In this document: in pieces, positions 1 to 64,000 of the stretch
How the letters are laid out: every line of letters starts with the position of its first letter
Position numbering within the stretch: the first letter of the stretch is position 1
From: Caminibacter pacificus
Lineage (GTDB): Bacteria; Campylobacterota; Campylobacteria; Campylobacterales; Nautiliaceae
DNA length: 64,000 nt
Assembly (NCBI RefSeq): GCF_003752135.1
Contig: NZ_RJVK01000001.1
Location: forward strand, 558,001-622,000
Direction: 5' to 3'
Made by a program: the position numbers and the translations under genes
The notes under the pieces: model-generated
The model's database searches: none
What the model was told of the DNA's origin: nothing
Seen by the model: only the letters and a program-made list of their open reading frames with translations

Positions 1-354
1 ATACTCGTCAAATCCGAAACCTCCGAAGCCAAAACCTCCTCTGCTTCTTCCAAAACCGCCGCCGAAAATAGAATTTAAAATCTCTTCTAAATCCACATCT
101 TTATGTTGGCGATAGAAGTCTTGGAAGTTTTGACCGTTAAACATACTATCACCCATTGCATCATACTGCTTTCTTTTTTCAGGGTCTCCTAAAATTTCAT
201 AAGCAGTATTTATCTCTTTGAATTTCTCCTCGCATTCGGGCTTTTTACAAATATCAGGATGATATTTTCTTGCTAATTTTCTATATGCTTTTTTTATTTC
301 GTCTTGCGTAGCGTTTTCGCTAACTCCAAGCACCTCATACAAACTTTTTGACAT
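1..354 (-). CDS. cbpA: CbpA/DnaJ-family co-chaperone, C-terminus cut off by the window edge
   Basis: This is a J-domain co-chaperone that would stimulate the ATPase of DnaK. The 118 visible residues open with a J domain (about residues 4-68) carrying the HPD motif in [11 protein letters not shown], then QYDAMGD and a Gly/Phe-rich stretch from about residue 98. The first 70 residues closely resemble the CbpA/DnaJ proteins of Helicobacter and Campylobacter, from memory of the family. The ATG at 354 is preceded by a strong Shine-Dalgarno, AAGGAGGGG. A consensus sigma-70 promoter lies about 45 bases upstream. The substrate-binding domains lie beyond position 1, so CbpA and full DnaJ cannot be fully separated; the absence of a zinc-finger domain cannot be checked. 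In relatives an hspR regulator gene often follows. Confidence 0.9.
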
Positions 355-396
355 TTCCCCTCCTTAAACAATACTACACCAATTTTTCATATAGTA

Positions 397-425
397 ATTA
401 TATAATAAAATTGAGTAAATGTCAA
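397..425 (-). promoter_or_regulatory. Consensus sigma-70 promoter of cbpA
   Basis: On the minus strand a perfect TTGACA (-35, 420-425) is separated by exactly 17 bases from a perfect TATAAT (-10, 397-402). Transcription should start near 390, giving a leader of about 35 bases before the cbpA ATG at 354. A match this good is unusual in this phylum, where -35 boxes are often weak. I see no clear HspR-type operator (long inverted repeat) over it. The rest of 355-558 holds nothing else I can name. Confidence 0.75.
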
Positions 426-558
426 TCAATTTTATTAATTACAAAAATGTTAAGCTTATATTTTACAACAATAATATGACAAAAAAATTATATTTTCTAA
501 ATAAACAGACTAAACAAAAATAAAATATAAGATTTAATAAAGAAAAAAAGAGGAGAAA

Positions 559-1923
559 TTAGAGGAATTTATTTAATAAATCAGTGATAGTTTTTTGAAT
601 CTTTTCAAGCGCTTCTTTACTTTTAGCTTCAAATCTCGTAACAAGTACCGGAGTCGTGTTACTTGCCCTAACAAGTCCCCAACCCTCTTGGAAAATAACT
701 CTAACGCCGTCCACGTCGATAATATCTTTGATTTTTAATTCGCTTTTTCTTTTTTCAAGCTCTTCTTTTAGTTTTTTAACGATTTCGAATTTTTTATCTT
801 CCGTTGTTTTTACTTTAAGTTCGTCAGTATTATATACTTGAGGCAGTTTTTCGTATTCGCCCGCAAAATCAAAACCTTCTTTAATTAGCTCCATAATTCT
901 AAACGCTACATAAATAGCATCGTCAACACCGAAATATCTATCGTTAAAAAATATATGACCGCTAACTTCGGCCGCAAAATCGCAGTTTTCTTTTTTAAGC
1001 AATACTTTTAAGTTACTATGACCCGTTTTATACATAATAGCACGCCCGAACTTATTAATCTCGTCATACATCACTTGCGTCGCTTTTACTTCACTTATTA
1101 CGCAAGGATTTTTCATCGTTTTTGCAAAAAAGTAAGCTAAAATATCGCCTTTGTAGTTATATTTTTTATCAAGAAAAGCGATTCTATCGGCATCTCCGTC
1201 AAACGCAAACGCAAAATCTCTTCCTTTTTTCAGTTCTTCTTTTACCCAGGCAAGATTCTCTTCTTCTGTAGGGTCGGGGTGGTGATTCGGGAAAGTTCCG
1301 TCGGGTTCTTCAAATAAAATCTCATAATTTTCAATACCTATTTTTTCCAAAAGCTCTCTTAAAACAACTCCGGCAACCCCGTTTCCGCAATCAAAAACGG
1401 CATTTAAATTCATTCCTTTTAAATGAGAAAACTGATTTGAAATATAATCGATATAATCAGCTTTTAAGTCGTATTTTATAACTTCGGTGTTTGTAGGGAT
1501 ATCTTCTTTTGAAGCTATAATCTCATCACCCAAAGCATAGATATCTTTTCCGTAAAACGGCGCTTTATCAACAGTTATTTTAAATCCGTTATATTCAGGA
1601 GGATTGTGTGAGCCGGTAATTTGGATGCTTCCTCCGATTTCAACAGGTCCGACATTTTCCAAACAAAGTTTTCTAAAGTTAGCAAAATAATTCGCACCCG
1701 TAGGTAACATACCTCCGCTTATTACTTTTTTTCCGGCATAATTAAGCCCGCTAACAAGCCAATCGTGAAGAATAGGAGAGTGAGTTCTTGCATCATAGCT
1801 TACAAAAACATAGTCGCCTTTTATCTTTTTTCCCAAATGATAACCGATTTTTTTTACGACATCTTCCGTTAAATCTTTTTGAAAAATCCCTCTTATGTCA
1901 TATTCTCTAAAAATATGCTTCAT
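559..1923 (-). CDS. manB: Phosphomannomutase/phosphoglucomutase
   Basis: Alpha-D-phosphohexomutase that interconverts hexose 6- and 1-phosphates (mannose and/or glucose), feeding nucleotide-sugar synthesis for lipopolysaccharide and glycans. The 454 residues have the family's four hallmarks: the phosphoserine loop in ITGSHNPPEYNGF (about residue 104), the metal-binding loop FDGDADR (about 243-249), a sugar-specificity loop in EVSGHIFF (about 318-325), and the phosphate-binding loop around RASNTTPVLVTRFE near the C-terminus. Length is normal for the AlgC/ManB type. ATG at 1923 has the Shine-Dalgarno AAGGAGAA. It lies downstream of the Nudix-metG-fbp series with a gap of about 126 bases. A second phosphohexomutase, glmM, is at 57-58 kb and is clearly a different subfamily. 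Mannose versus glucose preference cannot be read from the sequence. Confidence 0.92.
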   Translation of the reverse strand: MKHIFREYDIRGIFQKDLTEDVVKKIGYHLGKKIKGDYVFVSYDARTHSPILHDWLVSGLNYAGKKVISGGMLPTGANYFANFRKLCLENVGPVEIGGSIQITGSHNPPEYNGFKITVDKAPFYGKDIYALGDEIIASKEDIPTNTEVIKYDLKADYIDYISNQFSHLKGMNLNAVFDCGNGVAGVVLRELLEKIGIENYEILFEEPDGTFPNHHPDPTEEENLAWVKEELKKGRDFAFAFDGDADRIAFLDKKYNYKGDILAYFFAKTMKNPCVISEVKATQVMYDEINKFGRAIMYKTGHSNLKVLLKKENCDFAAEVSGHIFFNDRYFGVDDAIYVAFRIMELIKEGFDFAGEYEKLPQVYNTDELKVKTTEDKKFEIVKKLKEELEKRKSELKIKDIIDVDGVRVIFQEGWGLVRASNTTPVLVTRFEAKSKEALEKIQKTITDLLNKFL

Positions 1924-2031
1924 CCGTTCTCCTTTTTATTTATTTTTTTCAAACTCTTTTTTAACATCTTCACCCTATTTTCCGTTTCTTTTCCCTACCT
2001 CTTGCGTATTTTTCCAATCTCCTCACAAACT

Positions 2032-2063
2032 CACCATTTCACCATTTCACTATTTCATTTTCT
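2032..2063. repeat. Short tandem repeat, 8-bp units CACCATTT
   Basis: Plus-strand units CACCATTT (2032-2039), CACCATTT (2040-2047), CACTATTT (2048-2055) and a decayed CATTTTCT. On the minus strand this reads as repeated AAATGGTG and overlaps the last codons and stop of the Nudix gene (stop 2050-2052), continuing into the gap before manB. Similar AATGGA-like arrays with 7-base units occur at 37.4 kb and 41.6 kb. Confidence 0.7.
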
Positions 2064-2610
2064 CACTTACCCACCACATAAGAGCGAATTTCGCGCCCGG
2101 TGTAATTACTTTACTCTCATCAAAAATAAACTCTTTAACTCTATTTTTTGGTAATTCGAAAATCTCAATATCTTCATCATCAATTCCGCCGCCGTTATGG
2201 ACTTTTTCTTTTTGAGTCACTTCCACATAATAAATCGTTTGATTTGCCGCATTAGTTCCTACACTCGCCCATGTGGAAGTTATTTTTTGTATTTTGCTTG
2301 AGGGTACGTCATAACCGCACTCTTCCAAAACCTCTTCTCTTGCAATTTCCAAAGAGCATTTATCTTTATCGCACAGTCCCGCACAAAGTTCGTAAGTATA
2401 TCCGTCGTTGTTTTTTAGATATACGGGCAGTCTAAATTGTTTTACCAAAATGATTGACTCCAAATCGATATCATAAATTAAAATAGCCACGCTATCCATA
2501 GAGTTACAAACTTCCCAGCGTCTTTTTTTCCCTTTATAATCAAAAAAAACTTCTTTTAAGCTTAAAAATTTTCCTTTACAAAGCTCATTTATTTTTTCGA
2601 TTTTAATCAT
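2050..2610 (-). CDS. Nudix hydrolase, NUDT14/NudF-like sugar-nucleotide diphosphatase
   Basis: Likely hydrolyses nucleoside-diphosphate sugars (UDP-glucose or ADP-ribose) to a sugar phosphate and a nucleoside monophosphate. The Nudix box starts in ELCAGLCDKDK (about residue 115) and runs to AREEVLEECGY (about 130-140), with the catalytic EExxEE helix intact. The spacing and the ECGY ending resemble the UDP-sugar diphosphatase branch (NUDT14-like) more than MutT. The following STWASVGTNAANQTIYYVEV fits the same branch. ATG at 2610 overlaps the stop of the upstream Mur-like gene by 8 bases (ATGATTAA), so it is translationally coupled. The 3' end runs into a short tandem repeat. Exact substrate is not determined. 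Confidence 0.85.
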   Translation of the reverse strand: MIKIEKINELCKGKFLSLKEVFFDYKGKKRRWEVCNSMDSVAILIYDIDLESIILVKQFRLPVYLKNNDGYTYELCAGLCDKDKCSLEIAREEVLEECGYDVPSSKIQKITSTWASVGTNAANQTIYYVEVTQKEKVHNGGGIDDEDIEIFELPKNRVKEFIFDESKVITPGAKFALMWWVSEKMK

Positions 2611-3484
2611 TAAAAAGTCCTTTTTCTTCTATAACTTTCGGCTCGAAATCAAAATCAACACAAACGGCGAAATTAAAAGGAGAATTTAAAAGTTCTTTTG
2701 TAGTTTCGTTAATAAAGACACATTTTGCGTGCTTTGTATTTTCGACTATGTAGTTGAGCTCTTTAAAAAAGATTTCGTCGTTTTTTAATCCCTTTATAAC
2801 AACTTTAGAGCTCTCTCCGTATTTCACTTCTCTTAATAACGCATCGACAAATACCGGTTTGAATCTCTCAATTTCGAATTCAAGTGTATATTTAAGCTCG
2901 TTTTTATCAAAAAAATTATAAGCTTTTTCGAAGTTTTCAGCATAAACGAAAGGCAAATGAAGTTCAAAACTTTCAAACTTCATTCTAAAAAGACCCTCTT
3001 TTTGAAGATTGAGTTTTTTAGGTTTTAGCTCTTCTATGTTTGAAAAAATCTCTTTAAAATAAGTTTCTTTCGTCACTATATATTTTTCACTTAAATTTAT
3101 TGCTCTTAATAAATCCTCATCTTCATTTAAAACAACGACTCTTTTGTCTTGGTTCATATTTTTTATAATCTCAAAAGTAATTTTATCGCCAAGGAAAATT
3201 TTATTTTTTAAGTTTTCGTATTTAAAGATATTAAAAATAGCCTTTTTAAAATCATCGACTTTTATCCATGCTATCTCTTTATCAAGAATAGGCACTTCTT
3301 TATCGACTATTATTGCATAAGCACCTCTTTTTATCGCTTCTGCGATATCGGCCGTTTTTTTGGCAAAAAAACAGCTTCCTCTATTCACTTCTTCGACGTC
3401 GCTCGTGTAAAACAACACTTCGGAAATATAAGGGCGATTGAGAAGTTCGCCGCTTATGAGGTTTGTGAGTGTTTCTATTTTCAT
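2603..3484 (-). CDS. Mur ligase N-terminal-like protein lacking an ATP-binding site
   Basis: 293 residues. The first 80 or so look like the UDP-MurNAc-binding N-terminal domain of MurE/MurF: TSDVEEVNRGSCFFA followed by a GAYAIIVDKEV segment. The central part has no GTNGKT-type P-loop, so it cannot be a normal Mur ligase. The remainder has alternating beta/alpha character but no motif I can name. It overlaps metG by one base (TAATG) and the Nudix gene by 8 bases, so it is expressed with them. It could be a regulatory or scaffolding relative of Mur ligases or a degenerate paralogue with a new role. I have no firm function for it. Confidence 0.6.
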   Translation of the reverse strand: MKIETLTNLISGELLNRPYISEVLFYTSDVEEVNRGSCFFAKKTADIAEAIKRGAYAIIVDKEVPILDKEIAWIKVDDFKKAIFNIFKYENLKNKIFLGDKITFEIIKNMNQDKRVVVLNEDEDLLRAINLSEKYIVTKETYFKEIFSNIEELKPKKLNLQKEGLFRMKFESFELHLPFVYAENFEKAYNFFDKNELKYTLEFEIERFKPVFVDALLREVKYGESSKVVIKGLKNDEIFFKELNYIVENTKHAKCVFINETTKELLNSPFNFAVCVDFDFEPKVIEEKGLFND

Positions 3485-5391
3485 TATTTAATCTGAGTCC
3501 CGACTTTTTTAGGTTTTTCAGGTCTGATAAGCGCAAGCCCCTCGTCATCTTTTGCCGCAAGAAGCATACCCTCACTTACCATTCCCATAAGTTTTGCAGG
3601 TTTTAGGTTGCTTACTACACAAACGTAAGTATCCACTAAATCCTCAGGTTTATAGTATTCTTTGATTCCCGCTACGATTTGGCGAGGTTTTTCTTCACCC
3701 AAATCGACTTCAAGTCTTAGAAGTTTTTTTGATTTTTTAACTTCTTCTGCCACTACCACTTTTCCTACTTTAAGTTCGACTTTGAAAAATTCGTCTATCG
3801 TAATGATATTTTGCGGTTCTTCTTTTTTTACTTCAGGTTTTTTCATTAAAGGTTTTTCGATTTTAGGGAAAAGCGGAGGTATTTTTTCGATTGTGAAATC
3901 ATCAAGAAGTTTGCCTTGCATAATATTTTTAAAGCTCTCTTCATTTATTTCAAATCCTAAAGCTTTTGCGATTTTTTGAGTAGTTTTCGGCATTACGGCA
4001 TGTAGATTAACGGCTACCATTGCAAGCAGATTAGCTATAAGTCCGATTAAAGCCGCCGCTTTTTCTTCTTCGCCGTTTTTCATAAGCTCCCAAGGTTTAT
4101 ATGTATCGATGGCTTTGTTTCCGATAGATAGTATTTTCCAAAGCTCTTCAAGGAATTTGTGAATTTGCATTTTCCAAAGATATGTTTCTTCTAAGTTTTG
4201 AACTATCTCTCTTGCTTCGTTTAGTTCGGCACTAAAATACTTCTCAACGTCTTTACTCGTAACGTTTCCGCCGAAATATTTATACGCCATACCGATAATT
4301 CTGTTTAGAAGGTTACCGAGGTCGTTTCCGAGGTCGTTATTGATTCTATCGATAAGCGCTTTTTCGCTAAAGTCCCCGTCAGCCCCAAACGGCACTTCTC
4401 TTAGCATAAAATATCTGAAGTTTTCAATCCCGTAAGCATCTGCCACTTCTTTAGGATTGATTACGTTTCCTTTACTTTTACTCATCTTCTCACCGTCTCT
4501 TGTCCACCATCCGTGAGCCGCGATTTTTTTTGGAAGTTCATAACCGATACTCATCAAAAACGCAGGCCAATAAACAGCATGGAATTTTAAGATGTCTTTT
4601 CCGACGATATGAAGTTTTGCAGGCCAATATTTTTGCACCAAACTCTCATCTTCGCTTCCGTAACCAAGAGCTGTTAGGTAGTTAAAAAGTGCGTCAAGCC
4701 ATACGTAAACTACGTGTTTCGGGTCATTGATTTCAGGAGGAAGTTTCACTCCCCATTCAAAAGACGTTCTTGTAATAGATAAATCTTTTAGCCCTTCTTC
4801 TACGAATCTGATAACTTCGTTGGCTTTAGCTTCCGGTAAAATAGGTTTTTTGTTTTTTAGCCAATCAAGAAGTTTGTCTTGGTATTTTGAGAGTCTGAAA
4901 AAGTAGCTCTCTTCTTTGATTATTCTCGTAGGTTTACCGCAATCAGGACATAGTTCGTCATTTACAAGCTGGCTTGGAGCCACAAAACTCTCACAGCTTA
5001 CACAATAGTGTCCTTCGTAATAATCTTTGTAAATATCACCCTTTTTATACATCTCAAGAAACGCTTTTTGCACTCCTTTGATATGCTCAGGGTCTGTGGT
5101 TCTTATGAATTTGTCATAACTGATTTCAAACTCATCCCAAAGCTCTTTGAATTTCGCACTAATCTCATCGGCATACTCTTTTGGAGACTTTCCTCTTTTT
5201 CTTGCCGCTTCTTCTATTTTTTGTCCGTGTTCGTCAGTTCCCGTTAAGAAAAAGGTGTCGATTCCTTTGAGTCTGCTGTATCTTGCAATCGTATCCGCAA
5301 TAATAGTCGTATAAGCATGCCCGATATGAGGCACGTCGTTTACGTAATAAATCGGCGTTGTTAAATAGTATGTTTTGCACTTATCGCTCAT
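3484..5391 (-). CDS. metG: Methionyl-tRNA synthetase with C-terminal tRNA-binding domain
   Basis: Class I aminoacyl-tRNA synthetase that charges tRNA-Met. The catalytic domain opens with [15 protein letters not shown], which holds the HIGH-type motif (residues about 19-22). A zinc knuckle with two Cys pairs (CVSC and CPDC) follows at about 127-150, and the KMSKS loop is EKMSKSKGN near residue 300. An anticodon-binding helical domain follows. From about residue 535 there is an EMAP II-like OB-fold ([11 protein letters not shown] and [16 protein letters not shown]), the dimerising tRNA-binding module found in many bacterial MetRS. Length of 635 is normal. Its ATG overlaps the fbp stop as ATGA. 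Gene order metS-fbp-mobB is conserved in Campylobacter relatives, as I recall. Confidence 0.97.
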
Positions 5392-6233
5392 TGATTCTCC
5401 TTATATGTTCTAAGTACTTTGATTATCTCTTCTTCGCTTCCGAAAAAGCAAGGTGTAGTATCGTGATAGCTTTCCGCTTCAAGGCTCAAAAGCTCATTAA
5501 ATCCGTCAACGGCTTTTCCTCCGGCTCTTTCATAAACACACGCAAACGGAAATACCTCAAAAAGTTTTCTAAGCTTACCTTTTGGCTTATCGGTCGTACC
5601 AGGATATGCGAAGAGCCCTCCGCCTTTTAAAAGAATCTGATGTAAATCCGGTACCATTCCACCGCTGTATCTTAGTCTGTAACCTTCAGCAAAAAACGAA
5701 TCTATCATCTCTTTATGAAACGGATACCAATTTTTTTGAGTACCGCCAGGACCTAAAATTTTTCCTTTTTTTCCAAGTTTTAGTTCTTTTACGAATTCGA
5801 ATTTTTTAGTGTGCTCGTTTAGTCTGAATAGCTCCACAACGTCTCTTGCAATAACAAGCTCAACTCTCGGACCATACACCACATAAGCCGCAGCTACGAT
5901 ATTTTCTCCGTTGTATCCGCCTTTATAAATCCCGAAAATACTTCCCACACTTAAATCGACATCAATCAAGCTGCTCCCGTCAAGCGGGTCGTACGCTACG
6001 AAATATTCACCCTCTTCTTTCGTAATAGGGTCTTCTTTTTCTTCGCTTATAATCTCTTTTACGCTTTTTACTTTTAATAGATGTTTTTCTACGATATCAT
6101 CGCTAATTACGTCAAGTTTTACTTGAACGTCACCGCTTGCGTTTTGAGTTTCCACTTTTCCGGTATCTTTTGTTTTTATAGCTTCGTAAATTTCTATTGC
6201 GATATCCTCTATCGCTTTGAATATTTCAGTCAT
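5388..6233 (-). CDS. fbp: Class I fructose-1,6-bisphosphatase
   Basis: Gluconeogenic phosphatase converting fructose 1,6-bisphosphate to fructose 6-phosphate and phosphate. The metal-site motifs are present: acidic [11 protein letters not shown] (about 56-66) and [11 protein letters not shown] (about residues 79-89). [20 protein letters not shown] carries substrate-binding residues and [10 protein letters not shown] is the conserved C-terminal segment. At 281 residues it is somewhat shorter than the enterobacterial enzyme but normal for this phylum. ATG at 6233 has the Shine-Dalgarno AAGGAGAG. It overlaps mntA by 8 bases and metG by 4, so it is part of one transcript. Fits an autotroph or amino-acid user that must make sugars. 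Confidence 0.95.
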
Positions 6234-6510
6234 TTGCTCTCCTTATCTCCTGTTTTAACAGCTCGCTTGCGCTCTCATAATGCACCAAATCCACATCGTA
6301 ATCAAAATCACTTAGTAAAAGTTTTTTAAAAAACTTAACTCTTTTTTTCTTAAACTCCTCTTTATCAAGCCCTTTAATAGCGATATCTATATCACCGCCT
6401 CTTTTTTCAGGGTCTCTTCTGCTTCCGAAAAAATATATCTCACACCCTTGAAAAACTTCAAGAGCTTCAAAAAGTTTCTTTTTTGAAATTTTATCGAGTC
6501 TAAGATACAT
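6226..6510 (-). CDS. mntA: MntA-type minimal nucleotidyltransferase, antitoxin of HepT
   Basis: Small nucleotidyltransferase whose family partners (type VII toxin-antitoxin) add AMP groups to the HepT toxin and silence it. The core motif [20 protein letters not shown] contains the GS and DxD residues that bind metal and nucleotide; the GS-to-DxD spacing is nine residues, one shorter than the usual ten. A third Asp is in YDVDLVHY. I start it at ATG 6510 (MYLRLDK), which overlaps hepT by 11 bases; an in-frame TTG at 6549 would add 13 lysine-rich residues but has no better ribosome site. It follows hepT directly, the usual order for this pair, and overlaps fbp by 8 bases. Confidence 0.85.
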
Positions 6511-6943
6511 ACTCAAAAACTTTCTTAATAATTTCTTCAATTTTTTCAAAATTCTCTACACAAAACTTCAAATCTTCAAGAGCTTGTTTGATTTCATCAG
6601 GATAATCGTGCTCAAGCTCGTTTCTTACGTTTCTAAATTCAATCCACTCTTCAAGATTAATTATCTCCTCTTTTTCCATAAGAGAGAGTACTTCACTCAT
6701 TTTTTTATAAGGTATGCCTTTAACGTCCAAAAGCAAAGGAAAAATTTTAGCTCCCAAATAATCTTGAACGGAAGAAAATCTCTTTAAATAAGCTTCCAAA
6801 ACAGCTCTTTCTTCCAAGCTTAAAGCGCTAAATTCGAAAGGCTCGTAAATATTTCCCAATTTAATTATAAAATCATGATAATCTTTTAACGCTTTATAAT
6901 GGGCTTTTAATTTTTCAAGTCTTTTATTTAAAACTTCTTTCAT
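6500..6943 (-). CDS. hepT: HepT-type HEPN ribonuclease toxin
   Basis: 147-residue helical HEPN protein. The catalytic motif is RNELEHDY (residues 107-114), matching RX4HXY: Arg and His form the RNase site and the Tyr is the residue that MntA AMPylates in characterised systems. Those family properties are established; cleavage of RNA by this copy is inferred. ATG at 6943 has the Shine-Dalgarno GAGGAAAT and overlaps the mobB stop by one base. The pair hepT-mntA is wedged between mobB and fbp, which relatives carry as neighbours, so it looks like an insertion that has become coupled to a housekeeping operon. Confidence 0.85.
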   Translation of the reverse strand: MKEVLNKRLEKLKAHYKALKDYHDFIIKLGNIYEPFEFSALSLEERAVLEAYLKRFSSVQDYLGAKIFPLLLDVKGIPYKKMSEVLSLMEKEEIINLEEWIEFRNVRNELEHDYPDEIKQALEDLKFCVENFEKIEEIIKKVFEYVS

Positions 6944-7428
6944 TAAATTTCCTCGGCGTTTTTAAATATCCACTCAATTACCTCATCGACGTTATTCAAA
7001 TCCAAAATATCGATATTTTGAGGTATTTTGCTTTTATCTACGCTGTCATCAACCGCCACGGCTTTGATATACGGAAAATAGGACTCGTCCACATCCCCTC
7101 TGAATACGGCGATTCTCGGAAGAGGCAGGGTCTTTAACCCCTCGACCAATAAAAAGTCAAACTCCCCTATCATATCCGCAATCTCTTTGATTTGTTTTTT
7201 TCTGTGAGAAAAATATGTCGTTCTTGTAGGAGACGTTACGACAACTTCGGCACCCGTTTGATAAAACTTATAACTATCTTTTCCCTCTACGTCGAATTTC
7301 GCTTTGTCTCCCGGGTCGTTTTTTACAATCGCTATTTCGTAATCTTTTATCAGTTTTTTTGCGATTTTTTCTATTAATGTTGTTTTTCCCGAATTGCTCG
7401 GCCCGGTAAATGCGACTGCTTTTCTCAA
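6943..7428 (-). CDS. mobB: Molybdopterin-guanine dinucleotide biosynthesis protein MobB
   Basis: GTP-binding adaptor for formation of the molybdenum guanine-dinucleotide cofactor used by formate dehydrogenase and nitrate reductase type enzymes. The P-loop is FTGPSNSGKTTL, close to the N-terminus; a second family segment is GEFDFLLVEGLKTLPLPRI. I place the start at TTG 7428 (MRKAVAFTG after start) because AAAAAGG lies six bases upstream; an in-frame TTG at 7458 would add ten basic residues without a ribosome site. First gene of the mobB-hepT-mntA-fbp-metG-mur-like-Nudix series. It diverges from the MgtC-type gene, and the two share a promoter region of about 60 bases. Confidence 0.88.
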   Translation of the reverse strand: MRKAVAFTGPSNSGKTTLIEKIAKKLIKDYEIAIVKNDPGDKAKFDVEGKDSYKFYQTGAEVVVTSPTRTTYFSHRKKQIKEIADMIGEFDFLLVEGLKTLPLPRIAVFRGDVDESYFPYIKAVAVDDSVDKSKIPQNIDILDLNNVDEVIEWIFKNAEEI

Positions 7429-7468
7429 ACTTAACCTTTTTTTCCATAATTTTATCAAAAAATTAAGC

Positions 7469-7474
7469 TATAAT
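7469..7474 (+). promoter_or_regulatory. -10 element of the MgtC-type gene
   Basis: TATAAT at 7469-7474 lies 17 bases before the ATG at 7492, so the leader would be only about 10 bases and includes the ribosome site AAAGGATG. No convincing -35 hexamer is visible, as is common in Campylobacterota. Confidence 0.5.
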
Positions 7475-7491
7475 TATTTAAAGGATGAAAA

Positions 7492-8754
7492 ATGGATATT
7501 TTAACCCTAAAACTTCTTGCAATCAGTATCGTTTTAGGTTTTTTGATAGGGCTTGAGAGAAATATCTCGTTTATTCATCAAAACGAAAAAGGATTTGCCG
7601 GAAGCAGGACTTTTTCTTTAATCTCTCTTTTCGGATTTTTGGCAGGAATCATCACAAAAACTCAAAGTTATTTTTTTTATCTTGCTTTTTTCGTTTTGGG
7701 CGCTCTTGTTATCAGCGCCTATTTTCTAAAAGTCATACACTACGACAAACAAGGCTCCACCACGCACGTTGCTGCGATTTTGACATTTTTAATAGGCTAT
7801 TTGGTATCTCAAAACGAAGTTAGTTTCGCTATTACGCTAAGTATCGTCATAGTTTTCATCCTGAATATCAAAACGAAACTTAAAAAAATAGAATCGTCCC
7901 TTTCTTCAAAAGATATCAGTGCGGCCGTGCTTTTGCTTGTTATGACCTTTTTGGTACTTCCGTATCTTCCGGATAAAATGATATTTTATTTCAATCCGCA
8001 CAAAACTTGGGCTATGGCTGTTATTATCGCGACTCTCTCTTTTATAGGATATTTGGGTATTAAATTTTTCGGTCAAAAATACGGAATTTTACTCACAGGT
8101 GCCGCGGGAGGTTTTATCAGTTCGACAGCGGTTACCTTTTCTATCTCAAAGCTTTACAAAATCCAAAAAAACTCCTCTCTTCTTTACACCTACGCAGCCG
8201 CCATCGCCATTGCCAACACCATAATGTTCGCAAGAGTGCTTATTGAGAGTCTTATCGTAAATAAAGAGGTCTTTTTTATTTTGGTTTTACCATATACTAT
8301 CACGACGATTGTAGGAATTTACATATCGTATCGATTTTATAAAAAAACTTCTCAAAACATAGAAATAAAAAGTGAAGTTTTGGAAAAAAACCCTCTTGAG
8401 CTTGATGAAGCTATTAAATTCGCGATAATTTTCGGCTTCATCTACGCACTTGTCTATTTCGTAGGACAAAAATACGGAAATATAGGAATTTATATAATCT
8501 CTTTCCTCTCCGGAATTACCGACGTGGACGCAATTACGCTATCTCTTTCCTCTCTTGCGAACAAAAACCTCTCTTTATTAAGCGCGGCAACGGGAATAGC
8601 TATCGCATCTTTTACCAACTCGGTAGTTAAGTGTCTTATAGTTTGGATTTTCGGCGAAAAAGAACTCGCCGTACTTATAACCAAATTTTTCGAAGTGATT
8701 TTGAGCGTTTTTGTTTTAAGTTTTTTAGGGGTGTATCTCTTCGGCGCTCATTAA
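7492..8754 (+). CDS. MgtC/SapB and DUF4010 family membrane protein
   Basis: 420-residue inner-membrane protein with roughly ten to twelve hydrophobic segments. The N-terminal third matches the MgtC/SapB family: LGFLIGLERN followed by GSRTFSLISLFGFLAG. The C-terminal half (after about residue 165) has the DUF4010 pattern, with GAAGGFISSTAVTFS and SFLSGITDVDAITLSLSSLA. Function of DUF4010 proteins is unknown; an ion or metabolite transport role is often suggested. ATG at 7492 has AAGGATG upstream. Its last 30 bases overlap the 3' end of the polymerase gene on the other strand, with no terminator between them. Confidence 0.85.
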   Translation: MDILTLKLLAISIVLGFLIGLERNISFIHQNEKGFAGSRTFSLISLFGFLAGIITKTQSYFFYLAFFVLGALVISAYFLKVIHYDKQGSTTHVAAILTFLIGYLVSQNEVSFAITLSIVIVFILNIKTKLKKIESSLSSKDISAAVLLLVMTFLVLPYLPDKMIFYFNPHKTWAMAVIIATLSFIGYLGIKFFGQKYGILLTGAAGGFISSTAVTFSISKLYKIQKNSSLLYTYAAAIAIANTIMFARVLIESLIVNKEVFFILVLPYTITTIVGIYISYRFYKKTSQNIEIKSEVLEKNPLELDEAIKFAIIFGFIYALVYFVGQKYGNIGIYIISFLSGITDVDAITLSLSSLANKNLSLLSAATGIAIASFTNSVVKCLIVWIFGEKELAVLITKFFEVILSVFVLSFLGVYLFGAH

Positions 8755-9966
8755 AGCCGATACCCCGAATTTGCTTCTTATTTTAAAAATCGCTTCGTTT
8801 AGATTTTGAAGTTTCAAATCTTTTTCGTAATCGAAAAGATTACTCTCTCTTTTAAATTTCGAAACGGCAAGAGACAATGAAATAACTCCCATCTCTTTTT
8901 CATCGGCTCTGTAAAAAAGAGTAGTCATAATCTCTTTTAACAAAAGCTCGTTAAAGAGTCTGTGAATCCTAACGTGAGCTTTTGAAGAGGTTTTGTCTTT
9001 ATATTTGATTTTCAGATAATAAAAAGTCGGATTAAGTTTGTATTTCAGCACCAAAAACGAAAGATACCTACACAAAACATGCACCCTTCTTACAAGCTCC
9101 CTTCTGTCATACACTACATCAAAACGCCTTGAAATTCCTATGCTTTTTCTAACTTCTCTCTCTTTTACCTCTTCGTTATCTATACCGCATACCCTTTTAT
9201 AAAGCTCAACCCCCGGTTTCCCCCAAGAATAAAAATATTCCCTGTTTTCTTTTACGTCTCCTAAAGTTAAAATCCCTCTTTCTTTTAGTCTTTTTTCTAT
9301 TCTTCTGCCGATTCCCGGGAATTTCTCGATAGGAATGTCTTTTATAAACTCATCCACCTCTTCCACCATAAAAACGCCGTTAGGTTTTGCAAAAGAGGTG
9401 GCGAGTTTCGCAGTCCATTTGCTTTTTGCGATACCTATCGAAATAGGAAGCGAAAACTTCTCCCAAATCTCATCTTTTAAGTCCTTACAAAACAAAAAAG
9501 CGTCCCTATCATCCACCCACCCCTCCAAATCTCCGAAAAACTCGTCGATACTAAACTGCTCGACAAACGGAATTTTGACTTTTAAAAACTCTTTTAGTTT
9601 ATAAGAGAGCGTATGATAAAGCTTATAATCCGGCAGTAAAACGGTCAGTTTCGGATATATTTCAAGCGCTTCTTTTAAAGTGGTACCCGTTTTTATACCA
9701 AGCTCTCTTGCCTCATAACTTGAGGTAACCACTATACCTCTGATTTTGCCGTTTTCTAAAAAATAGCTTTTATCATACTCTTTTTTAGAAACTATCAAAT
9801 CCCCAGTAAACGCACCTCTGTTTAGATTCAATACTTCCGATTTGTGATTTTCGAAAATCTCTTTGTCGTTTCTTTTTACCACTACAACCGGCTTATTTAA
9901 AAGCGATTTGTCAAAAACCCTGTGAGCCGATACGAAAAACGAATCCAAATCAAGATGAATTTTCAT
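8725..9966 (-). CDS. Y-family translesion DNA polymerase (DinB/UmuC-like)
   Basis: Error-prone polymerase that copies past DNA lesions. Catalytic acidic residues are visible in HLDLDSFFVSA (residues 3-13) and EQFSIDEFFGDL (about 140-151), and the steric-gate region YEAREL is present. A helix-hairpin-helix segment (FPGIGRRIEKRLKERG) precedes the little-finger domain. About 40 extra residues lie between the first strand and the YEAREL segment. At 413 residues it is longer than typical Pol IV and close to UmuC. ATG at 9966 follows AAAGGAGGCGGG. It diverges from an S24 repressor across 87 bases carrying paired operator-like palindromes, which suggests a DNA-damage-controlled unit. UmuC or DinB assignment is open. 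Confidence 0.9.
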   Translation of the reverse strand: MKIHLDLDSFFVSAHRVFDKSLLNKPVVVVKRNDKEIFENHKSEVLNLNRGAFTGDLIVSKKEYDKSYFLENGKIRGIVVTSSYEARELGIKTGTTLKEALEIYPKLTVLLPDYKLYHTLSYKLKEFLKVKIPFVEQFSIDEFFGDLEGWVDDRDAFLFCKDLKDEIWEKFSLPISIGIAKSKWTAKLATSFAKPNGVFMVEEVDEFIKDIPIEKFPGIGRRIEKRLKERGILTLGDVKENREYFYSWGKPGVELYKRVCGIDNEEVKEREVRKSIGISRRFDVVYDRRELVRRVHVLCRYLSFLVLKYKLNPTFYYLKIKYKDKTSSKAHVRIHRLFNELLLKEIMTTLFYRADEKEMGVISLSLAVSKFKRESNLFDYEKDLKLQNLNEAIFKIRSKFGVSALMSAEEIHP

Positions 9967-9996
9967 CCCGCCTCCTTTAATTTTCTTTACAAAAAT

Positions 9997-10042
9997 ATAA
10001 CAAATTGATAAAATAAAAAATCAAAAATTAACATTTTGTTAA
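9997..10042. promoter_or_regulatory. Paired operator-like palindromes between the polymerase and the S24 repressor
   Basis: Two 15-base elements: ATAACAAATTGATAA (9997-10011) and TTAACATTTTGTTAA (10028-10042). The second is a perfect inverted repeat TTAAC-N5-GTTAA; the first is a near copy. Their starts are 31 bases apart, about three helical turns, as expected for cooperative repressor binding. The second overlaps the Shine-Dalgarno of the repressor gene. Binding by the adjacent repressor is an inference. Confidence 0.6.
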
Positions 10043-10053
10043 GGATTTAAAAA

Positions 10054-10677
10054 ATGAACTTCGAAAAAGTTATCGAAAAAATAAAAGATATAATCTCACA
10101 AGAAATAGGAAATAAAAAAGTTTTAAATAAAGACGTGGCAAAAGCTCTTGGAATAACACCAGAGCACTTATCCATCCTAAAAAAAAGAAACAAAATCCCT
10201 TATGAAGAGATTGCCTATTTTTGCGCCAAAAGAAAAATATCTATAAATTGGCTTCTTTTCGACCAAGATATAGAAACGATAGCAAACGAAACGGAAAAGT
10301 TTTCTCAAATCAGATATTTCAAAGACATAAACGCAAGTGCCGGAGGCGGGGCTATAAATTTTGATGAAGGATATGAGATTTTGTATATCGACAAAAGAAT
10401 AATAGATAAAAACTTGGATGCGATAAACGTTATAGGCGATTCAATGGAGCCGACAATTAAAGACGGAAGTATAATTTTTATAGACAGAAACGACAAAAAC
10501 ATAAGAAACGGAGGAATTTTCGTAGTCAATACTAACGCAGGGGTTTTTGTAAAAAGAGTTAATTTAAAAAGCAGCGGTGAGATTGAGCTGATATCGGATA
10601 ATAAAGCCTACCCGAGCGAAACTATAAAACCCAACGAAATCGAAATAGTGGGAAGAGTCGTTAAGATTTTCAGCTGA
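10054..10677 (+). CDS. LexA/CI-like transcriptional repressor with S24 peptidase domain
   Basis: 207 residues. The N-terminal helix-turn-helix (KDVAKALGITPEHLSILKKR, about 28-47) is of the phage-repressor type. The C-terminal half is an S24 self-cleaving peptidase: cleavage region NASAGGG (about 91-97), catalytic Ser in VIGDSMEPT (about 129) and catalytic Lys in GVFVKRV (about 168). In this family, RecA filaments formed after DNA damage trigger self-cleavage and relieve repression. It diverges from a Y-family polymerase with a matched palindrome pair between them, so it probably controls both genes. No other phage genes are nearby, so this is either a domesticated repressor or a local SOS substitute. 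Its last 8 bases overlap the next gene on the other strand. Confidence 0.88.
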   Translation: MNFEKVIEKIKDIISQEIGNKKVLNKDVAKALGITPEHLSILKKRNKIPYEEIAYFCAKRKISINWLLFDQDIETIANETEKFSQIRYFKDINASAGGGAINFDEGYEILYIDKRIIDKNLDAINVIGDSMEPTIKDGSIIFIDRNDKNIRNGGIFVVNTNAGVFVKRVNLKSSGEIELISDNKAYPSETIKPNEIEIVGRVVKIFS

Positions 10678-10981
10678 AATCTTCGTAGTTTTTAAAATCT
10701 CCTCCCACTAAGCTTTCTATAAATTCGTCAAGGTCTTTTTTGTCGCAAAGTCTTGCCGTTAAAACTTTTCCGGTATAGTTGTCGTCTTTTATCTCCCAAA
10801 ACATATAAAACTCAGGAAACCTGTTTTTAAGCTCCCTATAAGCGACTCCGTATTTGGAGTCTTTTAGAGGATTTTGCTCTAAGAAAAAGTGATTTTCATC
10901 AAGGTTTATCTTATAAAGCAGAGCTCCCGTTTTTGTTTTAACAAGCTCAAGTAGTACATTCCACTCTTTTAGGGTCTTCAA
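10670..10981 (-). CDS. Conserved hypothetical protein, 103 residues
   Basis: Soluble, mixed alpha/beta protein with no motif I recognise (it contains RFPEFYMFWEIKDD and ends SLVGGDFKNYEDFS). Translation starts at TTG 10981, which has AAAGGA seven bases upstream. The start lies 35 bases inside the end of aat, so it is coupled to the clpS-clpA-aat series, and it converges on the S24 repressor with an 8-base overlap. Overlap with aat suggests stable association with the operon, but no function can be given. Confidence 0.65.
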   Translation of the reverse strand: MKTLKEWNVLLELVKTKTGALLYKINLDENHFFLEQNPLKDSKYGVAYRELKNRFPEFYMFWEIKDDNYTGKVLTARLCDKKDLDEFIESLVGGDFKNYEDFS

Positions 10982-11660
10982 TGATAATTCCTTTTGCCGC
11001 TTTTTGGATTATAGGTATGAAATCTTTTTTGTCATATACTTTTCCGCCCATTCTGCCTAAATGTTCGCTTGGTACCTGACAATCGATATATTCGATACCC
11101 TGCTCTTTTAAAAGATTTGCAAAATATATCAAAGCAAGCTTGCTGGCATCGGGTTTGATATGAAACATACTCTCACCGCTAAAATATTTGTTAATAGCCA
11201 CTCCGTAAAATCCGCCTACAAGTTCGCCTTCGTAATAACTCTCAACAGAAATTGCGTATCCCAATCTATGAAGTTCGGTATAAGCTTTTATAAAATCCTC
11301 GTTTATCCACGTACCGCTTTCGTGTTTTCTTTTTACTTTGCTACACATTCTGATTACGTCATCAAAACGGGTATTTATTTTAAAATCCCACTTTTTACTT
11401 CTAAGTTTTTGAAGAAGTTTTTTTGTCGTTTTTACTTCATCCGTTTTTAAAAGCATCCTTTTATCAAGCACGAACCAATGAAAAAGCCCGTCTTCATCTT
11501 GATACCAAGGAAAAAATCCGTTCGAGTAACCTTCCAAAAGACGCTTAGGGTGCAAGTCGTAGCTTGCCCCTATAAAGCCGTCTTCGTAATCCTCATAAGG
11601 AGAAGGAAACTCAAAATCATCCAACAAATAAAGAGGCGGATACTCACTTACTTTTATCAT
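10947..11660 (-). CDS. aat: Leucyl/phenylalanyl-tRNA-protein transferase
   Basis: Adds Leu or Phe from aminoacyl-tRNA to proteins with N-terminal Arg or Lys, creating N-degrons for ClpS/ClpAP. Family signatures are clear: GLLA-type segment KRLLEGYSNGFFPWYQ (about 39-54), AYTELHRLGYAISVE, GGFYGVAINKYFSGESMFH (about 148-166), and a C-terminal YIDCQVPSEHLGRMGG. Length of 237 is normal. ATG at 11660 lies 17 bases inside the end of clpA, so the three N-degron genes clpS, clpA and aat are translated from one message. Confidence 0.95.
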   Translation of the reverse strand: MIKVSEYPPLYLLDDFEFPSPYEDYEDGFIGASYDLHPKRLLEGYSNGFFPWYQDEDGLFHWFVLDKRMLLKTDEVKTTKKLLQKLRSKKWDFKINTRFDDVIRMCSKVKRKHESGTWINEDFIKAYTELHRLGYAISVESYYEGELVGGFYGVAINKYFSGESMFHIKPDASKLALIYFANLLKEQGIEYIDCQVPSEHLGRMGGKVYDKKDFIPIIQKAAKGIIIEDPKRVECTT

Positions 11661-13839
11661 TCTTCTTCTTTAATACGTATTTGTTTTTTACATAATCCAC
11701 TTTTACTTCTCCTCCGCTTTTTAAATCGCCAAAGAGAATATAATCGCTCAAAGGCTCTACGATTTTCTCTTCTATCACCCTTGCAAGAGGTCTTGCTCCA
11801 AGAGACGGAGAATATCCCTCTTTTGCAAGGGCTTCTTTCGCTCTTTTTGTTAGAGTCAGTTTTACTTTTTTACTGCTTAATTTATCTTGAAGTTCGTCAA
11901 TGAACTTATCTACTATCAACAATATCGACTCTTTTGAAAGAGGCTTAAATTTTACAATCGCATCAAGCCTGTTTATAAATTCCGGAGCGAAAAATCTATG
12001 AATCGCCTCTTCTTTAAATTCCGTATGTTCTTGCATAAATCCGGGCTTATTACCTTCGCCGACCCCAAGGTTGCTCGTCATAATAAGCACAACGTTTCTA
12101 AAATCAGCAATTCTACCCTCATTATCGGTCAAAGTCGCATTATCCATTATTTGCAACAATATCTGAACGATATCCGGATGAGCTTTTTCTATCTCATCCA
12201 AAAGCAATACGGTATGAGGTTGTTTTCTAATAGCTTCCGTTAAAAGTCCTCCTTTTTCGTATCCAACGTATCCGGGAGGCGAACCTATAAGTTTTGCAAC
12301 CGAATGTTTTTCTTGGTATTCGCTCATATCGAATCTTAAGAAATTGATTCCCAAAATAGTTGCAAGCTGTTTTGCGATTTCAGTCTTACCAACACCCGTA
12401 GGACCTACGAAAAGAAAACTTCCTATAGGTTTATTGTCTCTTGTAAGTCCCGCTTTTTTTCTTTTGATAACTTTCACAAGCTCTTTTATCGCCTCATCTT
12501 GTCCGAAAACTTTGGCTTTTAAGTTTTCTTCCAAGTGTCTTAGTTTTTCCACCTCGTTTTGAGATGCCGATTCTTTAGGAATATTCGCGATTTTCGCTAC
12601 GATGTTTTCGATATCGCTTTTTGTTATTAGTTTTTTGCCTCTTAGTTTATATTTCGCTCCCGCTTCGTCAATTAAGTCGATTGCACTATCAGGCAAGAAT
12701 TTTTCTCTTAAATACTTTTTAGCAAGTACCGCTGCGCTTTTTATCGCTTCTTTTGAATATCTTACTCCGTGAAACTCTTCGTATTTAGGTTTTAAGCCTT
12801 CTAAAATCTTAATAGTATCTTCTATACTCGGCTCTTTAATGTCTATTTTTTGAAATCTTCTATTTAGAGCCTTATCTTTTTCGAAATGATTTTTATACTC
12901 TTCATACGTTGTAGCGCCTATACATCTGATTTCGCCTCTTGCAAGCGCCGGTTTTAGTAAATTTGCTACGTCCATTTTACTATCTCCGGCAGCACCAGCA
13001 CCTACAATCATATGAATTTCATCGATAAACAAAATAGGCTCTTTTTCTTTTTTCAGCTCTTGTAAAATAGCTTTCATTCTTTTTTCGAATTCACCCCTAT
13101 ATTTCGTACCGGCAATCAAACTTCCCATATCAAGAGAATAGATTTTTTTGCCTTTTAATACATCAGGCACGTCACCGGTAGCTATTTTTTTGGCAAGCCC
13201 TTCTACCACGGCCGTTTTACCGACACCCGGCTCTCCTACAAGTACCGGATTGTTTTTCTTTCTTCTTGCAAGGACTTGCATAACCCTATCGATTTCCGAT
13301 TCTCTTCCGATAACGTCGTCAAACTCTTTTGCTATCGATGTTAGTTCGGTTGCGTACTCATCAAGTACGCTTTTTTCTTTTTTCTCGGAATTGAGTTTTT
13401 TTATCTCGTCTTCGATATCTTGAATTTCGGTTACGTATTCAACGATTTCGACTTTTTCTATACCGAATTCTCTTAAAAGTTGAGAAGCGTAGCTTGTCTC
13501 GTCTTCAAGCAACGCTATAAAAAAGTCGATTTCATCGGCATAAGGTTTTTTGATACCTTCGATATGTTTAAACATTCTATCTGTAGCTTTATGAAAAGCC
13601 AAAGTTTCGGTAGGCATAGTGCTTCCCGAAACTTTTTCGATGTATCTGTCAAGATAATAATCAAGTCCCCTTCTTATATAATCGATATCAACGCCCACGT
13701 CTTCTAAGATAGAGCGGACGTTTTTGTTTTTTAGCAAAACGTAGAATGCATGGTCTATTGTGATATATTCGTTTTTTCTACGTTTCGCTTCTTGGATTAT
13801 TTCATTTAATATATTTCTTAAAGTTTCAGTTATTTGCAT
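11644..13839 (-). CDS. clpA: ATP-dependent Clp protease ATP-binding subunit ClpA
   Basis: AAA+ unfoldase that feeds substrates to ClpP, with ClpS as adaptor. The 731 residues hold an N-terminal Clp repeat domain (to about 140), a first AAA module with Walker A VGEPGVGKTA and Walker B ILFIDEIHMIVGAG, and a second with Walker A FVGPTGVGKTE and Walker B VLLLDEIEKAHPD. There is no ClpB middle coiled coil, which separates it from the disaggregase. The ATG at 13839 directly follows the clpS stop; its ribosome site GAGGAGG is inside the last clpS codons. It overlaps aat by 17 bases. A ClpP-docking IGL-type loop is not obvious to me, so ClpP interaction is inferred from family. Confidence 0.95.
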   Translation of the reverse strand: MQITETLRNILNEIIQEAKRRKNEYITIDHAFYVLLKNKNVRSILEDVGVDIDYIRRGLDYYLDRYIEKVSGSTMPTETLAFHKATDRMFKHIEGIKKPYADEIDFFIALLEDETSYASQLLREFGIEKVEIVEYVTEIQDIEDEIKKLNSEKKEKSVLDEYATELTSIAKEFDDVIGRESEIDRVMQVLARRKKNNPVLVGEPGVGKTAVVEGLAKKIATGDVPDVLKGKKIYSLDMGSLIAGTKYRGEFEKRMKAILQELKKEKEPILFIDEIHMIVGAGAAGDSKMDVANLLKPALARGEIRCIGATTYEEYKNHFEKDKALNRRFQKIDIKEPSIEDTIKILEGLKPKYEEFHGVRYSKEAIKSAAVLAKKYLREKFLPDSAIDLIDEAGAKYKLRGKKLITKSDIENIVAKIANIPKESASQNEVEKLRHLEENLKAKVFGQDEAIKELVKVIKRKKAGLTRDNKPIGSFLFVGPTGVGKTEIAKQLATILGINFLRFDMSEYQEKHSVAKLIGSPPGYVGYEKGGLLTEAIRKQPHTVLLLDEIEKAHPDIVQILLQIMDNATLTDNEGRIADFRNVVLIMTSNLGVGEGNKPGFMQEHTEFKEEAIHRFFAPEFINRLDAIVKFKPLSKESILLIVDKFIDELQDKLSSKKVKLTLTKRAKEALAKEGYSPSLGARPLARVIEEKIVEPLSDYILFGDLKSGGEVKVDYVKNKYVLKKKNDKSK

Positions 13840-16248
<2,409 letters not shown>

Positions 16249-16252
16249 TTTT

Positions 16253-16273
16253 ATTTAGTTAGTTTGACTAAAT
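16253..16273. promoter_or_regulatory. Inverted repeat ATTTAGT-N7-ACTAAAT between ligA and the diguanylate cyclase gene
   Basis: Seven-base arms ATTTAGT (16253-16259) and ACTAAAT (16267-16273) flank a 7-base spacer. It sits just upstream of the ligA -35 box and about 55 bases before the -10 box of the divergent gene, a reasonable place for an operator. The arms are AT-rich, so chance is possible. Confidence 0.35.
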
Positions 16274-16328
16274 GATTAAATTTATTATTTTTTTGTTAAT
16301 TTTTCTAGAAAAAAATTTTTTTTTGTAT

Positions 16329-16334
16329 TATAAT
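16329..16334 (+). promoter_or_regulatory. -10 element of the sensor diguanylate cyclase operon
   Basis: TATAAT at 16329-16334, about 28 bases before the ATG at 16363. Initiation near 16341 would fall at the first in-frame ATG (16342), which supports the second ATG as the true start. No clear -35 box in the T-rich DNA upstream. Confidence 0.5.
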
Positions 16335-16362
16335 GAGATAAATGATTAAAAATGGGAGTTTG

Positions 16363-17742
16363 ATGAAGGTTATATGGTCTATCGTAATAGCTGTGGTGAG
16401 TCTATTTGCTCAAGTAGATTTGACACCAAACGAAAAGTTGTTTATTAAAAATCACCTTTTTCATTGTGTCGTAACGCCTAATTGGGCGCCTTTTAATATG
16501 CTAAAAGACGACAAAATAGAAGGTATTGCGATAGATTATTGGAAACTCATAAAACACAAACTGAATCTAAAATCAAACTGCAAAATTTTACCCTCTTGGA
16601 CGCTTGTTTTAGAAGATATCAAAAATAAAAATTCCGACATCGTTCCGGCTACGGCAAAAACGCCTCAAAAGCAAAATTTCGCACTATTTACAAAACCTTA
16701 TGCCACATATCCTATCGTAATCGCCACAAGAAACAATATAGGATTCATAAACAGCATGGCGCAACTCGAAAACAAAAAAATAGTAGTCGGAAAAAACTAT
16801 TCCGCCGCGGAAATATTAAAAAAACATTTTCCGAATTTGAATATTATAGAAGTAAAAGATATCAAAACAGCTCTTGATTATGTAAGCAGAGGAAAAGCTT
16901 TTGCCGCAATAGACAATTTACCGGTAATAGCTTATAACATCAACAAATATCAATTCGCAAACTTAAAAATTTCAGGAAAAACTCCTTTTGATTTTAAAGT
17001 GAGATTTATGGTCAGAAACGACTATCCCCTGCTTGTAAGCGCTATAAATAAAGCGATAGATTCAATTACTCCGGAAGAAAAAGAGAGAATATTTAAAAAA
17101 TGGGTTTATGTAGTATATCAAACGGGAATAGACACCAAAAAACTTTTAACTATCGCTTTTATAGCTATCGGACTTATTTTGATTTTAATTGCGCTTGTTA
17201 TTTATCAATTTTTCGAAATCAAAAAAAGAAGAAAATTCGAAACCCAACTTATAAAAACGGCGACCATCGACTCCCTAACCGGTATTTTTAATCGAAAACA
17301 TATCGATTATATGCTACAAAAAGAGGTCGAAGAAGCCAAAAGATACGCCAATCCTCTTAGTATCATCTTTTGCGATATCGACCATTTTAAAGATATTAAC
17401 GACAAATTCGGCCATAAAGTAGGAGATATCGTCCTTGAAGAACTTGCGAGAATTATGAAACAAAATATTAGAAAATCCGATATAATCGGGCGCTGGGGAG
17501 GAGAAGAGTTTTTGATTATTCTACCTCACACTCCTCTAAACGAAGCGTTAAGAGTAGCCGAAAAATTACAAAGTGCGATAAGAAACTACGAATTTCCGAA
17601 AATCGGAAAAATAACCTGTTCGTTCGGAGTTACCGAATTCAAAAGCGAAGATTCGATTTATAGACTTATGATAAGAGTGGACCAAGCTTTATATGAAGCG
17701 AAAAACACCGGAAGAGACAAAATAGTAGTAAAAAAGGACTGA
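16363..17742 (+). CDS. Diguanylate cyclase with periplasmic solute-binding sensor domain
   Basis: Membrane protein that probably makes cyclic di-GMP in response to a small ligand. After a signal peptide (MKVIWSIVIAVVSLFA) comes a family-3 solute-binding domain of about 220 residues (NWAPFNMLKDDKIEGIAIDY, then DIVPATAKTP), a transmembrane helix (LLTIAFIAIGLILILIALVI), and a GGDEF domain. The catalytic loop is RWGGEEFLI and an intact inhibitory I-site RKSD lies five residues before it, so product feedback is expected. Start at ATG 16363 is chosen for the Shine-Dalgarno GGGAG; ATG at 16342 would put seven residues before the signal peptide. The binding domain resembles amino-acid receptors, as in the ABC transporter at 28 kb. 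A lipoprotein gene follows after one base. Confidence 0.9.
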   Translation: MKVIWSIVIAVVSLFAQVDLTPNEKLFIKNHLFHCVVTPNWAPFNMLKDDKIEGIAIDYWKLIKHKLNLKSNCKILPSWTLVLEDIKNKNSDIVPATAKTPQKQNFALFTKPYATYPIVIATRNNIGFINSMAQLENKKIVVGKNYSAAEILKKHFPNLNIIEVKDIKTALDYVSRGKAFAAIDNLPVIAYNINKYQFANLKISGKTPFDFKVRFMVRNDYPLLVSAINKAIDSITPEEKERIFKKWVYVVYQTGIDTKKLLTIAFIAIGLILILIALVIYQFFEIKKRRKFETQLIKTATIDSLTGIFNRKHIDYMLQKEVEEAKRYANPLSIIFCDIDHFKDINDKFGHKVGDIVLEELARIMKQNIRKSDIIGRWGGEEFLIILPHTPLNEALRVAEKLQSAIRNYEFPKIGKITCSFGVTEFKSEDSIYRLMIRVDQALYEAKNTGRDKIVVKKD

Positions 17743-17743
17743 A

Positions 17744-18085
17744 ATGAAAAAATTGTTAATAGTTCCATTGGCTCTAAGCGCCTTATTTTTAGGATGTACG
17801 CAAGAGCAACAAAACAAACTCGGAAGAACTATCCAAAACTATACCGGAGTAAACGGAGTTGTGGACATTTATAGCGGCGGCAAGCTTGTTATGAGATTTT
17901 TGAAAGTAGACAAACTCACTACGGCTCACGGAACGGATGATAATAAACCTCGTCCTTATAGATTTGCTTACGGATATATCGATAAAAATTTCAACTACAA
18001 AGTAGACCCTGATGAAAAGAAAAAGGTCTATTTCGAAGTAACCAACTACGAAACTTATATTTTTTATGAAAATCCTCTGCCATGA
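17744..18085 (+). CDS. Small lipoprotein
   Basis: 113 residues with a lipoprotein signal peptide: MKKLLIVPLALSALFLGC, where the last Cys would be lipidated. The mature part has no recognised domain; it includes NGVVDIYSGGKLVMRFLKVDK and a charged YIDKNFNYKVDPDEKK segment, suggesting a small beta-rich domain. It begins one base after the diguanylate cyclase stop and overlaps the esterase gene by four bases, so the three are co-expressed. Whether it serves the sensor is unknown. Confidence 0.8.
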   Translation: MKKLLIVPLALSALFLGCTQEQQNKLGRTIQNYTGVNGVVDIYSGGKLVMRFLKVDKLTTAHGTDDNKPRPYRFAYGYIDKNFNYKVDPDEKKKVYFEVTNYETYIFYENPLP

Positions 18086-18621
18086 TTGTATATATTCACG
18101 GATTCGCAAGCTGTGCAAAAAGCAACAAAACCAAAATCTTAAGAGATTATTTCGGGGATTTGGTCGCAATAAACCTGCCTCCCTCCCCTCTTGAAGCGAT
18201 AGAGAAACTAAAAGAGTATGCAAAACCTGGTAATCTTCTTATTGGTAGTTCTCTTGGAGGATATTATGCAATGCACTTGGCCGAAAAATACGGCCTAAAA
18301 GCTGTATTAATCAACCCGTCCTTAAAACCTTATAAAACCCTAAAACCTTACATCGGCACCCAATACAGATATTGCGACAACACTCCTTTTAAATGGAAAA
18401 AGAGCTATTTAAAAGAATTAAAAAAACTTAAAACAAAACCAAAAAGAGGAAAATATTTGGTACTTTTGCAAAGCGGTGACGAAATTTTAAACTATAAAAA
18501 AGCTCTTAAAAAATTCAAAAACCTGCCAAACGCAAAAGTTGTAGTAGAATACGGAGGCAATCACAGATTTGAAAATCTAAACGACTACCTCTCAATGATA
18601 GAAAACTTCAAAAACTCATAA
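18082..18621 (+). CDS. YqiA/UPF0227-family alpha/beta-hydrolase (esterase)
   Basis: Small alpha/beta-hydrolase. It starts MIVYIHGFASCAKSNK (oxyanion-region HGF) and has the nucleophile elbow IGSSLGGYYAMHLAEKYG with Ser at about residue 58. A late Asp (LQSGDEIL) and a His (GGNHRFENL) complete a plausible triad. The pattern matches the YqiA family, whose E. coli member hydrolyses short acyl esters. ATG overlaps the lipoprotein stop by four bases. The gene's last bases overlap the end of the opposing GNAT gene. Confidence 0.85.
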   Translation: MIVYIHGFASCAKSNKTKILRDYFGDLVAINLPPSPLEAIEKLKEYAKPGNLLIGSSLGGYYAMHLAEKYGLKAVLINPSLKPYKTLKPYIGTQYRYCDNTPFKWKKSYLKELKKLKTKPKRGKYLVLLQSGDEILNYKKALKKFKNLPNAKVVVEYGGNHRFENLNDYLSMIENFKNS

Positions 18622-19632
18622 TCTCGCCACTCTTTTTTTATCTCTTATAACGAATTTACTTAAAAATTTACAATAATCGCTAAAACATACGTTTAATCTC
18701 TCCTCGACGTTGTGGGTATTTTCGTATTGTAGTCTTAAATAATCAAATCCGTTGTATCTATAAAACAAAACACCGCTGTAAAAAAATCTTTTTTTGTTTA
18801 AAAACTCGGTAATTTCTTCTATTTCGGGAGTGTGGAGGTTGATATCGGCATATACCATTTCTCCTCTGAGTTTCGCTTTTGTAAAGAGAGTGTTGAATCT
18901 GTTTTCGAAGTTTTTAATTTTTCCGTCAATTATGATACCTGAGAGTTTTAAAAGTCTGTTTTCCCAAAGTTTTAGGGACTTTTTAATAGGTCTGATTGCG
19001 GCTTTTGAGATTGGAAGGGATGCTTTTTTATACCTATCAAGTATCAATTTTCTATAAATTTTCGGAGTATATAAAGAGCGTTTTTGACGATTAAAAATCT
19101 TATAGCCTACAAGCGTGCCGGAGCGTTTTTCGAATTTAATATCTTTTTGGGCTATCCAAGAAGCGACCTCTCCAAGCTGAAGAGCGGTTTCAATCATTCC
19201 GTGTTTTAGGTTGGCTTTTTGAGAAAAAGGATGAAACATTATAGCTTCTCCGTATATTGCACTAAGCCCGAGACTCTCGGCTTTTTTTATCAAATAATCA
19301 AACATTTTATTCATAAGTCCCCTACCTTTGTAATCGGGATGAACCACTACCGCTCCGATTTCTCCGTTATATTTGTCATTTACAGTAAGCAAAAACTGCC
19401 CCACAACCTTCCCGTCAATTTCGGCAACAATCGGATAATATTTTTTACTCTCGACCATCTCTTCCCACGTTTTATGGTCATAAAAACTTTTTTTGTAATA
19501 AGTATCGTCGTAATTCGCTCTAAAAAGCTCGACAATATCTTTCGAATCGCCCTTTTTAATATCTCTAATAATCGCATCAACCGGCTTTTTTACGATAAAA
19601 AACGGCGATGATATTCCGCTATGTCCTTTCAT
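18616..19632 (-). CDS. GNAT-family N-acetyltransferase with C-terminal extension
   Basis: 338 residues. The first 150 form a GNAT fold: VGQFLLTVNDKYNGEIGAVVVHPDYKGRGLMNKMFDYLIKKAE, where the stretch around KGRGL is the acetyl-CoA pyrophosphate loop (about 102-106). The remaining half, about 180 residues, has no motif I know and may be a second, degenerate GNAT-like domain. Substrate unknown. Its ATG at 19632 overlaps the M20 amidohydrolase stop by four bases, so the two probably act in the same process or are simply co-expressed. It converges on the esterase gene with a 6-base overlap. Confidence 0.8.
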   Translation of the reverse strand: MKGHSGISSPFFIVKKPVDAIIRDIKKGDSKDIVELFRANYDDTYYKKSFYDHKTWEEMVESKKYYPIVAEIDGKVVGQFLLTVNDKYNGEIGAVVVHPDYKGRGLMNKMFDYLIKKAESLGLSAIYGEAIMFHPFSQKANLKHGMIETALQLGEVASWIAQKDIKFEKRSGTLVGYKIFNRQKRSLYTPKIYRKLILDRYKKASLPISKAAIRPIKKSLKLWENRLLKLSGIIIDGKIKNFENRFNTLFTKAKLRGEMVYADINLHTPEIEEITEFLNKKRFFYSGVLFYRYNGFDYLRLQYENTHNVEERLNVCFSDYCKFLSKFVIRDKKRVARL

Positions 19633-20792
19633 TTAAGCTCCTTAAGAATATTTGCAAATATTTTAGCACCTATTATCAAACTATCCTCATCAATATCGAA
19701 TCTCGGGTGATGTTGCGGATAGCAGGTGGCTTTGTTTTCATTACAACAGCCGAGTCTGAAAAACGCTCCCTTAACCACCTTTAGATAATTCGCAAAATCT
19801 TCACCGCCCATAACGGGTTGTCTTAAGTCTATAGGCGTTGCGAATTTTTTTGCCGCTTTAATAACCACATCCACCATTTTATCATCATTTATAAGCTCGG
19901 GATTTCCGAAGTAGTAATGAAAATTATATTTCGCGCCCATCGCTCTACAAATCCCGGCGGTTGCTTCTTCCATCATCTCTTTTATGTTTTGTCTAACCGA
20001 ATCGTTTAAGGTTCTGACCGTTCCGCTAAGTTTTACATGGTCGCAAATGATATTGGCGGCCTTTCCGCCTTCAATCGTTCCGAAAGATATCACCGCAGGA
20101 TGTAAAGGGTCGATTCTTCTACTTACGATATGATTGATAGAATTCACAACCATAGAAGCGGTAAGAATAGCATCCACCCCCTCGTGCGGTCTTGCCCCGT
20201 GAGCGCTTTTTCCGAAAATCTCAATCTCAAACATATCGGCACTCGCCATCATTTCGCCGTATTTATACCCTATCTCACCCGTCTTCAAATACGGATACAT
20301 ATGAAGCCCGAAAATCGCACTGACTCCATCAAGCGCTCCGTCTCTTATCAAATCTTCGCTGCCTCCGTCCATTACTTCTTCTTTGTGTTGGAAAATTCCT
20401 CTTATGTTAAAGGGGAGTTTGTCTTTGTGTCTGTTGCAGGCTATCAAAAAGCCCGTGAGTATCGCCGTATGCCCGTCATGACCGCAAGCATGCATAACGC
20501 CTTGTTTTCTTGACTTATACGGAACGTTGTTTTCTTCTTTTATCGGCAGTGCGTCCATATCAGCCCTAAACGCAATTGTAGGCAAATTATCGCCCGCTAT
20601 AATATCCACGACCATTCCGGCGTGATTTTCAAAAGTTCTTATCTCTTTTATTCCCTCTTTTTGCAAAATCTCTTTTACATAGTCTCTTGTGGGATACTCT
20701 TCACCCGAGAGGTCAGGATACATATGAATATGACGTCTAATTTCGATGATTTTATCTTTTAGTTTGTCTATTTCGGCTATAATTTTTTTCAT
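19629..20792 (-). CDS. M20-family metal-dependent amidohydrolase
   Basis: Zinc or manganese carboxypeptidase-like enzyme that removes an N-acyl group from an amino acid (hippurate, N-acetyl amino acid or similar). Motifs: RRHIHMYPDLSGEEYPT at the N-terminus, metal-binding MHACGHDGHTAILTG (about residues 99-113), the catalytic Glu in GIFQHKEEVMDGG, and GGEDFANYLKV near the C-terminus. The internal dimerisation domain is present (GKSAHGARPHEGVDAI). Length of 387 is normal for HipO/AmaA types. ATG at 20792 has TAAGGAG. Exact substrate cannot be read. It is coupled to a GNAT acetyltransferase downstream, a possible acylation/deacylation pair. Confidence 0.9.
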   Translation of the reverse strand: MKKIIAEIDKLKDKIIEIRRHIHMYPDLSGEEYPTRDYVKEILQKEGIKEIRTFENHAGMVVDIIAGDNLPTIAFRADMDALPIKEENNVPYKSRKQGVMHACGHDGHTAILTGFLIACNRHKDKLPFNIRGIFQHKEEVMDGGSEDLIRDGALDGVSAIFGLHMYPYLKTGEIGYKYGEMMASADMFEIEIFGKSAHGARPHEGVDAILTASMVVNSINHIVSRRIDPLHPAVISFGTIEGGKAANIICDHVKLSGTVRTLNDSVRQNIKEMMEEATAGICRAMGAKYNFHYYFGNPELINDDKMVDVVIKAAKKFATPIDLRQPVMGGEDFANYLKVVKGAFFRLGCCNENKATCYPQHHPRFDIDEDSLIIGAKIFANILKELK

Positions 20793-20815
20793 ACGAAACT
20801 CCTTAAAGGTACAAA

Positions 20816-21289
20816 ATGATAGAAGAAAAAATCAAATGGAATGAAAAATATAAAACTTTCACCCCAAAAGCACCGAGTATCCTTTTAGACCACATACCAA
20901 GCGCAAAAAATAAAAAAGCTTTGGATTTGGCCGGCGGTCTTGGTACAAACGCCGAAGCTTTACTAAACAAAGGATACGACGTAACGCTTATAGATATAAG
21001 CAATGTCGCAATATCAAAAATCAAAAACCCTAAAATCAAAACGATTTGCCTTGACCTTGATAATTATATTATACCACAAAATGAGTACGATGTTATCATA
21101 ATAATTAAATATTTTAATTTAGATTTGCTAAAACAAATACCAAAAGCACTAAAAAAAGGCGGTTATTTCGCATTTGAAAAAATCCCCAAATACAAACTGA
21201 CAACCGAGGAGTTTTTTGAAATTTTTAAGGATTTTGAAACGATTTTTTTTACTAAAGAACCCTTTAGATTCGTTGGTAAAATTTTTTAA
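20816..21289 (+). CDS. Class I SAM-dependent methyltransferase (TehB-like)
   Basis: 157 residues with a Rossmann methyltransferase core. Motif I is ALDLAGGLGTNAEALLNKGY (about residues 39-58), followed by VTLIDISNVAI (acidic residue for the ribose of SAM) and YDVIIIIKYFN. It is short and lacks a substrate-specific lid, as in TehB-like or UbiE-like small methyltransferases. ATG at 20816 follows AAAGG. It ends one base before the stop of the opposing membrane-protein gene. The substrate is unknown; oxyanion or small-metabolite methylation is possible. Confidence 0.8.
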   Translation: MIEEKIKWNEKYKTFTPKAPSILLDHIPSAKNKKALDLAGGLGTNAEALLNKGYDVTLIDISNVAISKIKNPKIKTICLDLDNYIIPQNEYDVIIIIKYFNLDLLKQIPKALKKGGYFAFEKIPKYKLTTEEFFEIFKDFETIFFTKEPFRFVGKIF

Positions 21290-22114
21290 CTATTTAAAAA
21301 CAACAACTTTATTAATGTTATTTTTTAAAATTTTTATTATTTTAGTTTTGTTTAAATCATTTTGCTTTAATAAATAACAATCATCTAATTCTAAAATTAA
21401 TAGACCTTTATAAAATCTTTTATTATTTGTTTCTATTTCTACAGGAATTTCTTTCCCACCACCAAAACTTTTATCTATATTTGAATAAATAAATTTTCCA
21501 AAGTAAACTGCAAATAAAATTAACCCAAATAACAATGAAAAAGAAGTAAAATAAAAATTTACATTATGTAAATATTTAATAATCTTAAAAAAAAGTAAAT
21601 AAACTGTTAAAAGAAAATAAAAAGCAAATATTATAAACTCAATCAGATAATGTTTCCACGAAAAAATAAAAATAATTACTACAATAATTTTAAATATTAA
21701 TTCAAAAGCTAAAATTAATTTATTATAAATTTTTAATAATTCTAAAATAAAAAAAAATACAAATCCACTAAAAAAGATATATTCAATCAAATTATCATGG
21801 ACTGAAAAAAATATATTATTTAATATAAATGTATTTAGAGTTAATAAAAAAAACATTTCAATAGAACAATACCATAACACATACTTTTTTATACAAATAA
21901 CTAAGTTATTCCACACTAAAAAATAATATTCCAGCAAAAATACCAAAAATAATAAACCAGCAATTATATTTAAAGTACTAATAGCATTAACCTCATAAAC
22001 GCTATATTTACCCAAAAATGCATTTACAATAACAAAACCAAATAAATATATAAAAAACATAAATAATATACTATATTTTTCAATGCCGTTGACATTTTTT
22101 AAGAATTCATCCAT
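21290..22114 (-). CDS. Unknown multi-pass membrane protein, very AT-rich
   Basis: 274 residues. Residues 15 to about 210 contain seven or more hydrophobic segments (for example YSILFMFFIYLFGFVIV and LIFKIIVVIIFIFSW) rich in Phe, Ile, Leu and Tyr; the last 60 residues form a soluble tail with GLLILELDDCYLLK. I recognise no family. Base composition is visibly more AT-rich than its neighbours, with repeated ATT/TAA strings and few of the GC-containing codons used nearby, so recent acquisition is likely. It sits alone between a methyltransferase and dapE, transcribed against both. It could be an accessory or defence-related membrane protein; no evidence decides. Confidence 0.65.
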   Translation of the reverse strand: MDEFLKNVNGIEKYSILFMFFIYLFGFVIVNAFLGKYSVYEVNAISTLNIIAGLLFLVFLLEYYFLVWNNLVICIKKYVLWYCSIEMFFLLTLNTFILNNIFFSVHDNLIEYIFFSGFVFFFILELLKIYNKLILAFELIFKIIVVIIFIFSWKHYLIEFIIFAFYFLLTVYLLFFKIIKYLHNVNFYFTSFSLLFGLILFAVYFGKFIYSNIDKSFGGGKEIPVEIETNNKRFYKGLLILELDDCYLLKQNDLNKTKIIKILKNNINKVVVFK

Positions 22115-22169
22115 TAAAAACTCCCAATCTGTTTTAAATATTATAAAATTCTAACAAAAAAGGCTAAAA

Positions 22170-23267
22170 ATGGACGTAATAGAACTTTTTAAAAAGTTAC
22201 TTGAATTTAAATCGATTACTCCAAATGACGACGGAGCGATGGAATTTATAAAGAATTATTTAAACGATTACGAAGTAATTGAAACAGAAAAAGAAGGTGT
22301 AAAAAATCTTTTTATTTATAAAAAATTCGGCGAAGGCGATCATTTGTGTTTCGGGGGGCATATCGACGTAGTACCACCGGGAGAGGGCTGGAAAACAGAC
22401 CCTTTTACACCGACTGAAATTGACGGAAAAATATACGCAAGAGGTGCACAGGATATGAAAAGCGGACTTGCGGCGTTTTTGTGGGCTATGAAAAACGCAA
22501 AAAACTTCAACGGAACCCTCAGCGCTCTTATAACAAGCGATGAAGAAGGCGATGCCGTGTGGGGAACAAAATATATGCTTGAAATTTTAAAAGAAAAAAA
22601 TCTTATTCCGGATTTTGCAATTGTAGCCGAGCCTACGTGCGAAGAGGTTTTCGGAGATGCTATTAAAATCGGAAGAAGAGGAAGTATTAACGGAGTGCTA
22701 AGAAAAATCGGACTTCAAGGTCACGCGGCATATCCGGAAAAATCAATAAACCCTATCCATAAAGTAGCTCAAGTACTACACAAAATCGCGGGTGTGGATT
22801 TGGACGAGGGAGATGAGTATTTTGCTCCGAGTAAATTCGTAGTCACCGACATCAGAGCCGGAATGGAAGTGACAAACGTAACTCCGGGTGAGCTTAAAAT
22901 GATGTTTAACGTCAGAAACAACACTCATACTGACAAAGAAAAAATCAAAAACTTCATCCACGAGCATTTCAAAGATATGAACTATACGCTTGAGCTTAAA
23001 CAAAGCGCCGAACCTTTTATTACCGACCCGAATACAAAAGTTGTAAAAGCTCTTGATAAGGCAATACAAAAAGAAACGGGCATAACGCCGAAACATTCAA
23101 CCGCAGGCGGAACGAGCGATGCGAGATTTTTTGCGAAATACGGAGTAAAAGTAGTCGAATTCGGAGTAAAAAACGACACTATTCACGCTCCTAACGAAAG
23201 AACGGGCAAAGACGAAGTGATTAAGCTATCAAAAATATTCAAAGACGTAATTGAAGAGTGGAAATAG
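22170..23267 (+). CDS. dapE: Succinyl-diaminopimelate desuccinylase
   Basis: M20-family metalloenzyme that removes succinate from N-succinyl-LL-diaminopimelate in lysine and peptidoglycan synthesis. Motifs: metal-binding CFGGHIDVVPPGEGW (about residues 62-76), IYARGAQDMKSGLAAF with the bridging Asp (about 89-104), ITSDEEGDAVWGT with the catalytic Glu pair (about 127-139), LQGHAAYPEKSINP, and STAGGTSDARFF near the C-terminus. The 365-residue length and the TSDEEGD string are typical of DapE rather than ArgE. ATG at 22170 follows AAAAAAGG. A perfect 12-base-pair hairpin lies just after the stop. Confidence 0.94.
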   Translation: MDVIELFKKLLEFKSITPNDDGAMEFIKNYLNDYEVIETEKEGVKNLFIYKKFGEGDHLCFGGHIDVVPPGEGWKTDPFTPTEIDGKIYARGAQDMKSGLAAFLWAMKNAKNFNGTLSALITSDEEGDAVWGTKYMLEILKEKNLIPDFAIVAEPTCEEVFGDAIKIGRRGSINGVLRKIGLQGHAAYPEKSINPIHKVAQVLHKIAGVDLDEGDEYFAPSKFVVTDIRAGMEVTNVTPGELKMMFNVRNNTHTDKEKIKNFIHEHFKDMNYTLELKQSAEPFITDPNTKVVKALDKAIQKETGITPKHSTAGGTSDARFFAKYGVKVVEFGVKNDTIHAPNERTGKDEVIKLSKIFKDVIEEWK

Positions 23268-23275
23268 GTGAAATG

Positions 23276-23302
23276 TGAAAGATAACAATTTGTTATCTTT
23301 CA
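23276..23302 (+). terminator. Perfect 12-bp hairpin downstream of dapE (terminator or operator)
   Basis: Arms TGAAAGATAACA (23276-23287) and TGTTATCTTTCA (23291-23302) pair perfectly around a 3-base loop ATT, nine bases after the dapE stop. The stem is AT-rich and no run of T follows on the plus strand (GCAAACC), so as an intrinsic terminator it would be poor. Its position about 50 bases before the next start also allows an operator role. The symmetry itself is certain; the role is not. Confidence 0.5.
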
Positions 23303-23350
23303 GCAAACCTTTAAGTTTATATGTTAATATACAATTAAAAAAGGCGTGGG

Positions 23351-23563
23351 TTGAGAAAGGTATACGAATTAAAAAAGGGGATGAAAATCATTAGCGACGG
23401 CGAAATTTTGGAATTCGAAGAAATCAGGGGTGATAAAGCCATATTTTATAACGATTGGGGTATCGAGTTCGAATTTCCGGATTATTTGGATATAGACGAA
23501 ATAGGAGAAATTTACGACGAAACGAATAGAAGCGAAGATTCTCTAACGCCTTCGCTTTTTTAA
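23351..23563 (+). CDS. Small acidic conserved hypothetical protein
   Basis: 70 residues, acidic, with beta-strand character in the first half (LKKGMKIISDGEILEFEEIR), reminiscent of a small SH3-like barrel, and an acidic tail (DYLDIDEIGEIYDETNRSED). TTG at 23351 is the likely start because AAGG lies 7-10 bases upstream; an ATG at 23381 has its G-run too close. Function unknown. It ends next to the stop of the opposing HlyD-like gene. Confidence 0.6.
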   Translation: MRKVYELKKGMKIISDGEILEFEEIRGDKAIFYNDWGIEFEFPDYLDIDEIGEIYDETNRSEDSLTPSLF

Positions 23564-24298
23564 TTATTTAAATTCAACCTTTACGATATCACCGAATCTA
23601 AGACCTTTTCCGACCAAATCGACTCTATAGCTCGTAATATATTTGCTATCGGGCAAACTCCATACTTTTTCTATTTTAAAATCACTGAGTTTTCCGTTTA
23701 TATAGACGTCTTTGTTTAAAATCGAATCTATTTTATCAATCGGCACGTAAATTGTTAGCTTTTGTTTTGTAGTATCGTCCACTTCCGCTACCAAAACTCC
23801 CGGATTTACATAATCTCCGGCAGTGACATAAATTTTATTTACATATCCCGTAACTTTGATATTTTTTTTGTTTATGTTATCAAGAGTCGTTTTTTCTTGA
23901 GCTTGTAAATTACTAAGCTGAGATTTCATATTCAAAAGTTGATTTAACGCTCCCATATAATCGTAAAATTTCAAATCTTTTTGTTCTTGAGATTTGGTTT
24001 TTAAGTTTTTATATCTTTCATAAATTGATTTTTTTCTTTTTACGATTTGCTCTTGATTTTTAATCTCTTCTTTTAAAACCGCAATTTGATTTTTCAAATT
24101 TTGAAGATTGATTTTATCTTTCGTATCATCAATTTTGACAATTAGTTTATTCGTTACGAATTTAGATTCCAAGTTTTTATTTGAAACCAAAACTTCACCA
24201 CTTTGAGGCGCTTTTATTTTATAAACCTCATACGGCTCCACTTTTGCATCATACGCAAACAATAAAACAACGCTTAATAAAAATAACAATTTTTTCAT
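23564..24298 (-). CDS. HlyD/RND-type periplasmic adaptor (membrane fusion protein)
   Basis: 244 residues with a cleavable signal peptide (MKKLLFLLSVVLLFA). Then a biotinyl-lipoyl half (YKIKAPQSGEVLVSN), a long alpha-helical hairpin with heptad character (about residues 60-130, e.g. LKNQIAVLKEEIKNQEQIVKRK in part), the second lipoyl half (VTGYVNKIYVTAGDYVNPG) and a beta-barrel (LTIYVPIDKIDSI). This is the adaptor plan of tripartite pumps. It lies 17 bases downstream of an ABC ATPase, but no permease gene is adjacent, so the pump's membrane component must be elsewhere or absent. Confidence 0.8.
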   Translation of the reverse strand: MKKLLFLLSVVLLFAYDAKVEPYEVYKIKAPQSGEVLVSNKNLESKFVTNKLIVKIDDTKDKINLQNLKNQIAVLKEEIKNQEQIVKRKKSIYERYKNLKTKSQEQKDLKFYDYMGALNQLLNMKSQLSNLQAQEKTTLDNINKKNIKVTGYVNKIYVTAGDYVNPGVLVAEVDDTTKQKLTIYVPIDKIDSILNKDVYINGKLSDFKIEKVWSLPDSKYITSYRVDLVGKGLRFGDIVKVEFK

Positions 24299-24315
24299 AT
24301 CGCTCCTTTTTCGAT

Positions 24316-25080
24316 TTATACTCCGTCAGCTATTTTTTCGTATTTTTCGCTGTTTCCTTCGATAAACGCCCTAACGATAGGATTTTGAGAGTTTTTAAAT
24401 TCTTCGACGGTTCCGTATTCGATTATTTCTCCGTTATAAAGCATTGCGACATAATCGGCACTTTTGAAAGTCTCTTTCAAATCGTGAGAGATTACGACAC
24501 TTGTCATTTTGTGCTCTCTTGTTAAAGATTCTATCATTCTTGTGATTTTATCACTGATAATCGGGTCAAGTCCGCTTGTAGGTTCGTCGTAAAGGATGTA
24601 TTTGGGCTTTAGAATTATCGCCCTTGCCGTAGCCGCTCTTTTTCTCATTCCTCCGCTTAATTCGTGAGGATAAAGATAAGCCACCCTATCGGCATCAAGA
24701 CCTACCATTTCAAGTGTTTCGAAAACTCTTTTTTTAATCTCGTCTTTATTCATATTCGTATGTTCTTTTAGAGGAAAAGCCACGTTATCGAAAATATTCA
24801 TACTATCGAATAATGCCCCCTCTTGAAACGTAAACCCCACTCTTTTTCTAACTTCGTATAATTGTTGAATATCTGCATCGGCTACGTTTATTTCATCGAC
24901 CCAAATCTCACCGGCAGTAGGTTTCAAAAGCCCTACGATATGTTTGATAATCGTCGATTTTCCCTGCCCCGACATTCCTAAAATATAAGTGATTTTTTCG
25001 TCTTTTATATCCAAATTGACATCTCTTAATACGACTTTGCTACCGAATACCTTTTTTAGATGTCTGATTTTTATCATCAT
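24316..25080 (-). CDS. ABC transporter ATP-binding protein, MlaF-like
   Basis: Nucleotide-binding subunit of an importer or exporter, most like the MlaF/Ttg2A group that drives phospholipid transport. Walker A is LGMSGQGKSTIIKHI (about residues 31-45), the Q-loop is FTFQEGALFDSM with the family-typical EGALFDSM, the signature is HELSGGMRKRAATARAI, and Walker B is YILYDEPTSGLDP. I start at ATG 25080 with AAGG three bases upstream; ATG 25077 is nearly as good, while ATG 25104 has no ribosome site. A HlyD-like adaptor gene follows. No MlaE permease or MCE-domain gene is adjacent. Confidence 0.88.
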   Translation of the reverse strand: MMIKIRHLKKVFGSKVVLRDVNLDIKDEKITYILGMSGQGKSTIIKHIVGLLKPTAGEIWVDEINVADADIQQLYEVRKRVGFTFQEGALFDSMNIFDNVAFPLKEHTNMNKDEIKKRVFETLEMVGLDADRVAYLYPHELSGGMRKRAATARAIILKPKYILYDEPTSGLDPIISDKITRMIESLTREHKMTSVVISHDLKETFKSADYVAMLYNGEIIEYGTVEEFKNSQNPIVRAFIEGNSEKYEKIADGV

Positions 25081-25120
25081 GAACCTTAAAAAATTTTTAA
25101 ACATTTTATCAAAAATATGT

Positions 25121-25126
25121 TATAAT
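25121..25126 (+). promoter_or_regulatory. -10 element of the flagellin-like gene
   Basis: TATAAT preceded by TGT, 30 bases before the ATG at 25157. The Shine-Dalgarno GAGGAG lies just before that ATG. No obvious -35 box and no flagellar sigma-28 or sigma-54 (GG-N10-GC) signature is evident. Confidence 0.5.
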
Positions 25127-25156
25127 TAATATTAATAAACAACCGAGGAGCGAAAA

Positions 25157-25771
25157 ATGAGTACTATTTATCCTTTAAGCTACTTACCTATAAACCCTAT
25201 CCAAACGGTGCCTGTGACGTTTAATTACGACTACATCTCTCATCTTGAAAGTTTGGGAGTTACGGATTATTTTTTGCCGAGCCAATTCGCACAAAATCCG
25301 CTTTTTGCACAGGTTGACGAATTTCATCAAAACATAGGTATTTTACAAACGGCAAACAACGCTCTTGATACGATACTTACATACGTAGATATGCTAAAAA
25401 ATATCAACAACCCCACACAAGACGTCTTAAAAGAGATTGCGGATGAGATAAATTCGGTTATTAACAATACGACTTTTGATAATCTAAACGTCTTTTCTCA
25501 AACGATAAATATAGGAGACGATAAACTAAACTTATCAATCCCGGCTTTTACACCGAATACGGATATAGAAAAATATGAGGAGCTTTTGCTAAAACAAAAA
25601 GACAATATTTTCAGCGCTCTTCAAAATTTAAGTATCACAACACCGCTATCGACTCAAAACGTAAATCCGGTCGATTTCGAAACGTTTACGTCACTACTAA
25701 ACTCAGGAACACTTTTAAATGCATACAATACCGAGCTGATTAATCCTCAAACGCTTGAATTGCTCCTCTGA
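25157..25771 (+). CDS. Flagellin-like protein of unknown function
   Basis: 204 residues, no signal peptide, rich in Asn, Thr, Leu. The segment from about residue 60 (IGILQTANNALDTI, then VLKEIADEINSVINNTTFDN and LNVFSQTINIG) strongly recalls the D1 helix of flagellin and hook-associated protein FlgL, where LQ-ADGALS and EI--IANTTEFNG are standard. The D0 helices needed for polymerisation are not obvious, and a flagellin-type C-terminal helix is lacking, so it is not a filament subunit. Two lipoproteins resembling FlgT/FlgO and FlgP follow, suggesting a flagellum-related group. Start ATG 25157 with GAGGAG. The family reading is an inference from pattern. Confidence 0.6.
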   Translation: MSTIYPLSYLPINPIQTVPVTFNYDYISHLESLGVTDYFLPSQFAQNPLFAQVDEFHQNIGILQTANNALDTILTYVDMLKNINNPTQDVLKEIADEINSVINNTTFDNLNVFSQTINIGDDKLNLSIPAFTPNTDIEKYEELLLKQKDNIFSALQNLSITTPLSTQNVNPVDFETFTSLLNSGTLLNAYNTELINPQTLELLL

Positions 25772-25802
25772 TTTTTCTACAATTACAATAAAAAAGGCTC
25801 TC

Positions 25803-26744
25803 ATGAGATATTTCGTTTTAGTGCTTTTTCTCTTTTTTAGTGCGTGCAGTCTGAAAATCAATCCGGCCGAATATCACAAAATAAACGCCCCTAAAGCAAA
25901 ATATCTGCCAAGCCAAAACGAAATAAACGCACAAACGAAAGTTTTGATTTTAAATATTTCGACAAACGACCCTAAAACTTATTTTTTACTTGGAAGTTTT
26001 AAAAATCTGCTTGAAAACGCAATTTCAAAAACCTCGGCCGTGTTAATCCAAAGAAACAAAAAAACCACTCTAAAAGAAGAGATAATCTACGCACAAGAAG
26101 CGGAGCTTAGTAATTCGAATATAAATAGCGCGGATTACGTCATAAATGCAAAAATCTTATCTTCGAGTTATTCTCACTATTATCACAAAGGCTATTATTG
26201 GAAAGACAAAAAAGGCAGAACTCACTACGAACCGCCTTATTATTCGTATAGGGGGTGTGTGAGCGCTCAAATAGAGATTATTAAAATTCCTCAAAACTAC
26301 ATAGCAAAAACATTTTACATAAACGACTGCGCTTATGATTCGAGCAGATATTATCAAAACAAAAAAAGAGCCCTGCTTTATGAGGCACTTAAAGGCGCGA
26401 TTTCAAATATTCAAACCAAACTGAAAAATTTCTTTGCAAAAAAAGGCTATATTATAGAAATAAGAAAAAAAGACGACGTCTATATTCTAAAAACGACGTT
26501 AGGAGCGATAGACGGCATAAAAGAGGGAGACGAGGTTGATGTTTATACGATAAAAGAATCGATAAACCCGCTGACAAACAAACCTTTTAAAGAAATAGTA
26601 AAAATTGCAAGCGGAGAAGTTTCCAACGTCATACACCAAAATACCTCTTGGATAATAGTAAAAGACCCGAAAACTCAAATAAAAATAGGAGATTTCGTCA
26701 AACCGAAATTTGACGAAGGATTTTTTAAAAGGCTTTTTGAATGA
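25803..26744 (+). CDS. Lipoprotein with FlgT/CsgG-like character
   Basis: 313 residues from ATG 25803, chosen because it opens a lipoprotein signal peptide MRYFVLVLFLFFSAC and has AAAAAGG upstream; a longer ORF start at 25755 lies inside the previous gene. The mature part has TKVLILNISTNDPK and LLENAISKTSAVLIQRNKK, like the nucleotide-fold-like domain of CsgG/FlgO/TolB-type envelope proteins. The C-terminal SH3-like part (TTLGAIDGIKEGDEVDVYTI and IKIGDFVKPKF) recalls the end of Vibrio FlgT. It overlaps the LPP20 gene by four bases. A flagellar-base or outer-membrane role is plausible but unproven. Confidence 0.65.
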   Translation: MRYFVLVLFLFFSACSLKINPAEYHKINAPKAKYLPSQNEINAQTKVLILNISTNDPKTYFLLGSFKNLLENAISKTSAVLIQRNKKTTLKEEIIYAQEAELSNSNINSADYVINAKILSSSYSHYYHKGYYWKDKKGRTHYEPPYYSYRGCVSAQIEIIKIPQNYIAKTFYINDCAYDSSRYYQNKKRALLYEALKGAISNIQTKLKNFFAKKGYIIEIRKKDDVYILKTTLGAIDGIKEGDEVDVYTIKESINPLTNKPFKEIVKIASGEVSNVIHQNTSWIIVKDPKTQIKIGDFVKPKFDEGFFKRLFE

Positions 26745-27628
26745 GATATTTAATTTTTTTGGCACTACTGATTTTGGGATGTTCTTCAAAACCTGATATT
26801 CCCAAATGGTATTTAAACACCCCAAAAGACAATTCACTTTATCTTTACGGCAGCGGTGAGGGATACGACAGAAACGAAGCAATTAACTCGGCTCTTAGTT
26901 TTATCGCCAGCAAACTTAAAGTAAAAATATCATCTACTTTTCAAAGCGAAAAATCATATATCGATTACAACGGAAAAGAAGACGTATATAAAAATATGTC
27001 TCAAAACATAAAAAGTACGATTGACAACTTCACGTTTTACAATTACAAAATAGACAAAATCAAAAAAATAGACGACAAATATTACGCTCTAATCAAAATA
27101 AACCGCCAAACTAACGCTCAAAAAATCATTCAAGATATAAAAAATTCATTAAAAAACCTCCCTGCTCTTACAAACTCCGCAATAGAAAACCTAAAAAACG
27201 CAAAAAAAGCCCAAAAAACGATAATAAAACTAAAAAACAGATATAAACTCGCAAAAATACTAAACCCTCAAATCCAAAACATCAATTTTCCTAAAAAATA
27301 TGAAAAAATAATCCGAAACACAACTTTTAACGTCTATTCGAATTCTACGTTTTTAAAAAACTACTTGCTAAATACCATCTCAAAAAAATATACGATTTCA
27401 AACAGTCCGAAAATAAAAGTAATAGCAAACATATATTTAAAAACGAAAAAAATTGTCGGTGAATACCTCACAAACGCAAAATTAAATCTTTTATTAAAAG
27501 ACAAAACGACACAAAAAGAGTACTTCTTCGAATGTGCCGCAAGCAGTTTCAATCCGGAACTTTCAAAAAAAATTGCAATTAAAAAATGTGCCGACAAAGC
27601 AAAAAAACTTCTAAATACTCTTTTTTAA
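26741..27628 (+). CDS. LPP20-family lipoprotein (FlgP-like)
   Basis: 295 residues with lipoprotein signal MRYLIFLALLILGC. The next 120 residues match the LPP20 pattern of Helicobacter and Campylobacter envelope proteins: KPDIPKWYLNTPKD, LYGSGEGYDRNEAINSALSF, and YYALIKINRQTNAQKI. FlgP, an outer-membrane disc component of Campylobacter flagella, belongs to the same superfamily. The C-terminal 170 residues are Lys-rich and AT-rich without a motif I know. ATG overlaps the previous lipoprotein stop by four bases (ATGA). Strongly A-rich coding strand. Confidence 0.75.
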   Translation: MRYLIFLALLILGCSSKPDIPKWYLNTPKDNSLYLYGSGEGYDRNEAINSALSFIASKLKVKISSTFQSEKSYIDYNGKEDVYKNMSQNIKSTIDNFTFYNYKIDKIKKIDDKYYALIKINRQTNAQKIIQDIKNSLKNLPALTNSAIENLKNAKKAQKTIIKLKNRYKLAKILNPQIQNINFPKKYEKIIRNTTFNVYSNSTFLKNYLLNTISKKYTISNSPKIKVIANIYLKTKKIVGEYLTNAKLNLLLKDKTTQKEYFFECAASSFNPELSKKIAIKKCADKAKKLLNTLF

Positions 27629-27662
27629 TTTAATCCTCTCTTCACTTTTGTAATATTTTCGT

Positions 27663-27668
27663 TATAAT
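27663..27668 (+). promoter_or_regulatory. -10 element of the amino-acid ABC transporter operon
   Basis: TATAAT at 27663-27668, 30 bases before the ATG at 27699. Just downstream in the leader is a small inverted repeat GTTGA-ACTA-TCAAC (27672-27685), then the Shine-Dalgarno GGGAGAG. The repeat could be a hairpin or regulator site. Confidence 0.5.
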
Positions 27669-27698
27669 ATTGTTGAACTATCAACGTTAGGGAGAGTA

Positions 27699-28436
27699 AT
27701 GGAACCTATCATTCAGATGAAAAACATCAACAAACATTACGGCGATTTTCATGCACTCAAAAATGTCAATTTCGACGTTAAAAAAGGTGAAGTCGTCGTA
27801 GTTTGCGGTCCGAGCGGCAGCGGTAAATCCACACTTATCAGATGTATCAACAGACTCGAAGATATAAGTGAAGGAAAAATTATCGTTGACGGCAAAGACC
27901 TATACGACAAAAAAACAAACATAAACAAACTTCGCCAAGAAGTCGGAATGGTGTTTCAGCACTTCAATCTTTTCCCTCATCTGTCAATTTTAGAAAACAT
28001 CACGTTAGCTCCTATCAAAGTCAAAAAAATGCCAAAAGAAGAAGCCGAAAAACTTGCTATGGAACTGCTTGAGAGAGTAAAAATACCTCATCAAGCAAAC
28101 AAATATCCAAGCGAGCTAAGCGGAGGACAAAAACAAAGAGTGGCAATAGCAAGAACGCTTGCGATGAAACCTAAAATCATTCTTTTTGACGAACCCACAA
28201 GCGCACTCGACCCGGAAATGATAGGAGAAGTTTTGGATGTAATGAAAGAACTTGCACGTGAAAATTACACAATCGTTTGCGTAACTCACGAAATGGGATT
28301 TGCAAGGGAAGTTGCGGATAGAATCGTATTTATGGATGCGGGTGAGATTGTAGAAGAAAACACCCCGGAAGAATTTTTCAAAAACCCGAAAACCGACAGA
28401 GCAAAAAAATTTTTTAGCGAAATTTTACATCATTAA
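27699..28436 (+). CDS. glnQ: Polar amino-acid ABC transporter ATP-binding protein
   Basis: ATPase of a periplasmic amino-acid importer. Walker [19 protein letters not shown] (about residues 37-54) with the INRLE string that is diagnostic for GlnQ/HisP types; Q-loop [16 protein letters not shown]; signature [16 protein letters not shown]; Walker [15 protein letters not shown]; switch His in VTHEMGFA. 245 residues, normal length. First gene of an ATPase - binding protein - permease operon with its own TATAAT box. Substrate is probably a polar amino acid such as glutamine, glutamate, aspartate or cysteine; not decidable here. Confidence 0.93.
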
Positions 28437-28447
28437 AGGAGGAAATT

Positions 28448-29245
28448 ATGAAAAAATTAATCGCGTTTTTATTTATTGTCGCTTCACTATTTGCGGCCGA
28501 TTTTCAACTTTGGCAAAAATCTACACTAAATTCAATTCTTAAAAACAATCAATTAAGAGTCTGTTTAGAACCCGGATACGTGCCGTTTGAGATGAGAGAC
28601 AAACACGGAAGAATTATCGGTTTTGACGTGGATATCGCAAAAAAAATGGCAAAAGATATGGGTGTAAAACTAAAACTCGTACCTACTGCGTGGGACGGAA
28701 TTATTTCGGCACTTATGACGAATAAATGTGATATTATCATTTCCGGTATGACGATTACGCAAAAAAGAAATTTAAAAGTAGCCTTTAGCGACCCTTACTT
28801 TTTAGTAGGACAAACACTACTCGTAAATAAAAAACATTCAAACGTTAAAAGCTACAAAGACCTTGATAAACCGGGAATCGTAATCACTACGAAACTCGGA
28901 ACTACAGGTGAAATCGCAGCAAGAAAACTTTTCAAACACGCTACTATCAAAACTTTTGACAGCGAAAGTGCGGCGGTTCAAGAAGTATTAAACAACAGAG
29001 CCGATGCATTTATCTACGACAAACCTTACAACGAACTATTTATGGCAGGAAAAGGTAAAGGAAGACTTATCTTCTTAAAACAAGACTTAACTTACGAACC
29101 TTTAGGATTTGCTATCAATCACGGAGACCCTGATTTTCTAAATTGGCTAAACAACTTCCTAAGACAAATCAAACACGACGGAACTTACGAAAAATTCTAC
29201 AACAAATGGTTTAGAAACACTGATTGGCTAAAAAGAGTACAATGA
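28448..29245 (+). CDS. Amino-acid ABC transporter periplasmic binding protein
   Basis: 265 residues with signal peptide MKKLIAFLFIVASLFAA. Family-3 solute-binding fold: LRVCLEPGYVPFEMRDKHGR, IIGFDVDIAKKMAKDMGVKL (the family signature, about residues 57-76), DIIISGMTITQKRN, and late RADAFIYDKPYNE. These residues form the amino-acid carboxylate/amine site in relatives. Strong Shine-Dalgarno AAAGGAGG eight bases before ATG. It lies between the ATPase and permease genes of the same transporter. Ligand unknown. Confidence 0.93.
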   Translation: MKKLIAFLFIVASLFAADFQLWQKSTLNSILKNNQLRVCLEPGYVPFEMRDKHGRIIGFDVDIAKKMAKDMGVKLKLVPTAWDGIISALMTNKCDIIISGMTITQKRNLKVAFSDPYFLVGQTLLVNKKHSNVKSYKDLDKPGIVITTKLGTTGEIAARKLFKHATIKTFDSESAAVQEVLNNRADAFIYDKPYNELFMAGKGKGRLIFLKQDLTYEPLGFAINHGDPDFLNWLNNFLRQIKHDGTYEKFYNKWFRNTDWLKRVQ

Positions 29246-30198
29246 GAGAGTCGATTTTCAAAAATAAAAAAACGGGGCTTATTTTAGCCCTTCTGTTTTA
29301 TATCGGGCTTGGATATTTCTTGTATCAAGCCGCAAGCAAGATAAACTACACTTGGAAATGGGATATGATTCCCAAATATTTCGTTTATCATCAAAAAGAA
29401 CCGATAACTTCGCCTTGTGACGGAAAGCTTGAAATAAAAGGCGACAAAGCCATCGTAATTTGCGAAAACAAAAAAACATATACATTTAACATAAAAGGCT
29501 ATAAGTTAGAGTTTAAAAACGGGGATTATCTTTATGAAGATGACGAAATAGCTTACAAAAGCGTACTAAAACCGGGACCATTTTTAATGGGACTTTGGGT
29601 AACTATTAAAATTTCGATTATTTCTATGGTAATTGCTTTTATTATAGGGCTTATTATAGCGATTATGAGACTTAGCGGTATTCCGGCGCTTGATTATATC
29701 GGAAGCGTTTATGTAACGGTAATAAGAGGGACTCCGCTTTTGGTACAGCTTTTTATTTTTTATTTTATTGTGGCGACGATTTTTAACCTACCGAGATTCT
29801 GGGCGGGTGTTATGAGTTTGTCTATCTTTTACGGAGCGTATATCGCCGAGATTTTAAGAGGTGCGATTCAAGCGGTGGATAAAGGCCAACACGAAGCGGC
29901 AAAATCCTTAGGATTCAACGCCTGGCAAAGAATGTATTATATTATCTTGCCGCAGGCTCTTAGAAAAGCGCTTCCGGCACTTGTCGGAGAGCTTATATCT
30001 TTAATCAAAGACAGCTCGCTTGTGTCTATCATATCTATTACGGACCTGACAAAAGTCGGACGCGAAATCGTAGCCAATACTTTCTCGCCGTTTGAAACTT
30101 GGCTGACCGTTGCGGCTTTATATTTGATGCTGACAAGCATTTTAAGCTTTATAGGACATAAACTTGAAAAAAGAATGAAAGTAAAAGGCGGCTTTTAG
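29242..30198 (+). CDS. Amino-acid ABC transporter permease
   Basis: 318 residues from ATG 29242, which overlaps the binding-protein stop as ATGA; a TTG at 29224 is further upstream but inside that gene. The first transmembrane helix (LILALLFYIGLGYFLYQAA) is followed by a soluble insert of about 80 residues absent from most HisM/GlnP permeases. The core (from about residue 105) has the transporter pattern: VIRGTPLLVQLFIFYF, and the ATPase-contact loop ILRGAIQAVDKGQHEAAKSLG. It completes the glnQ-type importer. Confidence 0.92.
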   Translation: MRESIFKNKKTGLILALLFYIGLGYFLYQAASKINYTWKWDMIPKYFVYHQKEPITSPCDGKLEIKGDKAIVICENKKTYTFNIKGYKLEFKNGDYLYEDDEIAYKSVLKPGPFLMGLWVTIKISIISMVIAFIIGLIIAIMRLSGIPALDYIGSVYVTVIRGTPLLVQLFIFYFIVATIFNLPRFWAGVMSLSIFYGAYIAEILRGAIQAVDKGQHEAAKSLGFNAWQRMYYIILPQALRKALPALVGELISLIKDSSLVSIISITDLTKVGREIVANTFSPFETWLTVAALYLMLTSILSFIGHKLEKRMKVKGGF

Positions 30199-31028
30199 TG
30201 CTAAGAAAGTACGCCGATTTTCTGCTTGTTTTAGTGGCTCTAAGCTGGGGGAGTACTTTTATTTTAGTAAAAAAAGCGATAGAAGACCTCCCCGCTTTTT
30301 CATTTTTATTCGTAAGATTCTTTTTGGCTTTTTTGCTAATGTACGTATTTTTTCATAAAAAAATAGAAATAGACAAAAAAATCTTGAAAGCTTCTCTGAT
30401 TTTAGGATTTTTAAATTTTTCGGCTTATGCGCTACAAACCGTTTCGCTTTATTATCTACCTTCAAACATAGTCGCTTTTTTAACGGGACTATTCGTAATA
30501 TTTACTCCCGTAAGCGCTTATTTTTTCTTTAAAAAAGAGATTCCCAAAAAAGTCATAATTGCGGCAATTTTGGCGTTTTTGGGAATATACTTTTTAACTC
30601 AAGCGAAATTTGCCTTTTCCATATACGTTTTTTTGGTAATTCTTTGCGCCTTTTTTTACGCTTTACATATCAATTTTACAGATATTTTTTCTAAAAAATA
30701 CAATATTTTTTCACTTGTAACTTTTCAGTTTTTGTTCGTAGCGATTTTCAGTCTGTTTTTAATACCTTTTGAAGATTTACAAAATGTCAAAATCTCTTTT
30801 ACGGTCGTATTTGCGATAATTATTACGGTTGTTTTCGCAACCGTTTTCGCTTTTTTCGTTCAAACGTTCGCACAGCAGTTCACCACACCGACAAAAACGG
30901 CGATTATTTTTGCTTTAGAGCCGGTAAGCGCCGCGTTTTTGGGAGCGTTTTTCGGTGAGAGCTTGAATATAAAGCAGATAATAGGAGGAGTTTTGGTAGT
31001 TATTTCGATGATAACAGCCGAAATTTAA
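30198..31028 (+). CDS. EamA/DMT-family transporter
   Basis: 276-residue inner-membrane protein with ten predicted helices in two EamA repeats. N-terminal repeat signature LVALSWGSTFILVKKAIEDLPAF and FVRFFLAFLLMYVFF; second repeat QQFTTPTKTAIIFALEPVSAAFLGAFFGE, where EPV-A is typical. Relatives export amino acids or metabolites. The start is GTG 30198, sharing one base with the permease stop (TAGTG) and preceded by AAAGGCGG, so it is translated with the amino-acid transporter. It converges on mutS7 with a 4-base overlap. Confidence 0.9.
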   Translation: MLRKYADFLLVLVALSWGSTFILVKKAIEDLPAFSFLFVRFFLAFLLMYVFFHKKIEIDKKILKASLILGFLNFSAYALQTVSLYYLPSNIVAFLTGLFVIFTPVSAYFFFKKEIPKKVIIAAILAFLGIYFLTQAKFAFSIYVFLVILCAFFYALHINFTDIFSKKYNIFSLVTFQFLFVAIFSLFLIPFEDLQNVKISFTVVFAIIITVVFATVFAFFVQTFAQQFTTPTKTAIIFALEPVSAAFLGAFFGESLNIKQIIGGVLVVISMITAEI

Positions 31029-33772
31029 TCAACCTCCTCCCAGTGAAGCTCGATTCCTTTGCTGGTTGTAACAAATCCGGTGATTCTGATTTTTCCTTCG
31101 TGTACCATTTTGTGATGTTTTTTACAAAGAGGAATAAGATTGTATTTGTGGTTGATATTCATATGTCCCACAAAGCCCTCTTTTGCTTTTTCTTTTTCTA
31201 CGATATGATGTACGTCTTCCACCACCTTGCCGCAAATCGCACAGGTTGTAACATAAAGGTTTTTGTTGTAGCGAGAGCGCTTTTTCTTGATAAGAAGTTC
31301 AAGCGCACTGTATTCTTCACTTAATTTTTTTCTTATATTTTCCGCCGTTTTTAAAAATTCTTCGTCCATATATATCGATTTTGCAAACTCAAGCCCGTAA
31401 ACGCTGCTGCCGCTTCCGTCTTTGAGTTTTCTATCATAAATAAGCTTTTCGCCGTCAAACCACACTTCAAGATGTTTCGCAACTACATTAGGCAAACTTT
31501 TTATCTCTTCCAAGTCCATTAACTGATGCAAATGCGTAGCAAAAACGAAATTGATTTTTTTCTTCGCAAGCTTTATAACGGCACTTGCGACAATGCTTAA
31601 AGCCGAAAGAGTTTCGGTACCGTGGGCTATTTCGTCTCCTAAAACCAAAGAGTCTTTGTTTGCGCGGTTGAAGATGTTTTTGAGTTCAAGCATCTCAACA
31701 GCAAAAGTCGAAAGCCCTTTTGAGAGATTATCTTTGGCTTCAATACGTGTAAAAATTCCTCTGTAAGGATTAAGTTCTATTTCACCCGGTACGAAAAAAC
31801 CGCTTTGAGCCAAAAATACGGCAATACCTACACTCTTCATAAGCGAGCTTTTTCCCGAGCTGTTTATCCCGTAAAGCAGCATTCCGTCATATTCGCTAAA
31901 ATCGACGTCATTGGGAACGTAAACGCCGTTTTCTTGATTGACTTCTATTAAAGGATGTCTTAAGTTCTTGAATACTCTTTTTTCATTAAGAGTAGGTTTA
32001 AAGTAATTGTATGTTTTTGCGACTTTTGCGGAGCTTATAGCTACGTCTATTTTTGCTATTTCTCTTGCAAGCTCATCTAAAAAGTCGAACTTTTTCTCGA
32101 TTTCTTCGAGAGTTTTTAAGAAAAGTTTTGATGTAGCCGTTACGATTTTCGCTTCGAGCGCTAAAATTTTTTCGCTAAGTTCGTCTATTATTCCGCCGGT
32201 GATTTTTACGCTGTTTGTCAGTTGTTTGATATTAAAATCGCTAAAAAATATCTTTTTATTGTCAATCTCCATAAAAGTATCTAAAAATCTCTGTTTTATG
32301 AGATTGAATCTGTTTTTTGTAAGCGAAAAATAGTGCCCTTCTTTATCCAATACTCCGCACTCTACTTTTACATCCCCTAAAGATTCGATTTTTTCTTTGA
32401 TTTTTAATAATTCTTTTAGATAATAATCCCTCTCTTTTACAAGCTCGTCAAGCTCTCTATCCACACCTTTTTTAAAAAACGACTCTTTTATATCTTCGAA
32501 TTTAACTCCCAATTTGTCGGTATCGAATGTATTTTGCAAATACTCTATGAAATTATCTATTTTTGTCGTTTTTCTGCGAAGTTTCGTGTAGATTTTTTCG
32601 CTCGATTTTAAAGAGGTCAGCAAGAAATTTATCTCAAAAGGATGAAGTTTTTTAATTTTTATTTTTCTGTTGAGTTTTTCGATATCGTAAATATCTCTTA
32701 TAAACTCTTCAAACTCTTTATATCTTTTTAGCATATATTCGACACTTTTGTAGCGTCTTTCTAATTCGTCTTTGTCATGGATAGGGTTATAAAGTCTCTC
32801 TTTTATAAGACGTCTTCCCATAGGAGTTTTTGTTTTGTCTATAAGTTTTAAGACTTTATTTATTTCAAGCTGTTTTATAGGATTATTACCGAGATATACG
32901 AATTTATCGTCTTCTATCATTTCAGGGAGTTTTAATTTATTGAGAAGCTCTTTATTGTGAGCTATTACAAATTCAAGCAAAATAGCAAGAGATTCGGTAA
33001 TTAAAGGATATTTTTCAAGATTCATCACTTCAATAGGGCTTAAAAGACTTTGAATATTATAAACCTGTTTGAAAAGCTCGTTTTGATAATCGATTTTCAT
33101 ACGCGCTTTATTGATGATAATATTTTTGCCTTCAAGTTCCAAATAATTCACAATTTCATCGCAGTCCACATTTTTTAAAGTAAGAATAATTTCGTTGCTT
33201 TTGTATGTTTGAAGAAGCCTAAAAAGTTCGTCCAAAGCAAAAGTCGGGTCGTCTTTTGTGGAGTAGTTTTCGTAGATGTAGCTTTTCCCGGTGTTTAGGT
33301 CTATATTTGCAAATCCTACGTGATATGCGTTATATTTTTCGATGATAATGCTTGTTACGTAATTTTCCGCGGATTTTGAATATTCGATATTGACTCCTGG
33401 AGATATTATCTCGCTAAGATATCTTTTGACGTTAGGAGGCGTTCCTTTTTGCTTTATAAGAACGATAGTGTATTTGTTTTCGTCTATTAATTTTTCGAGA
33501 TACCTATCAAGAGCGTGATTCGGAAACCCGGCCATTAGAGGATTTTTTACATTAATTTCCGGGATTGATTTATTTTTTTTGGTAAGCTGAATATTAAGTA
33601 CGTTTGCTATTTCTCTGGCTTTTCCGATTCCGTCCGCTTCGTACGTCTCGAAAAAAGTCCCCACCTCCATCAAAACTACCGCATTCGGATAGAGGCTGTC
33701 GTAATATTTTTGAAGCTCGAAATAGATTTCAGTTAGAAGTTTTTTTGAATTAAGAAGCTTATTAATATCCAT
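31025..33772 (-). CDS. MutS7-type MutS with C-terminal HNH nuclease domain
   Basis: 915-residue mismatch-recognition ATPase fused to a nuclease. The N-terminal mismatch domain has VVLMEVGTFFETYEADG (about residues 34-50), where FFE corresponds to the Phe-x-Glu mismatch motif of MutS1. The ATPase has Walker A LLYGINSSGKSSLMKS and Walker B region SLVLGDEIAHGTE. After about residue 840 comes an HNH module: CAICGKVVEDVHHIV and NLIPLCKKHHKMVHEG, with Cys/His zinc ligands. This architecture is the MutS7 subfamily described from Epsilonproteobacteria, octocoral mitochondria and giant viruses. The fusion could nick DNA without MutL. ATG 33772; divergent from a small gene across a perfect palindrome. 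Confidence 0.93.
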   Translation of the reverse strand: MDINKLLNSKKLLTEIYFELQKYYDSLYPNAVVLMEVGTFFETYEADGIGKAREIANVLNIQLTKKNKSIPEINVKNPLMAGFPNHALDRYLEKLIDENKYTIVLIKQKGTPPNVKRYLSEIISPGVNIEYSKSAENYVTSIIIEKYNAYHVGFANIDLNTGKSYIYENYSTKDDPTFALDELFRLLQTYKSNEIILTLKNVDCDEIVNYLELEGKNIIINKARMKIDYQNELFKQVYNIQSLLSPIEVMNLEKYPLITESLAILLEFVIAHNKELLNKLKLPEMIEDDKFVYLGNNPIKQLEINKVLKLIDKTKTPMGRRLIKERLYNPIHDKDELERRYKSVEYMLKRYKEFEEFIRDIYDIEKLNRKIKIKKLHPFEINFLLTSLKSSEKIYTKLRRKTTKIDNFIEYLQNTFDTDKLGVKFEDIKESFFKKGVDRELDELVKERDYYLKELLKIKEKIESLGDVKVECGVLDKEGHYFSLTKNRFNLIKQRFLDTFMEIDNKKIFFSDFNIKQLTNSVKITGGIIDELSEKILALEAKIVTATSKLFLKTLEEIEKKFDFLDELAREIAKIDVAISSAKVAKTYNYFKPTLNEKRVFKNLRHPLIEVNQENGVYVPNDVDFSEYDGMLLYGINSSGKSSLMKSVGIAVFLAQSGFFVPGEIELNPYRGIFTRIEAKDNLSKGLSTFAVEMLELKNIFNRANKDSLVLGDEIAHGTETLSALSIVASAVIKLAKKKINFVFATHLHQLMDLEEIKSLPNVVAKHLEVWFDGEKLIYDRKLKDGSGSSVYGLEFAKSIYMDEEFLKTAENIRKKLSEEYSALELLIKKKRSRYNKNLYVTTCAICGKVVEDVHHIVEKEKAKEGFVGHMNINHKYNLIPLCKKHHKMVHEGKIRITGFVTTSKGIELHWEEVD

Positions 33773-33799
33773 TTTTACCTTTATTTCACCCTGATTTAA

Positions 33800-33817
33800 T
33801 TGATATAATTATATCAA
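33800..33817. promoter_or_regulatory. Perfect 18-bp palindrome containing -10 boxes on both strands
   Basis: TTGATATAATTATATCAA reads the same on both strands. Each strand contains TATAAT, so it may give divergent promoters for mutS7 (leader about 25 bases) and the small exported protein (ATG 33829). It could equally be a regulator site or a strong hairpin. The symmetry is certain; the role is inferred. Confidence 0.55.
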
Positions 33818-33828
33818 AAAGGATCGAT

Positions 33829-34101
33829 ATGAAAAAGTTAATTTTTGCCGTAATTTTGGCAAGTTTTTCATTTGCTTTCAATTGGAACAGTATTGTAGGA
33901 GTTTTCAAAAAAACGGTAAACACCCTAAGCTACACAATCGAAACGAGCGGTATTAACCCGAGGGTTTATGAATTCGATACGCAAGGATACCCGAGAATGC
34001 ATTGTGTTGTCGTATTTAGAGACGACCCAAAAACAAGCCCGGCTATGCAATGTATTGAGACAAAACCTGAATATATAAAAATGAACGAAAAGCTTAAATA
34101 A
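33829..34101 (+). CDS. Small exported protein of unknown function
   Basis: 90 residues with signal peptide MKKLIFAVILASFSFAFN. The mature portion of about 70 residues has two Cys (RMHCVVVF and AMQCIETK) that could form a disulphide in the periplasm. No domain recognised. ATG at 33829 follows AAAAAGGAT. Its stop overlaps the marC start (TAATG), so the two are co-translated. Confidence 0.7.
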   Translation: MKKLIFAVILASFSFAFNWNSIVGVFKKTVNTLSYTIETSGINPRVYEFDTQGYPRMHCVVVFRDDPKTSPAMQCIETKPEYIKMNEKLK

Positions 34102-34682
34102 TGGATTTTTTCTCCGTTTTCGTGACACTTTTTCTCATTATGGACCCGTTTGGCAATCTGCCGGTGATTATTTCTTTACTCAAAGATTACGATAAGAAAA
34201 AACGAATCGAAATTATCACAAAAGAACTTGCAATTTCTCTCTTTGTAATTTTTATTTTTATATTTTTCGGCAAAAGTTTAATGCATCTATTGGGTCTAAG
34301 AGAAGAATCCATATCGATTGCCGGAGGAATAATTCTATTTTTAATCGCTATAAAAATGATATTTCCAAGCTCCGAGCCGATGTTCGGAGCACAAAACGAG
34401 CCTTTTATAGTGCCTATCGCAATTCCGATGATAGCGGGACCTTCATTACTTGCGACGCTTCTTTTGTTTTCGACTAATTATGATTTAAAAATAGTAATCT
34501 CGGCGGCATTTGCAGCATGGGTGGCAAGTGCTGCGATAATAATATTTTTCATTCAGCTTTCAAAATACATCCCTTATAAATTTTTTAGCGCAATGGAAAA
34601 ACTCATGGGTATGATTCTTATCGCCCTTGCCGTTCAGATGTTGCTTGAGGGAATCTCAAAATATCTTCATATACAAGGATAA
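34101..34682 (+). CDS. MarC-family integral membrane protein
   Basis: 193-residue inner-membrane protein with six hydrophobic helices. Signatures of the MarC/UPF0056 family: VTLFLIMDPFGNLPVIISLL at the N-terminus, LHLLGLREESISIAGGIILF-like segment (in part) and PIAIPMIAGPSLLATLLL. Function of the family is not established; the name comes from proximity to marRAB in E. coli and it is not an antibiotic pump by itself. The start overlaps the stop of the small exported protein by one base; an MFS gene follows after two bases. Confidence 0.9.
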   Translation: MDFFSVFVTLFLIMDPFGNLPVIISLLKDYDKKKRIEIITKELAISLFVIFIFIFFGKSLMHLLGLREESISIAGGIILFLIAIKMIFPSSEPMFGAQNEPFIVPIAIPMIAGPSLLATLLLFSTNYDLKIVISAAFAAWVASAAIIIFFIQLSKYIPYKFFSAMEKLMGMILIALAVQMLLEGISKYLHIQG

Positions 34683-34684
34683 AA

Positions 34685-35815
34685 ATGAAATTTCAAAAAT
34701 CAAAAGTATTACTGATATCTTTTGCTCATTTTACGCATGATATCTTCTCAGCTCTTCTTGCTCCTATTCTTCCTCTTTTGATAGACAAAATGGGAATTAC
34801 GCTAACACAGGCAAGTCTTTTTGACATAGCAAGAAAACTACCAGCCCTTTTTAACCCCGTTTTGGGAATAGTGGCAGAGCGCACCAACGCAAAATATTTC
34901 GTAATCCTCGCTCCTGCCGTAACTGCTATATCCATGGGACTTTTGGGAGTTGTAAATTCATACTTTTTAGCACTGTTGCTGCTTTTTATTGCAGGTATCA
35001 GCGCTACTTTTTTTCATATCCCAAGCCCCGCTATGATAAAAGAATTCTCAGGCGATGAGAGCGGCAAAGGAATGAGCTATTTTATGGCGGCGGGTGAAAG
35101 CGCGAGGACGATAGGACCTCTGCTTGCCGCGGCGGTTATATCCATGTGGGGACTTGAAGGGATTTTGAGACTTTCGGTCTTAGGGATAATCGCTTCTATT
35201 TTTCTTTATATCAAACTAAAAGACTACACGCCAAAATACCAAGCAAAAAAATTCGAAACAACACAAATCAAAGATACACTAAGAAAAGTCAGCCCGTTTT
35301 TTATAAAGCTTGGCTCTTTTATGATGTTAAACTACACTTCAAAATTTTCCCTTAGCCTCTTTTTACCGGTATATCTGACCCAGCACGGGAAAAGCGCGGA
35401 GTTTGGGGCTATTGCTTTTGGTATTATGCAAGCGGGAGGAATTTTGGGGGCGTTTTTTGGAGGTAGGATATCGGATAAAATAGGCAGAAAAAAAGCACTG
35501 CTTTTTCAGGCTATTGGTGCGAGTTTATTTTTGGCGCTCTTTTTAGTTATGAATTCTATATTCGTACTTCCGTTTTTGGGATTTTTTCTTTTTTCTCAAT
35601 CACCCGTACTTCTTGCTTTCACACACGACCTAAAAACCGATACCCCGAATTTCATCAACAGCCTTTATATGTTTATTAATTTCGGTATCAGCTCTTTAAT
35701 CGTTCTTTTTGCGGGGATTTTGGGACAGCATTTGGGATTATTCAAAACATTCGAAATTGCAGCGATTTTGACACTTCTGTCAATTCCTTTTATCTATACG
35801 ATAAAAACTCAATAG
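34685..35815 (+). CDS. MFS transporter
   Basis: 376 residues with about twelve transmembrane helices. Signs of the major facilitator family: N-terminal SFAHFTHDIFSALLAPILPLL and an inter-repeat loop GGRISDKIGRKKALL, the usual GRxSDxxGRR-like motif between helices, here in the second half. The pattern is close to drug-resistance and fosmidomycin-resistance-like transporters. Substrate unknown. It begins two bases after marC. Its end overlaps the Fic gene's stop on the other strand by 7 bases. Confidence 0.88.
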   Translation: MKFQKSKVLLISFAHFTHDIFSALLAPILPLLIDKMGITLTQASLFDIARKLPALFNPVLGIVAERTNAKYFVILAPAVTAISMGLLGVVNSYFLALLLLFIAGISATFFHIPSPAMIKEFSGDESGKGMSYFMAAGESARTIGPLLAAAVISMWGLEGILRLSVLGIIASIFLYIKLKDYTPKYQAKKFETTQIKDTLRKVSPFFIKLGSFMMLNYTSKFSLSLFLPVYLTQHGKSAEFGAIAFGIMQAGGILGAFFGGRISDKIGRKKALLFQAIGASLFLALFLVMNSIFVLPFLGFFLFSQSPVLLAFTHDLKTDTPNFINSLYMFINFGISSLIVLFAGILGQHLGLFKTFEIAAILTLLSIPFIYTIKTQ

Positions 35816-36702
35816 ACTCTTTTTCTCATTTCTTCTATAGCATTCGCCAAAAAATATGCAAGCGGCAAAATATCACCTTCTTTTTGCGCTTTTTCAAGAG
35901 TCATATAATAAAAAGATTTGTTTTGTGCATTAATAAGAGGCGGCAATAAATTTAATTTGACAAACTGATGAGCCATAATAAGTCTGCCTACTCTTCCGTT
36001 TCCATCCCCAAAAGGATGAATTAATTCAAAATGCTCATGAGCTTTTGCAATATCATAAATATTAGATACGTTTCCGTATAGTTTTACCCAATACTCCATC
36101 TCTTCTTCTATATCTTCAGGATGAGTTAAGGTTAAATCCGAATTTTTGATTTTTCTTATATGTTTTGAATACTCTCCGGCATCCTCTCTTATACCCAAAA
36201 ACAACCCGAAATGCCATTTTTTAATTAAATCGGTGGTTATTTTTTCAATTTTACCTTCTATAGTTTGTTCGATAATTTGTTTAGTTAAAAAAGCAAGGTT
36301 ATTCATTTCAAGAAGTTTTCTTTTTTCTATATCTTTTTGAATATACCTACCCTCTATAATTTTTTCAAACTCCTCTTCATTCGAATCAGAAACCTCAATT
36401 TCATACGAACCGAATGCTTGAATTTTGCTAACCTCTTCAATCAAATCAATGTTTCTTAAATATCTGCTATCATCAAGGGAAATAATCTTTTTGACATATT
36501 TTTCAACTTCTTCTTTTTTTAAAGCCGGAATAAAAATATACTTGTTATACAACACGTCAATTTTAAATCTATTCTCTTCACTTATATTACCTCCGTCGCG
36601 CCAATTAATAAGACTCATACGACTTACACCCAAAGCTTGGGCAAGCTTAGTAGAATACTTAAAAAATTTAAGCAATTCTTCAATTTTTTGTTGATAATCC
36701 AA
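35809..36702 (-). CDS. Fic-domain protein with N-terminal helix-turn-helix
   Basis: 297 residues. The Fic motif is HPFGDGNGRVGR (residues 229-240) with all catalytic positions, so it should transfer AMP (or a related group) onto a protein hydroxyl. The N-terminus has a helix-turn-helix (LAQALGVSRMSLINWRD, about 20-36), suggesting DNA binding and autoregulation. No canonical inhibitory (S/T)xxxE(G/N) helix is clear. The start is TTG 36702 with AAGGG five bases upstream. The upstream 85 bases carry four TTTACAC sites in two pairs overlapping a promoter. It closes the accessory island downstream of prmC and may be an independent toxin-like or regulatory unit. Confidence 0.88.
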   Translation of the reverse strand: MDYQQKIEELLKFFKYSTKLAQALGVSRMSLINWRDGGNISEENRFKIDVLYNKYIFIPALKKEEVEKYVKKIISLDDSRYLRNIDLIEEVSKIQAFGSYEIEVSDSNEEEFEKIIEGRYIQKDIEKRKLLEMNNLAFLTKQIIEQTIEGKIEKITTDLIKKWHFGLFLGIREDAGEYSKHIRKIKNSDLTLTHPEDIEEEMEYWVKLYGNVSNIYDIAKAHEHFELIHPFGDGNGRVGRLIMAHQFVKLNLLPPLINAQNKSFYYMTLEKAQKEGDILPLAYFLANAIEEMRKRVY

Positions 36703-36720
36703 TGTAACCCTTTTTGTTTA

Positions 36721-36793
36721 TTTACACAAATATTTTACACAAAAAAGGTAATTATGTAAAGCAACAGTGCAAATTTACACTTTCACTTTACAC
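36721..36793 (-). promoter_or_regulatory. Four-site operator and promoter region of the Fic gene
   Basis: TTTACAC occurs at 36721-36727, 36734-36740, 36774-36780 and 36787-36793: two pairs, each with 13-base spacing, 53 bases apart. On the minus strand a TTTACA (-35) and TAAAAT (-10) separated by 17 bases lie within this DNA, with GTGTAAA sites over the -10. The last site overlaps the prmC stop. Likely bound by the HTH of the Fic protein; that link is inferred. Confidence 0.6.
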
Positions 36794-37690
36794 TATTATC
36801 TCAACGCCTCTAATATTTCCCGCCAAATCCTCAAAAAATTCAAAACTTTTAACTTTTCCTTCCAAATACTCACTTAAACTTTTCTTTTGATTATAACCTA
36901 TCTCCAAAACCAAGGCTTTATATTTCAAAGCAATAGCATAATTTATCAGTTTCCTTACTATATCAAGCCCGTCATCTCCTCCGAAAAAAGCAATATCGGG
37001 CTCATAAACATTCGGCTTTTTCCAGCTGTTTTCCACATACGGAGGATTGGAGAGTAAAATATCACCCTTTATCAAACCTTTTTCAATCTCAAAACCGAAA
37101 TTTTTGATATTTTCTTCAATATCATTGTATTGCAAAATATCATTTTGTTCTATTTTCTCTTGACTTGCCCTACTTTTTACAGATATTAAATCCGAATCTC
37201 TCAAACCTCTCACATCCAACAAGTCGGCTTTCACTACTTTTACTTTTTCTTGCACTCCACTTAACATAATATTTTTTCTCGCAACTTCTATAGCTGTGTC
37301 GCTTATATCCGTAGCCAAAACTTTTGAATTCGTATGTTTTGCAACTTCTATCGCTATCACTCCGCTTCCCGTACAGCAATCCACCACCCTGCATCCATTT
37401 TCCATTTTACATTTTCCATTTATTAATTTTATAGCTCTTTCTACCACCACTTCCGTATCGTCTCTTGGAATCAGCACACCTTCTTTTATATAAAACTTAT
37501 CTCCATAAAACCACACTTCTTCAAAAATATACTCAATCGGGTACCCTTTTTTTACCTTCTCAAGTATCTCAATTGCCTCTTTTGGTACTTCAATATTATC
37601 GTTTAAGTATATCCAGGTCTTGTCTTTATTTAGTACTTTTTCTAAGATGTAAATTCCATCTCTTTCTTTTATAAAATCTTTTATTTTCAT
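36788..37690 (-). CDS. prmC: Release-factor glutamine methyltransferase PrmC
   Basis: Methylates the Gln of the GGQ loop of RF1 and RF2. N-terminal helical domain, then the family string GYPIEYIFEEVWFYGDKFYI and GVLIPRDDTEVVVERAI, SAM motif I VVDCCTGSGVIAIEVAKH (about residues 105-122), and the catalytic LLSNPPYVE. About 40 residues between the acidic loop (KADLLDVR) and NPPY look inserted relative to the usual protein (RGLRDSDLISVKSRASQEK is part of it). A heptanucleotide repeat lies within the coding sequence ahead of motif I. Start ATG 37690 overlaps the jetD stop as ATGA, so a housekeeping gene is tied to the defence operon. The target, prfA, is at 58.8 kb. Confidence 0.88.
   Translation of the reverse strand: MKIKDFIKERDGIYILEKVLNKDKTWIYLNDNIEVPKEAIEILEKVKKGYPIEYIFEEVWFYGDKFYIKEGVLIPRDDTEVVVERAIKLINGKCKMENGCRVVDCCTGSGVIAIEVAKHTNSKVLATDISDTAIEVARKNIMLSGVQEKVKVVKADLLDVRGLRDSDLISVKSRASQEKIEQNDILQYNDIEENIKNFGFEIEKGLIKGDILLSNPPYVENSWKKPNVYEPDIAFFGGDDGLDIVRKLINYAIALKYKALVLEIGYNQKKSLSEYLEGKVKSFEFFEDLAGNIRGVEIIV
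37394..37421. repeat. Heptanucleotide repeat TCCATTT inside prmC
   Basis: Four tandem 7-base units on the plus strand: TCCATTT, TCCATTT, TACATTT, TCCATTT. On the coding (minus) strand they read AAATGGA and encode part of NGKCKMENGC just before SAM motif I. Because the unit is not a multiple of three, loss or gain of one unit would frameshift prmC. Confidence 0.75.
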
Positions 37691-38427
37691 TTATTAAGTA
37701 CCTCCTGCTCTACTACGGCTGAATGGTTTTTGATTAATTCATATACAGCATCCACTTTTTTTACTTTATCTTCAATAAACTTTTGTTTGAGGTAAAGTTT
37801 TTGATTTGGATATTTTATAAAAAGCTCTTCTAAGTTTTCAGGCACAAAAAATTCTTTGCTTTTACACTTAATCGAATCAAATATCATCATCCCGTAAAAA
37901 TCAAAATCCCCAAAAAACAATATATCTTTATCTCTTAAAAACTCAGCCGTTTTTTTATTGCTATATCCCCCAAGATATATAAAATCCACTTCTTTAAACA
38001 ACTCAAAATCAATCCTCAAAAAACTCTCATAATTCTCAACCACAACAACCCTGCCGCTAATTTTAGGCTCAAATTCATCATAAAAAATTTGAGGAAGTGC
38101 ATTTCTTTTTCTATGTATTATCGTAATATCGCTTGTGTGAAGATTTTTGGCTTTCGTATCCTTAAAAATTTCTGCGAGTTCTTTTTTGCTTTCAACCTCT
38201 CCAAAATCTTCAAACTTACATCCAAGAATACTTTCAATAAACCTCCCAAAAATTTTTTCATCATTAATAATAACCTCTTTACCCCTAAACCTTACAAAAT
38301 ACCTAAAAACATCCTCTTTTTTGCTAAATTCATCAATAAGTTTTACCAAATCTTTTCTGTCTTTGCTATTTTCTACAATTCCGTTTTTTACTTCTTTTAT
38401 TATGCGGTAAAATCTTTTTTTAGTCAT
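37687..38427 (-). CDS. jetD: JetD/MksG-type Toprim nuclease of a Wadjet system
   Basis: 246 residues resembling the DUF2220 nuclease of Wadjet, which cuts plasmid DNA gathered by the JetABC SMC complex. The Toprim core is readable: catalytic Glu in VVVVENYESF (E131), FIYLGGYSNKKTAEFL, the acidic pair in FFGDFDFYGM (D174, D176) and a late EQE at residues 240-242, which matches metal-site residues of the family. The N-terminal arm domain is shorter than in long JetD proteins. It is the last defence gene of the series and overlaps mcrC by 8 bases and prmC by 4. Unlike standard jetABCD order, mcrBC separates it from jetC. Nuclease activity is inferred from the intact residues. Confidence 0.82.
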   Translation of the reverse strand: MTKKRFYRIIKEVKNGIVENSKDRKDLVKLIDEFSKKEDVFRYFVRFRGKEVIINDEKIFGRFIESILGCKFEDFGEVESKKELAEIFKDTKAKNLHTSDITIIHRKRNALPQIFYDEFEPKISGRVVVVENYESFLRIDFELFKEVDFIYLGGYSNKKTAEFLRDKDILFFGDFDFYGMMIFDSIKCKSKEFFVPENLEELFIKYPNQKLYLKQKFIEDKVKKVDAVYELIKNHSAVVEQEVLNK

Positions 38428-39592
38428 TTATTATCCTCTTAACCTCTTTTTCGCAATTTTTCAAATCAATAAACCTTACTTTCAATTTATATTCTTCATC
38501 AAACCCAAACTCTTGTTCTTCAATATTATAAACCCTCGGAAAAATCAAAGTCACTTCTTTTGAAGAATATTTTTGCGAATATGCAAACATTTGATAAAAG
38601 TCATTTCCTAAAATATCATCTAAAGATTCAATTATCTTCCATTTTGTATCAAAAATCTTATTTTCAATAACAATATCAGGAGTGAGGCGATATTTTTTAT
38701 CCACATCAAAAAGATAATATTTTTTATGCTGAAGTTTTACTTTATCACAATATTTTTTAAACCAATACCCGACAAAACTTTCAAACAGCTTATTCATATC
38801 AAAAAGAATTGCAAATGAAATACTTTCACCTTTATAAGGAGTAAAAGATTTGTTATCCAAAAACACCTTACATATCTCAATCACGTTTTCATAATATTTT
38901 TTACTTCTGTCGATATGAATTTTTTTTAATTCTGACAAACTTCTAATTTCACCCACATCATCAAAAACAAACATGAATTCCCTAATTCTACGTTGATTTT
39001 CTAAATTTTTTGAGAGTTTATTTAATTTTATAAGAGTTGTTTTTATAACTCTATTTTCCAAGATATCTTCGATATATTCGTCATACTCCACAAAAAATCT
39101 CTCTTTATGTACTAAATTGTTTTTAATATGTTCGTTAATTAAAAGTTTGCCTTTTAAAAATTTTTGATTTTCCTGAATGGAAATGTAGTCTCTTTTTATT
39201 CCTTTTTTAACCAATTTATCAAGTTCATTTAGAAAAAAAGAGACAAAAATCTCTAAAAGAGACATTTTCTCAGTCTTTAGATTTGCGGTTGAAAGTTTTT
39301 TAAAAGGATGATTTTTAAGAGTTTTTATCATCTCAATTAAGATTATTTTACTTTCTTTGTAAGTATCATTACCAACAGAAATTTTAGGAAATATCTCAAG
39401 CACAAATCCGCTTTTTGTCTGGATAATTCCTACATAGTTTTGAGATTTCAAAACCCCTTTTTTAGAATACGATAAAAACTCAGTAGTTTGTGCTATTTCT
39501 TCAAGCTCTTTGAAATATTTTTTATTAATATTTTTTTTATTTATCTCTTCATACTCTATAATTTGAAAATGTTTATTATTGATTTTCTTCAT
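38420..39592 (-). CDS. mcrC: McrC-type restriction endonuclease subunit
   Basis: Partner of McrB; in known systems it supplies the nuclease that cuts DNA containing modified cytosine. 390 residues. N-terminal part includes YVGIIQTKSGFVLEIFPKI, the middle ILENRVIKTTLIKL (usual McrC string), and the PD-(D/E)xK nuclease lies at KYRLTPDIVIENKIFDTKWK, with D306, D315 and K317 as the catalytic set and NDFYQMFAYSQKY after it. All residues needed for cleavage appear intact. Start ATG 39592 lies 17 bases inside mcrB; its end overlaps jetD by 8 bases. Confidence 0.9.
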   Translation of the reverse strand: MKKINNKHFQIIEYEEINKKNINKKYFKELEEIAQTTEFLSYSKKGVLKSQNYVGIIQTKSGFVLEIFPKISVGNDTYKESKIILIEMIKTLKNHPFKKLSTANLKTEKMSLLEIFVSFFLNELDKLVKKGIKRDYISIQENQKFLKGKLLINEHIKNNLVHKERFFVEYDEYIEDILENRVIKTTLIKLNKLSKNLENQRRIREFMFVFDDVGEIRSLSELKKIHIDRSKKYYENVIEICKVFLDNKSFTPYKGESISFAILFDMNKLFESFVGYWFKKYCDKVKLQHKKYYLFDVDKKYRLTPDIVIENKIFDTKWKIIESLDDILGNDFYQMFAYSQKYSSKEVTLIFPRVYNIEEQEFGFDEEYKLKVRFIDLKNCEKEVKRIIND

Positions 39593-41423
39593 TGTATATT
39601 TTTTTATAATTTTCTATCTCTTCGAAAGCATTTTTATCTATTTCATAAACTATTTTTTCATCATCGGCTAACTTACCTAAATATTTAAACTCTTTTTCTT
39701 TTATAAATCCGTTATTATTTAAAACCAAATTAATCTTTTCCCAGTCATCATAAAAATACTCTTGAAGCAAAGGAATGATTTTATTTTTGAAAACTTCTTT
39801 TAACTCTTCAAAAGTTTCAATATTTATAAAATAAGCGTGCCCGATTGTATGGTCTCTGTCGTATAAAAACTCAATTCTTTCATTCATAGCTTTTAGCATT
39901 TCTGAAATATCAATATCTTCAATATTTGGTAACTCATCATATTCTGGCATCATTTCAACAAATTCAAATCTTCTTCTCAAAGCCGTATCCATTAAAGCGA
40001 TACTTCTATCAGCAGTATTCATTGTCCCGATAATATAGAGATTTTTAGGTACCCCAAAATCTTCCTTGCTATAAGGAAGTTTTACTCTCATCTCTTCCTT
40101 ATTCCCAAGCCTCTTATCCTTTTCAATCAATGTAATAAGTTCACCAAAAATTTTAGAAATATTCCCGCGGTTTATTTCGTCGATTATGAGGATGTAGTTT
40201 TTTAACACTTCATCTGAATCAACTTCTGAATCACTTTTTAAATAGTTTAAAACTCCCTGATAATAAGGTTCTAAACCTCCAACTATTCTGGATTTAACAT
40301 CTTCAGAATTATAAATATCTTTTAAAGTTTTAATGGAAAGAGTATGACTTATGTCTCCATTTTCTTTTTCAAATTTTATACTTCTGTCTGTTACTTCATA
40401 AACATAAATATTTTTTCTTTTTAATGGAATTTTTATTTTTTCCTCAGCTTCCAATTTATCAATTATTTTTTCTTTAAAAACTTCTTCAAAAGATTTTTTT
40501 CTTTTTCTATTTTTATATGTATACAAGTTTTTTTTTGCTTTATTGCTCAACTCTTTAAAAATCCCATCGTCAATCTCATAATAAACATTACCCTCTTCAT
40601 CTGTTTTTGCTTTTAAACCTTCCACAAATTCTTCATAACTATAGCTTTGATGAAATGTCACAAATTCTATTTGCCCCTCTTTTTGATACTTTTTAAATTT
40701 TTCTTTTGCTTCTTCTCTTGAACTTGGCATAACTTCCTCAATTATCTCAACAGCACTCTCAATTACACTATATGTCTTCCCTGTACCTGGAGGTCCATAT
40801 AAAATTTGGTTGAGGGAAGTTTTCGGTTTATTGTTATTTTCATGATTCATTAATTTACTTTCCTTCATGCTAAATTCTTTTGTATCATGATATTTATTTA
40901 ATAATAATTGAATTATCACGGGTTCATAAGAAGGATAAGTATAATCTTCCTTTTCGAACATAATTCTTAAAATTTTATTTAATGAAATACTCATACGTTC
41001 TTGACCGTTTCCTCCATCACCTATTGTGACTAATGATGAAGAATTTATATCAATAGCAAAAGGATTTCCTTCCAATGTTTTCACCACAAGAGGTCCGTAT
41101 TTTTGAATTTCTTTATATAAACTTTCATATCTTTTTTTTATTTCTTCTTCATTTATTGAATCTCCATAAAAATTATTCTGATATTCTAAATATTTTCTGT
41201 ATGCTGATTTAAAATCATTATATAGATCAGGATGCAATTTATTCTTTTCTACATATTCTTGAAATTTTTCTTTAAATTCATCATTGTCAAATTCATGGAT
41301 ATTTAAATTTAATTTATTTATTATTTCAAATCCTCTTTTTAAATAGGATATATATGTATCCATTGACTTGATAAAATTTATATTTTTACAAAACCTTTTA
41401 AAGCCATTAATATCCAATATCAT
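39576..41423 (-). CDS. mcrB: McrB-type AAA+ GTPase of a modification-dependent restriction system
   Basis: 615 residues. The N-terminal 200 residues should hold the DNA-reading domain and match no family I can name (helical, with FYGDSINEEEIKKRYESLYK in part). The AAA+ motor has Walker A ILYGPPGTGKTYS (about 208-219), Walker B YILIIDEINRGNISKIFGE (about 410-428), the McrB GTP signature GTMNTADRS (466-474) and arginine residues in ALRRRF (481-486). This hexameric motor drives McrC along DNA. ATG 41423 has AAAAGG eight bases upstream. It is separated from jetC by 165 bases but overlaps mcrC by 17. What modified base or DNA feature it recognises cannot be told. Confidence 0.9.
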   Translation of the reverse strand: MILDINGFKRFCKNINFIKSMDTYISYLKRGFEIINKLNLNIHEFDNDEFKEKFQEYVEKNKLHPDLYNDFKSAYRKYLEYQNNFYGDSINEEEIKKRYESLYKEIQKYGPLVVKTLEGNPFAIDINSSSLVTIGDGGNGQERMSISLNKILRIMFEKEDYTYPSYEPVIIQLLLNKYHDTKEFSMKESKLMNHENNNKPKTSLNQILYGPPGTGKTYSVIESAVEIIEEVMPSSREEAKEKFKKYQKEGQIEFVTFHQSYSYEEFVEGLKAKTDEEGNVYYEIDDGIFKELSNKAKKNLYTYKNRKRKKSFEEVFKEKIIDKLEAEEKIKIPLKRKNIYVYEVTDRSIKFEKENGDISHTLSIKTLKDIYNSEDVKSRIVGGLEPYYQGVLNYLKSDSEVDSDEVLKNYILIIDEINRGNISKIFGELITLIEKDKRLGNKEEMRVKLPYSKEDFGVPKNLYIIGTMNTADRSIALMDTALRRRFEFVEMMPEYDELPNIEDIDISEMLKAMNERIEFLYDRDHTIGHAYFINIETFEELKEVFKNKIIPLLQEYFYDDWEKINLVLNNNGFIKEKEFKYLGKLADDEKIVYEIDKNAFEEIENYKKIYNEENQ

Positions 41424-41435
41424 TGTTAATACCTT

Positions 41436-41558
41436 TTATTTGAATTCGACACACTTATTAATATCTTTAATTTTAATCCAAAATCTTTTTTTTCTTAATG
41501 TGTTTATTTCAATTTTCCTATCCCTCCATATCCCAAATGCAATATCTTCTCTTTTCAT
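41436..41558 (-). CDS. Possible 40-residue ORF between jetC and mcrB
   Basis: An ATG at 41558, immediately after the heptanucleotide repeat, opens 40 codons ending TAA 13 bases before the mcrB ATG. The peptide (MKREDIAFGIWRDRKIEINT, then LRKKRFWIKIKD) is basic. The FGIW-DR-x(6)-LRKKR pattern resembles the C-terminal tail of small antitoxins that end in GIWKDR...LRKKAW. It may be the remnant of an antitoxin gene or a short leader peptide for mcrB. There is an AATGGAA repeat but no good Shine-Dalgarno upstream (GGAGAATGGAAA). Coding status uncertain. Confidence 0.4.
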   Translation of the reverse strand: MKREDIAFGIWRDRKIEINTLRKKRFWIKIKDINKCVEFK

Positions 41559-41593
41559 TTTCCATTCTCCATTCTCAATTCTCAATTCTCAAT
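41552..41593. repeat. Heptanucleotide tandem repeat at the end of jetC
   Basis: Six 7-base units on the plus strand: TTTTCAT, TTTCCAT, TCTCCAT, then three TCTCAAT (41552-41593). The array covers the jetC stop codon (41589-41591) and runs to the start of the 40-codon ORF. It is related to the TCCATTT repeat inside prmC 4 kb downstream. Confidence 0.8.
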
Positions 41594-44500
41594 TTACCCT
41601 AACCCCTTCTTCTCCGATAAGTCTTACGACTTCAAACTCACCGCCGATGTTTCTGAATTTGTAGATGTCGATTTCGTCTACGTCTACAAGCGGAAGGTCC
41701 GGTGTAACGTATATAACCCCAAGGCCTCTTTCGTTTACGTATTCTTTTAGAAGTTTTTGGTTTTTGGTTGAAAGGACGCTTACCTCATCTAAGATTAGGA
41801 AAAGTGAGGCTTTTTCTTTTATAAATAGCTCAAGCAAACTCACGGCAATTGCGATTTTTAGTAATATCGACCCACCGGTTGAGCTTTCGTTTTTGATGAG
41901 TTTGAGGGTGTTTTCTTTTTCGTTTTCTATAAATTTTACGTTTATATCCACGACGTCTATCAATGTAAAGCTTTCACTCTTAACTTCTTGTTTGATGATA
42001 TTGAAAAGCTCTTCGATTTTTCTGAGTTTTCTATCGCTCTCAGCCCTGTCGAAAAATAGTGACTCTTCACTCTCAAGCAGAGTCACCAAATCAGCGATAT
42101 TTTCTTTGATTTCATCAAAGATTTTTAAAATATTTCTTTTTGTCTCTTCAATTTCTATTCTTATACCTTTAATAATCCCGAAATCCACTTTGCTTAAGTT
42201 GTTATTGATTCTTTTTACCTGTTTTAGGAAGTCTTCTTTTGCGCCTTCAAAGTTATCGAGTTTTTTATCAAGGATACCTGAGATTAGGTTTTTTAGACCT
42301 TTAAGCCTTGTTTTATTAAGTACGTCGAATTTTTTATCTTTGAAGATATAAAGCTCATCCACTTTTTCAAGCTCTTCGGCTACCAGGTTTCCAAGAGCCT
42401 CAAGGTTGAAGTTTACTTCAAGCCCCTCTACAACGAATCTCTCAAGTGCACTTTTTATATCGCTTGCTATATCTTTTAGGGCGATTTTTTTCTCTTTGAA
42501 TTCTGAGTCTTTTAGTTTGTATTCGTCAATCAGAGTACTCAAATATTCGTTTGTTTTTATTTTATTTTCAGGCAGTTTAATTCCCGATACTTTTTTTAGC
42601 CCTTCTTTTACGATGTTTAGTTCGTTATCTTTATTTTTTATTTTCTCTTCGATTTTAGCGAGTTTATTATTTAGGATTTTTTCCATTTTTAAGAAAAATT
42701 CGTTAATTCTTACTTTATAGTTTTGGTATTTTTCGAGTTTTTGTTTTAGAGAATTTTCGGAGTTTATAAACTCTTTTTTCTCTTCCCACTCTTTCAAAAA
42801 CATTTCGGCTTTTTCTATCTCTTTTAGTTTATTTCTTATGTTTTGAATTTCTCTGTTTAGTTCTTCAACCCTTTCGTCTTTTGATATTTTGTTTTTCTTG
42901 ATATTTAATTCGTTGATTTTTTCATCTATTAATGCTTCTTTTTGTTTAAATTCTTCTATTAATTTTTCTTTTATTTCTTTGAATTTTTGAATTTTTTCTT
43001 TTTCGAGTTCCTCTTTTTTGTTTTGAAGTTCTCTTTTTAATGCTTTTATGTCTCTTCTGATTTTATTAATCTCTTCGTTTAGGGCTTTTATTTCATCGTT
43101 TTTTTTGTTGATGTTTATTTTTATGAGTTTTATTTCTTCGTTTTTTAGGTTGTTTAGTTCGTTTAGTTTAGCTTTTAGTTTTTCATTTAGGTTTTTAATC
43201 TCTTCATCAATTAGCTTAAATTCGGCATCTATCTCTTTTGCTTTTTCTTCGTTTATTTCGATTTTCGAGGTAATTTCTATCTCTTTTGCTTTAAATTCTT
43301 TCTCCAAAAGACTTAAAGTATTTTGAAGCTCTTTATTTAGCGAATCGATATTGATATTTAGTTTTTCTATCTCTTCTTCCGCTTCTTTCATGGTAGGAAT
43401 GGATTTTAAACGGCTCTTGTCAAGCTCTATTCCAAATACCCTATCACTAACAACTTTCGGTTTTAATTCATCAATATCCATACTCAAAAGTTTTTCGTCA
43501 ATCACTGGATATAGTTCTTCTTCCCAGTTTTCCACGTTTTGATTTAAGAATTCTTTAAAAGAATTAGGTTTTGTTTTTAGGATGTTTTTGTAAAAAATGA
43601 TTTTTTCTTCCAAAAGAGATATTTTTCTTGTGTACTCTTTTTTTATGTTTTCTACTTTTTCCTGATAATCACCTTTTAATTTTTTCAGCTCTCTTTTAAG
43701 CCTTACGACTTCATCAAGCAGTTCGTCTTTTTTTATTTGAATTTCTCTTTTTTTGTTTTTGAGTTTGTTTATTTCTTCTTGAATTTCGGCTTTTAGTTCG
43801 TCTTCTTTTTTTGAATATTTGAAATTTACTTCGTTTAGTTCTCTTTGGTAAGCTCTTTTTTCATCTTCTTTTTCGGTTATCTCTTTTTCTATTTTTTCAA
43901 TTTTGCTTAAAAGTTCTTTTTCTTTTTGAATGAATTCCTCTTTTACTTTTTCGAATTTTTCGAAAAACTCTTCTTCCAAGTTTCTTTTTTCCCTGATTTC
44001 TTCTTCTTTTAGTTTGTCTTTTAGAATTCTTTTTTCTCTTTTTAGTCTTTCTATCTCTTCTTCAATCTCTTCGACCTGGTTTTTTATTCCTTTAATCAGT
44101 TCGTTAAGAGATGTTTGGAGAGTTATGAGTTTTTTTTCGATTTCTTCTTTTTGAGACACCTTTTTTTCCGCTTCTTGGATTGCTTTTAGGTTGAAAATCT
44201 CTTTTAGTTTTTCAATCTCTTTTAGTTTAGAGCTAAGCTCAAAAATAGTGTTTTGAATATTTTCTTCTATATTTTTGATTTTCTTATCAAAATATCCGAA
44301 TTGCTTTAAGACTTTTCTTTTTTTAGTTTCAAGCTCTTTTAATTCATTTATAAGCTCATCTACGAGTTTTTCTTCGATTTCTTTTTTATAAGCTATTTTT
44401 GCAAGCACTTCTTCAATATCTTTTTTTAATTCGATAAGAGCGTTTTTATAGATATATAGTTTTTCGATATTTGCGCTTTCTTGTTTGAATTTTCTATAAA

Positions 44501-45143
44501 AAATAAAATATTGCCTGTAATCCATAAGCTCGTTTGCAAACTCTTCGTAATTAATCTCACCCGCTTCCACCCTATCAAGGGTAGTAAAAATAGTCTCTTT
44601 TATACTTTTTGCATCGAATACGGCTCTATTTACGTTAAAGATTTTATTGTAAAGGTTTATAAAAGTGTTGTAGTTTTTTATGGTTGTGAGTTTAAAATCA
44701 AGCCTTTGTCTATCAAGCCCGTATATGATTTTTTTGTATTCTTCGTTTGTTTGAGGGCGGTATTTTAAAGGCGCTTCGTTAGCATATTCTATCACTTCTT
44801 TAAGAGGTGCGATTTCATCGCCTTTTAGGACTCTGTTTAAATCAAATTTTTGCTTGCTAAAAATTCTTTTAATATCACCCGAGCGTTTATACATCAAAAC
44901 AAAATAATCTTCAAATTCATAAACTAAAAACGAGTTGTCGTATTTAAAATAAAAGTCTTTAAAACTCTCTTTGTTCGGGTCTATTCCAAGCGCTTTTACA
45001 TCGGAATTGTAATAGTAATGAATAGCTCTAATAGCCGTAGTTTTCCCGCTTCCGTTATCTCCTACGAAAAAGACGTTTTTTTTGCGTAAATCTATCTCGG
45101 CAAATCCGAAATTTGCGGCGTTAAAAAAATATATCTTATTCAT
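41589..45143 (-). CDS. jetC: JetC/MksB-type SMC ATPase of a Wadjet system
   Basis: 1184-residue SMC-like motor. Walker A is FFVGDNGSGKTTAIRAI (residues about 25-41); between about 230 and 900 it is almost pure Lys/Glu-rich coiled coil with a central hinge-like segment near residues 520-600 (KTKPNSFKEFLNQNVENWEE begins it). The C-terminal head has the signature STGGSILLKIAIAVSLLELF and Walker B LFLILDEVSVLS. Start ATG 45143 is chosen because AAGGAGAAG precedes it; a GTG at 45158 would lie upstream of that site. It overlaps jetB by 8 bases. Together with JetA and JetB it should extrude DNA loops and identify small circular plasmids. The stop lies in a heptanucleotide repeat. Confidence 0.88.
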   Translation of the reverse strand: MNKIYFFNAANFGFAEIDLRKKNVFFVGDNGSGKTTAIRAIHYYYNSDVKALGIDPNKESFKDFYFKYDNSFLVYEFEDYFVLMYKRSGDIKRIFSKQKFDLNRVLKGDEIAPLKEVIEYANEAPLKYRPQTNEEYKKIIYGLDRQRLDFKLTTIKNYNTFINLYNKIFNVNRAVFDAKSIKETIFTTLDRVEAGEINYEEFANELMDYRQYFIFYRKFKQESANIEKLYIYKNALIELKKDIEEVLAKIAYKKEIEEKLVDELINELKELETKKRKVLKQFGYFDKKIKNIEENIQNTIFELSSKLKEIEKLKEIFNLKAIQEAEKKVSQKEEIEKKLITLQTSLNELIKGIKNQVEEIEEEIERLKREKRILKDKLKEEEIREKRNLEEEFFEKFEKVKEEFIQKEKELLSKIEKIEKEITEKEDEKRAYQRELNEVNFKYSKKEDELKAEIQEEINKLKNKKREIQIKKDELLDEVVRLKRELKKLKGDYQEKVENIKKEYTRKISLLEEKIIFYKNILKTKPNSFKEFLNQNVENWEEELYPVIDEKLLSMDIDELKPKVVSDRVFGIELDKSRLKSIPTMKEAEEEIEKLNINIDSLNKELQNTLSLLEKEFKAKEIEITSKIEINEEKAKEIDAEFKLIDEEIKNLNEKLKAKLNELNNLKNEEIKLIKININKKNDEIKALNEEINKIRRDIKALKRELQNKKEELEKEKIQKFKEIKEKLIEEFKQKEALIDEKINELNIKKNKISKDERVEELNREIQNIRNKLKEIEKAEMFLKEWEEKKEFINSENSLKQKLEKYQNYKVRINEFFLKMEKILNNKLAKIEEKIKNKDNELNIVKEGLKKVSGIKLPENKIKTNEYLSTLIDEYKLKDSEFKEKKIALKDIASDIKSALERFVVEGLEVNFNLEALGNLVAEELEKVDELYIFKDKKFDVLNKTRLKGLKNLISGILDKKLDNFEGAKEDFLKQVKRINNNLSKVDFGIIKGIRIEIEETKRNILKIFDEIKENIADLVTLLESEESLFFDRAESDRKLRKIEELFNIIKQEVKSESFTLIDVVDINVKFIENEKENTLKLIKNESSTGGSILLKIAIAVSLLELFIKEKASLFLILDEVSVLSTKNQKLLKEYVNERGLGVIYVTPDLPLVDVDEIDIYKFRNIGGEFEVVRLIGEEGVRVN

Positions 45144-45657
45144 CAACTTCTCCTTCACTTATCGCATCTACAATATCAAGATAATAATTTATAGAGTTAA
45201 GCACTACATATTCGTCTTTTTTACCTCTGTTTTCTATGACGTAGAATCTCTCAAGCAGATTAAAAAGCTTATCGGTAATTTCGATAATATCATTCGTATC
45301 AAAAAGCGCTTTTATGATTTTTTCATCTTTTTTTGCCTCGAATCTTTTTATAAATTCGCTTTTTTTGATTTTGTGTCCCTTATCAAGATGAACGAAAACT
45401 TTTTTTAACTGAGCAAGTGCCAAAATAAGCTGTTTGTGGGAATTAAAAAACTTCTCTTCTTCATCGGCTTTCAAATCTTTGCTAAGGTAAAAATATCCGT
45501 TTTCACCCACCAAATAAAGCCCGATTTTATTAAGAGTCCTGTTTAGTGATTCGAAATTCTCATCCTCCATAAGCCATGAGGCTTCTTTTTGAAATTTCGA
45601 AGAATTGGTGGAGATTATTACGCCCTTACTTAATATTTCAAAAATTACGCTTTCCAT
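45136..45657 (-). CDS. jetB: JetB/MksE-type subunit of a Wadjet SMC complex
   Basis: 173 residues, small winged-helix-like protein of the MukE/MksE/DUF4194 class, which bridges kleisin and SMC. Visible features: WLMEDENFESLNRTLNKIGLYLVGENGYFYL, which fits the winged-helix arrangement (quoted in two overlapping pieces: WLMEDENFESLNRT and KIGLYLVGENGYFYL), and LFNLLERFYVIENRG. Identification rests mainly on size and on its place between a kleisin-like and an SMC gene. ATG 45657 lies 13 bases inside jetA; its end overlaps jetC by 8 bases, the strict stoichiometric coupling common to Muk/Mks/Jet operons. Confidence 0.78.
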   Translation of the reverse strand: MESVIFEILSKGVIISTNSSKFQKEASWLMEDENFESLNRTLNKIGLYLVGENGYFYLSKDLKADEEEKFFNSHKQLILALAQLKKVFVHLDKGHKIKKSEFIKRFEAKKDEKIIKALFDTNDIIEITDKLFNLLERFYVIENRGKKDEYVVLNSINYYLDIVDAISEGEVDE

Positions 45658-46694
45658 TTTACTACCCTTACGTTAAATTCATTGTATTCTTTTGTATATG
45701 TGAGTTTTTTGTCGAAGTGGTTGAGGATATAGACAAACACCCTAACGCTTTCATTTAACAGTTCTTTATCGATTTTTCCGACATATGCGATAATGCTTTT
45801 AAATATATCTTCACTGCCCTCGATACTTTTAATAAGACCTTTTAGGTCGATTAAATTTATCACTTCTTCGAGGTCTCTTTTTACGTGAGAATGTTTGATT
45901 TTTCTCTCTTTTGTGAATTTTCCTATTATTTCTCTTATTTTTTCATAATTTACATACGCGCTATCAGGAACGTATTCGAATTTTTGTTTTATTACGAAAC
46001 GTTTTGTAATTAAAAAGTTGTCGATTCTATTATCTTCATTTATTATTAAATGAGCGATTTTAAAGAGTTTTTGATTAAAGCGTCTTTTCTTTTCAGTTTG
46101 AGTTATGAATTCTCTTAGTCTCTTTAAATAACTATCAACGTTTTGATTCAAATGTATGATATCAAGCAAAATATCTTTTACAAACTCTTTAAAATCACCA
46201 AATTCCATAAACCCTTCAAAAACATTCACTATCATTTCGTTTTTAACCATAATCTCTTCGACGTCTTTTAGTATGCTTCTTGCCTCTTTTATCAAAAATT
46301 CAAGCTCACTCACCTCATCGTTTTCAAGCTTTTCGATAAGTCCCAAAAGCCTTTTGTCGCGGTTTTTCATTCCCTGATAGATTCTGTTTAAAAGTTTGAA
46401 AATCAAATCTCTTAAATAGTTGCTTTTGTTTAGTTTGTACTCTTCTTTCAGCTCTATCAGTTTTTTAAGCTCTTTATCAAAATCCTCCGCGATATAGCTA
46501 AAATCCGCCCTTGCAAGCAGAGTATCCACAAAAGTAAAATATATTTCATTGAGATAATAAAACCCGCCGACTTTATTAAAAAGACCTATTTCAATGAGTT
46601 CCTGGGGGACTGAGAGTAGTTTTTTGTTTTTATACGCACTGTCTAAGATTTTTCTGTGACGACAAAGAAGATTCAAAAGCTCAATATGTTTCAT
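45645..46694 (-). CDS. jetA: JetA/MksF-type kleisin subunit of a Wadjet SMC complex
   Basis: 349 residues, largely helical. N-terminal LLNLLCRHRKILDSAYKNKKL and IGLFNKVGGFYYL form a winged-helix-like region; the middle (about 90-220) is coiled-coil-like with DRRL-type charged helices; the C-terminus is a smaller domain ending VRVVKWKA. This plan is that of the MukF/MksF kleisin. Recognition depends on gene order jetA-jetB-jetC more than on a single motif. ATG 46694 follows AGGAGAG; a TATAAT box lies about 30 bases upstream, so jetA is first in the island's operon. Confidence 0.78.
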   Translation of the reverse strand: MKHIELLNLLCRHRKILDSAYKNKKLLSVPQELIEIGLFNKVGGFYYLNEIYFTFVDTLLARADFSYIAEDFDKELKKLIELKEEYKLNKSNYLRDLIFKLLNRIYQGMKNRDKRLLGLIEKLENDEVSELEFLIKEARSILKDVEEIMVKNEMIVNVFEGFMEFGDFKEFVKDILLDIIHLNQNVDSYLKRLREFITQTEKKRRFNQKLFKIAHLIINEDNRIDNFLITKRFVIKQKFEYVPDSAYVNYEKIREIIGKFTKERKIKHSHVKRDLEEVINLIDLKGLIKSIEGSEDIFKSIIAYVGKIDKELLNESVRVFVYILNHFDKKLTYTKEYNEFNVRVVKWKA

Positions 46695-46720
46695 CCGCTC
46701 TCCTACACGAAATAAATGAA

Positions 46721-46726
46721 ATTATA
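46721..46726 (-). promoter_or_regulatory. -10 element of the jetABC operon
   Basis: TATAAT on the minus strand, 27 bases upstream of the jetA ATG at 46694, in the 67-base gap after the SDR gene. No strong -35 box. It implies that the defence island has its own promoter rather than depending on the upstream genes. Confidence 0.5.
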
Positions 46727-46761
46727 ACATCAAAAAATGACTTGAAAAGGAAAAAAAGAAG

Positions 46762-47421
46762 TTAAACGAGTCTCACATCCACAAAACTTCCGTTTTCGAA
46801 CTCGTCAAGTTTTTCAATAGTGTTTACGATTCTTTTGACACCCTCTTCAAGGCCGACTCTTCCAGCTTCAACCCTATCAAGGCTTGGGAATTTAGAATGG
46901 TCACCGCTTATCACTTTCGCTACCATATCGGTATCGATAACTCCCGGAGCCAAAGCGTAGATTTTGGAGTCTATCTCTTTTGAATAGATACTCACCATCA
47001 TATTAACTGCACACTTACTAAGGCTATAACCACCCCATCCCGGATTTCCGTTTACTGCCGCGCCGCTACTCATAACTACGATTTTTTCCGTAAAAGGTGA
47101 AATCTCATCTATCAAAACTTTATTCGCCCAAACGTTTATATCGAAGATATTTTGGAGCTCTTTTACACTCCACTCTTTCATAAGCTTAATTTCACCCAAA
47201 ATTCCGGCATTCAGTATCGCCAAATCCAAAGAATCTATTTCAAGAGCTTCAATAGCGTGAGGTATTTTTTCAAACGCACCCATATCGAGTTTATAAAACC
47301 TAACGGCATCGCCGAAAGGATTACTTCTTCCAAGAGCGTAAACCTCAGCTCCTTCTTCAAGGTAATATTTAGCAAGCCCGTAACCGATACCTCTGCTTAT
47401 ACCGGTAATTAATACTTTCAT
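46762..47421 (-). CDS. Short-chain dehydrogenase/reductase
   Basis: 219 residues from ATG 47421, which has AGGGGAG upstream; the longer ORF start adds nine residues without support. NAD(P)-binding motif ITGISRGIGYG (residues 4-14), NAG motif LAILNAGILG, and the catalytic set Ser in VVMSSGAAVNG and Tyr-x-x-x-Lys in GGYSLSKCAVN. PGVIDTDMV follows as usual. A classical SDR with unknown substrate, possibly a C-factor/CsgA-like type. It lies upstream of the defence island, 67 bases before jetA. Confidence 0.9.
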   Translation of the reverse strand: MKVLITGISRGIGYGLAKYYLEEGAEVYALGRSNPFGDAVRFYKLDMGAFEKIPHAIEALEIDSLDLAILNAGILGEIKLMKEWSVKELQNIFDINVWANKVLIDEISPFTEKIVVMSSGAAVNGNPGWGGYSLSKCAVNMMVSIYSKEIDSKIYALAPGVIDTDMVAKVISGDHSKFPSLDRVEAGRVGLEEGVKRIVNTIEKLDEFENGSFVDVRLV

Positions 47422-47460
47422 ACGCTCCCCTTTTTTAAAACTTGACACAACCTCACAACT

Positions 47461-48660
47461 TCATTCACTTTCTTTTCTCTCCAATTTCTCAAGTCTTTCT
47501 AAAATCGGTGGATGAGTGTAGTGTAAAAACGAATAAATTTTGCTAACTTTCGGGAAGTGTTTGTTTTCTTTTACCAATTTTTTAAGTGCGCTTGCAAGGT
47601 CTTTTTTGCTTACAAGCTCGCCACCCGTCTCGTCTGCTGCAAATTCGTTATGACGGCTTACGGCATTAACCAAAGGCTGAAGCAAGAAGAAAATCATATC
47701 GCTAAACAATAACGCCAATATCACTATATTAACGCCGTTTTTAGGGATATGGAGCTCATGAAAAAGGGATTGCGGCAAATGTCCGAATATATAAAACAAA
47801 ACAAAAAGCATAACACCCACAACCGCAATGTTTTTGATTATGTCTTTATGTTTGAAATGTCCGAGTTCATGACCCAAAACAGCCAAAATTTCGTTTTTAT
47901 CAAGTTTTTTTAATAAAGTATCGAAAAGTACCACCCTTTTACTTTTTCCAAGCCCAGCAAAATAAGCATTTAGCCTCGTATCTCTTTTGCTGGCGTCCAT
48001 TACGAATATGCCGTTTGATTCGAAACCGACTTTTTTCATCATATCTTCAATTGCCGTTTTTAATTCTTCATCTTCTAACGGCTCGAATTTATTAAACATA
48101 GCCGCAAATATAGGATAAAGTACGTTTATCAAAATTACAACCGCAAAAGTAAATAAAAATCCTATTAACCACCAATTCTTAAAATGTTCGATAAAATAGA
48201 TAAGTCCTGCAAAAAAAGCTCCTCCGAAAATTACGAAAAGAGCTATTTTCTTAATCTCGTCAACTACGAAAAGTTTCCAAGGCGCGACATTAAATCCGAA
48301 TCTTTTATCGATATGTTTCTCCCAAATATGAATCGGAAGAGTCAAAATATAATTCACCGCAAAAAAAGCAAAAAGTATCTCAAGTTCGCTGAGTAAATCT
48401 CCCGGTTTATAAAGTAAAAAGTTCAGAATAAACAGCCCGCCGCTTATCCAAAACACCACTAAAAACATCGAAACGAGGTCGTTGAAGATATTTAGAGTGT
48501 GCTTGTTTATCGCATAAAGAGCGGCGTTTTTGTATTCGTCAAGACTCATCAACACCGCCCCTTTTTCAAACTCTTTTTTGATAAAAAAGACTTCGTGAAT
48601 CTCAAGTACGATTTTTATAAAAATATATATTCCGTATGCCGCAATCAAATAATTAACCAT
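47461..48660 (-). CDS. M48-family zinc metalloprotease, Ste24/CAAX protease-like
   Basis: 399-residue membrane protease. About seven hydrophobic segments; the zinc site is VLGHELGHFKHKD (HExxH, about residues 265-277), with the third ligand Glu in HNEFAADETGGEL. The overall plan, with a long N-terminal membrane domain (KPGDLLSELEILFAFFAVNY region) and KRDTRLNAYFAGLGKSKRVV, is that of the Ste24 (CAAX prenyl protease 1) family, used in bacteria for membrane-protein quality control. Starts at ATG 48660, 8 bases inside the end of the AI-2E family gene. Confidence 0.9.
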   Translation of the reverse strand: MVNYLIAAYGIYIFIKIVLEIHEVFFIKKEFEKGAVLMSLDEYKNAALYAINKHTLNIFNDLVSMFLVVFWISGGLFILNFLLYKPGDLLSELEILFAFFAVNYILTLPIHIWEKHIDKRFGFNVAPWKLFVVDEIKKIALFVIFGGAFFAGLIYFIEHFKNWWLIGFLFTFAVVILINVLYPIFAAMFNKFEPLEDEELKTAIEDMMKKVGFESNGIFVMDASKRDTRLNAYFAGLGKSKRVVLFDTLLKKLDKNEILAVLGHELGHFKHKDIIKNIAVVGVMLFVLFYIFGHLPQSLFHELHIPKNGVNIVILALLFSDMIFFLLQPLVNAVSRHNEFAADETGGELVSKKDLASALKKLVKENKHFPKVSKIYSFLHYTHPPILERLEKLERKESE

Positions 48661-49630
48661 CTATCCTCCTAATTTTGTTTGATAATAAGATACCGAGCCA
48701 TTTTGTCTTTTCGCTGCTTAAAAGCGCAAGTTTTAGAGTCATCGTAAGAGGTGCCGCCAAAAACATACCTACGATTCCGAAAACCCATCCCCAAAAAAGC
48801 AGAGAAAAAAACACCACAGCAGGTGATAAATCAAGCCCGTCTCCCATTATCTTCGGTTCTATTACGTTTGAAACCAAATTATTAACTATCAAATATCCTA
48901 TCGTCACATATAGTGCAATCTTTATATCATACGTAATCAAAGCTATCAAAACCGCAGGAATCGCCGCAATAATAGACCCTATTACCGGTATGAAATTAAA
49001 AACAAAAGCCATAATTCCGAAAAGAAAAGCGTACGGAACCTTAAAAACAATCAAAATCAACGCAATCAAAACGCCCGTTAATGCCGAAGTGAACGTTTTG
49101 ATAATAAAATATTTTTGAGTGTTTTTAAAAAATAGCTTAAAAGTTTCTTTGTTTTTGGAAATATATACCAATTTTTTGCCGAAATTTTTCGTTTCGAAAA
49201 TCATAAACGAAACCCCGATAAAAACAACCAAAAACCCGGAAACTATTCCCCCGGCTTTTGCCAAAAACGACTTTATTATCGGTATTATGTTTATCGAAGC
49301 GATGTCGAATTTTATTCCGTAAGTATTTAGATAATTATTTACATCACTAAACATTCTTCCCAGTTTTTCCTGATAAAACGCCGCGTTATTTAAAAATTCT
49401 TTTAGTGATGAAGTCATAACCAAAAACATCCCGCCGAAAATCAAAACCACCATAACCGCAACGATACTATAAACGATTAAAATATGAAAACCTCTTTTTT
49501 CAAAAAACTCTATAATCGGATAAATCAAAACGGTCAAAAAAAGAGATAAAATCAGATAAATCAAAACGGGCGAGAGAAATTTTAGCCCCAAAATAATTAT
49601 AATACTCGCCGCAATATACAAAACGCTCAT
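48653..49630 (-). CDS. AI-2E family (PerM-like) transporter
   Basis: 325 residues with about eight membrane helices. The C-terminal family signature is clear: GIMAFVFNFIPVIGSIIAAIPAVL (in part), IVNNLVSNVIEPKIMGDGLDLSPAVVFFSLLFWGW (in part) and GIVGMFLAAPLTMTLK. Members are proposed exporters of small molecules or ion antiporters; the AI-2 name is historical. One-base overlap with the lepA stop (TAATG), so it is co-translated with lepA and the metalloprotease. Confidence 0.9.
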   Translation of the reverse strand: MSVLYIAASIIIILGLKFLSPVLIYLILSLFLTVLIYPIIEFFEKRGFHILIVYSIVAVMVVLIFGGMFLVMTSSLKEFLNNAAFYQEKLGRMFSDVNNYLNTYGIKFDIASINIIPIIKSFLAKAGGIVSGFLVVFIGVSFMIFETKNFGKKLVYISKNKETFKLFFKNTQKYFIIKTFTSALTGVLIALILIVFKVPYAFLFGIMAFVFNFIPVIGSIIAAIPAVLIALITYDIKIALYVTIGYLIVNNLVSNVIEPKIMGDGLDLSPAVVFFSLLFWGWVFGIVGMFLAAPLTMTLKLALLSSEKTKWLGILLSNKIRRIDG

Positions 49631-51411
49631 TAATCTATCTTTAGCACGCTTAAAAACGCTTCTTGAGGAATATTTACTTTTCCTATGGCTTTCATTCTTT
49701 TTTTACCTTTTTTCTGTTTCTCAAGAAGTTTTCTTTTTCTACTGATATCCCCTCCGTAACATTTGGCAGTTACGTCTTTTCTTAGGGCTTTTACGGTTTC
49801 GCGAGCGATAATTTTATTTCCGATACTCGCTTGAATCGCCACTTCGAAAAGCTGACGAGGGATAAGCTCTTTCATAACCTTAATAAGCTCTCTTCCTTTT
49901 TTCTCGGCTTTGTCTCTTGGAACGATAATACTTAAAGCATCCACAGGCTCGCCAGCAACTCTGATATCCATTTTTACAAGGTCGCCCTCTTTATAGCCGA
50001 TAGGTTCATAATCAAAGCTCGCATAACCTTTTGTTAAGGTTTTTAGTTTGTCGTAAAAATCGGTAACTATTTCATTTAGAGGAATCTCATATTCAAGCAG
50101 TACCCTCTCAGGCGATAAATAATCCATTTTCAGCTGAATTCCGCGTTTTTCATTCAAAAACTGAATCAAATTCCCTACAAATTCGGCAGGAGTTAAAATC
50201 GTAGCTTTAACGTACGGCTCGTAAATTTTGTCGATTTTATTCGGAGGAGGAAGTTCGCTCGGGTTGCTAACTTCCATTTCGCTGCCGTCCGTCAGTTTTA
50301 CTTTATACGTAACGCTCGGAGCGGTTGCGATAAGTTCGATTCCGAATTCCCTCTCAAGTCTTTCTTTGATAACTTCCATATGAAGCATTCCTAAAAATCC
50401 TACCCTAAATCCGAAGCCTAAAGCCTGGGAAGTTTCCGGCTCGAAAGTAATCGAATCGTCGTTTAGTTTTAGCTTTTCAAGTGCGTCTCTTAAGTCGTCG
50501 TATTTATCGGTATCGATAGGATAAATCCCCGCAAATACGAAACTTTTCGCTTCGCTCATCTCTTCAACGGGCTCCGAAGCAGGATTTTTCGCCATTGTAA
50601 TAGTATCACCGACTCTAATATCCGCCACGTTTTTTAGCCCCATAACCACAACGCCGATTTCACCCGTTTTGATTTCGTCCGTTTTTAGTTTTCTTAAAGG
50701 ATGAGGATAATAAAGGTCGAGTACTTTATGTTTTTTACCCGTACCCATTACGAGCGCTTCTTCGCCTTTTTTTATACTTCCGTCAAACACCCTTACAAGA
50801 CATACCGCTCCGAGGTAATTATCAAACCAGCTATCGTAAATCAAAGCTTTGGTAGGAGCGTTCGGGTCTCCTTGAGGTGCAGGAATTCTTTCGATAATCG
50901 CATCAAGGAGCTCTTCTATTCCTTGTCCCGTTTTAGCGCTTACCATAATAGCTTCGCTCGCGTCGATTCCTATAGTCGTCTCTATCTCCTCGGCAACCCT
51001 TTCAGGCTCTGCGCTTGGCAAGTCGATTTTGTTTATAACCGGAATAATCTCAAGGTCGTTTTCTATAGCCATATAAACATTCGCAAGTGTTTGAGCCTCT
51101 ACGCCTTGGCTTGCATCCACGACCAATAGCGCACCCTCACTACTTTTTAAAGATTTGCTAACTTCATGAGAAAAATCGACGTGTCCCGGGGTATCGATTA
51201 AATTTAGAATGTGCCCTTTATATTCAAGTCTAACGCTTTGGGCTTTAATCGTAATACCTCTTTCTCTTTCGATATCCATAGTATCAAGAAGTTGGTCTTC
51301 TTTTTCTCTTTCGGTAATTCCGCCGCAAAATTCTATAAGTCTGTCGGCAAGCGTACTTTTGCCGTGGTCTATATGAGCGATAATTGAAAAGTTTCTGATT
51401 TTATCTTGCAT
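49630..51411 (-). CDS. lepA: Elongation factor 4 (LepA)
   Basis: Ribosome-bound GTPase that acts on stalled or slow translation. GTPase motifs G1 [13 protein letters not shown] (about residues 12-24), G2 [13 protein letters not shown]3 DTPGHVDF, G4 [11 protein letters not shown], then EF-G-like domains and the LepA-specific C-terminal domain ([20 protein letters not shown] in part). 593 residues from ATG 51411; a TTG one codon upstream is possible. It is the first gene of lepA - AI-2E permease - metalloprotease, with a TATAAT box at 51432-51437. Confidence 0.97.
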
Positions 51412-51431
51412 CAACCGCCTTTTTTGATGTA

Positions 51432-51437
51432 ATTATA
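51432..51437 (-). promoter_or_regulatory. -10 element of lepA
   Basis: TATAAT on the minus strand (ATTATA on plus), 20 bases upstream of the lepA ATG at 51411; -35 weak. The region between it and 51513 is T/A-rich with nothing else recognised. Confidence 0.5.
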
Positions 51438-51512
51438 TCTAAATATGTTTTTAAAATTTAGATAATCTTTATTAAGCAAAAATTAAATTTTGAGTCTTTT
51501 TAGTGAAAATTC

Positions 51513-51542
51513 TTGACATAATATGACTAAAATTTATATAAT
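51513..51542 (+). promoter_or_regulatory. Strong sigma-70 promoter of the YfdX-like gene
   Basis: TTGACA (51513-51518) and TATAAT (51537-51542) with an 18-base spacer. An ATG at 51523 lies inside the promoter and cannot be the start; the real ATG at 51574 has the strong Shine-Dalgarno TAAGGAGGGT. This is one of the best promoter and ribosome-site pairs in the window, predicting high expression. Confidence 0.75.
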
Positions 51543-51573
51543 AAGCTTACTAAAATATTTTAAGGAGGGTCAT

Positions 51574-52443
51574 ATGAAAAAATTACTTACATCAATGATA
51601 GCTGCAAGCTTACTTGTGACATCATCATTCGCTGCTGACGCAAAAACAAACGAAGTTAGCAAAAATGCCGTTATAAAAGCGGAACAAAATGCTCAAAGCG
51701 CAACTAAATTGGTAAAAGAAGCTATCAGAGCCATCCAATACACTCAAGACGCTTTAATCTACCTAAACGCAAACAAAAAAGATAAAGCTATCGAATCTTT
51801 AAAAAAAGCGGTAGGTGAACTTGCAATAGTACTAAACGCACCGAATGCGCCATATTTACTACCTGTAGATATTCAAATGGAAGCTTATCAATTCAACGGA
51901 AAACTCAGCGACGTAGCAAAAATGGTAGCTCAAGCGAAAATTTTAGTAGCTGAAAACAAACTACCTCAAGCAAGAGCAATCCTTAACGCTTTAAGAGACG
52001 AAATTGTAATCAAAACAATCAACCTACCGCTTGCAACATATCCGGCGGCATTGAATTTGGCTATCAAATACATCAACGAAGGGAAAATCAAAGAAGCAAA
52101 AGACGTACTTGCTATGGCGCTTTCAACTCTTGTAGAAGTTGATACTATTATTCCTATTCCTATCGTAAAAGCCGAAGCTCTTGTAAAACAAGCAAGTAAA
52201 ATCGTTAAAAAAGACAAAAAAGAAGCTCTAAGATATCTTGAAGAAGCGAAATATCAACTAAAACTTGCGGAAACATTAGGTTATACAAGCAAAAGTTCAA
52301 CTACTTACAAAATGTTAAAAGACGCGATTAATCATCTTGAAAAAGAGATAAAAGCCAACCATAAAACCGGAGGATTATTCGAAGAACTCATTAAAAAACT
52401 TAAAGAGTTCAAAGAAAAAGCAATCGAACATATCAACAAATAA
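51574..52443 (+). CDS. YfdX-family exported protein
   Basis: 289 residues with signal peptide MKKLLTSMIAASLLVTSSFA cleaved before AD. The rest is helical and Ala/Lys-rich: ALIYLNANKKDKAIESLKKA, AKILVAENKLPQARAILNAL, and AIKYINEGKIKEAKDVLAMA, repeated two-helix units typical of YfdX proteins. Enteric YfdX proteins are acid- and stress-linked periplasmic proteins of unclear function. A single-gene unit with a strong promoter. No partner is next to it. Start is set by the ribosome site and signal peptide. Confidence 0.8.
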   Translation: MKKLLTSMIAASLLVTSSFAADAKTNEVSKNAVIKAEQNAQSATKLVKEAIRAIQYTQDALIYLNANKKDKAIESLKKAVGELAIVLNAPNAPYLLPVDIQMEAYQFNGKLSDVAKMVAQAKILVAENKLPQARAILNALRDEIVIKTINLPLATYPAALNLAIKYINEGKIKEAKDVLAMALSTLVEVDTIIPIPIVKAEALVKQASKIVKKDKKEALRYLEEAKYQLKLAETLGYTSKSSTTYKMLKDAINHLEKEIKANHKTGGLFEELIKKLKEFKEKAIEHINK

Positions 52444-52467
52444 TTCTCCTTTTTCTTCTTTTTTTCT

Positions 52468-52486
52468 TAAGATTTCCTTAATCTTA
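52468..52486 (+). terminator. Weak hairpin after the YfdX-like gene
   Basis: TAAGATT (52468-52474) pairs with AATCTTA (52480-52486) over loop TCCTT, 25 bases after the stop, preceded by a T/C-rich run. All AT except one G-C pair, and only a broken T-run follows, so a weak terminator at best. Confidence 0.3.
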
Positions 52487-52508
52487 CATCAATTTTACTT
52501 TAAATTTT

Positions 52509-52514
52509 TATAAT
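52509..52514 (+). promoter_or_regulatory. -10 element of the small exported protein and diguanylate cyclase pair
   Basis: TATAAT, 58 bases before the ATG at 52573. A leader of about 50 bases would include GTCAAGAAAAG and TGTATTATC before the ribosome site AAGGAT. No strong -35. Confidence 0.45.
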
Positions 52515-52572
52515 ATCATTTAAAAGTCAAGAAAAGATTGTATTATCAACTTTAAAAAATGCAAGGATTATA

Positions 52573-52989
52573 ATGAAATTCTTAATTTCATCATTAGCAT
52601 TTATTACAATATTAATTGCAAATGACTCGTCAAAGATAGTTATAAAAAATGGAAAAATTGACTATTTTACAAATAATCAAATTAAAACTTTAAAATGCAC
52701 TTATGCAATAAATCCCTTTGACACTAAAAAGCATTACTATTGTGGAATTCCTTTATTAGATTTTGTAAAAAATGTATGTAAAAAAATAAACATTATAAAA
52801 TTTACAGCATATGACGATTATGAAACAATTTTCTCCAAAAAAGAAATTAACGATAAAACTATTTTCTTAGCATTCGAAAGCGACAATAAAAAAATAATTC
52901 CAAAAATTGTATATACTCAAAAAAATTATCCTCAAACAACTATCTATAAAAAATCGATTTTTCTTATCAAAAAGGCTGAATGTAAATGA
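52573..52989 (+). CDS. Small exported protein, possible periplasmic partner of the downstream diguanylate cyclase
   Basis: 138 residues with signal peptide MKFLISSLAFITILIAN. The mature part (KHYYCGIPLLDFVKNVCKKI, FTAYDDYETIFSKKEI, TIFLAFESDNKKI) has the outline of the small domain related to molybdopterin oxidoreductases that appears next to c-di-GMP enzymes, though the Cys pairs are not those of a cofactor site. Overlaps the diguanylate cyclase start by four bases (ATGA), so it likely works with it as a sensor. Very A-rich. The domain call is weak. Confidence 0.6.
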   Translation: MKFLISSLAFITILIANDSSKIVIKNGKIDYFTNNQIKTLKCTYAINPFDTKKHYYCGIPLLDFVKNVCKKINIIKFTAYDDYETIFSKKEINDKTIFLAFESDNKKIIPKIVYTQKNYPQTTIYKKSIFLIKKAECK

Positions 52990-53957
52990 AAACAAAACTT
53001 TTCTATTTACTATTAATAACAATATCCATATTATTTATTTCCGGACTTGAATACACAAAAAATCAAAAAATAGTTCAAATAAACAAACAAATAGAAACTT
53101 TAAAAACCCCAATGCATTTTCTTTTTAATATTCAATATATGTTTAACAAGGCAATGCTAACCAAAGATAAAAAATTGCAACTTCAATATATAAATACTGC
53201 TGAATTTTTCACAGATATGATAAAAAACTCTCAAGTTATTAAAAATTTCTTGGAAAAAGAAAAAATAAAAATAAAACAAAATAAAGTAAACCCGACTCAA
53301 GATACTAAAAATCTTTATGAGATAATTAAACATACAGCCGAAAGCCAGTACTTAAATATATTAAATAGTTTAGACAACCTACAAAAATACAAACATGTTA
53401 TCAATCAAACGTTTATATTTATTGATATATCCATTATAGTTTTGAGTGTATTAATAATAATTCTTTTAGAAAACAAACGCCATAAAAACCATCTCGAAGA
53501 AGCTTCATTCAAGGATTATTTGACAGATACTTATAATAGAAGAAAATTTTACGAAATCGCAGCTTCACTTCCTAGCGATAAAACACACTCTTTAATAATG
53601 CTCGATATCGACCACTTCAAACAGATAAACGACAACTACGGACACGACAAAGGTGATTTCGTATTAAAAGAAGTGGCAGATATAATTCGTCACAACATAA
53701 GAAAAAACGATTATATTTTCAGATGGGGAGGAGAAGAATTTATTATTCTTCTTAAAAATACCGACCTTGAAGGAGGTATGAAAGTAGTCGAAAAATTAAA
53801 AAACGACATTGAAAGTCACGATTTTCAAGGATTAAAAATCACTTCAAGTTTCGGTATTTGCGAAACGAATAAAATCACTAACGATACTCTCCAAAAACTA
53901 GACGAAGCCCTTTACGAATCAAAAAGAAAAGGAAGAAACAGAATAACCGTTGCTTAG
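52986..53957 (+). CDS. Membrane diguanylate cyclase
   Basis: 323 residues. Two transmembrane helices (LFYLLLITISILFISGLEY at the N-terminus and FIFIDISIIVLSVLIIILL at about 140-158) enclose a periplasmic helical segment of about 115 residues. The GGDEF domain follows: DYLTDTYNRRKFYEIA, MLDIDHFKQINDNYGHDKGD and the catalytic RWGGEEFIILL. An I-site RKND lies five residues before GGEEF, so product inhibition is expected. Co-translated with a small periplasmic protein. Similar domain to the cyclase at 16.4 kb but with a different sensor. It ends one base before the infC stop on the other strand. Confidence 0.92.
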   Translation: MKTKLFYLLLITISILFISGLEYTKNQKIVQINKQIETLKTPMHFLFNIQYMFNKAMLTKDKKLQLQYINTAEFFTDMIKNSQVIKNFLEKEKIKIKQNKVNPTQDTKNLYEIIKHTAESQYLNILNSLDNLQKYKHVINQTFIFIDISIIVLSVLIIILLENKRHKNHLEEASFKDYLTDTYNRRKFYEIAASLPSDKTHSLIMLDIDHFKQINDNYGHDKGDFVLKEVADIIRHNIRKNDYIFRWGGEEFIILLKNTDLEGGMKVVEKLKNDIESHDFQGLKITSSFGICETNKITNDTLQKLDEALYESKRKGRNRITVA

Positions 53958-53958
53958 G

Positions 53959-54492
53959 TTATTTTTTCTTTTTCTTCGGAGGCGTTACCAATAGATTGAT
54001 ATAGTTACCTTCAAGTTTAGGTTCGTTTTGTTTTTCGGCAACATCTTTTAGCATATCCCAAACTCTATTAATAACCTCAAAACCTTTCTCAGGCGTTGCA
54101 AGTTCTCTACCTCTTAGGAAAACTCTAAGTTTTACGTGTTTTCCTTTTTCAAGGAATTCTCTTGCGTGTTTTACTTTGTAATTGATGTCGTTATCTTGAA
54201 TTTTCGAAGTGAATTTAATCTCTTTTACTTCGATTTTAACTTGCTTTTTCTTAGCTTCTTTTTTCTTTCTCTCTTGTTCGTATTTGTATTTTCCGTAATC
54301 CATTACTTTTGCAACCGGCGGATTGGCCTGAGGCGCTACAAGCACCAAATCAAGCCCTTTATTGTATGCAATTTCAAGCGCTTTTTGCGAATCTACTATT
54401 TTAGGCTCGCCTTCTCCGTCTACGAGTCTCACTCTGTCAGTAAAATCGATAATATCTTCATTAATTAACGTTTTATCTTGTTTCTTACTCAT
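53959..54492 (-). CDS. infC: Translation initiation factor IF-3
   Basis: Prevents premature 30S-50S joining and checks the start codon. 177 residues with N-domain INEDIIDFTDRVRLVDGEGEP and C-domain KEIKFTSKIQDNDINYKVKHA and VKLRVFLRGRELATPEKG. It begins with ATG 54492, not the rare AUU used for autocontrol in E. coli. ATG overlaps the thrS stop as ATGA. The usual rpmI-rplT genes do not follow; an opposing diguanylate cyclase ends one base away, so the operon stops here. Confidence 0.95.
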   Translation of the reverse strand: MSKKQDKTLINEDIIDFTDRVRLVDGEGEPKIVDSQKALEIAYNKGLDLVLVAPQANPPVAKVMDYGKYKYEQERKKKEAKKKQVKIEVKEIKFTSKIQDNDINYKVKHAREFLEKGKHVKLRVFLRGRELATPEKGFEVINRVWDMLKDVAEKQNEPKLEGNYINLLVTPPKKKKK

Positions 54493-56327
54493 AGTTTTAC
54501 CTCGCTAAGTTTTTTAATCATTTCCACAAATTCTCCTTTTGTCATTTTGTATTGTTCTCTTTTGCGTCTATCGCGGATAGCAACAGTGCCGTTTTCCACC
54601 TCTTCATCACCGATAATTACAACATAGCCGACTCTTTGTTTTTCGGCGTTTCTGATTCTTTTATTAAGCGAATCGTTGCTTGCGTAAATTTCAGTTTTTA
54701 AATCGTTCTCAAGCAGTTCTTTTTGAATCTCTTTTGCATAATCTATATGTTTTTCTCCGATAGGTACGAATATCGCCTTAATAGGTGCTATAAACGTCGG
54801 AAATTCACCCGCGTAATGTTCTGTCAGAATCGCAATGAATCTCTCGAAACTTCCGATAATAGCCCTATGAATCATTACAGGACGTTTTCTTTCGTTGTTT
54901 TCGTCGATATAGCTGATATCGAATCTCTCAGGCAGGTTAAAGTCTACTTGTATAGTACCGCATTGCCATTTTCTACCGATAGCATCTGTGATTTTGATAT
55001 CGATTTTCGGCCCGTAAAACGCTCCACCGCCTTCATCGATTCCGTATTCTCTTCCAAGTTTATTTAAAGCCGCTTTAAGAGCGTTTGTCGCTTTTTCCCA
55101 AATTTCGTCACTACCTATAGATTTTTCAGGACGGGTTGAGATTTCCATTTCGTATTCGAATCCGAATCTTTGCATTATAGAATCGACAAAATCAAGTACT
55201 TTAATCACCTCTTCTTCTATTTGATCCGGTCTACAGAAAATATGAGCGTCGTCTTGCGTAAACTCTCTAACTCTAAGAAGTCCGTGAAGTACACCGCTTT
55301 TTTCATGTCTGTGGACTGTTCCGAATTCGAAAAATCTAAGAGGAAGCTCTTTATAACTTCTCGTTTTGTGCCCGAAAATTTTTACGTGAGCAAGGCAGTT
55401 CATAGGTTTGATACCGTACTCTTCTGCAGGTTTGTTCGGATCGTCGTGTTCTATTTCGGTAAAGTACATATTTTCTTTGTAGTTGTAATAATGTCCCGAA
55501 ATTTTCCACATATGACTTCTAAGAAGCTCAGGTCCTCTTACGGGGTCGTATTCGCGTCTGATATGAGCCGAATATAAAAGTTTTTCCAAATTCCCTCTAA
55601 GAAGCGCGCCTTTCGGAAGCCAAATAGGCATACCCGCTCCGATTTCTTCGTCAAACATCCAAAGTTCAAGTTCGGTTCCGAGTTTTCTATGGTCTCTTTT
55701 TTGAGCTTCTTCAAGCATTTTTAAGTATTTTTGAAGTGCGTCTTTAGTAGCGAATGCAGTTCCGTAGATACGAGTCAGCATCTCTTTTGAGCTGTCACCT
55801 CCAAGATAAGCACCCGCAACTTTTTGTAATTTTACGTTTTGAAGATATTTTGTATTCGGTACGTGAGGGCCTCTACACAAATCTTCGAAATCACCTTGTT
55901 TATAAATCGATACCGTATCTCCCGGTATCATTTTTAATACTTCTTGTTTTAGCTCGTCGTCTTTGAATTTTTCGATAGCCTCATCTTTTGTGATTTCGTA
56001 TCTTGTGATATCGAATTTTTTCTTTGCGAGCGCTTTCATTTTCTTTTCGATATTTTTTAAGTCTTTATCACTGATTGGCTCGCTTGTTTTTAGGTCGTAG
56101 TAAAATCCGTTTTCAATAGTAGGCCCTACATAAAATTTAGCATCAGGATATAGCTCTTTTATCGCTTGAGCCATTAAATGCGCAGCAGAGTGGCGAATAA
56201 TTTCAAGTGCGTCTTCACTATCGTCGAAATATATAGGTGTTGCGTTGCTCGTATCGATATTTTTGGCTTCGATTGTCTGTAAATCGACAATATTATCGCC
56301 TATTTTGTATCCAATAACATCACTCAT
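54489..56327 (-). CDS. thrS: Threonyl-tRNA synthetase
   Basis: Class II synthetase, 612 residues. N-terminal editing domain with HSAAHLMAQAIKELYPDAKF (about residues 43-62) and the Cys site DLCRGPHVPNTKYL; catalytic motifs follow: MKPMNCLAHVKIFGHKTRSY, motif 2 RVREFTQDDAHIFCRPDQ, motif 3 in the C-terminal part (MIHRAIIGSFERFIAIL). The anticodon-binding domain is at the end. The TGS domain expected at the N-terminus is missing: the protein starts MSDVIGYKIGDNIVDLQTIE, a shortened remnant. The 111-base leader carries a short ORF that overlaps its start. Confidence 0.95.
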   Translation of the reverse strand: MSDVIGYKIGDNIVDLQTIEAKNIDTSNATPIYFDDSEDALEIIRHSAAHLMAQAIKELYPDAKFYVGPTIENGFYYDLKTSEPISDKDLKNIEKKMKALAKKKFDITRYEITKDEAIEKFKDDELKQEVLKMIPGDTVSIYKQGDFEDLCRGPHVPNTKYLQNVKLQKVAGAYLGGDSSKEMLTRIYGTAFATKDALQKYLKMLEEAQKRDHRKLGTELELWMFDEEIGAGMPIWLPKGALLRGNLEKLLYSAHIRREYDPVRGPELLRSHMWKISGHYYNYKENMYFTEIEHDDPNKPAEEYGIKPMNCLAHVKIFGHKTRSYKELPLRFFEFGTVHRHEKSGVLHGLLRVREFTQDDAHIFCRPDQIEEEVIKVLDFVDSIMQRFGFEYEMEISTRPEKSIGSDEIWEKATNALKAALNKLGREYGIDEGGGAFYGPKIDIKITDAIGRKWQCGTIQVDFNLPERFDISYIDENNERKRPVMIHRAIIGSFERFIAILTEHYAGEFPTFIAPIKAIFVPIGEKHIDYAKEIQKELLENDLKTEIYASNDSLNKRIRNAEKQRVGYVVIIGDEEVENGTVAIRDRRKREQYKMTKGEFVEMIKKLSEVKL

Positions 56328-56400
56328 TAAAATCCTTTTGAAATATTAGAAGTTGTAGATTGATTGCAGTAGCGTTTTGTGTAGAAAAAATCTTATTCAA
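56320..56400 (-). CDS. Short leader ORF overlapping the thrS start
   Basis: TTG at 56400 with AAGGAGA four bases upstream opens 26 codons that stop TGA at 56320-56322, eight bases into thrS (thrS ATG at 56327). The peptide begins (M)NKIFSTQNATAINLQLLIF and has Thr codons at positions 7 and 11. A second AAGGAGA copy lies about 18 bases further upstream. Position and overlap suggest a leader peptide coupled to thrS translation, possibly sensing threonyl-tRNA. Only two Thr codons makes classic attenuation doubtful. Coding status not proven. Confidence 0.45.
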   Translation of the reverse strand: MNKIFSTQNATAINLQLLIFQKDFNE

Positions 56401-56445
56401 GTGTCTCCTTGTTTATTGCAATCTCCTTGTGTTTAATTTTTATGA

Positions 56446-56474
56446 ATTTTATCTTAAATTTATTTTAATGTCAA
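56446..56474 (-). promoter_or_regulatory. Promoter of the thrS-infC operon
   Basis: Minus strand TTGACA (56469-56474) and TAAAAT (56446-56451), spacer 17 bases. Transcription from about 56439 gives a leader of about 111 bases that holds the short ORF and duplicated AAGGAGA. The rest of 56475-56538 is AT-rich with nothing recognised. Confidence 0.65.
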
Positions 56475-56538
56475 TCGTTAAAGAAACATAAAAAAATCAA
56501 TTTATGGATTGTACTATTTTAGAAAGATTTTTTTGAAG

Positions 56539-56614
56539 TGGTGGTCGCAGCTGGACTCGAACCAGCGACCCCTACCGTGTCGGGGTAGTGCTCTACCAAC
56601 TGAGCTATGCGACC
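56539..56614 (-). tRNA. tRNA-Val (GAC), CCA-encoded, with C33
   Basis: A full cloverleaf reads on the minus strand: acceptor GGTCGCA/TGCGACC, D stem GCTC/GAGC with loop AGTTGGTA, anticodon stem CTACC/GGTAG with loop CCGACAC (anticodon GAC, valine), variable loop GGGTC, T arm GCTGG-TTCGAGT-CCAGC, discriminator A and an encoded CCA. All stems pair. Position 33, almost always U, is C here. The first ten bases are also the last codons and stop of lspA, so it is probably cut from the glmM-lspA transcript. Confidence 0.92.
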
Positions 56615-57045
56615 GACTTCGGAATTTTACCAAAAATATAATAATAAACAAATACCAAAATGGAAAAATCTATCATAACATCCGCAAAATTAAATATTGC
56701 AAACTTAAATCCGCAATGCCAATAGACATAATCCACCACTCCGCCTATTAAAAACCTATCAAGTAGATTTGATAATGCCGCCGCTAATAATATCCCCGTA
56801 ATTATCGGATGTTTTTTTATTATTTTTTCTTTATAAAGAAATATCGCAAGAAGTATTATTATCCCGAGCTGTATGAATTTTAGGTTGCTACCAAGAAAAC
56901 TCAAAAGCGAAAACGCTATTCCTTTATTTATGGCAAGCACTAAAGAGATACATTTGCTATGCCACTCGAATCCGTGCAAAAACAGCTGTTTTAAAAGCTG
57001 GTCTATAAAAAAAACGGCGAAAAAAGAGAGAAAAAATTTTTTCAT
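56605..57045 (-). CDS. lspA: Lipoprotein signal peptidase
   Basis: Aspartyl protease that removes signal peptides from prolipoproteins such as the several lipoproteins in this window. 146 residues with four membrane helices. Conserved segments: N-terminal [19 protein letters not shown], the first catalytic Asp in [15 protein letters not shown] (about 93-107) and the second in FNFADVMID (about 119-127). ATG 57045 overlaps the glmM stop as ATGA. The gene's final codons and TAG stop (56605-56607) are inside tRNA-Val: the last sense codons GTC GCA are the tRNA's second to seventh bases. Confidence 0.93.
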
Positions 57046-58364
57046 GAAAGCTTACTTTTGAAGAAGTTAGTCAATTTCTCAAGCAGCTCTTTTGCCTTTT
57101 TGTGCTCTTTACCTTCTACCAACAGTCTAAGTTTGTTTTCGGTACCCGAATATCTCACAAGATGTCTATACCCTTCTTTTTCTACCGATTTTAACATTTC
57201 ATCGGCGCCTTCGATTTTTTCAAGAGGAATTTTTTCGGAGACGTTTATATTTGTCTGGACTTGAGGATAAAGTTCAAAAAGATTAAACGCTTCACTTGCT
57301 TTTTTGCCGCTCTCAAGCACATACGCGATAGCCTGAAGAGCACTAACAAGTCCGTCACCCGTCTTTGCGTAATCGCTAAATATAATGTGTCCCGATTGCT
57401 CTCCGCCGAAATTCAAATCTTTTTCTTTCATAACTTCAAGTACGTATTTATCCCCTACTTTGCTTCTATAGACTTTTATTCCGTATTTTTTTAGAAAATC
57501 TTCAAGAGCTCCGTTACTCATAACGGTTACGGCTATACCGTTGTTTTTGAGTTTTCCTTTTTGATGTAAATAATATGCAAGAGCACCTAAAAGTTTATCT
57601 CCGTCAACCAAATCTCCGTTTTCATCCACAACAACGAGCCTGTCGGCATCCCCGTCAAGCGCAAAACCGATATCGGCTCTATATTCTTTCACTTTTTGTG
57701 CCAAAAATTCAGGATGCATAGCTCCGGCGTTTTGGTTGATATTAAATCCGTTCGGATTATCGTTTATCGTAATCACATCGGCCCCAAGTTCGCTAAAAAT
57801 AGTCGGTGCGACCTTGTAAGCCGCTCCGTTTGCCGTATCAATGACAATTCTAACTCCGTTTAAATTCAAATGTTTAGGAAAAGAAGATTTGATATGCACG
57901 ATATATCTACCGATAACGTCGTCGATTCTTTTACTTTTTCCTATATCTTTTCCCGTTTTTAAGTTAAAATTGTTTTCAAAATATCTTCTTTCTATAGCTT
58001 CTTCAATATTTTGAGATAATTTATTACCTTCGTTATTAAAAAATTTAATTCCGTTATCATAATACGGATTGTGACTCGCACTTATCATTATTCCGCCGTC
58101 ACATCTCATATCTTCAGTCAAAAACGCAATCGCAGGAGTTGGCATAGGACCTATTTGAATTACGTCATACCCAATAGCGGTAAGTCCGCTAACTATGGCG
58201 TTTTCTATCATATAACCGCTTCTTCTCGTATCTTTTCCTACCAATATTTTTCCCGTTTTTTTAGGAATAACTTCACCAAATGCCATTGCGAGGTTCATAG
58301 CAAGACTCGGAGTTATAAACTCTCCCGCTTTCCCCCTCACTCCGTCAGTTCCGAATAATTTCAT
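57042..58364 (-). CDS. glmM: Phosphoglucosamine mutase
   Basis: Converts glucosamine 6-phosphate to glucosamine 1-phosphate for peptidoglycan and lipopolysaccharide. 440 residues from ATG 58364 with GGAAAAGG upstream; the ORF's earlier start adds 15 residues that overlap the divergent rpsT region. Opening [19 protein letters not shown] is the GlmM signature. Phosphoserine loop [16 protein letters not shown] (about residues 97-112), metal loop [10 protein letters not shown] (about 240-249), [10 protein letters not shown] and C-terminal [15 protein letters not shown]. First gene of glmM-lspA-tRNA-Val. Divergent from rpsT with an 80-base gap that must hold both promoters. Confidence 0.96.
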
Positions 58365-58444
58365 CCTTTTCCTTTCCAAAATGAAATAACGATTTGCAAA
58401 TTTTACCAAATTTTTATAAAATACGCTTCAAAAAAAGGAACTAT

Positions 58445-58717
58445 ATGGCAAACACAAAATCAGCTCAAAAAAGAATCAGACAAACTAAAAAAAGAACAGA
58501 GAGAAACAGATACTACAGAACAAGAATCAAAACTATCACTAAAAACGTAGAAAAAGCTGTAGAAGCTGGTGATTATGCAAAAGCTCTTGAATATTGGAAA
58601 GTAGCAAACAAAAAATTCCAAAGCTACATCAACAAAGGTATCTTAAAGAAAAATACTGCAAGAAGAAAAATCAGCAGACTTCACAAACTTGTAAAATCAA
58701 TCGAACCGGCAAGCTAA
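58445..58717 (+). CDS. rpsT: 30S ribosomal protein S20
   Basis: 90 residues from ATG 58445 (AAAAAAGGAA upstream): [20 protein letters not shown], then [20 protein letters not shown] and [12 protein letters not shown], the typical basic three-helix S20. The sequence [13 protein letters not shown] is nearly invariant in this phylum. A TATAAA-type -10 is at 58415-58420. prfA follows 70 bases downstream with its own TATAAT. The rpsT-prfA order is usual for Campylobacterota. Confidence 0.97.
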
Positions 58718-58761
58718 AAAACCCGTCGAATTCCCAGATTCCCCTCCTTGCTTTTTAATGT

Positions 58762-58767
58762 TATAAT
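58762..58767 (+). promoter_or_regulatory. -10 element of prfA
   Basis: TATAAT 21 bases before the prfA ATG at 58788. Upstream, GAATTCCCAGATTCCCC has a short direct repeat ATTCCC. Rather than reading through only from rpsT, prfA may have its own promoter. Confidence 0.45.
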
Positions 58768-58787
58768 TCCACCAAAAAAGGATATTT

Positions 58788-59855
58788 ATGCTTCTTGAAA
58801 AGTTACAACCTTTTGTCGAAAAATATAATGAAATCAACCAAAAACTCTCATCTCCCGAAATTACCCAAGATATAAAACAGATGACGAAACTATCCAGAGA
58901 AGCCAGACAACTTGAAGAAATAGTAAATAAAGCCAAAGAATACGAAGAGCTGTTAAATACTATCGAAGAAGCGAAATCAATGCTTGACGACCCGGAAATG
59001 GCGGAACTTGCAAAAGAGGAATTAAAAGAAGCTGAAGAAAAACTTCCTAAGTTAGAAGAAGAGATAAAACTACTCCTTTTACCTAAAGACCCGAATGACG
59101 ATAAAAACATCTATCTTGAAATAAGAGCCGGAACCGGAGGAGATGAAGCGGCATTGTTTGTGGGTGACTTGATGAAAGCATATGTAAGATACGCTGAAAA
59201 AAAAGGTTGGAAAATAGAGATAGTGAGCGAAAGCAAAAACGATATCGGCGGATTTAAAGAGATTATTCTTTTGATAAAAGGGGAAGGCGCATACAGCAGA
59301 CTGAAATACGAAGGCGGAACTCACAGGGTCCAAAGAATCCCGGCTACCGAATCCCAAGGAAGAATCCACACTTCAGCAGTTACGGTAGCGGTTATGCCAG
59401 AAGTTGACGACGTAGATATAGAACTCGACCCGAAAGACATTAAAATCGAAGTTATGAGAGCCGGAGGTGCTGGAGGTCAGCACGTAAATAAAACCGAAAG
59501 TGCCGTCAGGATGACGCACATCCCAACAGGCATAACGGTATCGATGCAAGATGAAAGAAGCCAACAAAGAAACAAAGAAAAAGCCCTTCAAATTCTAAAA
59601 GCAAGAGTTTATGAAAAACTCGAAAGCGAAAGACTCGCAAAAATCGGAGAAGCAAGAAAAAGCCAAGTGGGAAGCGGTGACAGAAGCGAGAGAATCAGAA
59701 CGTACAACTATCCTCAAAACAGAATTACCGACCACAGAATAGGCCTTACTCTTTACAGACTCGAACAAATTATGAGTGAGGGATTATTTGACGAAATTAT
59801 CGACCCTTTAATAGCCCACTACCAAGCCGAAGCCCTAAAAGAAGCGGGGCTTTAG
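58788..59855 (+). CDS. prfA: Peptide chain release factor 1
   Basis: Ends translation at UAA and UAG. 355 residues. The stop-codon-reading tripeptide PAT is in [16 protein letters not shown] (about residue 185), marking RF1 and not RF2. The GGQ loop is [18 protein letters not shown] (about 223-240) with the Gln that PrmC (37 kb) methylates. N-terminal coiled-coil domain 1 is present. ATG 58788 follows AAAAAAGGATA. Its last four bases overlap the opposing fxsA stop. Confidence 0.97.
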
Positions 59856-60277
59856 TCTTTCTTTTCTATAATTTCTACGATTTCGACATCGATAATATCA
59901 TCATCGCTTGAAGTGTGATAATTTTGATAATGAGTTGTTTTTGGCTTTAAAAACTTCTTAGCAAACCATCTTGCTATCGGCTCCATTAAAAACAAAATTC
60001 CCAATATATCACTAAATACTCCCGGAATTATCAGCAAAAAAGCACCTATAAGTCTAAAAAGTCCGGCAGTCATAAACTCTTCTTGAGTCATTTCCATTCG
60101 CATTACTTTTTGCATTTCAACGGCAAGAGAAAAATGAAGCGTTCTTAAAATATACACCCCAACTATAGCTGTTACTATAACTTCTATAAAAAGCCCTATA
60201 GGAGTAAAAATTTTCGCAAATTCATAAGAAAAAAGAATTTCAAAAAAAAGATACGCCAAAAAATATAAAAGTGCCAT
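59852..60277 (-). CDS. fxsA: FxsA-family membrane protein
   Basis: 141 residues with three or four membrane helices. The family pattern is visible: [53 protein letters not shown] (in part) and a hydrophilic tail with [12 protein letters not shown]. FxsA of E. coli affects exclusion of phage T7 by F plasmid; its cellular role is unknown. ATG 60277 is five bases after the GNAT gene stop, so the two are co-transcribed downstream of proS. Confidence 0.88.
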
Positions 60278-60282
60278 AATTT

Positions 60283-60672
60283 TTACCTTTTTAGAAGAAC
60301 TAAATCCTCAACTTTTTTAAACCCGAATTTTTCATAAAAACCTATCATCTCTTCTTTACAATAAAGCTCGAACGTTTTTACGTTTTTTAATTCTTCGTGG
60401 TTTAAAATATTTTCCATTAAAATTTTAGCCAAACCTCTGTTTCTACAATCGCTCCTAACTATTACGTCAAAAATAAAAGCTTTGTAAACTTTATCGCTTA
60501 AAACTCTACTAAAAGCTATAAGCTCGTTATTTTCCACTATTCCAAAAACAAAAGTGGAGTTTTGAAGCATTTTTATTACTTCTTCTTTGCTTCTTTTATT
60601 CGTCCACCATTCGTTTTTGTAAAGAGCCATCAAATCATCGATATATTCATCTACATTATAAACTATTTCCAT
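60283..60672 (-). CDS. GNAT-family N-acetyltransferase
   Basis: 129 residues from ATG 60672, which has GGAGAG upstream; GTG at 60678 is an alternative. The acetyl-CoA loop is SDCRNRGLAKILMENIL (about residues 74-90), preceded by KAFIFDVIV and followed by FYEKFGFKK, a full small GNAT fold. Substrate unknown. It lies downstream of proS, with a perfect hairpin at the proS stop between them, and is followed by fxsA. Confidence 0.88.
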   Translation of the reverse strand: MEIVYNVDEYIDDLMALYKNEWWTNKRSKEEVIKMLQNSTFVFGIVENNELIAFSRVLSDKVYKAFIFDVIVRSDCRNRGLAKILMENILNHEELKNVKTFELYCKEEMIGFYEKFGFKKVEDLVLLKR

Positions 60673-60682
60673 TATCACTCTC

Positions 60683-60710
60683 CGCTAAAAAATCCTCAGA
60701 TTTTTTAGCG
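60683..60710 (-). terminator. Perfect 12-bp hairpin at the proS stop codon
   Basis: On the minus strand CGCTAAAAAATC, loop TGAG, GATTTTTTAGCG. The proS stop TAA is inside the left arm. The inner stem is A6/T6, and no T-run follows (GAGAGTG, the next ribosome site). It could act as an attenuator between proS and the GNAT gene, or protect the 3' end of proS mRNA. The inverted repeat is certain. Confidence 0.6.
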
Positions 60711-62429
60711 ATTAATTAATTCCATAACCTTCTCAAACGCTTCACCGGCCTCTACTTCAAATTTCTCACCAGTTTTCCTATCTCTAACTTCAACTTTTCC
60801 GTCTTTAAGTTTCTTACCTACAATCACTCCCACAGGAAATCCCACAAGCTCGAAATCGGCAATTTTAGGCCCGAATCTTTCGGCTCTATCATCAAGCATT
60901 ACTTTAACGCCGGCTTTTTGAAGGTCTTCATAAAGTTTTTCGGCAAATTCAAGCTGCTCGGTTTTTTTAACGTCTCCTACGATTATATCCACTACAAACG
61001 GAGCTATCTCTTTTGGCCAGACAATTCCCTTATCGTCGTGATTTTGCTCGATTGCGGCAGCTATCAGACGACTAACTCCTATCCCGTAACACCCCATAAT
61101 AAACGGCTTGGCTTTTCCGTTTTCATCAAGAAACGTAGCGTTCATCGGCTCGCTATAAACCGTCCCGAGTTTAAAGATATGTCCTACTTCTATACCTTTT
61201 GTAATTCTAAGAGGCGCACCGCATTTAGGACATTTATCTCCTTCTTTTACGGCTGCTATGTCTCTATAAATAGTTAGATTCCCAAGCAGATTAGCATCAA
61301 GTAGTCCCGCACCTTTAATATGATAATCTTTCTTATTCGCACCGCAAACAAGTTCTTCCGCCATTCTCAAATCATCATCAATCACATACTTCACATCAAA
61401 AGGAAGCCCGAACGGTCCTATGAATCCAGGCACAAGCCCGGCTTTTTCAAGCTCTTCTTCACTCGCATCCACAAGCTCAAGCGCTCCTATTGCGTTTTTG
61501 GCTTTTGTCTCTTCCAAGCTGTCAGTACCTCTTACAAAAAACACGACAACTTCTTCTTTTCCGTCATCATATATTGCCTTTTTAGCTACCGCTTTTATAC
61601 TGAAATACGGGTCGATTCCCAAAAATTCGCACACCTCTTCAATAGATTTTTTATCTGGAGTATATACTTCTTCTATTACTTCGGTTTTTACAGGATTTTC
61701 TCTTTTTTCGTGTTTTCTTGTGGCAACCTCGATATTCGCCGCATAGTTACACTCGCTGCAAACTACGATATCATCTTCTCCCGTATCCGCAAGCACCATA
61801 AATTCGCGACTACCACTCCCTCCTATAGCGCCGCTATCGGCCTCAACCACTCTAAAATCAAGACCCATTCTCTCAAAAATCTTTTCATAAGTTTCCTGCA
61901 TAAGATTAAATTCTCTATCCAAATCCTCTCTTGTAGCATGGAAAGAATACGCGTCTTTCATAATAAATTCACGACCTCTAAGAAGTCCGAATCTCGGTCT
62001 TGCTTCATCTCTAAATTTAAGGTTTATCTGATATAAATTTACCGGCAGTTGTTTATAGCTTTTGATAGTACCTCTTACCAAATCCACCACACTCTCTTCA
62101 TTTGTAGGAGAAAGTACGAACTTTTGCCCTTTTCTATCTTCAATCCTAAGTAGCTCGTCCCCGTATTTTTTAGCTCTTCCCGTCTCTTCCCACAATTCAT
62201 AAGGAGTTACGAAACTAAGCATTACTTCCTGAGCCCCCGCTTTATCCATCTCTTCTTTTATAATGTTTCTAATATTATCAAGCACCATTTTCCCAAGAGG
62301 CGCAAAATCATAAATACCTGCCGCCACTTGCTTAATATATCCGCCTCTTACCAAATACTTGTGACTTGCTACGACAGCGTCTTTTGGCGCTTCTTTTAAT
62401 GTATATGCAAAAAATCTACTCCATCTCAT
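60705..62429 (-). CDS. proS: Prolyl-tRNA synthetase, bacterial type
   Basis: Class II synthetase, 574 residues from ATG 62429 with AAAGGAGA. Catalytic motifs TNEESVVDLVRGTIKSY, motif 2 RDEARPRFGLLRGREFIMKDAYSF (in part) and motif 3 at MGCYGIGVSRLIAA. The inserted editing domain (residues about 225-385) that removes Ala is present, with CGANKKDYHIKGAG. A CPKCGAPLRI segment follows. The anticodon-binding domain closes the protein. The rqcP-like gene precedes it with a one-base overlap (TGATG). Confidence 0.97.
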   Translation of the reverse strand: MRWSRFFAYTLKEAPKDAVVASHKYLVRGGYIKQVAAGIYDFAPLGKMVLDNIRNIIKEEMDKAGAQEVMLSFVTPYELWEETGRAKKYGDELLRIEDRKGQKFVLSPTNEESVVDLVRGTIKSYKQLPVNLYQINLKFRDEARPRFGLLRGREFIMKDAYSFHATREDLDREFNLMQETYEKIFERMGLDFRVVEADSGAIGGSGSREFMVLADTGEDDIVVCSECNYAANIEVATRKHEKRENPVKTEVIEEVYTPDKKSIEEVCEFLGIDPYFSIKAVAKKAIYDDGKEEVVVFFVRGTDSLEETKAKNAIGALELVDASEEELEKAGLVPGFIGPFGLPFDVKYVIDDDLRMAEELVCGANKKDYHIKGAGLLDANLLGNLTIYRDIAAVKEGDKCPKCGAPLRITKGIEVGHIFKLGTVYSEPMNATFLDENGKAKPFIMGCYGIGVSRLIAAAIEQNHDDKGIVWPKEIAPFVVDIIVGDVKKTEQLEFAEKLYEDLQKAGVKVMLDDRAERFGPKIADFELVGFPVGVIVGKKLKDGKVEVRDRKTGEKFEVEAGEAFEKVMELINR

Positions 62430-62674
62430 CAAATCTCCTTTACGTATTCGCTTTTTTTGCTTTTAGGAATGGTTTTTGTCTCCGGCAACTTTAAAACTTC
62501 GTATTTTTTTATTCCGCTAAGATAATGTATCTCTATAACATCTCCTACTTTTACGTCTTTTGCGCTCTTTGCTTTTTTGCCGTTTATAAAAACTACGCCT
62601 TCTTTACACATCTCATCGGCTATTGAGCGTCTTTTTACGATATTCACCGCATTTAAAAATTTATCTATTCTCAA
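62429..62674 (-). CDS. rqcP: RqcP/Hsp15-like S4-domain RNA-binding protein
   Basis: 81 residues, one S4 domain: MRIDKFLNAVNIVKRRSIAD, then EGVVFINGKKAKSAKDVKVG and DVIEIHYL. This is the size and pattern of RqcP (YabO/Hsp15 family), which helps rescue stalled 50S subunits by acting with RqcH in Ala-tailing. Ends with a basic tail. TGATG overlap with proS. Divergent from argG with a 53-base gap. Confidence 0.85.
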   Translation of the reverse strand: MRIDKFLNAVNIVKRRSIADEMCKEGVVFINGKKAKSAKDVKVGDVIEIHYLSGIKKYEVLKLPETKTIPKSKKSEYVKEI

Positions 62675-62701
62675 ATTTAGCCTTTTTTTGCCAAATTATA
62701 C

Positions 62702-62707
62702 TATAAT
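62702..62707 (+). promoter_or_regulatory. -10 element of argG
   Basis: TATAAT 20 bases before the argG ATG at 62728, followed by AAAAAAGGAT as ribosome site. No ArgR-type operator recognised in the 53-base gap to rqcP. Confidence 0.5.
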
Positions 62708-62727
62708 TGCACTAAAAAAGGATATCG

Positions 62728-63933
62728 ATGAAAGTAGTTTTGGCTTATAGCGGCGGACTTGATACGAGTGTTATTTTAAAATGGCTTCAAGATAAATACA
62801 ATGCGGAAGTTGTAACGTTTACGGCTGATATCGGACAGGGTGAAGAAGTAGAAGAAGCAAGAGAAAAAGCACTTAAACTTGGCGTAAAACCTGAAAACAT
62901 CTTTATTGAAGACTTAAGAGAAGAGTTTGTTAGAGATTACGTATTTCCTATGTTTAGAGCGAATGCTATTTATGAGGGTGAATATCTTCTTGGGACTTCA
63001 ATTGCAAGACCGTTAATTGCAAAAAGACAAATAGAAATCGCAAAACAAGTAGGCGCAGAAGCGGTGGCTCACGGCGCGACAGGAAAAGGAAACGACCAGG
63101 TGAGATTCGAGCTTGGATATTACGCGCTAAAACCTGATATTAAAGTTATCGCTCCTTGGAGAGAGTGGGATTTGAATAGTAGAGAAAAACTTCTTGCATA
63201 TGCGGAAAAACACGGAATTCCTATTCAAAAACACGGAAAAAAATCTCCTTATTCAATGGATGCAAACCTACTTCACATTTCTTATGAAGGCGGAATTTTG
63301 GAAGACCCTTGGGCTGAGCCTGAAGAAGATATGTGGAGATGGACGGTAGCCCCTGAAAAAGCTCCTGATAAACCAGAATATATCGAAATAGAATTTAAAA
63401 ACGGAGACCCTATTGCAATCAACGGAAGCGCAATGACTCCGGCTCAAATTCTTGAAACTCTAAACGAATACGGAAAAAAACACGGAATCGGTAGAATCGA
63501 TATCGTTGAAAATAGATTTGTCGGTATGAAATCACGCGGATGCTATGAAACTCCGGGAGGTACGATTCTTTTAAAAGCCCATAGAGCGATTGAAAGCATT
63601 ACACTTGATAAAGGTGAAGCTCATCTAAAAGATGAAATAATGCCAAAATACGCAGAGCTTATCTATAACGGATTTTGGTTTGCGCCTGAAAGAGAAGCTC
63701 TTCAAAAACTAATCGACAATACTCAAAAAAATGTCGAGGGAACCGTAAGGCTCAAACTTTACAAAGGAAACGTACAAGTTGTTGGAAGAAAATCTCCAAA
63801 ATCACTCTTCAGTCCTGAATTTGCTACATTTGAAGAAGATAGCGTATATAATCAAAAAGACGCTGAAGGCTTTATTAAACTTAACGCACTAAGATTTATC
63901 ATCGAAGGTTATGTAAGAGGGAAAAATAAATAA
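62728..63933 (+). CDS. argG: Argininosuccinate synthase
   Basis: Condenses citrulline and aspartate with ATP in arginine synthesis. 401 residues. Adenine-nucleotide PP-loop [15 protein letters not shown] (about residues 5-19) and the second family signature [19 protein letters not shown] (about 118-136). Asp and citrulline-binding positions are in [18 protein letters not shown] and [11 protein letters not shown]. Length normal. Well-supported start at ATG 62728. Confidence 0.98.
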
Positions 63934-63994
63934 TTTCCTTCCTTTCTTATTTTATATTTTAATCAAATAGATTCAAACGAAAAAGGGGTATTTC

Positions 63995-64000
63995 ATGAAA
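63995..64000 (+). CDS. Start of a further gene, cut by the window edge
   Basis: ATG AAA at the window end is preceded by AAAAAGGGG at a good distance, the same arrangement as confirmed starts here. Only two codons are visible, so no product can be given. Confidence 0.45.

Follow-up and report, generated by a model that had tools for sequence, protein, structure and literature searches.

A complete mcrB-mcrC pair lies between jetC and jetD of a Wadjet operon in a 64,000-nt stretch of the Caminibacter pacificus genome (the whole stretch analysed, hereafter the window). Are the two systems parts of one combined defence unit, as the original prediction proposed, or was the operon split by an insertion, which it offered as a second view? 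The host belongs to the Nautiliaceae (Campylobacterota), a vent-associated family, and the nearest named relatives of the window are Nautiliaceae metagenome-assembled genomes. The open reading frames (ORFs) bear out the predicted order, jetA-jetB-jetC-mcrB-mcrC-jetD, followed by prmC, in a head-to-tail run on the minus strand, the strand also of the jetC-mcrB gap and the promoter-like site given below. The predicted overlaps of 17 nt between mcrB and mcrC and of 8 nt between mcrC and jetD are both correct, and an ATGA overlap joins jetD to prmC, which is thus the last gene of the run. The mcrBC genes break the four-gene contiguity of the Wadjet layout, a departure in layout and not in subunit composition. 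A gap of 165 nt (41424..41588) separates jetC from mcrB, and no terminator-like site was found between these two genes. A promoter-like site lies 5′ of jetA (46721..46748; TTTTCA-16-TATAAT, with TG before the −10 region); it was picked up by a consensus scan alone, in which the total number of sites was near chance. The original prediction had JetD made from the McrBC message and not from that of jetABC; this does not follow, as nothing indicates separate transcripts.

The core of the Wadjet system consists of a kleisin-like JetA (MksF, 349 aa; 45645..46694), a KITE protein, JetB (MksE, 173 aa; 45136..45657), and an SMC ATPase, JetC (MksB, 1189 aa, GTG start; 41589..45158). JetB was identified as an MksE-type KITE subunit (PF21980, E = 9.8e-16). 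JetC is a DUF3584/SMC-like protein (E = 4e-14), and its Walker A (GDNGSGKT), signature (STGGSI), and Walker B (LFLILDEV) motifs are all intact; a PDB sequence search with JetC gave nothing useful. The Pfam search gave no match for JetA, which was assigned by its operon position and its homology to the JetA proteins of relatives (61–92% identity with family homologues); the best Foldseek matches of its AF2 model (pTM 0.42) are to MukF and are weak (E = 0.01).

The fourth Wadjet protein, JetD (MksG, 246 aa; 37687..38427), is a small Toprim nuclease (PF09983, JetD_C, E = 4e-9). A PDB sequence search gave nothing useful for JetD; its AF2 model (pLDDT 83) matches C. glutamicum MksG (8b7f, Z 11.9) and P. 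aeruginosa JetD (7til, Z 8.9), in both cases over residues 96–246. The first ~95 residues, where a CAP/arm part would lie, are shorter than in type I and fall outside the MksG alignment. Residues E131, D174, and D176 (Glu plus DxD) are invariant across 11 homologues. Compared with the copy in another genome of the genus (G122), jetD has a dN/dS of about 0.10, with dS near saturation, indicating purifying selection, and the catalytic residues are kept. A mosaic origin of jetD was considered from its lower dS to the G122 copy (0.68, vs. 1.8–2.9 for jetABC) and was dropped because the third-position identity of jetD is also higher against a second genome of the genus, G075; the low dS is more likely an effect of rate or codon usage. 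No plasmid relatives of the window JetD were found, and a search of viral contigs gave no relatives.

McrB (615 aa; 39576..41423) is an AAA+ GTPase (AAA_5, E = 4.5e-14) with the NTAD motif, present as MNTADRS, and its closest solved relative is PDB 6ut3 (E = 1.5e-69). McrC (390 aa; 38420..39592) is the PD-(D/E)xK nuclease subunit (PF10117, E = 9.6e-88; PDB 6ut5, E = 4.7e-18); it carries the PD...DxK motif, and PDIVIENKIFDTK occurs in its sequence. The motifs predicted to be intact in McrC, McrB, JetC, and JetD were all recovered. The N-terminal ~200 aa of McrB have no Pfam match, and this part is weakly similar to one Campylobacterota McrB (L154). At the end of the run, prmC (hemK, a release-factor methyltransferase gene; 36788..37690; TIGR03534, E = 2.6e-55) encodes an additional ~45 residues before NPPY (window 37061-37222), which six relatives lack or have in a much shorter form; this stretch is a single copy among the sequences compared. 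Just 3′ of prmC is a gene for a Fic-domain protein (window 35809-36702) that matches the candidate defence families PDC-S04/SoFic. Elsewhere in the window, a hydrophobic 274-aa ORF (21290-22114) has a GC content of 17.6%, the window minimum.

The same chromosomal site was then compared among the relatives. JetA is present in 9 of 21 family genomes, at 10 loci, and eight of these loci adjoin a conserved SDR gene and/or prmC; in seven of the eight, the contents of the jetC-prmC interval are visible. In G075, this site reads SDR-jetA-jetB-jetC-jetD-prmC, with 4-nt overlaps and without mcrBC. Four genomes (G101, G123, G113, and G033) have an empty interval, in which jetC abuts or overlaps prmC and jetD is missing, with jetABC retained between the conserved flanks HtpX-SDR-...-prmC. 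In G015 (L026 3219-7672), genes for a WD40 protein and a phosphoesterase occupy the position where G075 has jetD; the phosphoesterase has partial similarity, below cut-offs, to the anti-phage families DS9_1 and DS8. The right border of this slot, prmC, is common to G075, G101, G015, G123, G113, and G033, and the window's slot holds mcrB-mcrC-jetD. Two jet loci are present in G122. One, the core copy, is the closest relative of the window locus (JetABC 92–95% identical), and the other is a contiguous jetABCD at a second site. The contig of the core copy stops inside jetC, so that the slot of the nearest relative is not visible. At loci L027, L042, L043, and L045, prmC directly follows jetABC without jetD, and the hosts also have no detectable ScpA.

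A search for the order jetC-mcrB-mcrC-jetD, as the original prediction had suggested, found no case outside the window in the 397 phylum genomes sampled or in the 21 family genomes. The GC contents of mcrB (26%) and mcrC (25%) are lower than those of jetA, jetB, and jetC (30–32%) and of the window (34%). The jetC-mcrB gap, which starts GAATTGAGAATTGAGAATGGAG, contains the 15-nt string AATGGAAAATGAAAA just 3′ of jetC (from 41566 downwards), and the same string recurs just after jetC at the jetC/jetD junction of G122; it was found nowhere else in the window, nor in the other nine neighbour loci checked. The shared string suggests, with the small weight that 15 A-rich bases can carry, that the insert entered near the old start of jetD, and the gap probably marks the insertion's left boundary. 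It also contains a 40-codon ORF (41439-41558), for which the fetched loci gave no relative; this ORF may be what is left of DNA that arrived with mcrBC. Collectively, these comparisons show what appears to be a lineage-specific insertion of mcrBC at a spot where defence genes seem to come and go. The direction of change is read from the same-site jetABCD-prmC of G075, the contiguous jetABCD of G122, and the confinement of the arrangement to the window among the genomes sampled, and on these grounds the insertion view is favoured over that of a combined unit.

Wadjet loci elsewhere in the phylum place this slot in a wider pattern. The JetD profile gave 22 matches in the sample of 397 genomes, about 18 of them convincing. 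Most of these loci are uninterrupted, with the order jetD-A-B-C or A-B-C-D, the former being common also for the JetD subfamily of the window, and jetABC often persists where jetD is missing. At one such locus in G089 (L147 9544-11105), an upstream PIN-domain gene overlaps the start of jetA. In G412 (L145 4069-18308), jetD is followed by an 86-aa ORF, by genes for RhuM and an HKD-Snf2 helicase, and by a type IIG-like enzyme gene that overlaps jetA of the jetA-B-C run. In G346, jetD lies near a contig end, and a RhuM gene 5′ of jetABC on another contig may point to a similar layout. In Sulfurovum sp. FS08-3 (L056 8737-9324), jetC is cut to a 195-aa frame after intact jetD-jetA-jetB, and this Wadjet is probably broken.

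McrC was detected in 148 of the 397 genomes, and of 30 McrC loci retrieved together with their flanking genes, only those of the window and G404 adjoin jet genes. The G404 locus (L090 7875-16412) reads mcrB-mcrC-jetC-jetD-jetA-jetB, with all genes overlapping, and is part of a larger defence island. Its JetC is of a different type (873 aa) that is rare, with matches in 3 of the 397 genomes, and the arrangement lacks conservation: jetC-jetA-jetB of the same type occurs in G324, with no mcrBC or jetD in the parts fetched. Since the McrBC-Wadjet operon of G404 is separate from that of the window, the pairing arose at least twice. Taken together, the window, G412, and possibly G346 suggest that defence genes have entered repeatedly at the boundary between jetABC and jetD; the cases are few, and defence genes cluster anyway.

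We consider it probable that the locus is a small-JetD Wadjet (MksBEFG) that was entered at the jetC/jetD junction by a mobile McrBC type IV module, and that the two systems act side by side. The gene content, order, and motifs, the JetD fold, the relatives without the insert, and the variable slot on which this explanation draws were all observed directly. The McrBC module would have landed at the junction in such a way that the genes stayed head to tail, making co-expression possible. By analogy with other Wadjets, JetABC would most likely extrude loops on small circular DNA and trigger cleavage by JetD. McrBC would separately translocate along DNA, driven by GTP, and cut DNA carrying a modified base read by its N-terminal domain. 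Wadjet and McrBC would thus be two independently active systems under shared transcription, and the layout implies co-expression only, not a shared mechanism. Four points weigh against a plain insertion: the overlaps of mcrB, mcrC, and jetD, together with the lack of a terminator-like site, mean that the run could work as an operon and was possibly selected as such; G404 carries a second McrBC-Wadjet operon with overlapping genes; the dS values are near saturation; and the slot of the G122 core copy is out of sight.

An alternative that we regard as possible, though doubtful, is that jetABC serves in this family mainly as an MksBEF-type chromosome organizer, and that jetD and mcrBC are dispensable passengers in the slot downstream of it. 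A chromosomal role of jetABC is plausible because ScpA was found in none of the 21 family genomes (the control was positive in 9 of 14), and several genomes retain jetABC without jetD. However, jetABC is absent altogether from several complete family genomes (G048, G062, and G088) and therefore cannot be essential, and the purifying selection on JetD of the window and G122 does not suit a passenger. The retention of jetABC without jetD at the HtpX-SDR-...-prmC site in four genomes also fits an explanation in which jetABC is a modular SMC platform, a shared sensor of DNA shape that triggers interchangeable effectors held in the adjacent slot, and, in the pair measured, such loci show purifying selection (G123/G113, dN/dS 0.04–0.13, with dS near saturation). 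The replacement of jetD in G015, the RhuM, helicase, and type IIG-like genes between jetD and jetABC in G412, and the joining of McrBC to a different Wadjet in G404 can be read in the same way. We nevertheless hold a platform of this kind to be unlikely: numerous relatives of McrBC stand alone and its known mechanism needs no partner, type IIG enzymes are likewise known to function on their own, and defence genes tend to cluster in any case. No shared interface was found, and the N-terminal part of JetB is no different in genomes that have jetD from that in genomes that lack it. The more specific proposal that JetABC of the Campylobacterota has been repeatedly coupled to effectors at the jetD boundary, with McrBC and JetD both effectors or partners of the loop extruder at this locus, is more improbable still.

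The combined unit of the original prediction, in which McrBC and JetD would have a substrate in common or activate one another, with JetD as a second nuclease of the modified-DNA motor, appears the most improbable of these explanations. The 8-nt overlap of mcrC and jetD suggests translational coupling, and G404 provides a second McrBC-Wadjet operon; but the arrangement in the window is lineage-specific, JetD of the relatives pairs with JetABC without McrBC, and the four close McrBC pairs whose surroundings were inspected (McrC 45–59% identical) are all stand-alone, each having an McrC nuclease of its own. No positive evidence for a JetD shared by McrBC emerged. The insertion of an McrBC module into a Wadjet operon thus remains our preferred explanation.

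Compared with known systems, the locus resembles Wadjet/MksBEFG (EptABCD) in its order A-B-C of genes for a putative kleisin, a KITE protein, and an SMC protein, its intact SMC motifs, and its Toprim JetD. It differs in being a small-JetD, MksE-type variant (JetD of 246 aa vs. about 370–400 aa in type I) and in that jetD is not adjacent to jetC. As in McrBC type IV restriction, an AAA+ GTPase McrB with NTAD and an McrC nuclease are encoded with a 17-nt overlap, but this pair is located inside another defence operon and the putative recognition domain at the N terminus of McrB has no Pfam match. A phage defence island combining BREX with type IV restriction (PMC8565348) likewise has two systems with separate targets at one locus; in the window, by contrast, the partner separates a nuclease from its SMC sensor. 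The MksBEF of Pseudomonas aeruginosa, which has no JetD, resembles the jetABC loci without jetD in several relatives, whereas the window keeps jetD, displaced. In the open-licence PMC literature, we found no paper combining Wadjet and Nautilia and no description of a "nested defense", and a census of McrBC makes no mention of Wadjet (PMC11090510). The layout is a novel variant of already known systems, and its variable slot is the part most worth following.

Should insertions prove recurrent at the boundary between jetABC and jetD, defence finders that need four adjacent jet genes would overlook such loci or assign them to the wrong type, and new defence genes could be sought at this boundary. 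JetD is present in 3 of the 21 family genomes, and the jetABC loci without jetD, in a family without detectable ScpA, form a natural series in which to ask whether the complex becomes a condensin after the loss of its nuclease or is re-armed with other effectors.
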